Positions 1 to 64,000 of a DNA stretch of 64,000 nucleotides are shown one piece after another. The position numbers were made by a program, and so were the translations under genes. Each line of letters begins with the position of its first letter. Within the stretch, counting starts at the first letter, position 1. This stretch comes from Paracoccaceae bacterium (GTDB taxonomy: Bacteria; Pseudomonadota; Alphaproteobacteria; Rhizobiales; Stappiaceae). The DNA is taken from positions 62,001-126,000 of the forward strand of contig PARB01000057.1 of assembly GCA_002709505.1 (NCBI GenBank), given 5' to 3'. Under the pieces are notes generated by a model that saw only the letters and a list, made by a program, of their open reading frames with translations, did no database searches and was not told the origin of the DNA.

Positions 1-139
1 TGATCTCGCGAAAGTCGCGGCCGCTTTGCGTCGTCCCGGCAGCGGTATCGACGCTCTCGACCTGGAAGGGCAGGTCCAGTTCGTGCAACACGATATGGGT
101 GGCGAGCGAGCAGGCGCCGGTCTTGTAGTAGAGCTTCAT
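1..139 (-). CDS. Glutathione S-transferase, N-terminal part (cut by window edge)
   Basis: The reverse strand encodes 46 residues beginning [20 protein letters not shown] and then runs off the window. This is the thioredoxin-like N-terminus of a beta-class bacterial glutathione transferase, including Cys10 in the GACSLA motif, which in this class contacts glutathione. The rest of the protein lies outside the window. The ATG follows a purine-rich GGGAGA stretch. It is divergent from an HxlR regulator about 230 bases away, an arrangement often used for electrophile-responsive control. Family assignment is good; substrate is unknown. Confidence 0.85.
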
Positions 140-230
140 GAAAATCTCCCGTTGGTGGCGGCGGCCCCTCAGGCCTGCCAGGTGGTTGGTGCGGCGGTTC
201 ACCGCGTTCGGGAGCATCTAGGAAATTGAA

Positions 231-245
231 GTTACCTTTGTAAAC
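231..245. promoter_or_regulatory. Imperfect inverted repeat between GST and HxlR genes
   Basis: GTTAC-N4-GTAAAC lies in the AT-richer middle of the 229-base divergent intergenic space (140-368). HxlR proteins bind short inverted repeats next to their own gene, so this is a candidate operator. The remaining intergenic bases show no clear hexamer pair. Confidence 0.25.
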
Positions 246-368
246 CTGCAAACCTTATGTTACGAAATAATGAGATTTCCATGCGGTAACCAGATGCCGG
301 GTCCACGCGTGTGGACGAACAATGCGGGCAAGCGAGGGAGCGAAGGCGAAAATGCGGATCATGTTCTC

Positions 369-752
369 ATGGCGCTGAAACTGCGAAAAAATCAAAGTCC
401 GCCGCCGCCCAACGGATGCCCGTTGAGCCACTGCATGGAGATTTTGAAAGGTGCGTGGACGCCGAACGTGATCTGGCATCTCGCGGCCGGCCCGCGCCGC
501 TTTTCCGAATTGAGGCTCGATATCCCGGCCGTTTCGGCCAAGGTTCTCACGGCGCGGTTGAAGGAGCTGGAGCGCAAGGGCGTCGTCAATCGCAAGGTTC
601 GGCCGACCTCTCCGCCGTCGGTCGAATATTCGCTCACCGACCTTGGAGCGGAACTTCTGCCGGCGATCCGGGCCATCGTCGAGGTTTCGCACAAGCTGAA
701 AATGCGAGAGCAGGACGGTCGCCTGACGGCCGAGGGCGCGGCAACGGAGTAG
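369..752 (+). CDS. HxlR-family winged-helix transcriptional regulator
   Basis: The 127-residue protein carries the HxlR signature CPLSHCMEILKGAWTPNVIW followed by the recognition helix region LTARLKELERKGVV and a wing. HxlR/DUF24 proteins bind DNA as dimers and often sense electrophiles or redox stress through a cysteine near the N-terminus. Here Cys17 (in the conserved CP pair) and Cys22 are candidates. I chose the ATG at 369 because it gives the usual family length; an upstream in-frame ATG at 270 would add 33 atypical residues. The divergent glutathione transferase is the obvious candidate target. The ribosome site is weak. Confidence 0.85.
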   Translation: MALKLRKNQSPPPPNGCPLSHCMEILKGAWTPNVIWHLAAGPRRFSELRLDIPAVSAKVLTARLKELERKGVVNRKVRPTSPPSVEYSLTDLGAELLPAIRAIVEVSHKLKMREQDGRLTAEGAATE

Positions 753-786
753 CCGCGCCGCTGTTTTCGATGGCCATGCGACGCGC

Positions 787-2979
787 TCAGCCCGTAGCGG
801 CCGCCCCGGGCGCGACAGCGCGCGCCTTCGCCAGCCGGGTCACCACATTGTGGATGATCCGGTGGCCGGCATCCTGGTCGAGCGACATGATCGATTCGGG
901 ATGGAACTGCACGGCCGCGATCGGCTCCTCGGCATGTTCCACGGCCATGATCACCCCGTCCGCCGTTTCGGATGTAATGCGGAAGCCGTCCGGCAGGGCC
1001 TCCCTGACCGCATGCAGCGAATGATAGCGGCCGACGGTCACCGGTGACGACAGACCGTCGAACAGAATCGATCCCGCCTCGAAGCGCACCGGCGACGGCT
1101 TGCCGTGCATCGGCACGTCGAGCTGCGCCAGTTTTCCGCCGAGCGCTTCGGTCAGCGCCTGAAGCCCGAGGCAAACGCCGAAGATCGGCAGGCCGCGCGC
1201 CCGTGCCCGTCCGATGGTGGCCGCGCAGTCGAAGTCCTTCGGGCTGCCGGGGCCGGGGGAGAGGACCACCAGGTCCGGCGCGACATCATGGAAGACGCTG
1301 TCCGACACCGGCGAGCGGTAGGTGACGACCTCCGCGCCGGTCTGGCGGAAGTAGTTGGCGAGCGTATGGACGAAACTGTCCTCATGGTCGACCAGCAGGA
1401 TTTTCAGCCCCTTGCCCGGCAGCGATGCCTCGGCTCCGGCAATGGCGGCGCGGCCCTGTCCGGCCTCGCGCACGGCGGCTCGCATGGCTTCGGCCTTGAG
1501 TTCGGTCTCCGCCTCTTCCTCTTCCGGGATGCTGTCGTATAGCAGCGTCGCGCCGGCGCGGATTTGCGCGACACCGTCCTTGATGCGCACGGTCCTGAGC
1601 GTCAGACCGGTGTTCATGTCGCCGTTGAAGAGTACGGCACCAATGGCGCCGCCGTACCAGGCGCGCGGGCTTTTCTCGTGGCGTTCGATGAAATCCATCG
1701 CCCAGCGTTTCGGAGCGCCGGTTACCGTGACGGCCCATGTGTGCGACAGGAAGGCGTCGAGCGCGTCGAGATCGTCGCGCAGGATGCCTTCGATGTGATC
1801 GACGGTATGGATCAGCCGCGAATACATCTCGATCTGGCGGCGGCCGATCACCCGCACGGAGCCGGGCACGCAGATGCGGCTCTTGTCGTTGCGGTCGACG
1901 TCGGAGCACATCGTCAGTTCCGCCTCGTCCTTGGCGGAGTTCAGCAGCTTGCGGATCTGCGCCTCGTCCTCGATGGCGTTCTTGCCGCGACGGATCGTGC
2001 CGGAGATCGGACAGGTCTCGACGCGGCGCCCGCCGGACACCCGCACATACATTTCCGGGCTAGCACCGACGAGATACTCCTGGTTCCCCAGGTTGATGAA
2101 GAAGCCATAGGGAGACGGATTGATCTCGGTGAGCCTGCGGGAGACGGCGGAAGGGGCCGCCGGGCAGGCCTCGTAGAAGGTCTGGCCCGGAACGGTCTCG
2201 AAGAGATCGCCGCGCTTGAAATGATCCTTCGCCGCGCGCACCAGCTCCGCATATTCGCCTGGCACATGGTCGCCGCGCCCCGGGTCGCCCTGAGCGGGAC
2301 GATAGGCCTCCGACTTGCCGTCGCGCGGCAGTCTCTCGGTGCTTTGGCCGTCGACGGAGAACTCGTATTCCACCACATGCGCCTTGCGGCCGTAGTGGTC
2401 GACCAGCAGGATCTCGTCCGGCAGATAGAGCACCACGTCGCGCTGGTCGTCGGGGCGTTCAAGGCTCAGCTCGATCGGCTCGAACTGGAAGGCGAGGTCG
2501 TAGCCGAAGGCGCCATAAAGGCCGATATGCTCGTCGTCGCAGGCAAACAGAGCGTTGATCGCGCGAATGACGGAGAAGATTGACGGCTGGCGCGAGCGTT
2601 CCTCCTCGGTGAAGGCGCGGCTTGGTCGGGCGATGCGCATGTCCAGCCGGTCACCGTCGCGCGTCAGGCTTTCCAGGTCTTCAAGCTTGCGCAGATGCGT
2701 CTCGATGGCAGGCAGGAGGATTCGGCCGCGATCGTTGAGCGCCTCGATGTGCGCGTCGCGGTCGAGCGATTCCAGCACCAGCGGCGGATTGATCAGCGCC
2801 ATGTCCCAGCGTGTGTACCGTCCGGGATATTCGTAGGAGGAGGAGAAGACGGCGCCGCGTTCCGCATCCAGCCGGTCGATCCAGGGCGCAGTGCCTTGCG
2901 CATAGTCGGCAGCACGCACCCGCGTGGTGATGCCGATTCCGCCCTCGGTGACGAGGCTGATTTCGCGTCCGGTGTACAT
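787..2979 (-). CDS. trpEG: Fused anthranilate synthase TrpE-TrpG
   Basis: The 730-residue fusion converts chorismate and glutamine to anthranilate, the first committed step of tryptophan synthesis. Residues 1-505 are the TrpE chorismate-binding part, with the Trp-sensing LES segment near residue 68 and the core motifs [10 protein letters not shown] and [10 protein letters not shown]. Residues 525-720 are the glutamine amidotransferase, with nucleophile Cys603 in GVCLGLQ and His693/Glu695 in QFHPES. Rhizobial TrpE(G) fusions have nearly this length. The ATG at 2979 has a GGAAGAG site. An in-frame ATG at 3030 sits against the attenuator hairpin and would add 17 low-complexity residues, so I rejected it. 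Regulation is by a three-Trp leader peptide just upstream. Confidence 0.97.
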
Positions 2980-3033
2980 GTCCGTCTCTTCCCTTGCCGC
3001 GCCGCCGGACCCTTTCCCGCCGCCAGACATGAC

Positions 3034-3066
3034 AAAGCCGCCTGCGGGACCCCGCGGCGGCTTTTT
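3034..3066 (-). terminator. trp attenuator hairpin
   Basis: On the reverse strand AAAGCCGCC-GCGG pairs with CCGC-A-GGCGGCTTT around a GGTC loop, a 13-bp stem with one bulged base. It lies between the leader peptide and trpEG. The following U-run is short (UUUGUC). The sequence GGCGGC at 3107-3112, just after the leader stop codon, is complementary to the GCCGCC arm (3056-3061) and can form the competing antiterminator. CGCC inside the leader can in turn pair with that GGCG. Confidence 0.75.
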
Positions 3067-3113
3067 CGATTTGCTTCAAGTGACGTTCGGTCACGCGCTG
3101 TCGATTGCCGCCT

Positions 3114-3164
3114 TTAAAGGGCGCGCCACCACCAGCCGCTGTTCAGGATCCGAATGTCGCTCAT
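3114..3164 (-). CDS. trpL: trp operon leader peptide with three consecutive Trp codons
   Basis: This 16-residue reading frame, MSDIRILNSGWWWRAL, sits upstream of trpEG on the same strand and contains TGG-TGG-TGG. It is too short for ordinary gene calling. Rhizobial trpE(G) genes are controlled by ribosome-mediated attenuation through a leader peptide with three tandem Trp codons, and this matches. When charged tRNA-Trp is scarce a ribosome should stall on the Trp codons, free GGCGGC at 3107-3112 to form the antiterminator, and allow trpEG transcription. The mechanism is established for the family; for this locus it is inferred from position and complementarity. Confidence 0.88.
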   Translation of the reverse strand: MSDIRILNSGWWWRAL

Positions 3165-3207
3165 GCAGTTTCAGTAGCGCAAGGCGTGCGCGCGCGCAAC
3201 GTGCAAA

Positions 3208-4209
3208 TCATGCCGTCAGCGGAGGGGCCGGGTTCGGATCCTGCGTGCCGTCAACCAACCGGCCCAGCCGGACGGCGGTCAGCCCCTTGTCGAGACGGCG
3301 CGTCGGCATGATCAGCATCATGTTGTCCTCGGGCGTCGCGACGGACACGCCGCCGTCATGGGCGATCACGGTTCCGGCCCGCTCGATCACCTCGCCGCCG
3401 ATGAAGGGCTGGGTGAAGCGGAAGGTGTCGGTCGTGATGGTGATCGGCGCTGCGATCTCGATGAACTGCTGGGGCGCGGGGGCCGGACGCGATGCGAGAT
3501 AGTCGGCTCCGAACTCCGGCGCGACCGTGCCTGTCGCATGGAGGAAGCGCAGACTTGTTTCGATGGCGACGTCGGCGGCCTCCGCCTCCCAATGCTGGCC
3601 ACACTCCACCAAAAGCGCGTTTCGCTCGCTCGACGGATCGATGAAGTCCGCGTAGTCGCGCAGCCGCTTGCCGGCCGCATGACCGGCATCGCTCACCACA
3701 AGCTCCGGAACGCCGATCGCGCGGGCGAGATCGCGTCCCTTGGCAAGCGGACCGGCCAGCATCAGCGGCGGCGTCGCGTTCTGCATGGAATGGAGATCGA
3801 GCAGAAGATCGACGGTGTCGAAGAACGGGCGGAGAACGCGGGCCCGGCGGCGTTCCAGCGTGGCGTCGTCGTCGAGCGTTTCCGCTTGCCAAAGCCGGTT
3901 CATGTCCTCATCCGCCCAGCGCGAGGCGAAGGGGTCGGCCGGATCGAAGCGGGCGTAGGCGTCGAGATTGACGAAGACCAGCGACAGCTTGCCCCTGACC
4001 GGCTGGACATCGTGCCTGAACAGCCAGTCGAGCGCGATCGGGCCGCAAAGCTCGTTGCCATGCACGATGGCGGAAATCGCCACATGCGGACCGGGTTTGC
4101 CGCTGTCGAAGGTCGTCACGCCCTCAATGCCGGTGTTGCCGGCAAGATAGGGGGTGATGTCGACCTTTGAGAGTTCGACGGGGGGCGTGTCGGCGGCAAC
4201 TGCTGTCAT
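3208..4209 (-). CDS. Succinylglutamate desuccinylase/aspartoacylase family deacylase
   Basis: This 333-residue zinc carboxypeptidase-fold protein has the paired metal motif HGNE near residue 50 and the third ligand in LLLDLHSMQ near residue 140. An ECGQHWE segment near residue 210 supplies the expected catalytic glutamate. The family removes acyl groups from N-acyl amino acids such as N-acetylaspartate or N-succinylglutamate. It is 51 bases downstream of argE on the same strand, within a cluster that also has a peptide-type transporter and an N-formylglutamate amidohydrolase-like gene. That suggests uptake and deacylation of an N-acylated amino acid. The exact substrate cannot be read from sequence. 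Confidence 0.85.
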   Translation of the reverse strand: MTAVAADTPPVELSKVDITPYLAGNTGIEGVTTFDSGKPGPHVAISAIVHGNELCGPIALDWLFRHDVQPVRGKLSLVFVNLDAYARFDPADPFASRWADEDMNRLWQAETLDDDATLERRRARVLRPFFDTVDLLLDLHSMQNATPPLMLAGPLAKGRDLARAIGVPELVVSDAGHAAGKRLRDYADFIDPSSERNALLVECGQHWEAEAADVAIETSLRFLHATGTVAPEFGADYLASRPAPAPQQFIEIAAPITITTDTFRFTQPFIGGEVIERAGTVIAHDGGVSVATPEDNMMLIMPTRRLDKGLTAVRLGRLVDGTQDPNPAPPLTA

Positions 4210-4260
4210 GATTCGGTCCGTTTTTATTTGTGTCTGGAAGGGTGAGGGAACGGGGAGAAT

Positions 4261-5427
4261 TCAGGCGCTGGCCTCGTCCAGGACCTTGTCGAGGAAGGCC
4301 TCGCATTTCACCAGTTCCGAAAGGGCGATGAACTCGTCCGCCTTGTGGGCCTGCTCGATTGACCCGGGGCCGATGACGACGGTCGGCACGGCGCCGATCT
4401 CGACGAAGCGGCCGCCTTCGGTGCCATAGGCGACCTTGGCGTGGTCGTTGCGCCCCGCCAGACGCTTGGCAAGCCGCGTCACCTCGGCGTCGATCTCGGT
4501 ATCGAGGCCGGGGAAGCTGGAGATCTGCTCGAAGGCGATGCCGGTTTCCGGCGCGATCGCCTGCATCTCCGGCTCCAGTTCCTCGCGGGCGTAGCGCATC
4601 ACCTCGTCGACCAGCGCATCGACGTCTTCCGCCGGGAGCGCGCGGAACTCGAAGGACAATTCGGCGCGGTCGGGCACGATGTTGAGCGCCGTGCCGCCCT
4701 GCAGGATGCCTGTATGGGCGGTGGTGACGGGAACGTCGTAGAGATCGTCGCTCATGCCCTTGGCGAGCGTCTTGCCCATTTCGCGCACCTTCAGCGCCAG
4801 CATGGCGGCATAGTCGACCGCGTTGACGCCCTGCGGCGCCAGCGAGGAATGGCAGGTCCGGCCGGTGACGATGGCCTTGTAGGAGCGCTTCGCCTTGTGG
4901 CCGACAATCACCTGCATTTCGGTCGGCTCGCCGACGAAACAGGCGCGCGGCATGGCAACGGTATCGACCAGCTTGCGGATCAGGCTCGGCACGCCCTTGC
5001 AGCCGATTTCCTCGTCATAGGAGAACGCGAGATGGATCGGCGCCTTCAGGTCGCGGGCGAGCATGTCGTCGACCTTGGCAAGGCAACAGGCCAGAAATCC
5101 CTTCATGTCGCAGGATCCGCGCCCGTAGAGCTTGCCGTCGCGTTCTTCCAGCGAAAAGGGATCGCTTGCCCAGTCCTGGCCGTCGACCGGCACCACGTCG
5201 GTATGTCCGGACAGCACGAAGCCCGGCACGTCGCGCGGGCCGATGGTCGCGAGCAGGTTGGCCTTTTCGCCAGTCTCGTCCGGAATGCGGGTGGACGAGA
5301 CGCCGCGCCTTGCCAGGAAGTCCTCGACATAGGCAATCAGGGCCAGGTTCGAGTTGCGGCTGGTGGTGTCGAAGGCAACGAGGTCGGTCAGGATCTGCGC
5401 CGCAACGGGTCTTGCTGAGGTTAACAT
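4261..5427 (-). CDS. argE: Acetylornithine deacetylase (M20 family)
   Basis: The 388-residue product has the ArgE/M20A metal motifs SGHTDVVPVD, GRGSCDMKG and the catalytic YDEEIGCKG, plus VGEPTEMQV. Length and motif spacing fit bacterial ArgE, which hydrolyses N2-acetylornithine to ornithine and acetate. Many alphaproteobacteria make arginine through ArgJ, so this copy may act on other N-acyl amino acids. Its place between a LysR regulator and an aspartoacylase-like gene, facing a peptide-type ABC transporter, supports a catabolic role. The family call is strong; biosynthetic ArgE function is less certain. Confidence 0.8.
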   Translation of the reverse strand: MLTSARPVAAQILTDLVAFDTTSRNSNLALIAYVEDFLARRGVSSTRIPDETGEKANLLATIGPRDVPGFVLSGHTDVVPVDGQDWASDPFSLEERDGKLYGRGSCDMKGFLACCLAKVDDMLARDLKAPIHLAFSYDEEIGCKGVPSLIRKLVDTVAMPRACFVGEPTEMQVIVGHKAKRSYKAIVTGRTCHSSLAPQGVNAVDYAAMLALKVREMGKTLAKGMSDDLYDVPVTTAHTGILQGGTALNIVPDRAELSFEFRALPAEDVDALVDEVMRYAREELEPEMQAIAPETGIAFEQISSFPGLDTEIDAEVTRLAKRLAGRNDHAKVAYGTEGGRFVEIGAVPTVVIGPGSIEQAHKADEFIALSELVKCEAFLDKVLDEASA

Positions 5428-5449
5428 GTCAGTCGTCCTTTGGCGGCCG

Positions 5450-6382
5450 TCAGGCCGGGTGTGAATAGGCGTCGGCCGGGACCGTTCGGCGGGCGTGTTC
5501 GATGAAGCGCTGCGCGATCGGGGTCACCTTGCCGGATGGCATGAAAAACTGGGTGAGATAGTCCACACGGGGCGTGAACCGGCGGAATTCGACACCCTCG
5601 AACTGGCATTGTCCCACCGGAAAGGGATTTACGAGGCCAAGCCCGATGCCGGATCGCACCAGCTCGCAGATGGCGATGCTGGTGGCTGTCTCGACCTTGA
5701 TTTCGCGATGAATGCCGCGTTCGGCGAAGATCCGGTCGTAGACATTGCGCTGGTGAAAGCGGCGGGTGAGGGCGATGAAGGGCTCGCCCGCCATGTCCTC
5801 CGGCGTGATTTCCGTTTTCTTCGCAAGACGGTGCCCGGAGGGAATCGCGGCATGGGCGATGGCGTGGCGGAACGGATGCATGCGCAGTCCGTCGTGCCGG
5901 ATCAGATGGTCGCTGATGCCGAGATCGGCGTTTTCATCCGCGACGGCCGCGGCGACCGTCGTCGACATGCCGATTTCCAGGTGGATGCTGGCGCCCGGGT
6001 GGTCCTTGAGGAACCCCGCGAACAGTCCGGTCAGCAAATGGTGGCTCAGCGTCGGCGGCGCGGCGATGCGAAGCCGCTTGGCATTGCCCTCGTCATTGTT
6101 TGTCGTCTCGAGACGGGCAAGCGTCGCGAAGATCGGCTCGATCTGCTCGTTGAAGGCAAGACCTTCTGAGGTCGGCTGGATCTTGTTGCCGGAGCGATGG
6201 AACAGCTGCCGCCCCAGACGGGCCTCAAGCTGCTGGATGGCGCGGCTCACCGCCGGTTGCGAGATGCCGAGCTTGTGGGCGGCAGCCGTCGTCTTGCCCT
6301 CGGTGATGACCGCGCGCAAGACTTCGAGTTCGCGAAGGGTCGGACCGTTGCGATGGCTGCCGTCGCCCGCGGGGCGCGTCAT
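5450..6382 (-). CDS. LysR-family transcriptional regulator of the amidohydrolase/ABC cluster
   Basis: The 310-residue protein has the N-terminal LysR helix-turn-helix (TTAAAHKLGISQPAVSRAIQ, residues about 31-50) and a typical effector-binding domain. The gene is 22 bases upstream of argE on the same strand and divergent from the ABC binding-protein gene at 6592, the classic position for a LysR protein controlling both sides. The effector is probably the transported or deacylated compound, which is an inference. Confidence 0.9.
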   Translation of the reverse strand: MTRPAGDGSHRNGPTLRELEVLRAVITEGKTTAAAHKLGISQPAVSRAIQQLEARLGRQLFHRSGNKIQPTSEGLAFNEQIEPIFATLARLETTNNDEGNAKRLRIAAPPTLSHHLLTGLFAGFLKDHPGASIHLEIGMSTTVAAAVADENADLGISDHLIRHDGLRMHPFRHAIAHAAIPSGHRLAKKTEITPEDMAGEPFIALTRRFHQRNVYDRIFAERGIHREIKVETATSIAICELVRSGIGLGLVNPFPVGQCQFEGVEFRRFTPRVDYLTQFFMPSGKVTPIAQRFIEHARRTVPADAYSHPA

Positions 6383-6433
6383 GGAAACCTCGAAGCTAGG
6401 TATTTACGACAGGAATACAGCTATGTCTTTTGG

Positions 6434-6463
6434 TTATCGTTTTTCGATTGTCCATCATATAAT
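6434..6463 (+). promoter_or_regulatory. Possible promoter upstream of ABC binding protein
   Basis: A perfect TATAAT (6458-6463) lies in an AT-rich stretch of the divergent spacer 6383-6591. The upstream element is poor (TTATCG at 18-base spacing), as expected for an activator-dependent promoter. The transcript would start about 120 bases before the ATG at 6592. Confidence 0.3.
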
Positions 6464-6591
6464 CGCATAATAGCCTCAGGAACAAGATGGAGCCGTCAGA
6501 CGAAAAAGACGGCCGTTCCCAGCCGGAGATCTTTCCGATCCCGCTCCGGCTGTTTGAAAATCCAGAGGGATACGGAGGGGAGATTGTCCTG

Positions 6592-8184
6592 ATGAAATTT
6601 ACCAAGGCGCCAATGGTGTGCGCGATGTTCGGCATGGCATGTTCCGCCGTTGCCCTGGCCGGGCCGGCCGCTGCCGAGGACATCACGATCGGCGTGGCCT
6701 CCGAGGCAACATCCGTCGATCCGCATTTCCACAACCTCGGGCCCAACAACCAGCTGGGCTTCATGATCTACGACCGTCTGGCGAATCCCGACGAGCGGCA
6801 GAACTTCAAGCCGGGCCTCGCGGTTTCCTGGAAGCCGATCAATCCGACGACCTGGGAGTTCAAGCTGCGCGAGGGCGTGAAGTTCCACGACGGAACCGAT
6901 TTCAACGCCGACGACGTGATCTGCACCTTCGAGCGCGCTCCGAACGTGCCGAATTCCCCGGCGGGCTTTTCCACCTACACCAAGGGCAAGAGCTTCGAGA
7001 AGATCGACGACTACACGGTCCATGTGAAGACCGAGGCGCCCTATCCGCTGATGGTCAACGATCTCGGCAACGTCGCGATCATCTCCAACGAGGGCGGCTG
7101 CAACGGCACGACGGAGGAGTTCAACTCCGGCAAGGCGGCCGCGGGCACCGGGCCCTTCAAGTTCGTCGAATATGTTCCGGGCGACCGGATCGTGCTTGAG
7201 GGCAACGACGACTACTGGGGCGACAAGCCGATCTGGGACACGGTCACGCTCAAGCCGATCAAATCCGGCCCGTCGCGCGTTGCAGCGCTTCTCGCCGGCG
7301 ACGTCGACGTCATCAGCGGCGTGCCGACGACCGATATCGAGACGCTCAAGGCGCGCGACGACGTCACCCTGTCGCAGGGCGTGTCCAACCGCGTGATCTA
7401 CCTGCACATCGACCAGTTCCGCGAGAACTCGCCCTTCGTGAAGGCCAATGGCGGCGGCGACATCAAGAACCCGTTGATGGACCAGAAGGTGCGTCTGGCG
7501 ATCTCCAAGGCGATTTCACGCGAGCTGATCCGCGACCGCGTGATGGAAGGACTGTCCATTCCCGCGGGACAGCTTCTGCCGGAAGGCTTCTTCGGCGTGT
7601 CGGAGAACCTGAAGCCGGAGCCCTATGATCCGGAAGGTGCCAAGGCGCTTCTCGCCGAGGCCGGTGTGCCGGACGGTTTCGAGCTGACGATCCACGGCCC
7701 GAACGACCGTTACGTCAACGACGCCAAGATCGTCGAGGGCATCGCGCAGATGCTCAACCGCGTCGGCATCAAGGCGCAGGTCGAGACGCTGCCGCGTTCG
7801 GTCTACTTCTCCCGCGCGTCCACCGGGGCCGATGGCCTGCCGGAGTTCTCGCTGATCCTCGTCGGCTGGGGTGCCGGCTCGGGTGAGGCGTCCTCGCCGC
7901 TGCGCGCGCTGATCGCCACCTTCGACAAGGACAAGGGCATGGGCACCGCCAACCGCGGCCGCTATTCCAATCCGGAAGTCGATGCGGTGATCGAGGAGGC
8001 GCTTGCCGAGGTCGACGACGCCAAGCGTCAGGACCTGCTCGCCAAGGCGACGGAAATGGCGATTGCGGATCTCGCGATCATCCCGATCCACTACCAGGTC
8101 AACACCTGGGCGAGCCGCAAGGGGCTGAGCTACATCCCCCGCACGGACGAGTACACTGTCGCCTATGGCGTCGTGAAGGACTGA
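6592..8184 (+). CDS. ABC transporter substrate-binding protein, family 5 (peptide type)
   Basis: This 530-residue periplasmic protein begins with a Sec signal peptide (MKFTKAPMVCAMFGMACSAV, cleavage after PAAAED-like AxA near residue 28) and continues ITIGVASEATSVDPHFHN, the standard opening of SBP_bac_5 proteins such as DppA. The start at 6592 has a strong AGGGGAG site; an upstream in-frame ATG at 6487 would place 35 non-signal residues in front. It captures the ligand for the two permeases and two ATPases that follow. Co-location with deacylases suggests a short acylated peptide or amino acid, but this protein family also takes nickel, haem, opines and sugars. Confidence 0.93.
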   Translation: MKFTKAPMVCAMFGMACSAVALAGPAAAEDITIGVASEATSVDPHFHNLGPNNQLGFMIYDRLANPDERQNFKPGLAVSWKPINPTTWEFKLREGVKFHDGTDFNADDVICTFERAPNVPNSPAGFSTYTKGKSFEKIDDYTVHVKTEAPYPLMVNDLGNVAIISNEGGCNGTTEEFNSGKAAAGTGPFKFVEYVPGDRIVLEGNDDYWGDKPIWDTVTLKPIKSGPSRVAALLAGDVDVISGVPTTDIETLKARDDVTLSQGVSNRVIYLHIDQFRENSPFVKANGGGDIKNPLMDQKVRLAISKAISRELIRDRVMEGLSIPAGQLLPEGFFGVSENLKPEPYDPEGAKALLAEAGVPDGFELTIHGPNDRYVNDAKIVEGIAQMLNRVGIKAQVETLPRSVYFSRASTGADGLPEFSLILVGWGAGSGEASSPLRALIATFDKDKGMGTANRGRYSNPEVDAVIEEALAEVDDAKRQDLLAKATEMAIADLAIIPIHYQVNTWASRKGLSYIPRTDEYTVAYGVVKD

Positions 8185-8196
8185 TCCCTTGACTTT

Positions 8197-8232
8197 GGCG
8201 GCGCCCGGCCCGTTCGCAGATCGGGCGCCGCC
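8197..8232 (+). terminator. Hairpin between binding protein and permease genes
   Basis: GGCGGCGCCCG pairs perfectly with CGGGCGCCGCC over 11 bases, 12 bases after the binding-protein stop codon. There is no U-run. Such hairpins commonly stabilise the upstream mRNA or partly terminate, so the binding protein is made in excess of the membrane components. Confidence 0.55.
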
Positions 8233-8331
8233 AGTTTCCGGTTCAGCCTCTTTTCAGCCTTTCGGCTCTCGCCCCGGACAAGCGCTCCCTGATGGCGCGG
8301 CTCCGCACACCGGCCCAGGAACCCCCGGACC

Positions 8332-9309
8332 ATGAGCGTTTTCATTCTTCGCCGCCTGCTGCAAAGCGCGCTTGTTATGGTCGCCATGGCGATCATCGTG
8401 TTCTTCGGCATCCATATGGTCGGCGATCCGGTCTATATGTTCGTCTCCCCGGACATGGACCAGGCCGACATCGAGCAGGTCACCCGCGCGCTCGGCCTCG
8501 ACCGCCCAATCTGGGAGCAGTTCTGGGCCTTCATGACCAGCGCGATCCAGGGCGATCTCGGTCAGTCCTTCGTCTTTGGCGAATCCGCCCTGGGCCTGAT
8601 TCTGCAGCGCATGCCGGCAACGCTGGAACTGGCCTTCGCGGCCCTGTTCCTGGCAATCGTCTTCGGCATCCCGCTCGGCCTCTATGCCGGTCTCTATCCC
8701 GACAGCAAGACCTCCAAGACGATCATGGCCGGGTCGATCCTCGGCTTTTCGCTTCCCACCTTCTGGGTGGGCATCATGATGATCATGGTGTTTGCGGTGG
8801 TGCTCGGCTGGCTGCCCTCGACGGGGCGCGGCGAGACCGTCGACGTCTTTGGCGTCGAACTTTCGTTTCTGACCCTCGACGGGCTGCAGCATCTGGCGTT
8901 GCCGGCGCTGAATCTGGCGCTGTTGAAGATCTCGCTGGTCATCCGCCTGACGCGGGCCGGCACGCGCGAGGCGATGCTGCAGGACTACATCAAGTTCGCC
9001 CGCGCCAAGGGCCTGTCGCGCAACCGCATCGTCGGCGTGCACCTGCTGAAGAACATCCTCATTCCCGTGGTCACGGTGCTCGGGCTGGAATTCGGCTCGC
9101 TGGTCGCCTTCTCGGTGGTCACGGAAACCATCTTTGCCTGGCCCGGCATGGGCAAGCTCCTGATCGAATCCATCCAGCAGCTCGACCGGCCGGTCATCGT
9201 CGCCTACCTGATGATGATCGTCTTCCTCTTCGTCGTCATCAACCTCCTGGTCGATATCGTCTACTCGCTTCTCGATCCGCGCGTGCGGCTCGCAGACCGC
9301 GGAAACTGA
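8332..9309 (+). CDS. ABC transporter permease, DppB type
   Basis: The 325-residue inner-membrane protein opens MSVFILRRLLQSALVMVAMA, typical of the first permease in dipeptide/opine/nickel importers, with about six membrane segments. The cytoplasmic coupling loop appears in REAMLQDYIKFARAKGLSRN, which contains the EAA-like motif that docks on the ATPases. It lies 147 bases after the binding-protein gene and 8 bases before the second permease, clearly in the same operon. Confidence 0.93.
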   Translation: MSVFILRRLLQSALVMVAMAIIVFFGIHMVGDPVYMFVSPDMDQADIEQVTRALGLDRPIWEQFWAFMTSAIQGDLGQSFVFGESALGLILQRMPATLELAFAALFLAIVFGIPLGLYAGLYPDSKTSKTIMAGSILGFSLPTFWVGIMMIMVFAVVLGWLPSTGRGETVDVFGVELSFLTLDGLQHLALPALNLALLKISLVIRLTRAGTREAMLQDYIKFARAKGLSRNRIVGVHLLKNILIPVVTVLGLEFGSLVAFSVVTETIFAWPGMGKLLIESIQQLDRPVIVAYLMMIVFLFVVINLLVDIVYSLLDPRVRLADRGN

Positions 9310-9317
9310 GTGGACCC

Positions 9318-10256
9318 ATGAGCGCCAGCGATCCATTGGACACACCAACCGTGACAGAAACCACAGCGGCTTTGCCCGCCAAGGTCGACACGCCCCTGCG
9401 GCGTTTCCTGTCGGATTACGCCGACAGCCCGCTTGCGGTCGTGGCGGCGGCCGTCCTGTTCCTGATCATCCTGATCGCGATCTTCGCGCCCTGGATCTCG
9501 CCGCAGGACCCCTATGATCTCGCAACCGTGTCGATCTTCGATGCGCGCATGCCGCCGGGCAGCTACGCGATGGACGGTACGCCGTTCCTGCTTGGCACCG
9601 ATGGCGCGGGCCGCGATCTCTTGTCCGCGATCTTCTACGGGTTGCGCATCTCGCTGTCGGTGGGCGTCGCGTCCGGCATCATTGCCATCATTGTCGGGAT
9701 GAGCGTCGGGCTCGCAGCCGCCTATGCGGGCGGGCGCACCGAGAACCTGATCATGCGCGTGGTCGATCTGCAGCTGTCGCTGCCGGCGGTGCTGATCGCG
9801 CTGATCCTGCTGGCGATCCTCGGCAAGGGCGTCGACAAGATCATCATCGCGCTTGTCGTCGCGCAGTGGGCCTATTACGCGCGCACTGTGCGCGCCTCCG
9901 CGCTGGTCGAGCGCCGGCGCGAATATGTCGAGGCCGCCGCCTGTCTCGGTCTCGGGCACGCGCGCATCATCTTCCGCCATATCCTGCCGAATTGCATCGC
10001 ACCGCTGATCGTGGTCGGTACGGTGCAAACGGCCCATGCGATCGCGCTGGAGGCGACGCTGTCTTTCCTCGGTGTCGGCCTGCCGCCGACGGAACCGTCG
10101 CTCGGGCTGCTGATCGCCAACGGGTTCGACTACATGCTGTCCGGCAAATACTGGATCGCCGTCTTCCCGGGCGTTGCCCTCCTGATCACCATTGTTTCCA
10201 TCAACATGGTCGGCGACCAGCTGCGCGACGTGTTGAACCCCCGACTGCAAAAGTGA
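9318..10256 (+). CDS. ABC transporter permease, DppC type
   Basis: This 312-residue second permease has the N-terminal hydrophobic OppC_N segment (SPLAVVAAAVLFLIILIAIF) followed by the LGTDGAGRDLLSAIFYGLR motif characteristic of DppC proteins, then a BPD transport domain with the coupling loop REYVEAAACLGLGHARIIF. It pairs with the upstream DppB-type permease to form the membrane channel. The ATG at 9318 is 8 bases after the preceding stop. Confidence 0.93.
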   Translation: MSASDPLDTPTVTETTAALPAKVDTPLRRFLSDYADSPLAVVAAAVLFLIILIAIFAPWISPQDPYDLATVSIFDARMPPGSYAMDGTPFLLGTDGAGRDLLSAIFYGLRISLSVGVASGIIAIIVGMSVGLAAAYAGGRTENLIMRVVDLQLSLPAVLIALILLAILGKGVDKIIIALVVAQWAYYARTVRASALVERRREYVEAAACLGLGHARIIFRHILPNCIAPLIVVGTVQTAHAIALEATLSFLGVGLPPTEPSLGLLIANGFDYMLSGKYWIAVFPGVALLITIVSINMVGDQLRDVLNPRLQK

Positions 10257-10263
10257 GGACGGC

Positions 10264-11261
10264 ATGAGCAAGTCACCCGTCCTGGAGGTCAACGACCTCA
10301 AGACGCATTTCTTCACCAAGGCCGGCGTTGCCCGCGCCGTCGACGGCGTGTCGTTTTCGCTGGCGCGCGGCGAGGTCCTTGGCCTCGTCGGCGAGAGCGG
10401 CTCCGGCAAGACCGTGACCGGCTTTTCGCTGATGGGTCTGGTCGATGCGCCCGGCAAGGTCGTCGGCGGATCGATCCGGCTGGCCGGCGAAGAGCTTGTC
10501 GGCAAGTCGGAACACGACTGGCGCTCCCTGCGCGGACGCAAGATCGCGATGATCTTCCAGGATCCGATGATGACCCTCAATCCGGTGCTGCGGGTCGACA
10601 CCCAGATGATCGAGGCGATCCGCGCGCATGAGCATGTGTCGGAAGAGGCCGCCCGGGAACGCGCGCGGGCCGCGCTCGCGCGGGTCGGCATTCCCTCGCC
10701 GGACGAGCGGCTGGTCGCCTATCCGCACCAGTTTTCCGGCGGCATGCGCCAGCGCGTCGCCATTGCCATCGCGCTCCTGAACGAGCCGGAGGTGATCGTC
10801 GCCGACGAACCCACGACCGCGCTCGACGTGACGATCCAGGCGCAGATCCTCTACGAGGTGCAGAAACTCTGCGCCGAAACGGGACTTGCGATGATCTGGA
10901 TCACCCATGACCTTGCGGTTGTCGGCGGTCTCGCGGATCGCGTTGCGGTGATGTACGCCGGACGCATCGTGGAGGAGGGGCCGGTGGGCGAGGTGCTCGA
11001 CGGGCCGCTTCATCCCTACACGCGCGGGCTGATCGGTTCCGTGCCGAGCCACAACCAGCGGGGCAAGCGGCTCACGCAGATCCCTGGCATGGCGCCGTCG
11101 CTGCTCGCCTTGCCGCCTGGGTGCAGTTTTGCCGCGCGCTGTCCGCGCGCCGACGCCGCCTGCACGGAAATGCCGGAACTGGTGTCCGCAAGCGATCGCC
11201 GCGCGGTGCGCTGCCACCATCCGCACCGACCGGACGAGCCGGCCTATGAAGGAGGCTCGGC

Positions 11262-11265
<4 letters not shown>
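10264..11265 (+). CDS. ABC transporter ATP-binding protein, DppD type
   Basis: The 333-residue ATPase has Walker A GESGSGKT, signature FSGGMRQR, and Walker [13 protein letters not shown]. The C-terminal oligopeptide-transporter domain contains the cysteine cluster around [20 protein letters not shown], which in DppD-like ATPases binds an iron-sulphur cluster. Its stop codon overlaps the next ATPase start (ATGA), so the two are translationally coupled and probably act as a heterodimer. Confidence 0.93.
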
Positions 11266-12260
<995 letters not shown>

Positions 12261-12296
12261 CGGGAGATGGCAGACGGTGGGCGCGTTGGAGCCGAG

Positions 12297-13133
12297 ATGA
12301 TCGAAATCCGCCGGCCGGCACGGGTGCTGGCGCCGCTGGTGCTCGACAGCCCACATTCCGGCACGGTCTATCCGGAGGATTTCGATCCGCTGCAGCCGCC
12401 GTCGCGCTACCGACGGGCGGAGGACATGTATGTCGACGAGCTGTTTTCGGCAGCGCCCGACCTCGGCATGCCTCTGCTCGCCGCCCGTTTCGGCCGGATC
12501 TACTGCGACGTGAACCGGGCCTTCGACGATCTGGCGCCCGAAACGCTCGCCGACGGCGACGAACTGGTATTGGCGCCCAGCGCCAAGGCCCGGCTCGGCA
12601 AGGGCGTGGTGTGGACCGCGACGCCGCCGGATGGTGCGCCGCTGCTCGCCTCGGCATTGCCGCGCTCCGACTACGAGGCGCGCCTGGAGCGCTGCTGGCG
12701 GCCCTATCACGCCGCCCTTGCGGACCTGCTTGCCGAGACCAGGGGTGCGGCCGGCGGGGTCTATCATCTCGATCTTCATTCGATGCAGCCGGTGGCCAAT
12801 GCCATGCATGAAGACGAGACCGGTGGCTTGCGCCCCGACATGGTCCTGTCCGACCGCGAGGGCCGCAGTTGTTCCGCCGGCTTCATTGCGCAAGCCCGCC
12901 GGATCCTTCTCGACCTGGGGTTCTCGGTTGCGATCAACGATCCCTTCAAGGGGGCGGAGATCCTGCGTCAGCATGGAAATCCGGACGCGGGTGTCCACAG
13001 CCTGCAGATCGAGGTCAGTCGCGCTCTCTACATGGACGTAGAGAGCTTTGAAAAGACGGCGGATTTTCCGAACACGCAGGAGCGTTTGACCCGGTTCCTG
13101 CGCGAGCTGCGCGACTGGGTCGCAGCACGTTAG
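12297..13133 (+). CDS. N-formylglutamate amidohydrolase family protein
   Basis: The 278-residue product has LDSPHSG near residue 20 and YHLDLHSMQP near residue 155, the metal-binding motifs of the FGase (HutG-like) family that cleaves N-formylglutamate to formate and glutamate. It closes the ABC operon, 36 bases after the second ATPase. I prefer the ATG at 12297, which has GGAG at 5-base spacing, over the ATG at 12267, where a GGGAG abuts the codon. With the aspartoacylase-like and ArgE-like genes across the promoter, it makes a third amide-cleaving enzyme serving one transporter. No other histidine-degradation gene is nearby, so true HutG function is doubtful. Confidence 0.8.
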   Translation: MIEIRRPARVLAPLVLDSPHSGTVYPEDFDPLQPPSRYRRAEDMYVDELFSAAPDLGMPLLAARFGRIYCDVNRAFDDLAPETLADGDELVLAPSAKARLGKGVVWTATPPDGAPLLASALPRSDYEARLERCWRPYHAALADLLAETRGAAGGVYHLDLHSMQPVANAMHEDETGGLRPDMVLSDREGRSCSAGFIAQARRILLDLGFSVAINDPFKGAEILRQHGNPDAGVHSLQIEVSRALYMDVESFEKTADFPNTQERLTRFLRELRDWVAAR

Positions 13134-13177
13134 ACCCGCATTTCCACCTGGCGACAGTTGAATTTTGGACGCGGACA

Positions 13178-13225
13178 GGGCAGGAGAGCGCAATCTGTCG
13201 CGCGCGGGCTTCCGCGCGCCTGCCC
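13178..13225 (+). promoter_or_regulatory. Structured RNA leader candidate upstream of serA
   Basis: GGGCAGG (13178-13184) pairs with CCTGCCC (13219-13225). Directly inside the 3' side is a second perfect hairpin, CGCGCGG-GCTT-CCGCGCG (13201-13218), leaving a 16-base single-stranded segment AGAGCGCAATCTGTCG less one or two bases on the 5' side. The element ends 20 bases before the serA ATG. Alphaproteobacteria have a known cis-regulatory RNA (serC motif) before serine genes; relation to it is untested. Confidence 0.4.
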
Positions 13226-13244
13226 CAGGATCACGGAAACGCCC

Positions 13245-14489
13245 ATGAACACCGGTCTGTCTCGCCCCAAGGACCAGATCCGCTGGCTGCTGCTTGAGGG
13301 CATCAGCCCGTCAGCGACCGACGTACTCGCCGCGTCCGGTTACACCAACGTTCAACTGCTCAAGACCGCGCTGGACAAGGAAGCCCTGAAGGACGCGCTG
13401 CAGGGCGTGCATATCCTCGGCATCCGCTCGCGCACCCAGGTCGATGCGGAGATCCTGGAAGCGGCGCAGACGCTGGTTGCCGTCGGCTGCTTCTCGGTCG
13501 GCACCAATCAGGTCGACCTGGTGTCGGCCAACCGGCGCGGCATCACGGTGTTCAACGCGCCGTTTTCAAACACGCGCAGCGTCGCCGAGCTGACCCTCGC
13601 CGAGATCGTCATGCTGATGCGCGGCACCTTCCAGAAGTCGATGGCCGCCCACAACGGTCGCTGGCTGAAGAGTGCGGCCGGCAGCAACGAGGTGCGCGGC
13701 AAGACGCTCGGCATCGTCGGTTACGGCAACATCGGCTCGCAGCTCTCCATGCTCGCCGAGGCGATGGGCATGCGGGTGATCTTCTTCGACCAGACCGACA
13801 AGCTGCGCCACGGCAATGTCGAGCCGACCGAGACGCTGCAGGCGCTTCTGGAAGCCTCCGACGTCGTGTCCCTGCATCTGCCGCAAACGCCGGAGACGCG
13901 CGGCATGATCGGACGCGCCGAGATCGCCGCCATGAAGAAGGGCGCCTATCTCATCAACAACGCCCGCGGCACGGTGCTCGATATCGACGCTCTTGCCGAT
14001 GCGCTGAAGTCGGGCCATCTGGCGGGAGCCGCCGTCGACGTCTTCCCGAGCGAGCCGAAGTCGAACGACGAGGAATTCCTGTCGCCGCTGCGCGGGCTCG
14101 ACAACGTCATCCTGACGCCTCATGTCGGCGGCTCCACCGAAGAGGCGCAGGAGCGCATCGGCGAGGAAGTCGCCCGCCGGCTGGTGGAATATTCCGACGT
14201 CGGCTCCACCATCGGCGCGGTGAATTTCCCCCAGGTGCAGCTGCCCAAGGGAACCAACAATACCCGCTTCATCCAGGTGCAGCGCAATGCGCCCGGCGAA
14301 CTCGGCAAGCTCAACGACCTCTTCGCCAAGTGGAAGGTCAACATCGCCGCGCAGCATTATCAGACCGACGGCGAGATCGGTTACGTCGTGCTCGACGCCG
14401 ACGGACCGGTGGAGGACGCGGTCACCCTTCTGGAGGAAATCCGCAAGCTGTCGGGCACGATCCGCGCGCGGCTGCTCAACCGGGTGTAG
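13245..14489 (+). CDS. serA: D-3-phosphoglycerate dehydrogenase
   Basis: The 414-residue enzyme oxidises 3-phosphoglycerate in the first step of serine synthesis. It has the NAD-binding [12 protein letters not shown] motif near residue 158, the catalytic region [17 protein letters not shown] and the [13 protein letters not shown] histidine, and a C-terminal ACT domain ([20 protein letters not shown]) for serine feedback. Size and domain order match the short E. coli-type SerA rather than the 530-residue form common in this class. The ATG at 13245 gives the standard N-terminus; a longer frame from 13158 runs through the structured leader and was rejected. Confidence 0.95.
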
Positions 14490-14574
14490 GCGCGCGGCCC
14501 TTGACCGCAGACGCGATCGCCCCATCCTGAAGCGTCTGCAAGACGCCTGCGGGCGCTCGAAGGAGACGATCACG

Positions 14575-15255
14575 ATGGACCTCAACGCGGAATTCGAACA
14601 GCCGGTCGCCGTTCATGCCGGCGAGCTGGAATGGCGGGCATCGCCCATGCCGGGCGTCAGCCGGCGGATGCTCGACCGGATCGGCGACGAGGTGGCCCGT
14701 GCCACCTCCATCGTGCGCTACGACGCGGGAAGCGCCTTTTCTGCCCACACCCATGGCGGCGGCGAGGAGTTCTTCGTGCTGGAGGGCGTGTTCCAGGACG
14801 AACATGGCGACTATCCGGCCGGCACCTATGTGCGCAATCCGCCCGGATCGAGCCACACGCCCGCCTCGAAGGATGGCTGTGTCATCTTCGTCAAGCTCTG
14901 GCAGTTCGACCCCGCCGACAAGAGCCATGTGATCGTCGACACCAACAAGGCCGCGCCGGTGCCCCATCGCGACCGGCCGGGCGTCTCCGTGCTGCCGCTG
15001 TTTGCCGACGATCATGAGGACGTGCGCGTCGAGCATTGGGAGCCGGATGCCGAGGTTGGCCTCGAAGTCGCCGGCGGGGCTGAACTGCTCGTGCTCGACG
15101 GAAGCTTGCGCCAGGGCGACGAGATCTTCGGCCGAAACGGCTGGATTCGCTTGCCGGTCGGCGCGCGGCTGCAGGCTGTTGCCGGAGCGCAAGGCGCGCG
15201 CGTCCTCGTCAAGACCGGCCACCTGCGCGAAGTCACCGCACCGACGGGCGGCTGA
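14575..15255 (+). CDS. Cupin-domain protein, ChrR-like
   Basis: The 226-residue protein has one clear cupin with metal ligands in [14 protein letters not shown] (residues about 58-71) and NPPGSSHTP (about 89-97), followed by a second half that resembles a degenerate cupin ([16 protein letters not shown]). The arrangement is like the C-terminal cupin module of ChrR anti-sigma factors and of stand-alone ChrR-like cupins. No sigma factor is adjacent. The start has a good GAAGGAG site. It lies 85 bases after serA and may be cotranscribed. Function is not known. Confidence 0.75.
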
Positions 15256-15269
15256 GCGCTCCTTGCGCC

Positions 15270-15863
15270 CTACTGCCGGATCGCTTCGAGATCGATGCGG
15301 ATCGGCACCTCGTCGCCGACTAGGCCGTTTTCCACCGCATAGGTCATGCCGAAATCGGAGCGCTTCAGCGTCGTCGTCGCACTGATGCCGATCACATAGG
15401 TGCCGCCGAAGGGATAGGGGCCGACCTTGTTCAAGGTGACGTCGAGGGTCACCGGACGGGTCACGCCGCGCAGGGTGAGGTCGCCGGTCACCGTACCGCT
15501 GCGCGGGGTGTCCTCATGTGCCGAGGTCATCTGGAAAGTGATGTCCGGATGCGCTTCGGCTGAAAGAAAGTCGTCGGAGCGCAGATGCTCGTCGCGCCGC
15601 TCATTGTTGGAAAACACGCTGTCTGCCGGGATGGTGACCGTAAGATCGGACAGCGTGCGGGTCTCTTCGTCGTAAGAGAAGGAGCCTTCGCCCTTCAGGA
15701 ACAGGCCCCAGGTCGGCCCGTAGCCGATGTGGTCGGCGTTGAAGACAATCGAGAAATGCGCCGGATCGATCCTGAAATCGCGCGGGTCCGCGCGCGCCGG
15801 ATCGGCCGGCGCGATCCATGCCGCAACGAGGGCGAGGGCTGCGAGAGTTCCGTAACGACGCAT
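15270..15863 (-). CDS. YceI-family periplasmic lipid-binding protein
   Basis: The 197-residue product has a signal peptide (MRRYGTLAALALVAAWIAPA, cleavage near PARA-DP) and the YceI lipocalin-like domain: FRIDPAHFSIVFNADHIGYG, LSDLTVTIPADSVFSNNERRD and a conserved LTLRGVTRPVTLDVTLN strand. Family members bind isoprenoid-type lipids in the periplasm. I chose the ATG at 15863 because of the AGGGAGG site and clean signal peptide; a longer frame adds 17 residues. It converges with the cupin gene, 14 bases apart. Confidence 0.92.
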   Translation of the reverse strand: MRRYGTLAALALVAAWIAPADPARADPRDFRIDPAHFSIVFNADHIGYGPTWGLFLKGEGSFSYDEETRTLSDLTVTIPADSVFSNNERRDEHLRSDDFLSAEAHPDITFQMTSAHEDTPRSGTVTGDLTLRGVTRPVTLDVTLNKVGPYPFGGTYVIGISATTTLKRSDFGMTYAVENGLVGDEVPIRIDLEAIRQ

Positions 15864-15959
15864 TCTGACCTCCCTTTGTAGACTTGCGGGGCATCGGCGG
15901 ATGCCGGGCCGCAACCAAGGATATAGGCAAGCTTTTGGCGTGCGGCGAGGGGGAGGCCG

Positions 15960-16876
15960 TCAGTCGTTCCACAGCCAGGCGGCGCCACGCACACCGGAGC
16001 TGTCGCCGTGTTTCGCCTTGCGGATCGGCACGGCGTATTGGTCGGAGAAGATGTAGGGCGCCATGGCCTTCGGCAGTCGCGCATAGAGCTCGTCGACGTT
16101 CGACATGCCTCCGCCGAGCACAAAGACATCCGGATCGAGAATGTTGGCGACCATCGCCATCGCCCGGGCAAGCCGCGAGATGTAGCGCTCCAGCGCCTCT
16201 TGCGCCTCGATCTCTCCGGCGCGCGCGCGGGCGACGATCTCGCGTCCGGTGGCGGACGTGCCGGTGACCCGTTCGTAGTCCCACTGGAATCCGGTTCCCG
16301 AGCACATCCGGTCGATGGTGCCGCGATGCCCGGTCCAGCAGTCGGGGCCGGGAAACTCGTCTTCCGTCATCCACGGCACGGGGATATTGCCCCATTCCCC
16401 GCCGATGCCGTTGGCGCCACGATGGGCCACGCCGTCGATGGCGATCCCCGACCCGCATCCGGTGCCGATGATGATCGCATGAACGACCCGCGCGCCGGCG
16501 CCGGCACCGTCGGTCGCCTCCGAGACCGCCAGGCAGTTCGCGTCGTTCTGGATGCGCACGGGCCGTCGGAGCGCGGCCTCGAGATCGCGGTCGAGCGGCT
16601 GTCCGTTCATCCAGGTGGAGTTGGCGTTCTTGACGAGCCCGGTCGCCGGCGACAACGATCCCGGAATGCCGAGCCCGACGCTTCCCGTCTCTCCGGTCGC
16701 GGCCTCCGCTGCCTCCACCAGGCTTGCGACCGCGCGAACGCAGCCGGCGTAATCGTCGCGCGGGGTCGCGATCCGCTGGCGGAAGCGCTCCGTTCCGTCG
16801 GCTGCGAGCGCTATCGCCTCCATCTTGGTGCCGCCCCAGTCGATGCCGATCCTGAGCCGCCGTGAGGTGTCTTGCG

Positions 16877-16880
<4 letters not shown>
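15960..16880 (-). CDS. ROK-family sugar kinase with altered zinc motif
   Basis: This 306-residue kinase begins IGIDWGGTKMEAIAL (phosphate-binding DxGGTK) and has the catalytic aspartate in QNDANCLAVSE and the GTGCGSGIAIDG motif. It resembles fructokinase Mak. The usual zinc site CxCGxxGCxE is reduced to CWTGHRGTID, keeping only the first cysteine, followed by the expected SGTGFQWDYERVTG. Its start overlaps the stop of the upstream dual ATPase gene by four bases, so it is the last gene of the ABC operon, an unusual pairing that hints the transporter carries a sugar or amino sugar. The sugar is not known. Confidence 0.85.
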
Positions 16881-18535
<1,655 letters not shown>

Positions 18536-18536
18536 G

Positions 18537-19394
18537 TCAGGCCGCCCGTCGCTTCAGGCGCGGGTCGAGCAGGTCGCGCAGGCCGTCGCCGAGGAGGTTG
18601 AGGCCGATCACGGTGACGACGATGGCCAGCCCCGGATAGAGCGCAAGCGTCGGCGCCAGCATCATCATCGTCTGCGCTTCGTTCAGCATGCGGCCCCAGG
18701 AGGCGAGCGGCGGCTGTGCGCCGAGGCCGACATAGGACAGCCCGGCTTCCGCCAGAATGCCGAGCGAGAACTGGATGGTTCCCTGCACGATCAGGAGGTT
18801 CGCGATATTGGGCAGGATGTGCTCCGCGATGATGCGGATCTCGCCCTTGCCCGAAACCCGCGCCGCCAGCACGAATTCGCGCGACTTGGTGGCGAGCGCG
18901 CCGCCGCGTGCGACCCGCGCGAAAACCGGGATGTTGAAGATGCCGATGGCGATGATCGCATTGATCGCGCCGGCGCCGAACAGGGCGGTTATCATCACCG
19001 CCGACAGGAGCGCCGGAAAGGCGAAGATGAGATCGTTGACCCGCATCAGCCCCTCGTCGAGCCAGCCGCCGCGCGCGGCGGCGATCAGTCCGAGCGGCAC
19101 GCCGAGGCAAACGCCGATCCCGACCGCCAGCAGCGCCACGGCAATCGAGGTGCGCGCGCCGACCATCAGCATCGACAGCATGTCGCGGCCGTATTGGTCC
19201 GTGCCGAGCGGATGCGCCGGCGACGATCCCTTCAGCCGGTCGGCGACGGAGAGCGCGTCGATGGCATAGGGCGTCCACACCAGCGAGACGAGGGCCGCCA
19301 CCAGCACCAGCGTGACGATGGCGCCGCCGGCGAGCAGCGCGCGGTGGCGCATGAGCAGAAAGACGAGCGGCAGGGCGGGCGGGGTCTGGCTCAC
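18537..19394 (-). CDS. ABC transporter permease, DppC type (second system)
   Basis: This 285-residue membrane protein starts at GTG and has the LGTDQYGRDMLSMLMVGARTS motif of DppC-type permeases and a coupling loop around SREFVLAARVSGKGEIRII. It follows the DppB-type permease by 4 bases and precedes the dual ATPase by 1 base. The GTG start fits the tight spacing; no better ATG is available. Confidence 0.92.
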   Translation of the reverse strand: MSQTPPALPLVFLLMRHRALLAGGAIVTLVLVAALVSLVWTPYAIDALSVADRLKGSSPAHPLGTDQYGRDMLSMLMVGARTSIAVALLAVGIGVCLGVPLGLIAAARGGWLDEGLMRVNDLIFAFPALLSAVMITALFGAGAINAIIAIGIFNIPVFARVARGGALATKSREFVLAARVSGKGEIRIIAEHILPNIANLLIVQGTIQFSLGILAEAGLSYVGLGAQPPLASWGRMLNEAQTMMMLAPTLALYPGLAIVVTVIGLNLLGDGLRDLLDPRLKRRAA

Positions 19395-19398
19395 GGGT

Positions 19399-20343
19399 TC
19401 ACCGTTTCCTCAGCCGCGGATCGGCCGCGGCATAGGCCATGTCGACGAGGAAGGTCACCACAATGACGGTGCCGACCAGAAGCACGACGACGCTTTTCAC
19501 CACGATCAGGTCGCGCTGGGTGATCGCCTGGAAGATCAGCCGTCCCAGTCCCGGCAGATAGAAGACGTTCTCGATGATGATCGTGCCGGCGATCAGGAAG
19601 GAGAATTGCAGGCCGAGGATCGTCAGCACCGGAATGAAGGCATTGCGCACCGCGTGGCGCCACAGCGTCGCGTTGCGGGTCAGTCCCTTGGCGCGGGCGG
19701 TACGCACATAGTCCTCATGCAGCGCGTCGATCAGGGCGGAGCGCATGACGCGCGCCAGGATTGCCGCCTGCGGCAGCGCCAGCGCGATGGCGGGAAGGGT
19801 CAGCGCCAGAAATGCCGGACCGATGCCGCCCCCCCAGCCCGGAAACCCGCCTGAGGGAACGAGGCGCAAGGTCACCGCGAAGACATAGACCAGGAGCATG
19901 GCGAACCAGAAATTCGGGATCGCGATGCCGATTTGCGTCAGCGCCATGATGCCGCCGTCCTGCCAGCCGCCGCGATGGCGGGCGGCATAGACGCCGACGG
20001 GGATGGCAATGACGGTGGAAAGCGCCAGTGCGATCAACGCCAGGGGCAGCGACACGACGGCGCGATCCGCCACCAGATCGGCAACGGGAACGGAATAGGT
20101 ATAGGAGGTGCCAAGGTCGCCGGTCGCAAAGCCGCCGATCCAGGCGAGGTACCGGACCCAGGCGGGCTGGTCGAGGCCGAGCTCCTGGCGCAGGGCCGCC
20201 AGCGTATCGTCCTGCGCGTTCAGCCCGAGCATCAGCTGTGCCGGATCGCCCGGCAGGATCTCCAGCACAACGAACACCAGAAGCGTCGCGACGAGAAGCG
20301 TCGCGAAGAGACTGGCGAAGCGTTTGGCGGCATAGACCAGCAT
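19399..20343 (-). CDS. ABC transporter permease, DppB type (second system)
   Basis: The 314-residue protein opens MLVYAAKRFASLFATLLVAT, the membrane anchor of DppB-type permeases, and carries the coupling loop HEDYVRTARAKGLTRNATLW. It is the first gene of a four-gene run (permease, permease, dual ATPase, kinase) that has no binding protein in front of it. The likely partner binding protein is at 24024-25523 on the same strand, beyond an intervening TRAP transporter. Confidence 0.92.
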   Translation of the reverse strand: MLVYAAKRFASLFATLLVATLLVFVVLEILPGDPAQLMLGLNAQDDTLAALRQELGLDQPAWVRYLAWIGGFATGDLGTSYTYSVPVADLVADRAVVSLPLALIALALSTVIAIPVGVYAARHRGGWQDGGIMALTQIGIAIPNFWFAMLLVYVFAVTLRLVPSGGFPGWGGGIGPAFLALTLPAIALALPQAAILARVMRSALIDALHEDYVRTARAKGLTRNATLWRHAVRNAFIPVLTILGLQFSFLIAGTIIIENVFYLPGLGRLIFQAITQRDLIVVKSVVVLLVGTVIVVTFLVDMAYAAADPRLRKR

Positions 20344-20857
20344 CGGGTCTCCGGCGGGAATCTCTCAATCGCATCTTGAGGCTACAGGGGAAGGGAGAAC
20401 CGGGAAAGGGGGAGGCTGTGCCGACGGTAAAATGAACACACCAGAACGGCGAGTTGATCCAGATCGTTTCGAAAGTTCCGTGTTGGGTTTTATGGAAAAC
20501 TGCTTGTTTCGACCCTGTTGGAGCGTGTGTATTCTTGATGAAAGAAAAGCGGCCATCGCCTAGATGGCAAAGGTCGCTGTTGATCACGGCAGGTAAAGCG
20601 CCGCTGTTGAATGCAGAGACGCTGGTTTAAAAGCTAAAGTGCGGGAATTTTTGTAGATCGGGAGGTGAATGCTCCGCTATCGCGAATTGCAGTGACCGAG
20701 TGCAAAACGATTGCCGCCCCCGTCACTTTTCCCAATCTTCATGCGTGCAAGGTGCGGCCACTGGCATTAGTGTTTGGTCTCCGCACTGTCCGCTGCCTCC
20801 GGCTCCGGCGGGCGGGCCACACCCATCGACGTAACGAAAAATTCCCCGGGAGGGACC
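20344..20857. other. 514-base divergent intergenic region
   Basis: This stretch separates the second ABC operon (leftward) from the TAXI TRAP genes (rightward) and is less GC-rich than the genes. GGGAGG at 20660-20665 precedes a tiny ATG frame of eight codons at 20669, possibly meaningless. I see no convincing gene or palindrome; both operons' promoters must lie here. Confidence 0.4.
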
Positions 20858-21814
20858 ATGAACATCTGGAGCAAACTTGCGCTCGCCGCCTCCGCGCTCG
20901 CGCTTCTGCCGTTGTCTGCTGCTGCCGAAACGCGGGTGACCTACAAGTCGGCCTCCGCCGGTTCGTCCTACTACCAGATGGGCGTGCAGATCGCGGAAGC
21001 CATCAAGGCCGGCACCGATGGCGAGATCATCGTCACGCTGGAGGAAAGCCAGGGGTCGGTGCAGAACGTGATGGAAGCGGCCGTGCGGCCGGGCAATTAC
21101 GTCTTCACCACGCCGCCGGTTCTCGTCTCGCTCGCACAGGGCGGCAAGGCGATGTTCGAGGGCAAGGAAAACCCGAAGTTCGCCGAGATCCGCGCGCTCT
21201 TCCCGATCCCCTCGCTGACCATGCATTTCGTCGTGCGTGACGACGCGGGCATCGAGAGCTTCGCGGATCTCGCCGGCAAGACCATCCTGCTCGGCAAGGG
21301 CAGCTTCGGCGCGCGCGAGGGCGAGAAATACCTTGAACTCTTCGGTCTGAAGGACAAGGTGACGCTCGCCGACGTGGAACTGTCCAACGCGGGCCCCGCG
21401 CTCAAGAACGGCCAGATCGACGGCTTTGTCACCGCCGGCTCCTACCCCGCGCCCAATGTGATCGAGGCGGCCGCCGGCACCGGCGTGTCGATCCTGTCGC
21501 TGAGCGACGAGCAGATCGCCGAGACCAAGCGCACCAAGCTGGTCATTCCGGCCGGCACCTATGCGGGTCAGAGCGAGGACATCGTCACGACGTCGCTTCC
21601 CGTCGTCGCCTTCACCACGACGGCGATGGACGACGACACCGCCTATGAACTGACCAAGACCTTCTGGGAGCAGAAGGACAAGATGAGTGCCGCCGCCCCC
21701 TGGTGGAACGGCGTCTCGGATGCGCTTCTTGCCAATATCACCGGCACGATCCACCCCGGCGCACAGCGCTACTACGCCGAACGCGGGGTCGCTCTGACCG
21801 ACGCGCAGAAGTAA
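20858..21814 (+). CDS. TRAP transporter solute receptor, TAXI family
   Basis: The 318-residue periplasmic protein has a signal peptide (MNIWSKLALAASALALLPLS, cleavage AAA-ET) and the TAXI-family opening VTYKSASAGSSYYQMGVQIAEAI, then the conserved AGKTILLGKGSFGAREGEKY. TAXI receptors deliver small acids to fused TRAP permeases. The ATG has a GGGAGGGA site. The permease gene follows after a strong hairpin. Ligand unknown. Confidence 0.92.
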   Translation: MNIWSKLALAASALALLPLSAAAETRVTYKSASAGSSYYQMGVQIAEAIKAGTDGEIIVTLEESQGSVQNVMEAAVRPGNYVFTTPPVLVSLAQGGKAMFEGKENPKFAEIRALFPIPSLTMHFVVRDDAGIESFADLAGKTILLGKGSFGAREGEKYLELFGLKDKVTLADVELSNAGPALKNGQIDGFVTAGSYPAPNVIEAAAGTGVSILSLSDEQIAETKRTKLVIPAGTYAGQSEDIVTTSLPVVAFTTTAMDDDTAYELTKTFWEQKDKMSAAAPWWNGVSDALLANITGTIHPGAQRYYAERGVALTDAQK

Positions 21815-21853
21815 GCGCTTGCGCTTTTGGCGCAGGACCGATAGGCGAGATCG

Positions 21854-21886
21854 ACGGCCCGGACGTCAGTGTCCGGGCCGTTTCCG
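21854..21886 (+). terminator. Hairpin between TAXI receptor and permease
   Basis: ACGGCCCGGAC (21854-21864) pairs perfectly with GTCCGGGCCGT (21871-21881) over 11 bases with a six-base loop, followed by a pyrimidine-rich TTCCGTCTCTTTT. It sits 39 bases after the receptor stop and can act as a partial terminator that favours the receptor. Confidence 0.65.
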
Positions 21887-21952
21887 TCTCTTTTCATCGT
21901 GCCGGCCGGCCTGTGTCGTCAGGCTGTGGCCCGGCCTCCCGGGTTTGGTCTC

Positions 21953-23710
21953 ATGTCCCCATCCGCGCGCCTTTTCTGGGCCGTCCTCGGCGCCGTCTCC
22001 ATCGCCTTCCATCTGGCTCTGGTGTTCTCCGGTCTGGTGCCGAACCTCGTCAGCCGGCCGCTGCACATGGCGCTGGCGCTGCCCTTCGTGCTGGTGCTTC
22101 TGGCAAGAACGCCGGCAGAGCGCTGGTCCGGCGCGGCGATCGCGGCTATCGGGATCGCCGCCTGCCTGTGGGTCGCGGTCAACGCCGATGCGCTTGGCGA
22201 TCAATACGGCTATCTCTCTGGTCCCTTCCAGATGGCGGTCGCGCTGACGCTTCTGGCCGTGGTGCTGGAAATGGCGCGCCGCGCGATCGGCTGGCCGTTG
22301 CCGCTGGTGGCGGCGCTTGCGCTTGCCTATGCGGTCTGGGGCGCGGCAATTCCCGGCGAGTTCGGCCATCCGGGCCTGCCGATGGCGAGCCTTTTCGGCA
22401 CGCTGACGATCGCCGAGGGGGGCATCTGGGGCAAGCTCACCGGCGTGTCGGTCAATGTGGTGGCGATCTTCGTGATCTTCGGCGCGGTGCTGAACGCCGG
22501 CGAGGCGGGGCAGGGCTTCATGAATGTCGCGGCCGCCGCGGCCGGGCGCCTGCGCGGCGGCGCCGCCAAGGTCTCCGTGCTGTCGTCTGCGCTCTTCGGC
22601 TCGATCTCGGGGTCTGCCTCCGCCAATGTCGCCTCCACCGGAGCGATCACGTTGCCGGCGATGACCCGGCTCGGCTATCCGCGCGCGCTTGCCGGCGCGG
22701 TCGAGGCGGTGGCCTCCTCGGGCGGGCAGATCATGCCGCCGCTGATGGGGGCGGGCGCCTTCGTCATGGTCGAGCTGACCGGCACGCCCTATTCCGACAT
22801 CGTCATGGCGGCGCTGCTGCCGGCCTTCCTGTATTTCTTTGCCGTCTGGATCGGCATCGACGCCTTTTCGCTGCGCCACTCGCTGAAGGGGCTGGCAGCA
22901 GAAGACCGGCCGTCCCTGCGCGCGGTCGCGATCACCTCGGCCTTTTTTCTGGTGCCTTTCACCGTGCTGCTGTGGGGCATGTTTGTCACCGGGGTGACGC
23001 CGCAATATGCCGCCTCGCTCGCGATCCTCGCCGGCGCGGCGCTTCTGGCGCTCGACGCCAATCTCACGCTCGACTGGAAGCGCACGCTGCTCCGGCTGGA
23101 GGAGGCCTGCATCAACGGCGGCAAGCAGATCGGCACCATCGCCGCGATCATCCTCTGCGCCTCGATCATCATCGGCGTGCTTGGCATGACCGGGCTCGGC
23201 GTGAAGATCACCTCGCTGATCCTGTCGGGCTCCGGCGGATACCTGTGGCCGGCGCTGCTGCTCACGGCGGTCGCCTGTCTGGTGCTCGGCATGGAGGTCC
23301 CGACAACGGCCGCCTATGTGATCTGCGTATCGGTCGCGGGACCGGCGCTGATCGCGCTCGGTCTGGAGCCCTTGCAGGCGCATCTCTTCGTCTTCTGGTA
23401 CGCGCTCCTGTCGACCATTACGCCCCCGGTCTGCGGCGCGGTCTTCATCGCCGCCGGCATGGTCGGCGAGAATTGGCTGAAGGTCGCGTTCTCCGCCATG
23501 GCGCTCGGCCTCGGGCTTTACCTCGTGCCGCTCGGCATGATCGCCAATCCGGCCCTGATCGCGCTCGCCGATACCCCGGTCGCCGCGCTTCTCGCCGCCC
23601 TCAAGTCCGGTGCGGGCCTCGGCGCGATCTCCTTCGGCGTCATCGCCCCGCTCAATCCGCTGCTTCGCGCCGGACTTGTCGCCGGCGGCGGGGTGTTGCT
23701 CTTCGTGTGA
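21953..23710 (+). CDS. TRAP transporter fused 4TM/12TM permease
   Basis: The 585-residue protein is highly hydrophobic along its whole length and is a fusion of the small DctQ-like and large DctM-like subunits, the form paired with TAXI receptors. Landmarks are SGSASANVASTGAITLPAM and GGQIMPPLMGAGAFVMVE in the first DctM half, with AAGMVGENWLKVAF near the C-terminus. I start it at ATG 21953, since 21869 would begin inside the hairpin. The ribosome site is poor, consistent with low expression relative to the receptor. Confidence 0.9.
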   Translation: MSPSARLFWAVLGAVSIAFHLALVFSGLVPNLVSRPLHMALALPFVLVLLARTPAERWSGAAIAAIGIAACLWVAVNADALGDQYGYLSGPFQMAVALTLLAVVLEMARRAIGWPLPLVAALALAYAVWGAAIPGEFGHPGLPMASLFGTLTIAEGGIWGKLTGVSVNVVAIFVIFGAVLNAGEAGQGFMNVAAAAAGRLRGGAAKVSVLSSALFGSISGSASANVASTGAITLPAMTRLGYPRALAGAVEAVASSGGQIMPPLMGAGAFVMVELTGTPYSDIVMAALLPAFLYFFAVWIGIDAFSLRHSLKGLAAEDRPSLRAVAITSAFFLVPFTVLLWGMFVTGVTPQYAASLAILAGAALLALDANLTLDWKRTLLRLEEACINGGKQIGTIAAIILCASIIIGVLGMTGLGVKITSLILSGSGGYLWPALLLTAVACLVLGMEVPTTAAYVICVSVAGPALIALGLEPLQAHLFVFWYALLSTITPPVCGAVFIAAGMVGENWLKVAFSAMALGLGLYLVPLGMIANPALIALADTPVAALLAALKSGAGLGAISFGVIAPLNPLLRAGLVAGGGVLLFV

Positions 23711-24023
23711 GGGGGCGTCAAACGCCGCCCCACGCACCGCCGTCACCCCGGTCAAGGCGCAAGCCGCGAGCCGGGTCGATTGGCGCCCTCAGCCGTCGTG
23801 GGATAGGTCACGGTCGGAAATGCAGAGACGCAGTATAGGGTTTGAGCGCGCTGCGGCGTGGATTGGATCCCGGATCAGGTCCGGGATAACGTGTAAGCGC
23901 GGGGCGATCTGAGTAGCGAACTGCTCGCTTCCCCAGGTCCTGGTCGTCTGGCTCCGCAAACGAAAAAGGGCGGAGACCTGTCGCCTCCGCCCGTCGATCG
24001 TCTCTCCATGCGAGAGACGATGC
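23711..24023. other. 313-base convergent intergenic region with inverted repeat
   Basis: No gene is seen. TCCCGGA-TCAGG-TCCGGGA (23868-23886) resembles the short GGATCCCGGATC...GGGATAAC intergenic elements scattered in many alphaproteobacterial genomes. An imperfect GGGGCG/CGCCGCCCC repeat follows the TRAP permease stop, and a terminator for the leftward gene lies at 23963-23992. Confidence 0.4.
23963..23992 (-). terminator. Terminator of binding-protein operon
   Basis: On the reverse strand GGGCGGAG pairs with CTCCGCCC around a nine-base loop and is followed by TTTTT. It stands about 30 bases past the binding-protein stop codon, so transcription from the M20/binding-protein pair should end here rather than continue to the permease operon at 20343. 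Confidence 0.8.
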
Positions 24024-25523
24024 CTACTCCCAGGAGACACCCGTGAGGTCGTTCGCCTGGATCGGGGAGTTGACCCAAAGCCCCTTCAGGCCCGAGGCCC
24101 AGACGCCGGCCTTGGCGAGCTGGAACAGATAGACGTTCACCGCATCCTCGGTGATGATCCGCTGTGCCTCGCCCATCAGCGCATAGCGTTCGTCCGTCGC
24201 CGAAGCGGTGTCCAGCTTGGCCATGGTCTCGTCGAACCGGGCGCTGTCATACTGGAAATAATAGTCCTTGCGGCCGTAGATGCCGATGTCCATCGGTTCC
24301 GTGTGCGAGACGATGGTGAAGTCGAAGTCCTTGCCCTTGAACACCTCCGACAGCCACTGCGCCCACTCCAGCGGAATGATCTCCAGTTCGATGCCGATCT
24401 TCTTCAGGTCGGAGGCGATCAGCTCGCCGCCGCGCCGGGCGTAGACCGGGGGCGGCAGCTTGATCGTCGCCTTGAAGCCGTCGGGATAGCCGGCCTCGGC
24501 AAGCAGCGCCTTCGCCTTGTCGCGGTCGAGCGGATAGGTGTCGGTGAGATCGACATAGGCGGGATGATGCGGGGCGAAATGCGTGCCGATCGGCGTGCCG
24601 ATGCTGAACATCGCGCCGTCGATGATCGCCTGGCGGTCGATCGCATGGGAGATCGCCCGGCGCACCCGCAAGTCGGCGAGCGGTCCGGCCTTGTTGTTCA
24701 TCGCCAGGATGGTTTCGCCCTCGGTGGTGCCGACGGCGACGGTAAAGCGCGGATCGGCATCCAGCATCGGCAGGTTTTCCGGCGCCAGAAAGACCGGGAA
24801 GGCATCGATGTCGCCGGCCAGCAGCGCGGCAAGCCCCGCGCCCGGATCAGCGATGACCTTGAAGGTGGCTTTTTCCAGCGCCACCGGGTCGCCCCAATAG
24901 GCATCGTTGCGCACGATCTCGACGTTGTCGCCCTGGGCCCAGTTGGAGAAGCGGAACGGCCCGGTGCCGACCGGCTTCGTCTTGTTGGTCTCCGCGCTTT
25001 CCGGCGCCACCATGGCGGCGTCGCCCCAGCCGAGGTTGAAGAGGAAACCGCCGTTCGGCTTGGCAAGCGTGATCCGGACCGTCGCGGGATCGACGACCTC
25101 GACGGTCTCGATGCCGGCAAACAGCGGTTTTTGCGCGTTGGTGCTGTCCTCCGCGCGGGCGCGGTCGAGCGAGAACTTCACATCGTCTGCGTCAAAGCTC
25201 GTGCCGTCATGAAAGGTCACGCCTTCCTGAAGCTGGAAGGTATAGGTCAGCCCGTCCTCGGAGATCGTCCAGCTCTTGGCGAGCAAGGGCTGCACGGCGC
25301 CGTTCCTGTCGATGCGGGTCAGGCCCTCGAAGATGTTGGCATAGGTGATTTCATCGATTGCCGCGGCCGCGCCCGCCGTGGGGTCGAGATGCGGCGGCTC
25401 CAGCTGGACGCCGAGCACGATATCGGTGCGGGCCGCCTCGGCGGGCAGCGGGGCGAAGGCCGCTGCCGCGCCGATCACGAGGCCGGCGGCGAGTGCCGCG
25501 CGCCGGTTGAAGAATGCCATCAT
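24024..25523 (-). CDS. ABC transporter substrate-binding protein, family 5
   Basis: The 499-residue periplasmic protein has a signal peptide (MMAFFNRRAALAAGLVIGAA, cleavage after PAEAA) and the SBP_bac_5 core IVLGVQLEPPHLDPTAGAAA. Two adjacent ATG codons (25523, 25520) follow a GGGAGG site. It is probably the receptor for the permease/ATPase operon at 16877-20343, which lacks its own, and it is preceded 80 bases upstream by an M20 peptidase. That suggests the ligand is an amide or peptide that is later hydrolysed. Confidence 0.9.
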   Translation of the reverse strand: MMAFFNRRAALAAGLVIGAAAAFAPLPAEAARTDIVLGVQLEPPHLDPTAGAAAAIDEITYANIFEGLTRIDRNGAVQPLLAKSWTISEDGLTYTFQLQEGVTFHDGTSFDADDVKFSLDRARAEDSTNAQKPLFAGIETVEVVDPATVRITLAKPNGGFLFNLGWGDAAMVAPESAETNKTKPVGTGPFRFSNWAQGDNVEIVRNDAYWGDPVALEKATFKVIADPGAGLAALLAGDIDAFPVFLAPENLPMLDADPRFTVAVGTTEGETILAMNNKAGPLADLRVRRAISHAIDRQAIIDGAMFSIGTPIGTHFAPHHPAYVDLTDTYPLDRDKAKALLAEAGYPDGFKATIKLPPPVYARRGGELIASDLKKIGIELEIIPLEWAQWLSEVFKGKDFDFTIVSHTEPMDIGIYGRKDYYFQYDSARFDETMAKLDTASATDERYALMGEAQRIITEDAVNVYLFQLAKAGVWASGLKGLWVNSPIQANDLTGVSWE

Positions 25524-25603
25524 CGAAAAACCTCCCGTTTTCGTGCGGCGCCCGAGGTCGGGCGCCGTGCCGTCGCATGACTGCGTCGCGCCTGCGTGCG
25601 AGC

Positions 25604-26875
25604 CTAGCGCCCGGCGGTCAAAAGCGCCACGGTCGCCTGCGCCATCACCTTGGCGCTGTCGACCATGTCGTCGATGCCGACGAATTCGTCCGGCCGGTGG
25701 GCCATGTCGAGAATGCCCGGGCCATAGGCGATGCAATCGTGCAGATGGCCGATGCGGGCGATGTGTTTCTGATCGTAGGTGCCGGGCGAGATCACATAGT
25801 CGGGCGCCTTCGACAGCACGTCGCGAATTCCGTCGGCGACCGCGCGCACCACCGGAGCGTCCCGGTCGGTCATCGTCGGGATCACCTCCATCAGGTCGCG
25901 GATCCGGTAGTCGAATTTGTCCCGCGTGCGGGCGAGGTCGTCGAGAATGTCCATCACCTCGCCCTTCACCTCCTCAAGGCTTTCCTCGATCAGGTAGCGG
26001 CGGTCGATCACCATCCGGCAGCTGTCGGGCACGCAAGGCGAGGGCAGGCCGTCGAAACCTTCCGGCTGGCCGCCGTGCATCGAGTTGATGTTGAGCGTCG
26101 AGGAGCGCGCGCCTTCGGGCACCACGGGCATGTCGGTGTGTTTGGCGGCAAGCTTCGGATAGAGGTCGCGCTCGAAGCGCTCCAGCACGGCTCCCATGTG
26201 GCGCACGGCGCAGTCGCCGAGGAACGGCATGGAGCCATGCGCGATGGAGCCGCGCGTCTCGATCTCCGCCCACCACACACCGCGATGGCCGAGGCAGATT
26301 CGGTCCTTGTTGAGCGGCTCGGGTATGATCACGTGGTCGACGCGCGGCTTGGAGAACAGCCCTTTGGAGGCCAGATAGGCGACGCCGCCGAAGCCGCCGG
26401 ATTCCTCGTCGACCGTGCCGGAAATCTCGATGGCGCCGGGAAATTCCGGCATGGCTTCCAGGAGAGCCTCGATTGCGATGATGGAGGCGGCGAGTCCGCC
26501 CTTCATGTCGCAGGCGCCGCGCCCGTAAACCTTGCCGTCGCGCACGATTCCAGCGAAGGGGTCGACGGTCCAGCCGTGACCGGCCTCGACCACATCGATG
26601 TGGGAATTGAAATGGACGCAGGGACCGGGGCGCCGGCCCTCGATGCGGGCCACCACATTGGTGCGCGGATAGCGGGCGCTGTCGCCGGGCGTGTCCTCGC
26701 CGCGCATGTAGCTCACCTGGAAGCCGCGCCGGGCGAGCCGGGTGCCGATGAACTCCGCGCAGGGCGTGTAGGCTTCGCCCGGAGGGTTGACGGTCGGTAT
26801 GCGGATCAGGTCCTGGGTCAACCGCACAAGCTCGTCGCGCTTGTCGTCGACGCGCCGAAAAAGCGCCTCCAGCAT
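25604..26875 (-). CDS. M20 metallopeptidase, ArgE/DapE family
   Basis: The 423-residue enzyme shows the dinuclear zinc motifs NSHIDVVEAGHGW, GRGACDMKGG and the catalytic DEESGGFGG, with the FSKPRVDHVIIPEP segment of the ArgE/DapE-like subfamily. The N-terminus RLTQDLIRIPTVNPPGE is standard. The ATG at 26875 has GGGAGG at good spacing. It is the first gene of an operon with a peptide-type binding protein, so a role in hydrolysing an imported acylated amino acid is likely. It is distinct from the argE at 4261 and somewhat longer. Confidence 0.88.
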   Translation of the reverse strand: MLEALFRRVDDKRDELVRLTQDLIRIPTVNPPGEAYTPCAEFIGTRLARRGFQVSYMRGEDTPGDSARYPRTNVVARIEGRRPGPCVHFNSHIDVVEAGHGWTVDPFAGIVRDGKVYGRGACDMKGGLAASIIAIEALLEAMPEFPGAIEISGTVDEESGGFGGVAYLASKGLFSKPRVDHVIIPEPLNKDRICLGHRGVWWAEIETRGSIAHGSMPFLGDCAVRHMGAVLERFERDLYPKLAAKHTDMPVVPEGARSSTLNINSMHGGQPEGFDGLPSPCVPDSCRMVIDRRYLIEESLEEVKGEVMDILDDLARTRDKFDYRIRDLMEVIPTMTDRDAPVVRAVADGIRDVLSKAPDYVISPGTYDQKHIARIGHLHDCIAYGPGILDMAHRPDEFVGIDDMVDSAKVMAQATVALLTAGR

Positions 26876-27002
26876 GTCGCCTCCCGTGATAGGACAGAGC
26901 CGGGCGACCACAAACTTGCACCGGTTGTCCGTGCACATGGTGCACCACCGGGCGGCGGCTTTCCAGCGCGCTGACGGCGTTTTGCGGATCGAAGGGCGGA
27001 AC

Positions 27003-27935
27003 GTGCCGAAGACGATTTGGGAAAACACCGAAGACGCTGCGTCAGGCAGGTCCGGGGCGTCCCCGACGGATGGCGCAGGCGGGCCCCAGGCGCTCGCCCG
27101 CCTGCATCGGCTGCAGACGGGCCGCCGTCTCCTCGGGCTTTTCGGCGTGCTCGCAGCCGTTGCCTTTGCCCTCGCGATTGCCCGCATGATCATGGGAGAC
27201 GCGCCGCCCCTGCCGACGACCGGCGAGAGGGCCGCGGAGCTGCCGGCCGATGCCTTGGCCGGTCTTCCGCCGGAGGAACGGATGCGGCTGTTGCGCCCCA
27301 TGCTTGACCGTCCCGCGGTCTTCAAGCGTGTCTATGGCGGTCATCCGGCGGATCTCTGCGCGGCGATCTCCGGTCTCGGCGTGCCGATGTCGGACTGGAA
27401 GCCGGACCCTTTTGTCGCCGGTTTCTGGTACTGCGCGAGCGAGCTGGTTGTGCTTGGACGCACCGCGCCGGACGGACGGCACGCCACGCTTTTCGTCAAT
27501 CTGCGGGGGCAAAGCGAAACGTCGCTCAACACCGTGCGCATCAAGCTCAATGCGGAAAACCCGGCGACGGTGAGCCGGGCGCGGGCCTCGCTGCTGCGGG
27601 TGTTGGATGCGGTCGGCGCGCGCTACGGCTGGCCCTGGCCCGAGGGGGTGCAGCAGGCGGTGACGGACAATCGCGCGGCGACATTCGAGCAATACGGCAT
27701 GACGGTGACGATCCTGCCGGAGGACCCGGACCTGACCGGCGATCTGCCCGGCGTGGTGCGGGTCAATGTCATCGTCGAGTTTCCCGTCGTCGACCTTGTT
27801 GCCCCTGCGGAAATCTTCGCCCCCTTCGCCTGGGAGGCGGAGAGGGCGAGCGAGCGCCGGCGCAACCGGCCGGTTGGCGGGGCGGACCCGCAGACGCGCG
27901 ATGCGCGCGGGGTCAGCGGCCGGGAAGGGGAATGA
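27003..27935 (+). CDS. Hypothetical membrane-anchored protein (DUF6030-like)
   Basis: The 310-residue protein has a short basic N-terminus, one membrane segment ([18 protein letters not shown], residues about 45-62) and a large soluble domain containing [18 protein letters not shown] and [17 protein letters not shown] believe it belongs to an uncharacterised alphaproteobacterial family (DUF6030), recalled rather than checked. GTG at 27003 with AAGGGCGG upstream is preferred; an ATG at 26787 would overlap the divergent peptidase gene by about 90 bases. Its 3' end overlaps the convergent pirin gene by 23 bases. Function unknown. Confidence 0.7.
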
Positions 27936-28833
27936 ACTCCTCCGCATCGCCCGGAACGGTGTCGAAACGCATCTGCTTCCAGTCTTCCTTGGCCTGGTCG
28001 ATCCGCTCTTTCGACGAGGAGACGAAGTTCCACCAGATGTGGCGTGGCCCGTCCATCGGCTCGCCACCGAGGATCAGGAACCGGGCCGGTCCGCGCGCCG
28101 TGACCGTGATGGCGTCGCCCGGCTTGAAGACGAGAAGCTGCCCTTCCTCGAAGGTGTCGCCGGATATCTCGATGGTGCCGCCGACGGTGTAGATCGCCCG
28201 TTCCTCATGGGTGGCGTCGACCGGAAGCCGTCGACCGTCCTCCAGCGTGACATCGGCATAGATCGTCTCCGACGCCGTCTTGACCGGCGAGCGCGCGCCA
28301 TAGATTTCCCCGGCGATCACCCGCACCGTTGCGCCCTGATCGGTGAGGACCGGGAGGTCGCTTTTGCCGACATGCTCGAAGGCGGGTACCGTTTCCTCCG
28401 CGTGTTTCGGCAAGGCCACCCAGCTCTGGATGCCGAAGAGCTTGCGCGCGCGCGCCTTCTGTTCCGGGTCCTCGCGCTCGGAATGGACGATGCCGGAGCC
28501 GGCGGTCATCCAGTTGAGTTCGCCGGGCCGGATCGGGAGGTCGGAACCGAGGCTGTCGCGGTGGTGGATCTCGCCCTCGAACAGATAGGTCACTGTCGCC
28601 AGGCCGATGTGCGGATGCGGGCGAACGTCGATCCCGCCGGTGTGCAGGAACTCCGCCGGTCCCATCTGGTCGAAGAAGATGAAGGGGCCGATCATCTGCC
28701 GCTTGGGCGAGGGCAGCGCGCGGCGCACCTCGAAGTCGCCGAGATCGCGGGCGCGCGGCACGATGATCGTGTCGATCATGTCGCAGGATTTTGCGTCGCC
28801 GGGCGTCGGGTCGAGATCGGGCATCCACGTCAT
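27913..28833 (-). CDS. Pirin-family protein
   Basis: The 306-residue bicupin has the pirin signature [20 protein letters not shown], metal ligands [19 protein letters not shown] and HRDSLG, and the C-terminal FILGG-like [20 protein letters not shown]. Some bacterial pirins have quercetinase activity; the role of this one is unknown. The ATG at 28833 has GAGGAGA; the longer frame to 28974 adds a non-homologous stretch that runs through a palindrome. It is monocistronic. Confidence 0.93.
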
Positions 28834-28948
28834 GGCTGTCTCCTCGGCAGGTGTGTCGGGCGCGTCGGGCGCCCGTCCTGTCTCAAAGGATAATCCATCC
28901 CGTGCCCGGTTCCAGCCTCCGTTCGCAAGACGGATTGTATGGTCTGGG

Positions 28949-28983
28949 TGAACGATCTTGCGAATTCGAGACAAGATCGTTCA
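28949..28983. promoter_or_regulatory. Perfect 12-bp inverted repeat upstream of pirin gene
   Basis: TGAACGATCTTG (28949-28960) is mirrored exactly by CAAGATCGTTCA (28972-28983), separated by 11 bases that include the palindrome CGAATTCG. It lies 116 bases before the pirin ATG and 50 bases beyond the end of the sugar ABC operon. There is no U-run on either side, so an operator is as likely as a terminator. Confidence 0.55.
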
Positions 28984-29032
28984 GCCATCCGAAGGCCGTG
29001 ACGGTTCCGGGCATCGTTGCCGGACCCTGCGA

Positions 29033-29824
29033 TCAGACCGTTCCGCCCAGTTCCGCGCCGAGGTCCTGCAGCTCCTTGCCGCCGGCCATCAGGTTCTGCA
29101 ATTCGTCGATGGTGATCTCGTCCTTGGCGTGGGTGCCGAGGGTCTTGCCGCGGTTGAGCACGGTGAAGCGGTTCCCGACGGCGAAGGCATGGCGCACGTT
29201 GTGGGTGATGAAGATCACCCCCAGCCCCTTGGTGCGCACCTGGTTGATATACTTCAGCACCATGGAGGTCTGCGCCACGCCGAGCGCCGAGGTCGGCTCG
29301 TCGAGGATCAGAACCTTGGCGCCGAAATAGACCGCCCGGGCGATGGCGACGCATTGGCGCTCGCCGCCGGACAAGGTTCCCACCGCCTGTTGCGGATCGC
29401 GCACGTCGATGCCGATGCGGCGCATCTCCTCGCGCGTCACCGTGTCGGCATGGGCCATGTCCATGTGGCGGAAGGGGAAAAATCCCTTCAGCGGTTCCCG
29501 GCCCATGAAGAAGTTGCGGGTGATCGACATCAACGGGATCATCGCCAGGTCCTGGTAGACCGTGGCGATGCCGGCGTCGAGCGCGTCGCGCGGGCTCTGG
29601 AAGGAGACCGGCCGGCCCTCGACGTGGAAGGTTCCTTCCGTCGGCGCATGGACGCCGGACAGCGTCTTGATCAGCGTCGACTTGCCGGCGCCATTGTCGC
29701 CGAGCAGGCAGAGCACTTCGCCGGCATGGACCTTCATCGAGACGCCGCCGAGCGCGATCACGGAGCCGAAGTGCTTGACCAGGTCGCGCACCTCGATCAG
29801 CGGTGTGGAGTTGGGTTCGGTCAT
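29033..29824 (-). CDS. Sugar ABC transporter ATP-binding protein (CUT2, single domain)
   Basis: This 263-residue ATPase has Walker [10 protein letters not shown], signature LSGGERQC and Walker [13 protein letters not shown]. It is a single nucleotide-binding domain, as in FrcA, rather than the double form of RbsA. It is the last gene of a binding protein-permease-ATPase operon, 4 bases after the permease. The neighbouring inositol 2-dehydrogenase and RpiR regulator suggest an inositol or related cyclitol as substrate, by inference. Confidence 0.92.
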
Positions 29825-29828
29825 GGCC

Positions 29829-30950
29829 TCAGCGCTCCCCCGTCGCCCGCTTGCGGATGAAGTTGTTGAACAGGACCGCCAGCAGCAGCATGCCGCCGAG
29901 GAACACCAGATACCAGTCCTGGTCGATGTCGGTGTAGGTCAGGCCGATCAGCACCATGCCGAAGATGATCGCGCCGAGGAACGCGCCGATGGCCGAGCCG
30001 TAGCCGCCGGTCAGCAGGCAGCCGCCGATGACGGCGGCGATGATCGCCTCGAATTCCTTCTGGAAGCCGCGCCGGGCATCCGTCGATCCGGCGTCGAGCA
30101 CGGTGAGGATCGCGACCAGCGCCGCGCACATGGCCGTGGCCATGAACAGGATGGTCTTCACCCGGCGCACCGGCACGCCGGAGTTGCGCGCGGCATTGGC
30201 GTCGCCGCCGGCGGCGAAAATCCAGTTTCCGAACTTGGTGCGCAAGAGCACCCAGGTGGCGACCAGCGCAATGCCAGCGAACCAGAGGATCTCCACCGGC
30301 ATGCCGGTCACCTTGGGCGTGCCGTTTCGGAAGGTGTCGATCCAGCCGTTGGCGGCGAGCATGGCGAACAGCCCTTCGAAGGCCTCGCCGGAGAAGAGTT
30401 CGAGGAACGGGCTGTCGCCGGCGGCTTCCTTGACGCCGCGCAACTGGGTGGCGCCGTCGGTTGCCCATTTCAGCCCGACGAGCGTCAACCCGCGCAGGAT
30501 GAACAGGAAGGCCAGCGTCACGATGAAGGAGGGCAGGCCGGTGCGCAGCACGATCTGGCCGTTCATCGCGCCGATGCCGCCGGCAAACACCAGCGTGGCG
30601 ACGATGGCGACGATAAGCGGCATCTCCCAGGTGACGAGCACCGTGCCGAAGGCAAGGCCGGCGAAGGCAACCATCGAGCCGACCGAGAGGTCGAACTCGC
30701 CGCCGACCATCAGCAGCGCCGCGCCGATGGCGAGAATGCCGAGCTGGGCTGCGGGCGCCATGAAGTTCATGATGCCGGCGAGCGAGAACATCGCCGGATT
30801 GGCGACGGTCATGAAAAACGCCGTCACCAGAATGAGCCCCGCCAGCGCGCCGAGTTCCGGGCGCCGCAGCAGTCGGGTCATCAGGGTGGTTTGCTTGAGC
30901 CGTTCATCCGGCTGTGCCGGCGTGGCGGGCACCGCGTCTGCATCGCTCAT
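29829..30950 (-). CDS. Sugar ABC transporter permease (CUT2 family)
   Basis: The 373-residue membrane protein belongs to the RbsC/FrcC family, with about ten hydrophobic segments and the conserved [20 protein letters not shown] and [25 protein letters not shown] regions, the latter interrupted relative to shorter homologs. The ATG at 30950 follows a weak GAGG site. It is separated from the binding-protein gene by a long hairpin, which fits lower expression. Confidence 0.92.
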
Positions 30951-31029
30951 CGTGTGGCCTCGCAAGCCTACGTCGCGGGGGGCGCCAGGGGGCGCCGGCT
31001 CAGGCCGCGATCGGTAGCGGAAACGAAAC

Positions 31030-31056
31030 GGGGGCACGGCGCAAGGCCGCGCCCCC
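31030..31056 (-). terminator. Hairpin between sugar binding protein and permease
   Basis: On the reverse strand GGGGGCGCGGC pairs with GCCGTGCCCCC (11 bases, one G-U) around CTTGC, then GTTTCGTTTCC. It lies 25 bases after the binding-protein stop and likely causes partial termination or 3'-end protection of the abundant receptor mRNA. Confidence 0.65.
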
Positions 31057-31081
31057 GGGCGGTCAACGGTCGATCATCCGC

Positions 31082-32032
31082 TCAGCGGATGCCCTTGGCC
31101 GAAAGGTCGACCACCTGGGCCGCCTTGTCCTTGGTGATCAGGTTCGGACCCGACGGCACGTTTCCGCCCGGCATCAGGCCGTAACGGGCGTGATTGGCCA
31201 GGAAGACAACCGGCAGGTAGCCCTGCAGATACTGCTGCTGGTCGATGGCGAAAGCGGCTTCGCCGTCGGCGACCGACTGCAGGAAGTTTGCCGACAGGTC
31301 GAAGGTCGCCACATTGATCTTGCCGATCATGCCGCTGTCCTTGACCGCCTGCACCACCGGCTCGCCGGCGAGCGACGCGCCGAGCGCCATGATGGTGTCG
31401 ATGTCGCCGTCGGAGGCGATCGCCGCCTTGACCTTCGACAGGATCTCGCCCGGATCGTTGGTGGTGGGAAGCACGGTCACCGACCCGCCGAAACCGGCGG
31501 TGAAGCCCTCGCAGCGCTGGTCGAGCGAAACATTGCCGACCTCGTGGTTGACGCAAAGACCCTTCTTGCCGCCCATCGCGGCGAGCTCTTCGCCGGCCTT
31601 CTTGCCGGCGTCATATTCTTCCTGGCCGACATGCAGGGCCGCTCCCAGCGAGGCGGAGACGTCGGAGCCGGAGTTCATCGAGATCACCGGAATGCCGGCG
31701 GAGACCGCCTTGCGGATGGAATCGCCGAGCGCATCCGCATCCGGGATCGAGACGATCAGCCCGTGCGGCTCCTGGTTGACGGCGGCATCGATCAACTGGG
31801 CCATTGCCACCATGTCGAAGGTTTCCGGCGCGCGGTAGTCGACCGCGACATTCATGTCGGTGCCGGCCTGGGCCACACCGTTCTTGACCACCGACCAGAA
31901 CGGATCGGAAGCCTGCCCGTGGCTGACCACGATGATATTGATGTCTTCGGCCGAGGCCGGGGCGACCGGAGCCACCGCGGTCAGACCGACGACGGCGGCC
32001 GCCGACAGCAAGCGTGTGAACAAGCGATTCAT
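31082..32032 (-). CDS. Sugar (inositol-type) ABC transporter substrate-binding protein
   Basis: The 316-residue periplasmic protein has a signal peptide (MNRLFTRLLSAAAVVGLTAV, cleavage PASA-ED) and the periplasmic-binding fold of the RbsB/IbpA group: IIVVSHGQASDPFWSVVKNG and DVNVAVDYRAPETFD-like segments. GGGAGGAAA precedes the ATG. It is divergent from an RpiR regulator with two inverted-repeat operators between them. Inositol is the leading ligand candidate because of the nearby iolG. Confidence 0.9.
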   Translation of the reverse strand: MNRLFTRLLSAAAVVGLTAVAPVAPASAEDINIIVVSHGQASDPFWSVVKNGVAQAGTDMNVAVDYRAPETFDMVAMAQLIDAAVNQEPHGLIVSIPDADALGDSIRKAVSAGIPVISMNSGSDVSASLGAALHVGQEEYDAGKKAGEELAAMGGKKGLCVNHEVGNVSLDQRCEGFTAGFGGSVTVLPTTNDPGEILSKVKAAIASDGDIDTIMALGASLAGEPVVQAVKDSGMIGKINVATFDLSANFLQSVADGEAAFAIDQQQYLQGYLPVVFLANHARYGLMPGGNVPSGPNLITKDKAAQVVDLSAKGIR

Positions 32033-32204
32033 TTGGTTTCCTCCCAGTTTCCCCGCAGCGGGGACCCCGTTGAACGGGATTTCAGGCAATTCTCCCTTGA
32101 CGGCCGCCTGTGCGATGCCCTCGCCCGGGACGCATCCCTGCGCCGGACCGGCAATCCAGCCCGCTCCCAAACGGGTGCAGGATTGCAATGGCATCGAAGC
32201 GGCC

Positions 32205-32219
32205 GGAATGCCGCATTCC
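32205..32219. promoter_or_regulatory. Candidate RpiR/IolR operator 1
   Basis: GGAAT-GCCGC-ATTCC is a perfect 5-5-5 inverted repeat in the 349-base divergent spacer between the sugar binding protein and the RpiR gene. It shares half-sites with operator 2, about three helical turns away, but its spacer is one base longer. Confidence 0.5.
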
Positions 32220-32233
32220 AAAAATCGACATCT

Positions 32234-32249
32234 GGAATTTTTATTCCAT
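32234..32249. promoter_or_regulatory. Candidate RpiR/IolR operator 2
   Basis: TGGAATTTTTATTCCA is a perfect 6-4-6 palindrome and contains GGAA-N6-TTCC, the consensus reported for the RpiR-type inositol regulator IolR in Sinorhizobium. It is centred about 140 bases before the RpiR start and 210 bases before the binding-protein start. Confidence 0.65.
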
Positions 32250-32381
32250 TTTCGCTTCGCCGGTGTCAAGCTGAAAACCGAAACGGCCGGCGGCGGACGC
32301 GACATGTGTCGGGAGGCTTTGCGGTTTTTGACAAGATCGGCGATTGTGCGCCGGCAAATGTGGACAGGAGAGGGATGCGGA

Positions 32382-33236
32382 ATGAGCGATGTGCAGGAGG
32401 CCCCGCGGGACTACGACAGTTTGCGTGCGCTCCTGATCGCGCGCCGGCCGTCCATGCCCAAGCGGCTTGCGCAGGTGGCGGCCTTCGCCGTCGACCGTCC
32501 CGACGATGTCACCTTCGGAACGGTGGCCGTCATCGCGGAGCAGGCGGGCGTCCAGCCCTCGACGCTTGTGCGCTTCGCCCAGTCTCTCGGCTATCAGGGG
32601 TTTTCGGAGTTCCAGGACGTGTTTCGGGCCAGACTGCGCGAGCGCTGGCCGGATTATGACGAACGGCTGGAGGCCTTGCGGCGGCGGTCGGGCGAAAGCC
32701 GGGGCGCCCATGCGCTGTTCGGAGATTTCGTCGACACGGCGGTCGCCTCGCTGCTCAGGCTGCGCAATTCCATTTCCGGCGACACGATGGAGGAGGCGGC
32801 GCGGCTGATGGCCGATGCCCGGGTGATCTATCTGGTCGGCCAGCGCCGCGCGTTTCCGGTGAGCGCCTATATGTCCTACGCGCTTGCCAAGCTCGGCATG
32901 CCGGCGGTGCTGGTCGACAATCTGGCCTCGCTCGGTCCGGAGCAGGCGGGCGCGGCCGGCCCCGAGGATCTGTTGGTCGCCGTGAGCTTCACCCCCTATA
33001 CCTCGCTCACAGTGGATGTCGCCAACGCGGCGGCCGAGCGCGGCGTGCCGGTGCTGGCGCTGACCGATTCCCCGTTCTCGCCGCTGATCCAGTCGGCCCG
33101 CGCCGTGATCGAGGTGGTGGAAGCCGATCTCGGTGCCTTTCGCTCGCTCTCCGGCACCTTGTGCCTTGCGATGGCGCTCTGTGTCGCCGCCGCCGAGCTG
33201 CGTCGTGGCGAGGAGGGGGAGGGCGGCGACCTTTGA
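32382..33236 (+). CDS. RpiR-family transcriptional regulator (IolR-like)
   Basis: The 284-residue protein has the N-terminal RpiR helix-turn-helix (TVAVIAEQAGVQPSTLVRFA, residues about 48-67) and a SIS sugar-isomerase fold (VIYLVGQRRAFPVSAYMSYA and VAVSFTPYTSLTVDVANAAA). SIS domains bind phosphosugars as effectors. Adjacent operators of the GGAA-N6-TTCC type and the neighbouring iolG suggest it is the inositol regulator IolR. The sugar operon lies divergent, and iolG is convergent 28 bases downstream. Confidence 0.88.
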   Translation: MSDVQEAPRDYDSLRALLIARRPSMPKRLAQVAAFAVDRPDDVTFGTVAVIAEQAGVQPSTLVRFAQSLGYQGFSEFQDVFRARLRERWPDYDERLEALRRRSGESRGAHALFGDFVDTAVASLLRLRNSISGDTMEEAARLMADARVIYLVGQRRAFPVSAYMSYALAKLGMPAVLVDNLASLGPEQAGAAGPEDLLVAVSFTPYTSLTVDVANAAAERGVPVLALTDSPFSPLIQSARAVIEVVEADLGAFRSLSGTLCLAMALCVAAAELRRGEEGEGGDL

Positions 33237-33264
33237 TCCCGCGCCGCCGCTCAACGACCTGATT

Positions 33265-34263
33265 TCAAAAACGGACCGGTTGCCCGCTTTTGGCCGACTC
33301 CGTTGCCGCGTCCGCCAGCCTTTGTGCCATCAGCCCGTCATGCCCGTCCGGCCTGGGCGCCTGCTCGCCGCGGGCGGCTGCCAGAAACGCGTCCAGTTGC
33401 AGCCGATAGGCGGTTGCGTAGCGCTCGAGAAAGAAATTCTGCGCGGGATCGGCGGTGAAACCCGCCCCCGTTGCCAGCTCGACTGTGGTTTCATGCTGGT
33501 TGCCGGCCCGCAGCAGGCCCTTCTGGCCGTGCACCTCGATGCGCTGGTCGTAGCCGTAGGTGGCGCGGCGGGAATTGGAAATCTGAGCGATCTTGCCGCT
33601 CGCCGTCTTCAGCAGAACGGCGGCGGTGTCGACATCGCCGGCCGCGCCGATCTCCGGATCGACCAGACTGGAGCCGACCGCATGCACCTCGACCGGCTCC
33701 TCGCCGAGCAGGAAGCGGGCCATGTCGAAATCATGGATCATCATGTCGCGGAACAATCCGCCCGAGCGTTCGATGTAGGAGACCGGCGGCGGGGAGGGAT
33801 CGCGCGACAGGATGGTCACCAGTTCCACCTCGCCGATCTGGCCGTCGTCGATCCGCGCCTTGACGCTGGCGAAATTCGGATCGAAGCGCCGGTTGAAACC
33901 GATGAAGAGCGGCACGCCGGCCGCCTCCACGATCTTCAGCACGCCTTCGATGCGTTTGGCCGACAGGTCCACCGGCTTTTCGCAGAAGATCGCCTTGCCG
34001 GCCCTGGCCGCGCGCTCGATGAAGTCGGAATGCGTGTCGGTGGGCGAGGCGATCAGCACCGCATTGGACCCGCTTCCCTCCAGCGCCTCGTCGAGATCGA
34101 TGACCGCAGCGTCGAGCCGCCCCGCGAGCGCGCGCGCGGCCGCCTCGCTGGCGTCGCATATGCCGGCCAGCGCCACGTCCTTGTGGTCGGCTGCGCGCGC
34201 GGCAAGATTGGCTGCATGGATCTGCCCGATCCGTCCGGCTCCGATGATAGCGATGGAAAGCAC
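33265..34263 (-). CDS. iolG: Inositol 2-dehydrogenase
   Basis: The 332-residue Gfo/Idh/MocA enzyme has the Rossmann start LSIAIIGAGRIGQIHAANLA, the catalytic lysine in CEKPVDLS, and the diagnostic GGLFRDMMIHDFDMARFLLG of inositol 2-dehydrogenases, which oxidise myo-inositol to scyllo-inosose with NAD. It starts with GTG at 34263 after AAGGA. The rest of the iol pathway (iolBCDE) is not in the window, though mmsA/iolA is 3 kb away. A GGAA-N6-TTCC-like site lies just upstream. Confidence 0.88.
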   Translation of the reverse strand: MLSIAIIGAGRIGQIHAANLAARAADHKDVALAGICDASEAAARALAGRLDAAVIDLDEALEGSGSNAVLIASPTDTHSDFIERAARAGKAIFCEKPVDLSAKRIEGVLKIVEAAGVPLFIGFNRRFDPNFASVKARIDDGQIGEVELVTILSRDPSPPPVSYIERSGGLFRDMMIHDFDMARFLLGEEPVEVHAVGSSLVDPEIGAAGDVDTAAVLLKTASGKIAQISNSRRATYGYDQRIEVHGQKGLLRAGNQHETTVELATGAGFTADPAQNFFLERYATAYRLQLDAFLAAARGEQAPRPDGHDGLMAQRLADAATESAKSGQPVRF

Positions 34264-34280
34264 GTCTGGTCCTTTCGAAG

Positions 34281-34294
34281 AGAATGTATGTTCC
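34281..34294. promoter_or_regulatory. Candidate IolR-like site before iolG
   Basis: AGAA-TGTATG-TTCC differs by one base from GGAA-N6-TTCC and lies 18 bases upstream of the iolG start codon, inside the divergent spacer with the second Gfo/Idh/MocA gene. Confidence 0.4.
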
Positions 34295-34431
34295 ATATTG
34301 ACCGCAGCATAGAATTTACGTTTCACTCGCGCAAGGTCGCTGCCGGCGTCTGAACGGGGCCTGGCGAGAGACGCGGCGGGACTGGCGTCGCACTTGCGCA
34401 CCCTGCCGCGCAAGCCGGAAAAGAGGAAGTC

Positions 34432-35559
34432 ATGGCAAACTCGAATGCGCCGCTCGGTGTCGGGCTGATCGGAACGGGCTATATGGGCAAGTGCCATGCG
34501 CTGGCCTGGAATGCGGTGAAACCCGTGTTCGGGGACGTCGCGCGGCCCCGGCTCGAGCTTCTGTGCGAAACCTCCGAAGCCTATGCAAGCGCGCGGACCG
34601 AGGAGTTCGGCTTTGCCCGTTCAACCAGCGACTGGCGCGCGCTGGTGTCGGATCCCGCCATCGATGTCGTCTCGATCACCACGCCGAACGCGTTCCATGC
34701 CGAGATGGCGATCGCCGCGCTGAAAGCCGGCAAGCACGTGTGGTGCGAAAAGCCGATGGCGCCCGAATTTGCCGATGCGCTCGCCATGAAGGCTGCCGCC
34801 GAGGAGAGCGGCCGTGTCGCGATCCTGGGCTACAACTACATCCAGAACCCGGCGTTCCGGGAGATCGCCCGGCTGATCGGCGAGGGCGCCATCGGCACGC
34901 CGTTCCAGATCCGCGCCGAGATGGACGAGGATTTCATGGCCGATCCGGACTCGCCGTTCTTCTGGAAGAATGCATCCTCGTCCGGTTATGGCGCACTCGA
35001 CGATTTCGCGGTCCACCCGCTGTCGCTGATCCAGCGCCTGTTCGGGCGGGTCGAGCGGGTCTTCTGCGACATGGCGATGCCTTATGCGACCCGACCGGAC
35101 GGCGGGGACGAGGCGCGTGCGGTCGAGACCCATGACATGGCCAACCTGCTGATGCGCCTTGAGGGTGGGCTTCAGGCAAGCCTGCAGGTTAACCGCTGCG
35201 CCTGGGGGCGCAAGGGCCGGATCGCGCTTCAGGTCTTCGGCTCGAAGGGCTCGATCCTCTATGACCAGGAGCGGATGAACGAGGTCGAGCTCTACCGCGC
35301 CGAGGGCGACGCGCGCCAGCAGGGCTTCGCCCGCATCCTGACCGGACCGCAGCACCCGCCCTACGACCGCTTTATCCCCGCGCCCGGACACGGCCTCGGT
35401 TTCAACGATCTCAAGGTGATCGAGTGCCGCGAGCTGCTGCGCGCCATCGCCGGCGAACCGGCGAGCGTGATTTCCTTCGCCGACGGGCTGGAGATCGAGC
35501 GTGCGGTGCATGCGGCGGCGCGGTCCTTCGAGGTCGGCGGATGGGTGGAGGTCGCCTGA
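34432..35559 (+). CDS. Gfo/Idh/MocA-family oxidoreductase
   Basis: The 375-residue protein has the dinucleotide-binding motif GVGLIGTGYMGKCHALAW and the conserved CEKPMAPEF followed by the C-terminal alpha/beta domain. GAGGAAG precedes the ATG. It is divergent from iolG and probably acts on an inositol isomer or a related sugar, as such paralogs do in cyclitol catabolic loci. The C-terminal half has a substrate segment (GYGALDDFAVHPLSLIQRLF) different from the iolG type. Substrate unknown. Confidence 0.85.
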   Translation: MANSNAPLGVGLIGTGYMGKCHALAWNAVKPVFGDVARPRLELLCETSEAYASARTEEFGFARSTSDWRALVSDPAIDVVSITTPNAFHAEMAIAALKAGKHVWCEKPMAPEFADALAMKAAAEESGRVAILGYNYIQNPAFREIARLIGEGAIGTPFQIRAEMDEDFMADPDSPFFWKNASSSGYGALDDFAVHPLSLIQRLFGRVERVFCDMAMPYATRPDGGDEARAVETHDMANLLMRLEGGLQASLQVNRCAWGRKGRIALQVFGSKGSILYDQERMNEVELYRAEGDARQQGFARILTGPQHPPYDRFIPAPGHGLGFNDLKVIECRELLRAIAGEPASVISFADGLEIERAVHAAARSFEVGGWVEVA

Positions 35560-35676
35560 TCGGGGCGCGGGCCTTCCCGCCGGTTTCGAAGCGGTTGCGC
35601 TTCACACGAAATGCCGTAGCGTCAAGATGGTGCCGCAGGTTTTTCTCGGCGGCGAGAGAGGGCTGCGGGAGGTTCG

Positions 35677-36495
35677 ATGAGCGGTGCGTTTCCGGATTTT
35701 GTCTTTGCCGCCCTGCTTGCGGTCCTCACGGTCGGCGGAACGGTGGCGCTCGCCATCGGGTCCTATCTTCTCGGGCGCAAGCTGCTGTTGCCGTTGAGCG
35801 GCGAGGAGACCCGCGATCTTGCCGGGTCGGTGATCTTCCGCGTTTCCGCGCTGCACGGGCTCATCCTTGCGCTCGTCTTTGCCGAGGAGATCGTCAACGT
35901 CAACGGCATCAAGCAGACGACGTCCCGGGAATCAGCGCTCATCGCCGATATCTACTATGATCTCAAGCGCTACGAACCGGAGCAGACGGCGGCACTGCGC
36001 ACGGAGCTTGCGACCTATGTGGCGCTTGTCGTCAACGATGAATGGCGGGAGCTTGCCGAGAACCGGCGCCTGTCCGCCGCGGCCTGGGATCGCTGGTCGA
36101 CCGTCTATTCCGGCATTCTCGATCTTGCGCCGCAAACGCCGCGACAGGTCCGGTTGCAGGAGACCTTGCAGGCCGAAATCCGGGAGATCTCCCGCTTGCG
36201 CCGTCAGCGGGAGAATGCGGCGCTCTCCTCGGTCAACCCCTTCTTCATGGCCGCGGCGGTGATCGGCGTGGTGCTGACGTCGCTCAGTTTCTTCACCTTC
36301 GCGCCAACGACGGTCAACCTCGTGCTTCTGTCGGTGTTCGGCATCTATACCGGCATGATCATCTTCTTCGTCACCGCCTTCTCCAATCCCTATCTGCCGC
36401 CTGGCGCAATCGAGCCGGTGGGCTTCCAGCAGCTTTTTCAGGGCGAGGTACGTGCCGACTACGAGGCGTCGCTCGACGGATCGACCGTCAGGTGA
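35677..36495 (+). CDS. DUF4239-like membrane protein (bestrophin-like)
   Basis: The 272-residue protein has two hydrophobic segments at the N-terminus (residues about 8-30 and 50-70), a charged central domain with heptad-like helices (YYDLKRYEPEQTAALRTELA), and two more membrane segments at 190-245. This layout is that of DUF4239, a family with bestrophin-like topology and no assigned function. It overlaps the convergent LysR gene by 8 bases. It does not obviously belong to either neighbouring operon. Confidence 0.75.
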   Translation: MSGAFPDFVFAALLAVLTVGGTVALAIGSYLLGRKLLLPLSGEETRDLAGSVIFRVSALHGLILALVFAEEIVNVNGIKQTTSRESALIADIYYDLKRYEPEQTAALRTELATYVALVVNDEWRELAENRRLSAAAWDRWSTVYSGILDLAPQTPRQVRLQETLQAEIREISRLRRQRENAALSSVNPFFMAAAVIGVVLTSLSFFTFAPTTVNLVLLSVFGIYTGMIIFFVTAFSNPYLPPGAIEPVGFQQLFQGEVRADYEASLDGSTVR

Positions 36496-37369
36496 AGATC
36501 GTCCGGTCGCGGGCGACCTGTTCGGCGATGAAATCGGCGACGACGCGCACCCGGCGCAGATCGCGCGAGGATTCGTGCAGCACCAGCCAGTAGCTTCGGT
36601 CGATCCTTTGATCCTCCAGCACGCGCTCAAGCTCCGGGTGATTGCGGGCGATGAAGGCGTGCAGAATGCCGATGCCCGCTCCCGAACGCACCGCTTCCGT
36701 TTGTCCGAGCGCGGAGCCGATCTCGAAACGCGGACGGAAGCTGCGGTCGATCTCGTCGGCATAGGCAAGGGCGGCGGAATAGACGAGGTCCTCCACATAG
36801 CCGACCAGTGCGTGGCGCTTGAGGTCCTGCGGCGTGTACGGTTTGCCCGCGCGGGCCAGATAGGCCTTTGAGGCGTAGAGGCCGAGCGCGTAGTCGACGA
36901 GTTTCTTGGCGACCAGCCGGCCGTGGTCGGGCCGCTCGACGGTGATGGCGATATCGGCCTCGCGGCGCGACAGCGACACCGCGCGCGGCACGGGCACGAG
37001 CTGCAGCGTCAGTTCCGGATGCCGCTCGGTCAGTTCGCCGAGCCGCGGCGCCAGAAAGGCGACGCCGAAGCCGTCGGGCGCGCCGATGCGCACCGTGCCG
37101 GAAACGGCCACATCCGCGTCACCGATTTCCGCCCGGGCGCCCAGCATCTCCGCCTCGACCCGCTCGGCCGTTGCGAGAAACCGTTCGCCGGCTTCCGTGA
37201 GCGCCGACCCGGTGGTGCGCCGGTCGACAAGCTTTACCTTGAGATCCGCCTCCAGCGCCGACAGCCGGCGGGCCACCGTCGCGTGATTGACGCCAAGCGC
37301 GCGGGCGGCGGCCAGCAACTGGCCATGGCGTGCGACAGCAAGGAAGATGCGCGTGTCGTCCCAGTTCAT
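36488..37369 (-). CDS. LysR-family transcriptional regulator, divergent from mmsA
   Basis: The 293-residue protein has the helix-turn-helix QLLAAARALGVNHATVARRL (residues about 17-36) and a LysR substrate domain of the type with RRXADIAI (LSRREADIAITVERPDHGRL). The ATG at 37369 follows GGAGCC. It faces mmsA across 183 bases and may control it, although no operator could be assigned. Confidence 0.9.
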   Translation of the reverse strand: MNWDDTRIFLAVARHGQLLAAARALGVNHATVARRLSALEADLKVKLVDRRTTGSALTEAGERFLATAERVEAEMLGARAEIGDADVAVSGTVRIGAPDGFGVAFLAPRLGELTERHPELTLQLVPVPRAVSLSRREADIAITVERPDHGRLVAKKLVDYALGLYASKAYLARAGKPYTPQDLKRHALVGYVEDLVYSAALAYADEIDRSFRPRFEIGSALGQTEAVRSGAGIGILHAFIARNHPELERVLEDQRIDRSYWLVLHESSRDLRRVRVVADFIAEQVARDRTIFT

Positions 37370-37552
37370 GTAGGCTCCGGTCTGGATCGCTGAAAGGCGC
37401 GAGTTTCGATTTTTGCACAACGGATGCGGCTTTCCTCACATTGCATCCGACAAAAAACGAAGGCAATACAGGTCCAGCCAATTCGTTCCGCTCAGTGACG
37501 AGGGGACCGCACGCGCGAAAGCCGCGGCTTGGCCAAAAGGGAGAAACGACCC

Positions 37553-39052
37553 ATGAAGACAATTGGACATTTCATCGGCGGCAAGCACGTCGAAGGCACC
37601 TCTGGCCGTCATGCCGACGTCTACAATCCGGCGACCGGCGAAGTGCAGGCCAAGGTCGCGCTTGCCTCGCAGGCAGAGCTGCGCGCCGCCGTCGAAAACG
37701 CTGCCGCCGCGCAGCCGGCCTGGGCCGCGCAGAACCCGCAGAAGCGCGCCCGCGTGCTGATGAAGTTCGTCGCGCTCTTGCACCGCGACATGGACAAGCT
37801 CGCCGAGGCGCTCTCGCGCGAGCACGGCAAGACCATTCCCGACGCCAAGGGCGACGTCATCCGCGGCCTGGAAGTCGCGGAATTCTGCATCGGCGCGCCG
37901 CATCTGCTGAAGGGGGAATTCACCGAAGGCGCCGGCCCGGGCATCGACATGTATTCCATGCGCCAGCCGCTTGGCGTCGTTGCCGGCATCACGCCGTTCA
38001 ACTTCCCGGCTATGATCCCGATGTGGAAGTTTTGCCCGGCGATCGCCGCCGGCAACGCCTTCATCCTGAAGCCGTCCGAGCGCGACCCGTCCGTGCCGAT
38101 CATGCTGGCGGAGCTGATGCTCGAGGCCGGCCTGCCGGCGGGCGTTCTCAATGTCGTCAATGGCGACAAGGAAGCCGTGGACGGCATTCTCGACGATCCG
38201 GACATCATGGCCGTCGGCTTCGTCGGCTCCACCGCGATTGCCGAATACGTCTATTCGCGCGGCTGCGCCAACGGCAAGCGCGTGCAGTGCTTCGGCGGCG
38301 CCAAGAACCACATGATCATCATGCCGGATGCCGACATGGATCAGGCCGCCGACGCGCTGATCGGCGCGGGCTATGGGGCTGCCGGCGAGCGCTGCATGGC
38401 GATCTCGGTTGCCGTCCCGGTTGGCGAGGAAGCCGCCAATGCGCTGATGGAGCGGCTCGTTCCGCGTGTCGAGGCGCTGAAGATCGGTCCCTATACCGCC
38501 GGCGACGACGTTGATTTCGGCCCGCTGGTGACGGCGCAGGCGCGGGAGCGTGTGCTCGGTTTCGTCGAGCAGGGCGTGAAGGAAGGCGCGACACTTGCCG
38601 TCGACGGCCGCAACTTCACCATGCAGGGCTACGAGAACGGCTACTTCATGGGCGGTTGCCTGTTCGACAATGTCACGAGGGACATGTCGATCTACAAGGA
38701 AGAGATCTTCGGCCCGGTCCTGTCGGTCGTCCGCGCTCCCGACTATGACGAGGCGCTGGATCTGGCGATGAGCCACGAGTATGGCAACGGCACGGCGATT
38801 TTCACCCGCGATGGCGACACGGCCCGCGACTTCGCCAGCCGCATCAACATCGGCATGGTCGGCATCAACGTGCCGATCCCGGTGCCGCTTGCCTATCACA
38901 CCTTCGGCGGCTGGAAGCGCTCCGGCTTCGGCGATCTCAACCAGCACGGCCCGGACGCGTTCAAGTTCTACACGCGCACCAAGACGGTCACCTCGCGCTG
39001 GCCGTCGGGCCTGAAGGACGGCGCCGAATTCGTCATCCCGACGATGAAGTGA
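37553..39052 (+). CDS. mmsA: Methylmalonate-semialdehyde dehydrogenase (CoA-acylating)
   Basis: The 499-residue aldehyde dehydrogenase has the MmsA-type N-terminus MKTIGHFIGGKHVEGTSGRH, the NAD/CoA region GITPFNFPAMIPMWKFCPAI and the nucleophile in GERCMAISVAVPVG. It converts methylmalonate semialdehyde to propionyl-CoA (valine breakdown) or malonate semialdehyde to acetyl-CoA (end of inositol breakdown, IolA). Its product could feed the PccAB-Mcm route at 51.6-57.9 kb, and its proximity to iolG fits the inositol role. ATG 37553 has AAGGGAGA; a TTG further up was rejected. Confidence 0.95.
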   Translation: MKTIGHFIGGKHVEGTSGRHADVYNPATGEVQAKVALASQAELRAAVENAAAAQPAWAAQNPQKRARVLMKFVALLHRDMDKLAEALSREHGKTIPDAKGDVIRGLEVAEFCIGAPHLLKGEFTEGAGPGIDMYSMRQPLGVVAGITPFNFPAMIPMWKFCPAIAAGNAFILKPSERDPSVPIMLAELMLEAGLPAGVLNVVNGDKEAVDGILDDPDIMAVGFVGSTAIAEYVYSRGCANGKRVQCFGGAKNHMIIMPDADMDQAADALIGAGYGAAGERCMAISVAVPVGEEAANALMERLVPRVEALKIGPYTAGDDVDFGPLVTAQARERVLGFVEQGVKEGATLAVDGRNFTMQGYENGYFMGGCLFDNVTRDMSIYKEEIFGPVLSVVRAPDYDEALDLAMSHEYGNGTAIFTRDGDTARDFASRINIGMVGINVPIPVPLAYHTFGGWKRSGFGDLNQHGPDAFKFYTRTKTVTSRWPSGLKDGAEFVIPTMK

Positions 39053-39059
39053 GCCCCGG

Positions 39060-39204
39060 TCCGGCCCGTCAGGGCCGGATCGTTCATGCCAGTGGCATGA
39101 TCGAAGGGGCGAACGCGGTCGAGGGTAAGCGGGCGCAGCCCGCGTCGAGACCGCAACCCGGTCGGGCGAACGCGGCTCGGGATCAAGCGGACGTCAGCCC
39201 GTGG
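39060..39204. repeat. Hairpin and imperfect direct repeat after mmsA
   Basis: TCCGGCCC-GTCA-GGGCCGGA (39060-39079) forms a perfect hairpin 7 bases past the mmsA stop and is followed by CATGCC-AGT-GGCATG. Two related segments of about 40 bases, beginning GGGCGAACGCGG at 39107 and 39163, share the order GAACGCGG...AAGCGG(G/A)CG...CAGCCCG. This noncoding duplication is unexplained. Confidence 0.5.
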
Positions 39205-39224
39205 TCCGGCTGAAGCGGAATTGA

Positions 39225-39256
39225 GAAGGCCGGCTGCGCAACCGCAGCCGGCCTTC
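39225..39256. terminator. Strong bidirectional terminator between mmsA and glycine-rich gene
   Basis: GAAGGCCGGCTGCG pairs with CGCAGCCGGCCTTC over 14 bases around CAAC. The rightward side continues TTCGTTTG. It stands between two convergent genes and probably serves both. Confidence 0.8.
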
Positions 39257-39297
39257 TTCGTTTGTGACCGGTGTGACCGGCGCAACTGCGGTGATGA

Positions 39298-40104
39298 TCA
39301 GCCGTGGCCGGCCAATGCGGCGGCGCGGATGTCTTCCGCCTTGTCGGCAAGGGCGGAGACATTGAAGTCGGCCGGATCGCCACCGAGGATCGTGATCACG
39401 GCGATCACGGTGTTGTCGGAGATCGGGACATTCTTGTCGGAGGCCATGCCAAGCGTGATGGCCATCAGGTCGATGTCAACCGTGACCCCGGGCAGGACGG
39501 AGACGCCATTCACCGCGTCGCGGAAGACGGCGAGATTTTCCAGCGGCGAGTCGATCATCACCGCCGTCACATTGTCCCAGTCGCTGCGCAGAAGATCCGC
39601 AAGCGCTTCCGCGGTCATATTGTAGTAGGTGATGCCGTCCGCATCGAACGTCTTGACGAGTTCGGCTCGAGCGCTGTCCAGAATGTTCCCGGGTGCGCGA
39701 ATGACGTTCAGCCTGCCCAGTTCGACTTCCGGGATTCCCTCAGCGGCCCAGACCGGCTTTCCGCGGGATCCGTCCGGCTTGCCGTACTGCGGTCCGCGAC
39801 CGTCGGAGTCGGTCGGTTCCGCGCTTGTGGAATGGCCGCCACCCTTGTTTGCGCCCTGGCTGCCGCCTGAGCCGCCCGAACTGCCTCCGTCATGGCCGCC
39901 ACCGCCGCCACCCTGGCCGCCGCCACCTTGGCCGCCGCCACCCTGACCTCCGCCGCCATGGCCGCCGCCGCCCTGGCCGCTTCCCTGCTGAGCCTGTGCA
40001 TCCGACACCGATGCGATCGTGAAACTGCCGGCGACCAGCGCGGCGCCGCAGAGCAGCGCAATCGCAAGGGCGGAGCTGCGGATCAAATCTGAACGGTATT
40101 TCAT
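39298..40104 (-). CDS. Secreted glycine-rich repeat protein, unknown function
   Basis: The 268-residue protein has a signal peptide (MKYRSDLIRSSALAIALLCG, cleavage near AQAQQ), then a low-complexity stretch of GGGGQ/GGGGH pentapeptides (residues about 45-75), then a folded C-terminal domain of about 150 residues (GRLNVIRAPGNILDSARAEL, VTAVMIDSPLENLAVFRDAV). GGGAGA precedes the ATG. The repeats are encoded by a period-15 DNA repeat. It lies back to back with an outer-membrane barrel gene. I do not recognise a named family. Confidence 0.75.
   Translation of the reverse strand: MKYRSDLIRSSALAIALLCGAALVAGSFTIASVSDAQAQQGSGQGGGGHGGGGQGGGGQGGGGQGGGGGGHDGGSSGGSGGSQGANKGGGHSTSAEPTDSDGRGPQYGKPDGSRGKPVWAAEGIPEVELGRLNVIRAPGNILDSARAELVKTFDADGITYYNMTAEALADLLRSDWDNVTAVMIDSPLENLAVFRDAVNGVSVLPGVTVDIDLMAITLGMASDKNVPISDNTVIAVITILGGDPADFNVSALADKAEDIRAAALAGHG
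39911..39980. repeat. Period-15 tandem repeat encoding GGGGQ units
   Basis: About 4.7 copies of a 15-base unit (CCCTGGCCGCCGCCA and variants) run in frame inside the glycine-rich gene on the reverse strand, giving Gly4-Gln or Gly4-His units. Copy number could vary between strains by slippage. Confidence 0.8.
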
Positions 40105-40487
40105 GACGTGTCTCCCAAAAGGCAAGGCGATGATCCGGTCGCTCTCCGGTCTGGACCGCTTGCAGACCATGGCCACTTTAGCGCCGTACGCACGGCCCTC
40201 ATTGATTGATATCAAATATTCATATTATTGCAAATTAGGGTTTGGAAAGACGAGCTTTCCTCAACGGAGGGGAGGGTCTGGATCGTCCCGCTCGGGGTGG
40301 CCTGTGGAGTGGCGCTTCGTTGCGGCATGTCAGCTGCGAACTGTGGCGCATCAGCTACAGGTCGAATTGTTTTTCGCTGGAGCGGGCGCTCGGCTACTTT
40401 CATCCTTGCGAAGGAAAGGACCATTGCCCTAGTTTTCGGGCTAGAGATTCTAACGGCTTTGGCCTGCGTTCGACTGCGGGGGAATTT
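40105..40487. promoter_or_regulatory. Divergent regulatory region with AT-rich core
   Basis: This 383-base spacer serves the glycine-rich gene (left) and the outer-membrane protein gene (right). Bases 40201-40240 form a rare AT-rich island with the palindrome TTGATATCAA (40206-40215). No convincing gene was found; a TTG-started frame at 40228 overlaps the next gene and looks spurious. Confidence 0.45.
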
Positions 40488-41264
40488 ATGACTTCAGCGA
40501 AAATTTTGTCTTTGGCAGGTGTGGTGGCCACATCACTCGCGGCCGGATCCGCTCTTGCGCAGGACGCAGGCTCCTTCGAGCGTGACATCTATATGCGTCT
40601 TGAGGCCGGGGGCGCCTTTCTGGGCCAGAATCGCGGCAACTGGACCGGCCCGGGACCTGCGGATCCCCAGATCACGCACTCCTTGAGCAATCCTGGCGCG
40701 TTCTTCGGCTCCGTCGCCGTGGGAACCACGGTCTTTGACGGCCTGCGCACCGATCTGTCGCTGTCCTACCAGAGCCGCATGAATGTGAAGGGGCAGTGGA
40801 TCGCTCCGGCCGCGGGCGCGCCGCATGCGAACATGGATGTGGACGTTTCGAGCTGGATCGTGATGGCGAACGTCTTTGCCGAACCGCTGGCGCTTGCCGG
40901 TTACGAAAGCCCCATCCGCCCGTTTGTGACCGGCGGTCTGGGTGTGGCCTTCAACCAGATGGACGACTGGACCCGCACCAATCCGGCAGCCGTTCAGCCT
41001 GTCCGTACGTTTGAGGGCAACACCGAGACCTCGTTCGCCTGGTCGATCGGCGGCGGTGTCTCGGCATCGCTTGGAGATCTCTTCGGCCTGGGGCGCCCGA
41101 TCGATCTCGACCTGACCTATCGCTACATCGATGCCGGAAAGGTCCAGGGTGGAGGCACTCCGCTGCCGGGGAGCGGGACAAGCGTTCCGCGGGAGCCGTT
41201 CAACTACGACAATACGCTCCACACCGTCTCGATCGGTGTCCGGATCCCCTTTTCCACGTATTGA
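40488..41264 (+). CDS. Outer-membrane beta-barrel protein
   Basis: The 258-residue protein has a signal peptide (MTSAKILSLAGVVATSLAAG, cleavage ALA-QD) and alternating strands of an eight-stranded Opa/OmpA-like barrel: YMRLEAGGAFLGQ, FGSVAVGTTVFDGLRTDLSL, IRPFVTGGLGVAFNQM, SFAWSIGGGVSASLG, LDLTYRYIDAG, ending TVSIGVRIPFSTY with an aromatic terminal residue. GGGGGAA precedes the ATG. A strong terminator follows, so it is a single-gene unit. Role probably structural or surface-related. Confidence 0.85.
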   Translation: MTSAKILSLAGVVATSLAAGSALAQDAGSFERDIYMRLEAGGAFLGQNRGNWTGPGPADPQITHSLSNPGAFFGSVAVGTTVFDGLRTDLSLSYQSRMNVKGQWIAPAAGAPHANMDVDVSSWIVMANVFAEPLALAGYESPIRPFVTGGLGVAFNQMDDWTRTNPAAVQPVRTFEGNTETSFAWSIGGGVSASLGDLFGLGRPIDLDLTYRYIDAGKVQGGGTPLPGSGTSVPREPFNYDNTLHTVSIGVRIPFSTY

Positions 41265-41292
41265 TACCGACAGCGCGCAAGCCGCTGACGAG

Positions 41293-41319
41293 AAGCCGGG
41301 ACCTGCGTCCCGGCTTTTT
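41293..41319 (+). terminator. Terminator of outer-membrane protein gene
   Basis: AAGCCGGGAC pairs with GTCCCGGCTT (10 bases, loop CTGC) and runs into TTTC, 29 bases after the stop codon. It is a standard intrinsic terminator. Confidence 0.88.
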
Positions 41320-41455
41320 CGTGTCTGCCGCCACGATTTGCCGGCTGGGAGACCTTCCGGTGCGGTCGTGTTTGCGGTTCCCCGCAAGTCCCGATAGGCT
41401 GCCGGAAAATCGGGGCCGCCGCGACCGCGGAAGGTCAACAGTCCAAGAGGGTTAG

Positions 41456-42649
41456 ATGACGCAGCGTGAAGTCGTTCTCGTTTCGGGTGTGCGCACGGCA
41501 ATTGGCAGCTTCGGAGGATCGCTGAAGAGCGTGCCGCCGACGGAGTTGGGGGCGAAGGTGGCCGCCGAGGCGATCCGGCGCTCGCGCGTGGCCGCAACCG
41601 ACATTGGCCATGTGGTGTTCGGCCATGTGATCAACACCGAACCCCGCGACATGTATCTTGCGCGCGTTGCCGCCGTGGAGGCGGGCATTCCGGTCGAGAC
41701 GCCGGCGCTGACCGTGAACCGCCTGTGCGGCTCGGGCGCGCAGGCCATCGTCTCGGCCGCTCAGTCGATCCTCCTCGGCGATACCGATTACGCGCTCGCC
41801 GGTGGCGCGGAATCGATGAGCCGCGCCCCCTACGCCTCGTCGGGCGCGCGCTTCGGCGTGAAGATGGGCGATGCCGCCTTGCACGACATGATGCTCGGCG
41901 CGCTGAACGATCCCTTCGGCGGTGGGCACATGGGCGTGACCGCGGAAAATGTCGCCGAACGCTACACCATCAGCCGCGAGGCGCAGGATGCGCTGGCCGT
42001 CGACAGCCAGAACCGTGCGGGCATTGCCATTCGCGACGGCCGCTTCGTCGACCAGATCCTGCCGATCGAGGTCCGCGCCGGTCGCGAGACCGTGACCTTC
42101 GATACCGACGAACATCCGCGCCCGGACACCTCGCCCTCGACGCTGAGCGGCCTGCGGGCCGTGTTCCGCAAGGACGGCTCGGTGACGGCCGGCAATTCCT
42201 CCGGGATCAACGACGGCGCGGCGGCCGTCGTTCTGGCCGAACGGTCGACGGCCGAGGCGCGCGGCCTGACGCCGATGGCGCGGCTGATCGGCTATGCCCA
42301 TGCCGGCGTTTCGCCGGATGTCATGGGCATCGGTCCGGTTCCGGCGGTGCAGAAACTGTTTGAAAAGACCGGAATGACGGCGGCGGATTTCGACGTGATC
42401 GAATCCAACGAGGCCTTCGCGGCGCAGGCCTGCGCGGTGATGCGCGAACTGGGCCTGCCCTCCAATCGGGTCAACCCGAACGGCGGCGCCATCGCGCTCG
42501 GTCACCCGGTCGGCGCCACGGGCTGTATCCTTGCCGTCAAGGCGATGTACGAGCTGGAGCGCACCGGCGGGCGCTATGCGCTGGTGACCATGTGCATCGG
42601 CGGCGGGCAGGGCATTGCGCTGGCGCTGGAGAACCTCAGCGCGGCGTGA
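41456..42649 (+). CDS. Acetyl-CoA acetyltransferase / beta-ketothiolase
   Basis: The 397-residue thiolase has the acyl-accepting Cys91 in NRLCGSGAQA, the catalytic histidine in NPNGGAIALGHPVGATG and the C-terminal CIGGGQGIA cysteine. Such enzymes condense or cleave acetyl-CoA/acetoacetyl-CoA or 3-ketovaleryl-CoA (PhaA/BktB types). No phaB or phaC is adjacent. AGAGGG lies before the ATG. It stands alone between a terminator and the convergent radical SAM gene. Confidence 0.93.
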   Translation: MTQREVVLVSGVRTAIGSFGGSLKSVPPTELGAKVAAEAIRRSRVAATDIGHVVFGHVINTEPRDMYLARVAAVEAGIPVETPALTVNRLCGSGAQAIVSAAQSILLGDTDYALAGGAESMSRAPYASSGARFGVKMGDAALHDMMLGALNDPFGGGHMGVTAENVAERYTISREAQDALAVDSQNRAGIAIRDGRFVDQILPIEVRAGRETVTFDTDEHPRPDTSPSTLSGLRAVFRKDGSVTAGNSSGINDGAAAVVLAERSTAEARGLTPMARLIGYAHAGVSPDVMGIGPVPAVQKLFEKTGMTAADFDVIESNEAFAAQACAVMRELGLPSNRVNPNGGAIALGHPVGATGCILAVKAMYELERTGGRYALVTMCIGGGQGIALALENLSAA

Positions 42650-42655
42650 GGCGGA

Positions 42656-42700
42656 CCCGCCCGAAGCATTCCCGCCTAAAGCATGGCCGCCCAAAGCATG
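42656..42700. repeat. Three tandem 15-base repeats between thiolase and radical SAM gene
   Basis: Three units of exactly 15 bases share the pattern CCGCC-(N)2-AAGCAT: CCCGCCCGAAGCATT, CCCGCCTAAAGCATG and GCCGCCCAAAGCATG. They are noncoding, in the 82-base convergent gap. Confidence 0.6.
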
Positions 42701-42731
42701 CCCCAGGGATCGTGCGCTTGAGGGGGTGGCG

Positions 42732-43913
42732 TCAGGCCGCCCCTTCAAGCCGGGTCTCGAAGATCTCCCGCGGGTAGCCGTTGGCGACGAGCAGATCCCG
42801 GACACGGGCGTAGAACACCTGATAGCCCTCGCAATAGGCGGACGGATTGTTGAACCCGCCGTTTCGGGAAAACCGGTTCTCGACATCCCCTCCGCGGCAC
42901 AGGCGCGCCCATTCGCAGCCGTTGCATCCGCTCGGCAGGCTGTGCAGACCGGCTTCGCTCTCAAGGCTGCGCACAAGGGTCAGGTGATCCCGCAGCGGAG
43001 TGTCGTCGACAGACGTCTGCGGCAGGTCGCGGTACCAGGGCAGTGCGGGAATATAGGAATCATTCAGCGCGATGCTGCCGTCGCTCTGGACGACGACGAT
43101 CTGCACATTTTCGCTGCGCATCGGGCCGCCCAGACGAAACCGAGCCAGGGCGCGCTCGATCTGGCGCACGAACACCGAGGCATCGTCTTCCTTGAGCCAG
43201 GCTTCGAAGACATCGGCGAGTTGCCGCCCGTAGGCCGCCGCGGTTTCGCCGTCGCCGGCAAATCCGTCGTCGCGAGAGCGGTCGGGAAGCAGGAAACTCA
43301 TCTCGCGCACCCCCATTGCGCGGAAGCTGCGGTAGATCTCGGCCAGGTCGTTGCGCCAGTCCAGCACCGAGATCGTCGAGGGGCCAAGCGCCCGGTCGTC
43401 GTTCGACCAGTCCACCAAGCGCTCCAGATTCCGTTTCGTCGTCTCGAAGGTCGACCGTCCGCGCTTGTCGAGGCGATGCCGGTCGTGGGCAAGCCTGTCG
43501 CCGTCGATGCTGACGCCGACGTGGACGCGGTGCCGCGAAAACGCCTCGAGCCACGCAGGCGAAAGGATGGTTCCATTCGTCTGGATCGCGAAACCGAGAG
43601 ACGCCTTCGGCTCTATCGCCGCGCGCAGCGACGCGCAGATGCGATCGAAGGCACGCGGCTTCAGAAGCATCGGCTCGCCGCCGTGAAAGGACAGCAGGAC
43701 CTTCCTGATCCCGAGATCGTCGCAGCCTTGCGTGATCCACTGGCCGACCGCCTCGGCACGGTCCTGATCGACAACCGGCGGGCGGGCGAGGGCGCGCGTG
43801 TCCCCCATGTTGAAATAATAGCAATAGTCGCAGTCGATGTTGCAGCGTTCGGCGACCTTGAACACCACCTGCAACGTATCGGGGGGTGCTTCATCCGCGG
43901 TGCGAGGTGACAT
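42732..43913 (-). CDS. Radical SAM/SPASM peptide maturase (probable cyclophane-forming)
   Basis: The 393-residue enzyme has the radical SAM cluster motif C24-x3-C28-x2-C31 in ERCNIDCDYCYYF, the GGEPM motif near residue 80, and a C-terminal SPASM-like set C330-x2-C333-x5-C339-x21-C361 (GCNGCEWARLCRGGD) for an auxiliary Fe-S cluster. This architecture is shared by anaerobic sulfatase maturases and by RiPP maturases such as XyeB, GrrM/OscB and FxsB. No sulfatase is nearby. A 76-residue gene with repeated Y-x-Q and F-x-D motifs lies 155 bases upstream on the same strand, so a peptide-modifying role is favoured. GGAGG precedes the ATG. Confidence 0.85.
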   Translation of the reverse strand: MSPRTADEAPPDTLQVVFKVAERCNIDCDYCYYFNMGDTRALARPPVVDQDRAEAVGQWITQGCDDLGIRKVLLSFHGGEPMLLKPRAFDRICASLRAAIEPKASLGFAIQTNGTILSPAWLEAFSRHRVHVGVSIDGDRLAHDRHRLDKRGRSTFETTKRNLERLVDWSNDDRALGPSTISVLDWRNDLAEIYRSFRAMGVREMSFLLPDRSRDDGFAGDGETAAAYGRQLADVFEAWLKEDDASVFVRQIERALARFRLGGPMRSENVQIVVVQSDGSIALNDSYIPALPWYRDLPQTSVDDTPLRDHLTLVRSLESEAGLHSLPSGCNGCEWARLCRGGDVENRFSRNGGFNNPSAYCEGYQVFYARVRDLLVANGYPREIFETRLEGAA

Positions 43914-44068
43914 CTTGACCTCCGGGAACGGGCTGTGCGGTCACGGCCCCGCGGCACGTCGGGCCTCCCTCCGGATGCCCGGAGCAGGAGCAAACGGTCG
44001 CAGGGCCGTGAGGCGTTTTTCGCGTCCGAGCAGGGCGCGCGGGTAGGGCCGGCGGCAAGCGCCCGCTG

Positions 44069-44299
44069 TCAGGGGCTTTGGTTGTAGGCGCCGCTGCCCT
44101 GATCGTGGAACCCGCCGGTCTGCGTGTAGTCCCCGTTGGTCTGTCCGTAGTAGCCGTCGCCGTTGGTCCGCACGACGCCGACCGGCGACAGCAGGCCGTC
44201 GATAATACCCTGACCAATGACCCTGCGCAGGTCTTCTTCGCGTTTCAGCCTGTCCGTCAGCCTTTTGTCCGGGGTTTTTCCGTCGGGGGCTTTGGCCAT
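44069..44299 (-). CDS. Probable RiPP precursor peptide with aromatic-x-Gln/Asp repeats
   Basis: The 76-residue peptide has a charged, helix-prone leader (DKRLTDRLKREEDLRRVIGQ, residues 11-30), a conserved-looking GLLSPVG hinge, then a Gly/Asn/Gln-rich core (46-76) in which aromatics recur: Y51-G-Q53, Y58-T-Q60, F64-H-D66 and Y72-N-Q74, each spaced 6-8 residues and flanked by Gly-Asp or Gly-Gly. Three-residue aromatic-x-polar motifs are the sites that radical SAM cyclophane synthases crosslink. AGGGAGA precedes the ATG at 44299; a start at 44356 would add 19 residues without a better site. It is probably cotranscribed with the maturase at 42732-43913. Product and activity unknown. Confidence 0.75.
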   Translation of the reverse strand: MAKAPDGKTPDKRLTDRLKREEDLRRVIGQGIIDGLLSPVGVVRTNGDGYYGQTNGDYTQTGGFHDQGSGAYNQSP

Positions 44300-44420
44300 A
44301 TGCTGTCTCCCTGGTTGGGGTGTCCGATCCCGCCTTCGCCGCGATGTGTCCGACACCTGTCAACGGCTCCACCGTGACCGCCAGATGCGGGCAAGCCGTG
44401 TTCGGTGAGCCGTCGCCCGC

Positions 44421-44441
44421 GTCTGGCGACAAACGCCAGAC
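44421..44441 (-). promoter_or_regulatory. Hairpin in the leader of the peptide gene
   Basis: GTCTGGCG-ACAAA-CGCCAGAC is a perfect 8-bp stem, 122 bases upstream of the precursor ATG. It would lie in the transcript leader if the promoter at 44463-44491 is right; it could also be a protein-binding palindrome. Confidence 0.4.
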
Positions 44442-44462
44442 CGTTGATGGCTTGCACCGGGA

Positions 44463-44491
44463 ATTCGAGCGGTGCACGTCAAAATAGTCAA
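44463..44491 (-). promoter_or_regulatory. Possible promoter of the peptide/maturase operon
   Basis: On the reverse strand TTGACT (44491-44486) and TCGAAT (44468-44463) are 17 bases apart. A second TTGACG overlaps at 44482-44477. The surrounding bases are AT-rich for this genome and lie in the 338-base divergent spacer with the ChaN-like gene. Confidence 0.35.
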
Positions 44492-44637
44492 TACGTATGA
44501 ATACACTTGAATTTCCGGTGACGTCGAAGCGGCTTGAAATGACCGCGTGGCTCGCCGGGCGGACCCGGACGCCTATCTTGGGTCTGAAAGACGCGCTTCA
44601 TCCGCTGTGTCCGCAACGCAGGCAGAAAGGAACCTTG

Positions 44638-45645
44638 ATGTCATCTGTTTCCGGTCTCGCAGTCAGGGGCCTCGTTGCCCTCTCGGTCCTTCTTGCGGGT
44701 CTGTCCGCGCGCGCGGATGTGCCCGCCTTCACGCTGGCGCAAGGCGCGGATCATCCGCTTTCGGGCAAGGTCTGGTCGCGCGCGGAGGGGGATTTCGTAT
44801 CGGGCGACGCGGTCGGGACGGCTGTGCGCGATGCGCGCTATGTGCTTCTCGGCGAGATCCACGACAATCCGGACCACCATGCCCTCCAGGCCTATCTGCT
44901 GGGTCAGGCGGCCTCAAACGGCCGCCGCCCCGCTGTGGTGCTGGAAATGATCCCGCGCGACCGGCAGGACAGGATCGAGGCGCATTTCGCTGGAACGCCG
45001 GCGGATGCGGCCGGGTTCGGCGCGGCCGTCGGCTGGTCCGAGCTTGGCTGGCCGGACTATGCGATCTACCGGCCAATCCTTGAGACCGCCCTGGAGGCCG
45101 GGCTGAGCGTGGTTGCGGGCGATGCGCCGCGCGCGGATCGCCGCGCGCTGGCACGGGAGGGACTGGAGAGCCTTGGTACGGAGACGGTCGCGACGCTGTC
45201 GCTGGACGCCCCGCTCGGTGTGGCGGAGGATGCCAGGCTTCTCGACACGCTGTTCGACGGTCATTGCGGGCTGATGCCGCGCGCGGCGCTGGCGCCGCTG
45301 GTCACGGTCCAGCGGCTGCGCGATGCGACGCTGGCTGATGCGATGATCGCGGCAGATGGCGCAGGCGCAGACGGTGCGGTGCTGATCGCCGGGGCCGGGC
45401 ATGTGCGCGCCGATTTCGGCGTGCCACGCTATCTGGCATGGCGCGACGCGACGGCCACCGTCGTCACGGTCGGGTTCGTCGAGGTGCGCGCGGATGCGAC
45501 GCAGCCGCAGGACTATGCGGCGGTCGGCGACGGTGACGCGGCGCTTTACGACTATGTCTGGTTCACGCCCGGACGCGGGGCGGAGCGCGGCGACCCTTGC
45601 GCGGAGCTGGAAAAGCGCTTCGGCAAGAAGCGCCAGGAAAACTGA
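44638..45645 (+). CDS. ChaN-family (haem-binding uptake-like, Tiki superfamily) protein
   Basis: The 335-residue protein has a signal peptide (MSSVSGLAVRGLVALSVLLA, cleavage ARA-DV) without a lipobox cysteine, and the ChaN/EreA-like motif YVLLGEIHDNPDHHALQAYL near residue 75 with GHVRADFGVPRYL near the end. ChaN of Campylobacter binds haem; related proteins are predicted metal-dependent hydrolases. GAAAGGAA precedes the ATG at 44638; the longer frame from 44497 lacks a signal start. It diverges from the RiPP-like operon; no functional tie is evident. Confidence 0.8.
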   Translation: MSSVSGLAVRGLVALSVLLAGLSARADVPAFTLAQGADHPLSGKVWSRAEGDFVSGDAVGTAVRDARYVLLGEIHDNPDHHALQAYLLGQAASNGRRPAVVLEMIPRDRQDRIEAHFAGTPADAAGFGAAVGWSELGWPDYAIYRPILETALEAGLSVVAGDAPRADRRALAREGLESLGTETVATLSLDAPLGVAEDARLLDTLFDGHCGLMPRAALAPLVTVQRLRDATLADAMIAADGAGADGAVLIAGAGHVRADFGVPRYLAWRDATATVVTVGFVEVRADATQPQDYAAVGDGDAALYDYVWFTPGRGAERGDPCAELEKRFGKKRQEN

Positions 45646-45678
45646 GCCAACCTGCTTTTCTGCAAGCGCATTGACGGT

Positions 45679-47580
45679 TCAGACCGGGGGCTGGGGAGGG
45701 TCCGCCTCCGTGGCCCGTTCCGGCGTATCATAGCCCTTGAGCCTGCGCGCGGTCACCTTCTTGCGTGCGCGGCGCATGCGCAGCCGGTTTGCGGCGCGTT
45801 TGCCCAGGCGACTGAGATCCTGCCGCGAAAAGAAGAACGGCAGCACCGGCTCTTCCGGCTCGACATGTTCCACCGCAAGCCCGACGGCGGTGATCCCGTG
45901 ATCGTCGTTGATGTCGCGCACGACGAGGTCGATGTCGCCATAGGGCACGCGGTCAGTCGGCTCGATGTCGTCGCCAAGCTCGCGTTCCATCAGCTGCTTG
46001 AGCGTCAGTTCGGCGTCGCGCCGCTCCACGCGGAACCCGTAGGCCGCGCCGACGTCGGCGATGCGCGTTGCCGGATCGAGCGGAAAGTCGCCGAACAGCG
46101 CCGGGTCGTGCTCGTCTTCCGGCGCGCCGGCGAAGAGTGCGTCGAGCACCGGTACCTGACGCGCGTTGGTGAGGATATAGACCCGGTCGCCGGCCTCGGG
46201 ACGTCCGGCCTTTTGCAGGCGGATCGTCTTGCCATCGCGCAGGATCAGCGTCGGCCTCGCCCAGCGGGGAATGCGGGCCCCGCGCGCCACGGCACTTGCC
46301 GGATGCACCGTGTAGCAGACGATTTCATGATCGAGCCCGCCCGGCAGTTCCAGCTCGATCCGCTCGACGGGGCCGCGCCTTGCAGGCACGATCAGCTTCA
46401 GCCATTTCGCCATCGGGCGGATTGTCCAGCCCTGAAGGACGAGAGAGGTCAGCACGATCAGGAAGGTGACGTTGAAGATCGCCTGGGCGTTCGGCAGATC
46501 CGCGATCAGCGGCAGGATCGCGAGCAGGATCGAGACCGCGCCGCGCAGGCCCACCCAGGAGACGAAGGCGATCTCCGCGCGGGTAAAGCCGAAGGGCAGC
46601 AGGCAGAGCCAGACCGCGACGGGCCGGGCGACGAAGATCAGCACGGCGGCGAGCACCAGTCCGGGGAGCGCCACCTCGCCGAACTGCGAGGGGGTCGCCA
46701 GAAGGCCCAGCGTCACGAACATGCCGATCTGCCCGAGCCAGGTCATGCCGCCCTGAAAGTTTTTCAGTGCCGGCTGCTGGCGGATGCGGACATTGCCGCA
46801 AGTAATACCTGCGACATAGACGGCGAGGAAACCGCTGCCGCCGGCAAGCGAGGTCGCACCGGAAAGCGCCAGCGCCAGCGCCAGCACGACGATCGGATAG
46901 AGCGCCGGCTCCAGGTTGACCCGGTTGACCAGTTGCACGATGGCATAGCCGCCGGCGAGACCCGCAGCCAGGCCGATACCCATCTGCTGGACGAATTGCA
47001 GGGCAAGTCCGCCGGCGGTGCCGCTGTCGAAGTCCAGCGCGCCGGCCGTGATCATGCTCACCAGCGTCATGGTGAGGAAGATCGCCATGGGGTCGTTCGA
47101 TCCCGATTCCACCTCCAGCGTGGCGGAGATCATCTCGCGCAGGTGGACCCCGCCGACGCGCAGGAGGAAGAACACCGCCGCCGCGTCGGTCGAGCCGACG
47201 ATGGCGCCGAGCAGGAGCCCCTCCACCCAGGACCAGTCGAACAGCAGATGCGCCGCCGTCCCGACCACCGCCGAGGTGATGCCGACGCCGAGCGTCGCCA
47301 GCACGAGGGCCGGCGCTGCGGCGAGCCGGAATGTCGACAGTCGGGTCCGAAAACCGGAATCGAACAGGATGATGGCAAGCGCGATGGAGCCGATGAAATA
47401 GGCCGCGCGCGCATCGGAAAAGGCGATGCCGCCGGGACCGTCCTCCCCGGCGGCAATGCCGACCAGCAGGAACACGAGCAGCAACGGCGCCCCGACCCGG
47501 AAGCTGACGAGCGACGTGAACACCGACACGGCCACGAGACCGGAGGCGATCAGGATCACGAGGTTCAGCGTTTCGAGCAT
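45679..47580 (-). CDS. Potassium/proton antiporter, CvrA/NhaP2 type
   Basis: The 633-residue protein has about twelve membrane segments of the CPA1/CPA2 exchanger fold, with the ion-binding aspartates in GSTDAAAVFFLLR and VESGSNDPMAIFLT, then a TrkA-C-like domain (EIVCYTVHPASAVARGARIP) and a CorC/HlyC-like C-terminus (DIDLVVRDINDDHGITAVGL). This order matches NhaP2/CvrA, which exports K+ in exchange for H+. It is a single gene, convergent with the ChaN-like gene. Confidence 0.93.
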   Translation of the reverse strand: MLETLNLVILIASGLVAVSVFTSLVSFRVGAPLLLVFLLVGIAAGEDGPGGIAFSDARAAYFIGSIALAIILFDSGFRTRLSTFRLAAAPALVLATLGVGITSAVVGTAAHLLFDWSWVEGLLLGAIVGSTDAAAVFFLLRVGGVHLREMISATLEVESGSNDPMAIFLTMTLVSMITAGALDFDSGTAGGLALQFVQQMGIGLAAGLAGGYAIVQLVNRVNLEPALYPIVVLALALALSGATSLAGGSGFLAVYVAGITCGNVRIRQQPALKNFQGGMTWLGQIGMFVTLGLLATPSQFGEVALPGLVLAAVLIFVARPVAVWLCLLPFGFTRAEIAFVSWVGLRGAVSILLAILPLIADLPNAQAIFNVTFLIVLTSLVLQGWTIRPMAKWLKLIVPARRGPVERIELELPGGLDHEIVCYTVHPASAVARGARIPRWARPTLILRDGKTIRLQKAGRPEAGDRVYILTNARQVPVLDALFAGAPEDEHDPALFGDFPLDPATRIADVGAAYGFRVERRDAELTLKQLMERELGDDIEPTDRVPYGDIDLVVRDINDDHGITAVGLAVEHVEPEEPVLPFFFSRQDLSRLGKRAANRLRMRRARKKVTARRLKGYDTPERATEADPPQPPV

Positions 47581-47672
47581 TCAGCGTGGCCCTGCCCCGG
47601 TGTCGGGGCGTGTCGAGGGAATCGTGCAATTCCCCCGACTATACGGCAATTTGGGCCCGAATTGCGGTCGCC

Positions 47673-48803
47673 TCAGGCGGCGGCGCGCGGTGCGGTCGTC
47701 GCGACGCTTGCCGGCGTTGCCGCGCCGCTTGCAAAGATCCGGCCGAAGCGGTTCGCAAGGAAGGTGTCGAGCGCGATGTCTTCCTGCTTGATCAGGCCGC
47801 GCGTCGCGATCTTGCCTGCGCGCATCAGGTCGAGCGCGGTGCAGACACCGGCCGATGTGGTGCTCTGGATCGCCGACCATGTGTCGCCGGCAAACTCCTG
47901 CGCCGTCACCCGGTAGACGGCGGAATCCTGCTCGTGCAGGTCGCCCTTCGTTCCGGAGGCGGTGATGAAGATCAGCACCACATCCTGCCGGGTCATCGGC
48001 ACGGCGGTTTCCAGCACCTCGCGCATCAGGTCGCGGCGATCCTTCATGCCGAGGTCCTGCAGCAGCATGCGCATGATGTCGCGATGCCCCGGATAGCGGG
48101 TGGTGAGATAGCGCAGGTTCTGGACCTTGCCGGCCAGCGTCTCGCTCAGCGAGCCGAGACCGCCGGAGGTGTTGAACGCCTCGTAGGTCACGCCGTCGAG
48201 GGTGAAATTCTCGTAGCCCTCAAGCGGCTGAACCAGCGTCGGCTTGCCGTTGACGACGGCTTCGCAGGGCTCGCAATACTCGTTGATCAGCCCGTCGGTC
48301 GACCAGGTGAGATTGTACTTCAGCGCATTGGTGGGAAAGCGCGGCAGCGCGCCGACGCGCATCGTCAGCGTGTCGAGCGTGTCGAAGCGCTTGGCGAGGT
48401 CGTGACCGGCGATGGAAACGAAGCCCGGCGCCAGACCGCATTGCGGCGCGAAGGCCGTCTCCGCGCCCTCGGCGAGCGCGCGCACGGCCTTGGTCGAGGC
48501 GACGTCCTCCGTCAGGTCGAGATAATGCGCGCCGGCGCGTTTTGCGGCGCGGGCAATCGTTTCGGTGAGGAAGAACGGCGCGGCGGAGAGAACCGCCTTC
48601 TTGTCCGACAGGGCCGCGACCAGCGCATCCTCGTCGGCGACGTCGACCACCTCGGTGGCAACGCCCGGACGCGCGGCATTCGCCAGCGCGGCGGTGTCGC
48701 GGTCGGCGATGGTGACGGCATAATCGCCCGTATCGGCGAGCATCGCGGCAAGCGCGCGCCCGATCTTGCCTGCGCCCACGATCAGTACCGGCCATGTGCT
48801 CAT
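47673..48803 (-). CDS. Saccharopine dehydrogenase family protein (possible lysine 6-dehydrogenase)
   Basis: The 376-residue enzyme has a Rossmann N-terminus ([20 protein letters not shown]) and the saccharopine-dehydrogenase C-terminal domain with [19 protein letters not shown] and [20 protein letters not shown]. Stand-alone proteins of this size include L-lysine 6-dehydrogenase; the precise reaction is not certain. GAGGAGG precedes ATG 48803. An Lrp/AsnC gene lies 130 bases upstream on the same strand with shared inverted-repeat sites, consistent with amino-acid control. Confidence 0.8.
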
Positions 48804-48897
48804 GACGTAAATCCTCCTCAAAAGTCTTGATTTCGAGGAGGTTACGTCCGTGTCCGTTCGCCGGGGAGGGCCCATTCCGCCGGATGTTGCCGGTTTT

Positions 48898-48924
48898 TCG
48901 TCGATTTGACAGAATTTCCGACGA
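48898..48924. promoter_or_regulatory. Candidate Lrp operator before saccharopine-dehydrogenase gene
   Basis: TCGTCG-N15-CGACGA lies between the Lrp stop and the dehydrogenase start. The half-sites match those in the perfect palindrome upstream of the Lrp gene, so both probably bind the same regulator. Confidence 0.45.
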
Positions 48925-48933
48925 TTTGCCGGA

Positions 48934-49398
48934 TCAGCCGCCTGCAAGCGTCGGCACGGGGCTGCGGTCGAACTTGGTGGCGAGCACGATGGAGGAACGC
49001 GAGCGTTGCACGCCGGGAATGCCGGCAATGTCGTCAAGCGCCTCGTCGAGATCCTCAAGCTGCGGCGCCTCGACGACGAGGCAGATGTCGAATTCGCCCG
49101 AGACCGTCAGGCAGGAGCGGATTTCCGGAAAGGTTTCCAGACGCTTGAGCGTCTGTCGCACCTGTTGCTGCTCGACGGCGAGCATCACCAGGGCGCGCAC
49201 GGGATTGTCCTGCGCCGGGCGCGACAGCACGGTCGTATAGCCGGTGATCACGCCCGTGCGTTCCAGCCGCGCGATCCGCTCGTGCACGGTGGAGCGGGCG
49301 ACGCCGAGCTTGCGCGCAAGCTCGGAAGTCGGCATGCGCGCGTTCATCTGCAGCAGCGCGAGGAGCTTCTTGTCCAGGGTATCGCGGGCCGTAGCCAT
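48934..49398 (-). CDS. Lrp/AsnC-family transcriptional regulator
   Basis: The 154-residue protein has the AsnC helix-turn-helix ([20 protein letters not shown], residues about 22-41) and the RAM effector-binding domain ([20 protein letters not shown]). Lrp-type regulators respond to amino acids and act as octamers. The ATG at 49398 gives the usual length; the ribosome site is weak. It precedes the dehydrogenase gene and likely controls it and itself. Confidence 0.92.
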
Positions 49399-49421
49399 CG
49401 GGATTGGTGCCTTCTTCCGGT

Positions 49422-49446
49422 GATTCGTCGAGGATACCGACGAATC
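49422..49446. promoter_or_regulatory. Perfect palindrome upstream of Lrp gene
   Basis: GATTCGTCG (49422-49430) and CGACGAATC (49438-49446) form a 9-bp perfect inverted repeat with a 7-base spacer, 23 bases before the Lrp start codon, as expected for autoregulation. Confidence 0.55.
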
Positions 49447-49494
49447 GCGGGCGCTCCCATTCAATTTGTCCGTTCTCGCGGGGCGCGCCTGCTT

Positions 49495-50907
49495 TTAGGC
49501 AATCGTATAGGGGATCAGCCGGCGGTCGTTGCTGTCGATGGTGATTGCCCGGTTGAGCGGCGGAACGGAGCGCTGCGGGCAGGTCAGCCGCTCGCAGATG
49601 CGGCAGGAGATGCCGATCGGCTCGAAGGCGGCGGCGCGGGTCAGGTCGAGATCGTCGCAATAGACGATGTCGCGGGCATGGGCGATCTCCGTGCCGAGCG
49701 CGATGGCGTAATGCAGCACCGGCCCGCTGTAGCCGCCCGATTTCTTGATCACATGCGCGGCAAGCGAGATGTAGCGCGAGCCGTCCGGGGTTTCGGCCAG
49801 CTGGCGGATGATGGTGCCGTGGGTCTCGAAGGCGCGATGCACGTTCCACAAGGGGCAGGCGGCACCGAAGCGGGCGAACTGCAGCTTGGTGGCGGAATGC
49901 CGCTTGGTGATGTTGCCGGCCCGGTCGACGCGGGCGAAGAAGAAGGGAATGCCCTTCATGCGCGGTCGCTGCAGCGTCGACAGGCGGTGCGCGACCTGCT
50001 CGAGGCTGGCGCCGAAGCGGTCGGCGATCAGGTCGAGGTCGTGGCGGGTTTCCTGCGCCGCGCGCAGGAAGGCGCGATAGGGCAGCACCAGTGCGCCGGC
50101 AAAGGCATTGGCAAGCCCGATGCGCGCGACATGGATGGCGTCGTCCGACTGGAACTTCGCATCCTTCAGCACGCCGTCCATGATCCCGGTCGCCTCCAGC
50201 AGGGCGATCTGGTGGGCGAGCTGGAAGACGATGGTCGATTCCGGCAGGGCCTCGTTGAGCACCAGCCGTTTGGCCGCGCTGTCATAGGTACGGATCTGGC
50301 CCGCGTCCTCGCCCGAGCGGCGCCGCTGCACGGTGATGCCGTGCCGGGTTTCCAGGTGATCGACCAGATCGCGGGCGAAGATCCGTCCGGCCGGTGCGAT
50401 TGTCTGCGACAGCGCTTCCGCCGCCAGGTCGAGGTCGTGGATGTAGTTGTTCTCGAAGTGGAAGAAATCGCGCACTTCTTCGTAAGGCGTCGGCCGCGCC
50501 AGTGTCTCGTCGCGCGCCAGCGTGTCGTCGAGGGTGGCGAGCTGCTCGCTGGTCTGGCGATAGGCCTGATGCAGCCGCACCAGCCCGTGGGCGATGTCCG
50601 GCGCGTTCTGGCACACCATCTTGAAGTCCTGCAGCCCCGGCACGCTTCCCGCGAAGACCGGATCGGCAAAGACCTCCTGCAGGGCGGCGAGCAGCCGGTC
50701 GTTGTCGTCCACCGACAGCGAGGAGATATCGAGGCTGAATTTCTCGCTGAGCGACAAGAGCACGGGGGCGGAAACCGGGCGCTGGTTGTTCTCCAGCTGG
50801 TTGACGTAGCTGGTCGACAGGCCGAGCCTTTCGGCGAAATCCCGTTGCGTCAGCGCCGCTTTCTCGCGCAGACTGCGGATCTGGCGGCCGAGGAAAAGCT
50901 TTTTCAT
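49495..50907 (-). CDS. pccR: Short-chain fatty acyl-CoA regulator, PccR/RamB-like
   Basis: The 470-residue regulator has an N-terminal XRE helix-turn-helix (LTQRDFAERLGLSTSYVNQL, residues about 19-38), a central IrrE/ImmR-like segment (LVLNEALPESTIVFQLAHQI) and the ScfR-family C-terminal domain ending in a cysteine cluster ISCRICERLTCPQRS. In Rhodobacter sphaeroides PccR of this family activates propionyl-CoA carboxylase genes and binds TTTGCAAA repeats. Here the gene is divergent from bioY-pccB-pccA-mcm with three such repeats between them. The ATG at 50907 begins the conserved MKKLFLGRQIRSLRE. Confidence 0.88.
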   Translation of the reverse strand: MKKLFLGRQIRSLREKAALTQRDFAERLGLSTSYVNQLENNQRPVSAPVLLSLSEKFSLDISSLSVDDNDRLLAALQEVFADPVFAGSVPGLQDFKMVCQNAPDIAHGLVRLHQAYRQTSEQLATLDDTLARDETLARPTPYEEVRDFFHFENNYIHDLDLAAEALSQTIAPAGRIFARDLVDHLETRHGITVQRRRSGEDAGQIRTYDSAAKRLVLNEALPESTIVFQLAHQIALLEATGIMDGVLKDAKFQSDDAIHVARIGLANAFAGALVLPYRAFLRAAQETRHDLDLIADRFGASLEQVAHRLSTLQRPRMKGIPFFFARVDRAGNITKRHSATKLQFARFGAACPLWNVHRAFETHGTIIRQLAETPDGSRYISLAAHVIKKSGGYSGPVLHYAIALGTEIAHARDIVYCDDLDLTRAAAFEPIGISCRICERLTCPQRSVPPLNRAITIDSNDRRLIPYTIA

Positions 50908-50954
50908 TCCGGCGTGTCCGTCTCCCGATCCGCCGTGACGGCATGTCCGGCGAG

Positions 50955-50984
50955 TTTGCAAATTTGCAGAATTGAATTTGCAAA
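50955..50984. promoter_or_regulatory. Three TTTGCAAA-type boxes (candidate PccR sites)
   Basis: TTTGCAAA (50955-50962), TTTGCAGA (50963-50970) and TTTGCAAA (50977-50984) lie in the 167-base spacer between the regulator and bioY. The outer copies are 22 bases apart, two helical turns. The motif matches what I recall for PccR in Rhodobacter. Confidence 0.7.
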
Positions 50985-51074
50985 CAGATTAAATTCGCTT
51001 TGCGGCTTTTTCAACTCTGACTTCGCCGCGTGAAACGGGTAGGAGCACGGACGATTGCATCGGGAGGTTTCGCA

Positions 51075-51653
51075 ATGACGCAACATGCCGGATCGACACG
51101 CGCTTCGCTGTCCTTCGCGCCGAAGGGCCTTGTCGCGACGCTGGCCACCGCTTTCGCCGGATCGCTGCTTCTCACCGTCTCCGCCAAGGTCAGCATCCCC
51201 TTTTATCCCGTTCCGATGACGCTGCAGACGCTGGCGCTGCTGGTGCCGGGCTTCACGCTTGGCCCGCGCTGCGCCGCTGCCGCCGTGCTGCTCTATCTGG
51301 CGCAGGGCGCGGCCGGTTTGCCGGTCTTTTCCGGGACGCCGGCCAAGGGTATCGGCCTTGCCTATATGGCCGGACCGACGGGCGGGTTTCTCGTCGGGTT
51401 CCTCGCCTCCGCCTGGCTTGCGGGCTGGTTCGCCCTGCGTGGCTGGACGCAAGACCTGTGGCGCGCCGTGCCGGCCGCGCTGATCGCCCAGGCTGTCGTC
51501 TTCATTCCCGGTCTCTTCTGGCTCGGCCTGCTTCTCGGCTTCGACAAGCCGGTTCTCGCCTGGGGGCTGTATCCCTTCGTCCTTGGCGGTATCGTCAAGT
51601 CACTTCTCGCCGCCGCCATTGCCGTGGCGCTGACCCCTCGTCCTCGTAGCTGA
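51075..51653 (+). CDS. bioY: Biotin transporter BioY
   Basis: The 192-residue membrane protein is the substrate-binding component of the biotin importer, with the conserved [20 protein letters not shown] and [20 protein letters not shown] motifs and about six membrane segments. No bioM or bioN is nearby, so it is a solitary BioY or uses a shared energising module. It is the first gene of the propionyl-CoA carboxylase operon, 11 bases before pccB, which makes sense because that enzyme is biotin-dependent. GGGAGG precedes the ATG. Confidence 0.95.
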
Positions 51654-51664
51654 AAGGCCCGTCC

Positions 51665-53197
51665 ATGCAGGAGATTTTGCAGGAGCTGGAAAACCGCCGC
51701 GCCGCCACCCGGATGGGCGGTGGCCAACGCCGGATCGACGCCCAGCATTCAAAGGGCAAGCTGACCGCGCGCGAGCGCATCGACGTGTTTCTCGATGAAG
51801 GGTCGTTTGAGGAATACGACATGTTCGTCGCCCATCGCTGTGTCGAGTTCGGCATGAGCGGCACGCAGATGCCGGGCGACGGCGTCATCACCGGCTGGGG
51901 CACGGTCAACGGCCGCCAGGTCTATGTGTTCTCGCAGGATTTCACCGTCTTCGGCGGCTCGGTTTCGGAGACGCACGCGCAGAAGATCTGCAAGATCATG
52001 GACATGGCGATGCAGAATGGCGCACCCGTCGTCGGGCTGAACGACAGCGGTGGCGCCCGCATCCAGGAGGGCGTGGCCTCGCTCGCCGCCTATGGCGAGA
52101 TCTTCCAGCGCAACATCATGGCCTCCGGCGTCGTGCCGCAGATCAGCGTCATCATGGGGCCCTGCGCGGGTGGTGCGGTCTATTCGCCGGCGATGACCGA
52201 TTTCATCTTCATGGTGCGCGACACCTCCTACATGTTCGTCACCGGCCCGGATGTGGTGAAGACCGTGACCAACGAGGTGGTGACGGCGGAAGAACTTGGC
52301 GGCGCCAAGACCCATACCAGCAAGTCCTCGGTCGCCGACGGCGCTTTCGACAATGATGTGGAAGCGCTGATCGCGCTGCGCCGCTTCATGGACTTCCTGC
52401 CGGCGAGCAACCGGGAAAAGCCGCCGGTGCGCACGTTCTTCGACGACCCGGCGCGCGTCGAGCCCTCGCTCGACACGTTGATCCCTGACAATCCGAACAA
52501 GCCCTACGACATGAAGGAGCTGATCGTGAAGATCGCCGACGAGGGCGACTTCTTCGAGCTCCAGGAGGCGTTTGCGGCCAACATCATCACCGGCTTCATC
52601 CGCATCGAGGGGCAGACGGTCGGCGTGGTCGCCAACCAGCCGATGGTGCTGGCCGGCGTGCTCGACATCAACGCCTCGCGCAAGGCGGCGCGCTTCGTGC
52701 GCTTCTGCGACTGTTTCAACATTCCGATTCTGACACTTGTCGATGTTCCGGGCTTCCTGCCGGGCACGACCCAGGAATACGGCGGTGTCATCAAGCACGG
52801 CGCCAAGCTGCTCTTCGCCTATGGCGAGGCGACGGTGCCCAAGGTGACGGTGATCACCCGCAAGGCCTATGGCGGTGCCTATGACGTCATGGCCTCCAAG
52901 CACATTCGCGGTGACATCAACTACGCCTGGCCGACGGCCGAGATCGCGGTGATGGGCGCCAAGGGCGCGACCGAGATCCTCTACCGCTCCGAACTCGGAG
53001 ATGCCGAGAAGATCGCCGCGCGCACCAAGGAATACGAGGACCGCTTCGCCAATCCGTTCGTCGCGGCCGAAAAGGGCTTCATCGACGATGTGATCATGCC
53101 GCAGTCGACGCGCAAACGTGTCGCCCGCGCCTTCGCCGCGCTTCGCAAGAAGACGCTGACGAACCCGTGGAAGAAGCACGACAACATTCCGCTTTGA
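51665..53197 (+). CDS. pccB: Propionyl-CoA carboxylase beta chain
   Basis: The 510-residue carboxyltransferase opens [20 protein letters not shown] and has the acyl-CoA binding halves with [20 protein letters not shown] and the oxyanion segment [15 protein letters not shown]. With PccA it carboxylates propionyl-CoA to methylmalonyl-CoA using biotin-CO2. It lies between bioY (11 bases) and pccA (23 bases), clearly one operon. Confidence 0.97.
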
Positions 53198-53220
53198 GGC
53201 GGGGAGGGATCGGACGAACA

Positions 53221-55226
<2,006 letters not shown>

Positions 55227-55227
<1 letters not shown>

Positions 55228-55700
55228 TGCGGATAGACCCCGGCAAGGAGATCCGGATTCTGTGTTGCGTGCTTGCAGGTGCCCTTGCGACCAGCGTGGC
55301 GATGGTGGCCCATGGCGCGATCTGGGTCCGGTTTCCGCCGACGGGGTCGGCCGGAATGTTCTTCGCCAAGTCGTTGCTGGTGGGGATTCCGGCGTTCGGC
55401 GGCGGACCCTTCTGGGTCCATCTGTTCAACGCCGGTGTGTGGGGTGCCTGGGGTGGCCTGGTCTACGGGCTTTGCATGCGGATGCTGTTCGGGTCCGTGC
55501 GGATAGGCCGGCTTGTGGTGCTCTTCGGCCTCGGTCTGGCTGCTGTCGCGATTGGCGGACAGCTCGCCATCCTCGGCATCGTGTCCTCGGTGTCGCTGGG
55601 GTATCTTTTTTGGGCCGGCTATGCGGTCGCAGGGCTGTTCGTGGTGAGGGACTGGCCGTCCGGAGAACGCAGGGCGACAGGTGCTGTCGCCCGAGATTGA
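55227..55700 (+). CDS. Small hypothetical membrane protein in the pcc-mcm operon
   Basis: The 157-residue frame starts with GTG that overlaps the pccA stop (TAGTG) and ends 58 bases before mcm. It has about four hydrophobic segments (residues about 10-30, 45-80, 90-110, 115-135), including CCVLAGALATSVAMVAHGAI and GRLVVLFGLGLAAVAIGGQL. I recognise no family. Tight placement between pccA and mcm argues that it is real and expressed with them. It could be a membrane factor or simply an insertion in the operon. Confidence 0.65.
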
Positions 55701-55758
55701 AGCCATTTTCCGAGAATGAGCATGTCCTGGCAGGACAGGCCCGCGGAGGGATGACAAG

Positions 55759-57903
<2,145 letters not shown>

Positions 57904-57931
57904 GGCGCTGCGCTTTCTGATCGACTGAACA

Positions 57932-57959
57932 CGGCCGGTTGCGATCCCGCGACCGGCCG
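57932..57959. terminator. Terminator hairpin after mcm
   Basis: CGGCCGGTTGCG pairs with CGCGACCGGCCG (12 bases, one G-U) around ATCC, 28 bases after the mcm stop and just before the convergent LysR stop. It is followed by ATTTGC, a weak U-run. Confidence 0.65.
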
Positions 57960-57975
57960 ATTTGCATCACCTTGC

Positions 57976-58962
57976 TCAGGCCGTCGTGTCCGCGATCTCG
58001 CGCGCCGGCGCGCGGGGCTGCGGCCGGCACATCCCCCAGAGCGCGTCCTCATTGTGGCGGGTGACGTCCTGCGCCACTGCGGCGATGGTCGTGCGCAGCC
58101 ACTGGTGGGCGGGATCCGCGTCGTCGCGGCTGTGCCAGATCAGCTTGACGGTGAATTCCGGCATCTCGATCGGCGGTTCGAAGATCTCCAGATCCAGAAG
58201 CTCCGCCTTGGCGAGCGCGATGCGCGCCGGCAGGCAGGCGACCAGATCGGCTTTCGCCACCGCATAGGGCGCGAAGATGAACTGCGGCAGGGTCAGGAAC
58301 ACGCGCCGCTTGAGCCCGCGCGCTGCAAGCGCTGCATCGATCGCGCCGCCTGGACCGTTGCGCGGGGCGACCAGCGCGTGTTCGGCTTCGACGAATTGCT
58401 CCAGTGTCGGACCGTCGGGTCCGAACCGCCCGCGTCGGGCGATCCCGACGAGGCGATCCGCATAGAGCGGAGCGGCGCGGTGGCGGGGTTCAAGATCGCC
58501 GACGACCCCGATGGCGAGATCGATTTCGCCGTCGTCTAGCATCGGTGCCATGCCGACGGTCCGCGTATTCTTGATGTGAAGATCGAGACTGGGAGCCGTC
58601 TCCCGGACCCGCTCGATCATGTCGATCAGGAGCACCGCCATGGAATTGTCGGTCATGGCGATCCTCACCACCCGGTCGAGCCGGGCCGGGTCGAAGGCAA
58701 GCGCCGGGGCCAGCGCCTCCTCGATCCGCGCCAGCGCCTCGCGCACGGGCAGCGCAAGCGATTGCGCCCGGGCCGTCGGCTCCATGCCCCGGCCGGAGCG
58801 CACGAACAGCTCGTCGTCGAGCAGCGCGCGCAGACGCGACAGCGCGTTCGACATCGCCGGTTGCGACAGGCCGACCCGGCGCGCCGCGCGCGTGACATTT
58901 CGTTCGCTGAACAGCGCGTCGAAGGCGACGAGAAGATTGAGGTCGATGGCTGATATATTCAT
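57976..58962 (-). CDS. LysR-family transcriptional regulator, NodD-like
   Basis: The 328-residue protein has the helix-turn-helix [20 protein letters not shown] (residues about 22-41) and [10 protein letters not shown] after it, as in the NodD/LeuO-like branch with the opening [20 protein letters not shown]. It diverges from the molybdenum hydroxylase genes over 125 bases and probably regulates them. Effector unknown. Confidence 0.9.
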
Positions 58963-59087
58963 CTGGTGAATGTCACAGGATACCCAAAATCAATTGGACG
59001 ATAGACGGCATCTGCCCCAGATACAATCGGGTTCCGTTTTCGAAAGACCGGCGCGCAAGCCGCCGGTCCCGCGTCCAGGAGGCTTTC

Positions 59088-59546
59088 ATGATCCGTTTGA
59101 ATGTGAACGGCGAGGATCGAGAGGTCGATGTCGATCCCGATACGCCGCTGTTGTGGGTTCTGCGCGACGAATTGCAGTTGACCGGAACGAAATACGGCTG
59201 CGGCATTGCAGCCTGTGGCGCCTGCACCGTGCATATGGACGGGTTTCCCACCCGGTCCTGCCAGACGCGGGTGTCCGATGTCGAAGGCGCGAAAATCACC
59301 ACCATCGAGGGTGTCGACGGCAAGGCCGCCAGCGCCGTGCAGGCCGCGTGGCGCGAGCTCGACGTTCCGCAATGCGGCTACTGCCAGTCGGGGCAAATCC
59401 TGGCCGCGACCGCGCTTCTGGCCGAGACGCCGAAGCCGAGCGACGACGACATCGACGCCGCGATGAGCGGAAACGTCTGTCGCTGCGCCACGTACCACCG
59501 TATCCGCGCGGCGATCCACCGCGCATCCGAAACGATGGAGGGCTGA
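59088..59546 (+). CDS. Molybdenum hydroxylase Fe-S subunit (isoquinoline 1-oxidoreductase alpha type)
   Basis: The 152-residue protein has two [2Fe-2S] clusters: plant-ferredoxin type C38, C43, C46, C58 ([16 protein letters not shown]) and the CoxS-type C96, C99, C131, C133 ([10 protein letters not shown] and NVCRC). It passes electrons from the molybdenum subunit encoded 4 bases downstream. The IorA/IorB class oxidises N-heterocycles or aldehydes. No FAD subunit is present, so electrons likely go to a cytochrome or similar acceptor. Confidence 0.93.
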
Positions 59547-59550
59547 GCCG

Positions 59551-61773
59551 ATGCTGCATCTCATGCAACGAATGGCCAATGCGGCCCCGCGCCCGAGCCG
59601 GCGTTCCTTTCTGAAGCTCTCCGCCGGCGCTGCCGGCGGGCTGCTGATCGGCGTCAAGCTGCCGGGTTCCCTGGCGCAGGCCGCGGAAGGCGCTGCCTCG
59701 GACCAGATGTTCACGCCCTTCGTGCGCATCACGCCGGACAATCTCGTCACCGTGCTCAACAAGCATCTCGACATGGGGCAGGGCAACGCCACGGGGCTTG
59801 CGACCCTCGTCGCCGAAGAACTCGATGCCTCGACGGAGCAGATGCGGGCGGAATTCGCGCCCGCCGACAATGCGAAGTACCAGAACCTGCTCTTTGGCGT
59901 GCAGGGCACCGGCGGCTCGACGGCGATCGCCAATTCCTTCGAGCAGTATCGCAAGGCCGGCGCCACCGCGCGCGCCATGCTGGTGGCGGCCGCCGCCGAG
60001 GCCTGGGGCGTTGCAGCCTCCGAGATCTCCGTGAAGGCCGGCACCCTGTCGCATCCCTCGGGCAAGTCGGCGACCTTCGGCGAGATGGCCGCGGCGGCAG
60101 CGGCACTGGACGTGCCGGGCGACGTCACCCTCAAGACGCCGGACCAGTGGGTCTATATCGGCAAGGGCTTTCCGCGGCTCGACGTGGCGAACAAGACGGT
60201 CGGCGCGCCCAATACCTACGGCATGGACGTGCAGCGCGACGACCAGCTGGTTGCCGTTTTGACCCGTCCGCGGGCCTTCGGCGCGACGGTCGCTTCGCTC
60301 AACGCCGACGAGGCGCGCAAGGTCGCGGGCGTCGTCGACGTCATCGACGTGCCCGGCCACGGCGTTGCGGTGCTGGCGACCTCCACATGGCCGGCGATCA
60401 AGGCGCAGGGCCTGCTTGAAATCGAGTGGGACGAAAGCACGGCCGAAACCCGGTCCTCCGACGCCCTGTTCGACGAATACCGCAAGCTGGCGCAAGCCGA
60501 GGGGCCGGTGTTCCGGCACGATGGCGATGCGGCGGCGCAGCTTGAGGGCGCGGCAAATGTGGTCGAGGAGACCTTCGAGTTTCCCTATCTTGCCCATGGC
60601 ATGATGGAGCCGATGGTGCTGACCATCCATGTCGAAGGCGACCGCGCAACGCTCTGGCATCCCTCGCAGTTCCAGACCTCCGATCAGGCGACTGCGGCGG
60701 CCGTGCTCGGGATCCCGCAGGAGAATGTGACCGTCAATACGCTCTATGCCGGCGGATCCTTCGGGCGGCGGGCGACGCCCGATGCCAGGCATGTTGTCGA
60801 GGCGGCCACGATCGCCAAGATCTGGGGCAAGTCGCAGCCGATCAAGCTGGTCTACACCCGCGAGGACGACACGCGCGCCGGCTACTACCGGCCGATGGGC
60901 GTTCACAAGGTGCGTGCCGGTCTCGATGCCGACGGCAATCTGGTCGCCTGGCATCATCGCATCGTCCAGCAGTCGCTGATGAGCGGAACGGCGTTTGAAT
61001 CCTTCGCCGTCAAGGACGGGATAGATTCGACCTCCGTCGAGGGCGTCGAGGACTTCAGCTATGCGGTGTCGGCGTTCCACGGCGAGCTGCATTCGCCGAA
61101 GGTCGGCGTGCCGGTTTTGTGGTGGCGGTCTGTCGGCCACACCCAGACGGCCTATGTGGTGGAAACCATGATCGACCGCGCCGCCGAGGCGGCCGGGGCC
61201 GATCCGGTCGCCTTCCGCCGCGCGCATCTCACCCGCAAGACCGGGAGCGACGCGCATGACGCCGACAACGCCCGCAAGCTCGGTGTGCTCGACAAGGTCG
61301 TCGAGATGTCCGGCTGGGGCGAGGGCGCACCCCAAGGCCGCTTCCGCGGCGTTGCCGTCCACAAGTCGTTCAACACCTATGTGGCCGAAGTGGCGGAAGT
61401 CAGCCGGCGCGACGACGGCACCTTCAAGGTCGAGAAGGTCTGGTGCGCGGTCGACTGCGGCGTCGCCGTCAATCCCGACAACGTCAAGGCGCAGATGGAA
61501 GGCGGCATCGGCTACGGGCTCGGCGCGATCCTGTTCGACGAGATCACGCTGACCGACGGCCACGTCGACCAGGAAAACTTCGACACCTACCGTCCGCTGC
61601 GCATGGAAGACATGCCGGCTGTCGAGGTCGAGGTGATCGCCTCGGCGGCCGCGCCCACCGGTGCGGGCGAGCCCGGCACTCCGCCCATCGGCCCGGCCGT
61701 CGCCAATGCGATCCGCGCCGCGACCGGCAGCGTCCCGTCGGTCCTGCCGCTCTCCAAGGCGGGCCTTGCCTGA
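59551..61773 (+). CDS. Molybdopterin hydroxylase large subunit (IorB type), Tat-exported
   Basis: The 740-residue protein has a twin-arginine signal ([20 protein letters not shown]) and the aldehyde oxidase/xanthine dehydrogenase molybdopterin folds with [20 protein letters not shown] and the catalytic glutamate in [16 protein letters not shown]. The lack of an FAD-domain gene and the Tat signal match the periplasmic IorB-like enzymes. Substrates of the class include isoquinoline, nicotinate-like rings and aldehydes; this one is unknown. A terminator follows 32 bases later. Confidence 0.92.
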
Positions 61774-61804
61774 CCGGCCAGCGCACCCGTCTGACAGACA
61801 ACCG

Positions 61805-61836
61805 AACCGCGCCGGAGCGATCCGGCGCGGTTTTTC
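61805..61836 (+). terminator. Terminator of molybdenum hydroxylase operon
   Basis: AACCGCGCCGGA pairs perfectly with TCCGGCGCGGTT (12 bases, loop GCGA) and continues TTTCG. It isolates the hydroxylase pair from the next gene. Confidence 0.85.
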
Positions 61837-61950
61837 GTTGGCATCCCCGGCAGGCCCTGTCCATAACGGGCCAACCGCGCGGGACGCGGGCGCGGGCCTT
61901 GGGCGCCTGCGCGCGCCCGCGTCACTTCGCAGACGACACGGGATGGCAAT

Positions 61951-63630
61951 GTGAGCGGCTATCGGCTGAAGGACGGCGGCGTGTGGACCGACCGGGGGCG
62001 AGAGATCCGGTTTCGTGTCGACGGACGCGTTGCCGCCGGGTTTTACGGCGACACGCTCGCCTCGGCGCTCCTTGCCTCGGGCGTCCTGCGGCTCGGACGC
62101 AGTTCCCGCTATTGCCGGCCCCGCGGGGGGTTCGGCGCCGACGACGATCCGGCCGGGCTGCGCGTGGCGCGGGCAGGGCGCCCGGCGCGGGCGTTGGACA
62201 GGGCGGCCCGGGAGGTCGATCTTGAAGCGGATCTGGAGGTCCGGCGTCCGGCGCGCGGCTGGCTGTCGCTGCCCTTCGCCCTGATCGGAGGCGAAGCCTT
62301 GCGCGGGCCTCGTCGCATCTCCTGCCCCGGTGAGGGAGATGGCGTCGCGGACACGACGGATACAGGAAACACAGGCACGCTGGAGGCCGCCTGCGACGTG
62401 CTGGTAGTCGGTGCCGGACCGGCGGGCCTGATGGCGACCAAGGTCGCGGCTGCCGCCGGCCTGCGCGTTTTGCTGGTCGATGAGAACCGGCAGGCCGGTG
62501 GACGGCTGGTCGAGACCTCCGGCCGGCTCGACGGCGCGGCAACCCATGACTGGGCGCTGGCCACCGCCCGTGCGCTCGGCGCTCTCCCGAATGTCACGAT
62601 GTTGCCGCGCACCCGAGTCTGCTCCGCAGGCGAAGGGTGTGTATTGCGCGCCGTCGAACAGGGCGTGTCGGGGCGGCGGGACTGGCGGATTGCCGCGCGT
62701 CATGTCGTATGGGCGGCAGGGGCGCGGGAGCGGTCGCTGATCTTCGCCGGAAACGATCTGCCGGGCGTGATGCTCGCCTCCGCCGGCCTTGCCTGTGCGC
62801 GGCGCCATGGCGTTGCTGTCGGCCACAAGGTCATTGTCTTCGCCAACAACGATGGCGGGGCGCGCACGGCGCTCGCGCTGCATGACGCCGGCGTCGGCGT
62901 GAAAGCCGTGGTCGACATGCGCAGCCGTCCCGACCCAGCGCTGGTGACGGCGCTCGCGGTGCGCGGCATCCGTCTGGAAGCCGGTGCGGTCGTCGCCGCC
63001 GCGCGCGGGCGGCGGGCGATCAAGGGGGTCGACATTCGCGGGTTCGATCCGCGGTCGGGGCAGCTCGGCCCCAATGTCATGCATCCTTCCTGCGACGCGC
63101 TGCTCGTCTCGGGCGGCTGGATCCCGCGCCTGCCCGCAGGCACCACGGCCGCCTTCGATGCGCGGCTCAACGCCTTTGTGCCGAGCGAGACAGCGAGGGA
63201 CTGGACGATCTGCGGCGCCGCCGCAGGCCTTCTCGCGCTCAACGACGACCTCGACAGCGGCCGTGCGGCGGGCGCGGCGGCGGTGCGCGCCTGCGGCGGC
63301 GATCTGGGGGAAGTGCCTGCCTGCCCGCGGGTCGAGGCCGGAGAGCCGGCAGACCTGCCTCTGGGCGTGGTCGAGGTGCCGGCGCAGGGGCGCGCCAAGC
63401 GCTTCCTCGACCTGCGCCACGATGTCACGGTGGAGGATCTGGAGCGCGCCGAGCGGGCCGGTTTTGCGGGTCGCGGCGGCGACCGTCTTGCCGCCGTGCT
63501 CGGGCTGGCGACGTCGCGTGCCGGCCTTGCGAACCCCGATGCCCTTGCCGTTCTGGCGCGACTGCGCGGTTGCTCGGTGCCGGAGCTTGTCGGCAGCTCG
63601 CCGGTCGTCGCGCCGCGCGGTGGGCCTTGA
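61951..63630 (+). CDS. Sarcosine oxidase alpha-like protein lacking the C-terminal GcvT half
   Basis: The 559-residue protein follows the order of sarcosine oxidase alpha: an N-terminal ferredoxin-like segment ([40 protein letters not shown]), an FAD/NAD-binding domain ([20 protein letters not shown] and [20 protein letters not shown]), and the bridging region [21 protein letters not shown] standard alpha chain has about 1000 residues and continues into an aminomethyltransferase-like tetrahydrofolate-binding domain. This one stops at that boundary after a diverged stretch. It starts with GTG at 61951. It may be a functional short dehydrogenase of the opine-oxidase/HcnB type or a decaying gene. 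Confidence 0.75.
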
Positions 63631-63830
63631 CCGGGACGACGCGACGGGCGAGTCTGGGGTGATGCGGCCTGTGCCGGTTTGCCGGTGCGGAACGTCTTTT
63701 CCGTTGCTGGCCAGAGCCTTGGCCGGTACGCGCCGGTGTCGCACCTGATGGCGTTCGGCGCCCGGGCAAGTGAAAGGCCCGGACGGGCCGGCCATGATCG
63801 CCTTTTCATCATCTTACGGGAGCCGCCTGC

Positions 63831-64000
63831 ATGTCCGATGCTCCGTCCGAGCTTCACGTTGAACCGACCAGCGGCGAATTGACGCCCGGAGAAACCGTTG
63901 GCGCCGGAGATCCGGCGGTGACCCTGTGCGAGCTCAAGCTTGCCGCCGTGCTCGAAATCGGGGCCTGGCCGAACCGCCTTGAGGCGGTGACGGAGACGTT
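63831..64000 (+). CDS. Start of a gene, possibly sarcosine oxidase gamma-like (cut by window edge)
   Basis: Fifty-six codons are visible, opening MSDAPSELHVEPTSGELTPG and continuing VTLCELKLAAVLEIGAWPNR, which resembles the N-terminal part of sarcosine oxidase gamma subunits. ATG 63831 has GGGAG upstream. The 200-base gap before it (63631-63830) shows no gene. Assignment rests on a short fragment plus the neighbouring alpha-like gene, so it is tentative. Confidence 0.4.
   Translation, partial: MSDAPSELHVEPTSGELTPGETVGAGDPAVTLCELKLAAVLEIGAWPNRLEAVTET

Follow-up and report, generated by a model that had tools for sequence, protein, structure and literature searches.

What might a bacterium make from a gene for a short, glycine-rich peptide placed directly before a gene for a radical SAM enzyme? 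The question is raised by a two-gene locus in the window, as we call the whole stretch of 64,000 nucleotides that was analysed; its features are collected in Table 1. Both ORFs lie on the minus strand, 155 bp apart in the ORF list with the maturase gene downstream, and the 76-residue peptide is thus encoded immediately upstream on the same strand, as the preliminary description had it. Each is preceded by a ribosome-binding site, and the pair is flanked by a beta-ketothiolase gene and, on its other side, by a gene of the ChaN family. Neither the ORF list nor the NCBIfam and Pfam scans reveal a dedicated protease, exporter or immunity gene next to the pair, in agreement with the earlier remark that protease and exporter genes are not adjacent. 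A promoter and terminator scan returned no promoter-like site (0.2 expected) and one terminator-like site (1.4 expected). Both genes are single-copy in their own genome, which is 85% complete.

By analogy with known triceptide enzymes, the pair probably constitutes a minimal triceptide-type RiPP pathway, in which the enzyme would form up to four Tyr/His-to-Gln cyclophanes. Sequence comparison establishes the gene pair itself, a conserved repeat, its co-occurrence with one clade of enzymes and a cysteine pattern of triceptide type; on this footing the pair and its repeat are real, conserved and rare. Of the earlier proposal, the RiPP system of two genes, the radical SAM maturase of triceptide type and the core built of several repeats are all supported.

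Table 1. Features of the gene pair and of the comparison loci discussed in the text, each with the locus to which its position refers.
Feature	Locus	Position	Strand	Basis or remark
Beta-ketothiolase gene, flanking the pair	window	41456-42649	+	Pfam/NCBIfam scans
Radical SAM peptide maturase gene, 393 aa	window	42732..43913	-	ORF; NCBIfam/Pfam, tree, fold
Ribosome-binding site GGAGG of maturase	window	43919..43923	-	sequence, ahead of ATG
Precursor peptide gene, 76 aa	window	44069..44299	-	ORF; homologues at 8 further loci
Repeat 4, Tyr72-Asn73-Gln74	window	44078..44086	-	motif positions
Repeat 3, His65-Asp66-Gln67	window	44099..44107	-	7-residue register; HTQ/HNQ aligned in four relatives, HDQ in congener
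Repeat 2, Tyr58-Thr59-Gln60	window	44120..44128	-	motif positions
Repeat 1, Tyr51-Gly52-Gln53	window	44141..44149	-	motif positions
Leader, residues 1-45, including IGQGIIDGLLSP	window	44165..44299	-	IGxxI(I/L/M)xGL in 8 of 9 aligned precursors
Ribosome-binding site AGGGAGA of precursor	window	44306-44312	-	sequence, ahead of ATG
ChaN-family gene, flanking the pair on the other side	window	44638-45645	+	Pfam/NCBIfam scans
JmjC_2 oxygenase gene beside the pair	L005	6734-8383		family match
JmjC_2 oxygenase gene beside the pair	L006	7155-8087		family match
JmjC_2 oxygenase gene beside the pair	L080	4412-5608		54% identical to L005 protein; family match in G1578
GDSGG-containing ORF upstream of precursor	L014	2922-3797		
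ORF with HEVFH motif after enzyme	L014	6166-7740		
Maturase gene split over two frames	L082	3309-4476		
Biotinyl-lipoyl-like ORF, 565 aa	L009	8769-10466		between precursor and ChaN gene in G083
Two consecutive radical SAM genes, with small peptide	L007	495-4113		
Small upstream ORF with SFDLS repeats	L022	2758-2955		
Small upstream ORF with GGNFVSAPA repeats	L023	3172-3480		
ORF of 380 aa, seven MHDQ(T/N)HSE copies	L068	733-1875		

The core of the window precursor comprises the Gly-rich residues 46-76, and its motifs start at residues 51, 58, 65 and 72, an exact 7-residue spacing when the third repeat is read as HDQ. The preliminary description had listed YGQ, YTQ, FHD and YNQ under a general rule of aromatic-x-Gln/Asp. 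The first, second and fourth of these stand, while FHD and the mixed rule give way to HDQ, which fits the register, and to Tyr/His-x-Gln throughout. It is nevertheless worth asking whether the third ring could run from Phe64 to Asp66, with the remaining rings joining Tyr to Gln. Position 64, beside His65, is aromatic in the window and in its congener (Phe or Tyr), so that such a bond is possible; Asp66 is kept in both, and a triceptide enzyme, YxdB, is known to act on Tyr-x-Asp (PMC11002830). Reading FHD as the third motif breaks the exact register, however, and four relatives carry HTQ or HNQ at this place, preceded by Ser, Asn, Asn or Thr, and hence have no aromatic-x-Asp option at all. We regard the FHD ring as improbable. 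Sactipeptides and ranthipeptides were also set aside, the core cysteines needed for thioethers being absent from the window precursor; eight of the nine clade precursors have no cysteine and the ninth, L014, has two.

The repeat acquires its weight from the relatives of the pair. A scan of species genomes, which required that one of six 8-residue patterns be matched exactly, found five relatives of the maturase: L004 from Planctomycetota (52% identity to the window enzyme), L005 from Phycisphaeraceae (47%), L006 from Colwellia (45%), L007 from Legionellales (34%, outside the clade) and L008, a partial match (28%). With L009 (genome G083, a congener whose enzyme is 88% identical to that of the window), L014 (Pseudoalteromonas), L079 (G1381), L080 (G1578) and L082 (G1332), nine clade loci were examined including the window, L004, L005 and L006, and a precursor adjoins the enzyme at every one of them; the preliminary description had proposed to look for homologues of the peptide beside related maturases, and this is where they are. 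For the precursors of L004, L079, L080 and L082 the start codon was chosen by hand. The leader segment IGxxI(I/L/M)xGL is missing only from L014, the deepest member.

Each of the nine cores carries four to five Tyr/His-x-Gln repeats. Counted after residue 31, which sets aside a leader FNQ in L014, there are 39 such motifs, four of them in the window, and they use 39 of the 40 core glutamines. An aromatic residue at i with a candidate partner at i+2, in a precursor next to the enzyme, is the arrangement of triceptide systems. The aromatic residue is Tyr 32 times and His seven times, never Phe or Trp although the count allowed both, and the order Tyr-Tyr-His-Tyr recurs in six of the nine precursors. 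Neighbouring motifs are spaced 6-10 residues apart. The repeat spacing thus varies, but Gln invariably stands two residues after its Tyr or His, so the three-residue unit is the conserved element. A link of the PqqA kind, which would run from Gln to the Tyr or His of the following repeat, is disfavoured because that distance does vary.

Chance hardly accounts for such cores. When the window core was shuffled, at least four aromatic-x-Gln motifs arose in 105 of 200,000 shuffles; as many motifs as observed were reached in 78 for L009, 103 for L004, 8 for L005 and none for L006 or L014 (in the latter with nearly the whole peptide shuffled). The peptide of L007, the other sequence so treated, with FNQ and HKQ, is not above chance (26,475 of 200,000). 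The first six loci served to define the motif, and all three clade loci found later (in G1381, G1578 and G1332) have it. A fourth new genome, G1479, lies outside the clade (32% identity to L006), and its upstream peptide lacks Tyr/His-x-Gln and ends in VFGKWSRS, which is reminiscent of Xye precursors. Among 12 comparison peptides from 11 loci, repeated aromatic-x-Gln occurs in one, encoded on a Rhizobium lusitanum plasmid (L068) beside genes for a radical SAM and a HEXXH protein, in which HDQ appears seven times. A Gln partner may therefore not be wholly confined to the clade, and His-x-Gln may occur in another branch. In neighbouring branches, the small upstream ORFs of L022 and L023 carry repeats of other kinds, and with these radical SAM relatives they are possibly further triceptide systems. 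The Legionellales contig, L007, has its two consecutive radical SAM genes together with a small peptide containing FNQ, YHKQ and YNR.

In a 27-row tree the clade's eight intact enzymes group together (support 100/99), as did the six clade rows of an earlier 24-row tree (99/99). The tree gives poor resolution for the place of the clade among XyeB-like rows, and 11 of the 27 rows, two from the clade, have a letter make-up unlike the rest of the alignment. L007 is weakly placed as sister of the clade (81/72). The membership of L082 is judged by similarity; there the maturase gene is split over two frames beside an intact-looking precursor, through decay or sequencing error. Clade members come from Planctomycetota, Gammaproteobacteria and the window's own lineage. 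In genome searches, whose counts include the seed genomes, an enzyme match was found in 2 of 87 genomes of the window's own family (E 1e-40) and, at E 1e-60, in 2 of 347 of its order, 4 of 385 of its class (three with other precursors), 2 of 295 of the family of the Colwellia genome, 4 of 369 of the class of that genome (L006 as query) and 1 of 392 of the phylum of the L005 genome. Matches were also seen in 180 plasmid records (best 34% identity; 14 records examined), and 28 weak, mostly partial ones in viral contigs (20-34% identity). Rarity in the sampled genomes and a scatter across two or more phyla suggest horizontal transfer of the pair.

Comparison with congeners adds a shorter time scale. 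Between the window and G083, dN/dS is 0.086 for the precursor (0.088 in the core and 0.081 in the leader, from 8 nonsynonymous and 21 synonymous differences), 0.154 for the enzyme and 0.041 for the neighbouring thiolase; by this measure the precursor is strongly constrained. Neither enzyme nor precursor was found in G079, the closest congener, where the thiolase and ChaN genes (98% and 91% identical to those of the window) are directly adjacent. The pair is therefore dispensable there, and either mobile or easily lost. The biotinyl-lipoyl-like ORF that adjoins the precursor in G083 was set aside as a partner because a relative of it adjoins ChaN in two congeners that lack an enzyme match at E 1e-40, G085 and G082. 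These data bear on the most deflationary account of the repeats, namely that they belong to a low-complexity Gly-rich protein that has nothing to do with the enzyme. The core is indeed short and Gly-rich, and local alignment alone is weak evidence of kinship. Against this stand the presence of the same repeat beside the same enzyme clade at nine loci, the leader segment common to eight of them, the joint absence of both genes from G079 and the core dN/dS just given, which together leave the account very little probability.

What, then, is the enzyme? Pfam recognises a radical SAM domain, and the best NCBIfam model is XyeB (TIGR04496), with 234.2 bits against a cut-off of 450, followed by YhhB (NF041707; 223.8, cut-off 445) and FxsB (TIGR04269; 223.0, cut-off 370). 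The sulfatase maturase model TIGR03942 scores 158.9 bits (cut-off 349.45), AmcB (NF041718) 94.7 (cut-off 425) and GrrM/OscB (TIGR04261) 86.5 (cut-off 310); scored in its own genome, the gene again gives 94 bits with AmcB. None of these cut-offs is reached, nor is any reached by the other enzymes in a scan of seven of the clade (window, L004, L005, L006, L014, L079 and L080, leaving out L009), whereas a genuine XyeB, that of L015, scores 558.8 bits on its own model. The cysteines named in the preliminary description, C24, C28 and C31 with a C-terminal set, are invariant in seven aligned sequences including the window, the latter set consisting of C330, C333, C339 and C361. The first three would be the ligands of the SAM cluster, and the last four could hold one auxiliary cluster. 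This combination of CxxxCxxC with C-terminal auxiliary-cluster cysteines is the pattern of XyeB, YhhB, FxsB, HaaB and ChlB, all of which, like the window enzyme, lack a cysteine pair that two rows of anaerobic sulfatase-maturating enzymes (anSMEs) have ahead of the CxxC motif. By sequence, the nearest solved structure is ChlB (E 1.8e-36). The predicted model of the maturase has a mean pLDDT of 75, falling below 50 in part of the auxiliary-cluster region (residues 319-327 and 339-358), and its best match in fold comparison is again ChlB (Z 35.9, 360 residues aligned, rmsd 2.8). Sequence, cysteine pattern and fold all mark the maturase as one of the triceptide type.

The second closest solved structure is an anSME (E 1.2e-22; in fold comparison Z 31.0, 344 aligned, rmsd 3.1), and one could imagine that the enzyme matures a sulfatase and that the small ORF lies beside it by chance. 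The sulfatase maturase model scores below the cyclophane models XyeB, YhhB and FxsB, however, the cysteine pair is absent, the tree separates the two anSMEs at 100/100, and the precursor is conserved across phyla. A pairing with sulfatases, considered in the preliminary description, was sought with one arylsulfatase query (tblastn, E 1, the query's own locus being the sole positive control), and no match was found in the window or at 13 related loci. We reject the identification as a sulfatase maturase, to which we give practically no probability.

If the enzyme is a triceptide maturase, the pathway can be sketched as follows. The radical SAM enzyme would recognise the leader and, at each of the four 7-residue repeats, abstract a hydrogen from Cbeta of Gln and bond this carbon to the aromatic ring of the residue at i-2 from Gln, Tyr or His, probably at C3 of Tyr and C2 of His as in the products of YxdB and YhhB. 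The product would bear up to four cyclophanes, on Tyr, Tyr, His and Tyr along the chain, each with a loss of about 2 Da, and its later cleavage and export would fall to unlinked enzymes. Described triceptide enzymes join C3 of Tyr to Cbeta of Asp or Arg, and C2 of His to Cbeta of Arg or Ala, at i+2 (PMC11002830), and a survey of related clusters gives Aro-x-x-Asn, Tyr-Asn-Arg, His-Asn-Arg and Aro-x-Asn as candidate motifs (PMC9062424). Gln is not among the partners named in the excerpts of the former source, nor among the candidate motifs in those of the latter. As no crosslink to Gln is described there, the Gln partner is an extrapolation, and as no clade member reaches an NCBIfam cut-off, the chemistry is carried over from relatives of about 24-33% identity. 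We found no description of a Tyr/His-x-Gln triceptide in the open-access literature that was searched, an earlier entry in Sugiyama et al. (2022) or in the Chl papers being possible.

The clade could also be a group of RiPP maturases that modify the same repeats differently, through a Tyr-Gln ether, a C-N link, epimerisation or a bond to Cgamma of Gln. Related radical SAM maturases do differ in their chemistry, as ether links occur in daropeptides (PMC9055067) and TvgB makes cyclopropylglycine (PMC9062424). Yet the families closest by score, cysteine pattern and fold are formers of C-C cyclophanes, and the conserved unit is an aromatic-x-residue element as in triceptides; we consider a different modification unlikely, if less so than an FHD ring. 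Formation of Tyr/His-to-Gln cyclophanes is hence the reading retained in what follows.

Three clade loci (L005, L006 and L080) have a JmjC_2 oxygenase gene beside the pair, and tblastn found none at the window, L009, L004, L014, L079 or L082. G083, G1381 and G356 do have JmjC matches, but at genomic sites away from the pair, and there is no match in G000, G087 or G1332. Exactly the three precursors with a JmjC gene extend 24-41 residues beyond the last motif, the other six 1-6 residues. Since L005 and L080 are sisters, this co-occurrence may reflect one or two events and is suggestive only. In the Chl system an alpha-ketoglutarate enzyme acts on a preinstalled cyclophane (PMC12636437), and by this analogy we propose that the tail may guide the JmjC protein, which would hydroxylate the ringed core. 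At the Pseudoalteromonas locus, the ORFs with GDSGG and HEVFH motifs are possible leader proteases.

Taken further, the clade could be a distinct, so far undescribed triceptide class, where a single enzyme places four to five Tyr/His-to-Gln cyclophanes in a fixed order, typically Tyr, Tyr, His, Tyr, on a Gly-rich scaffold and, in a sub-branch, a tail-guided oxygenase of JmjC type hydroxylates the ringed peptide. We offer this only tentatively, as a reading less likely than not. If true, Gln would be a new ring partner and JmjC a new oxygenase type for triceptides, and a compact two-gene system that strings near-identical rings on one peptide would be useful for studies of iteration and for peptide engineering. 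Ordered Tyr-Tyr-His-Tyr cores, together with loci with and without the JmjC gene and tail, would let natural variants reveal the roles of the parts.

How does the pair relate to known systems? The preliminary description had suggested AmcA/AmcB as the first comparison. AmcB is by its NCBIfam name a cyclophane-forming maturase, but in this comparison, made by the enzyme model alone, it falls so far behind XyeB, YhhB and FxsB (223-234 bits) that it is rejected as the nearest family. XyeA/XyeB share the precursor placed directly before the enzyme and provide the best NCBIfam model, but their motifs are WVN, FAR and WDK and a genuine XyeB scores more than twice as high. Multi-repeat precursors also occur among FxsA/FxsB and HaaA/HaaB (GFSSY/GFSSH in L018), where x-Gln is replaced by FSS repeats (L018) or by an HQA close to the terminus (L066). 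YhhA/YhhB/YhhC has Tyr and His repeats with an i+2 partner (YDR, HHR, HNR), and of three Yhh loci examined one (L017) includes the oxygenase gene yhhC; its partner in the repeats is Arg rather than Gln, its leader is different and it occupies a separate part of the tree. The nearest system by sequence and fold is ChlA/ChlB (PDB 9gm3, 9gmc), whose enzyme has the same auxiliary-cluster cysteine pattern, is 24% identical to that of the window over the aligned part, and is described, in the title of its paper as cited in PMC12636437, as a multiple-cyclophane synthase, with several rings on one precursor; the Chl system is reported in PMC12636437 itself to have a HExxH domain, where three loci of the present clade have JmjC_2 genes.
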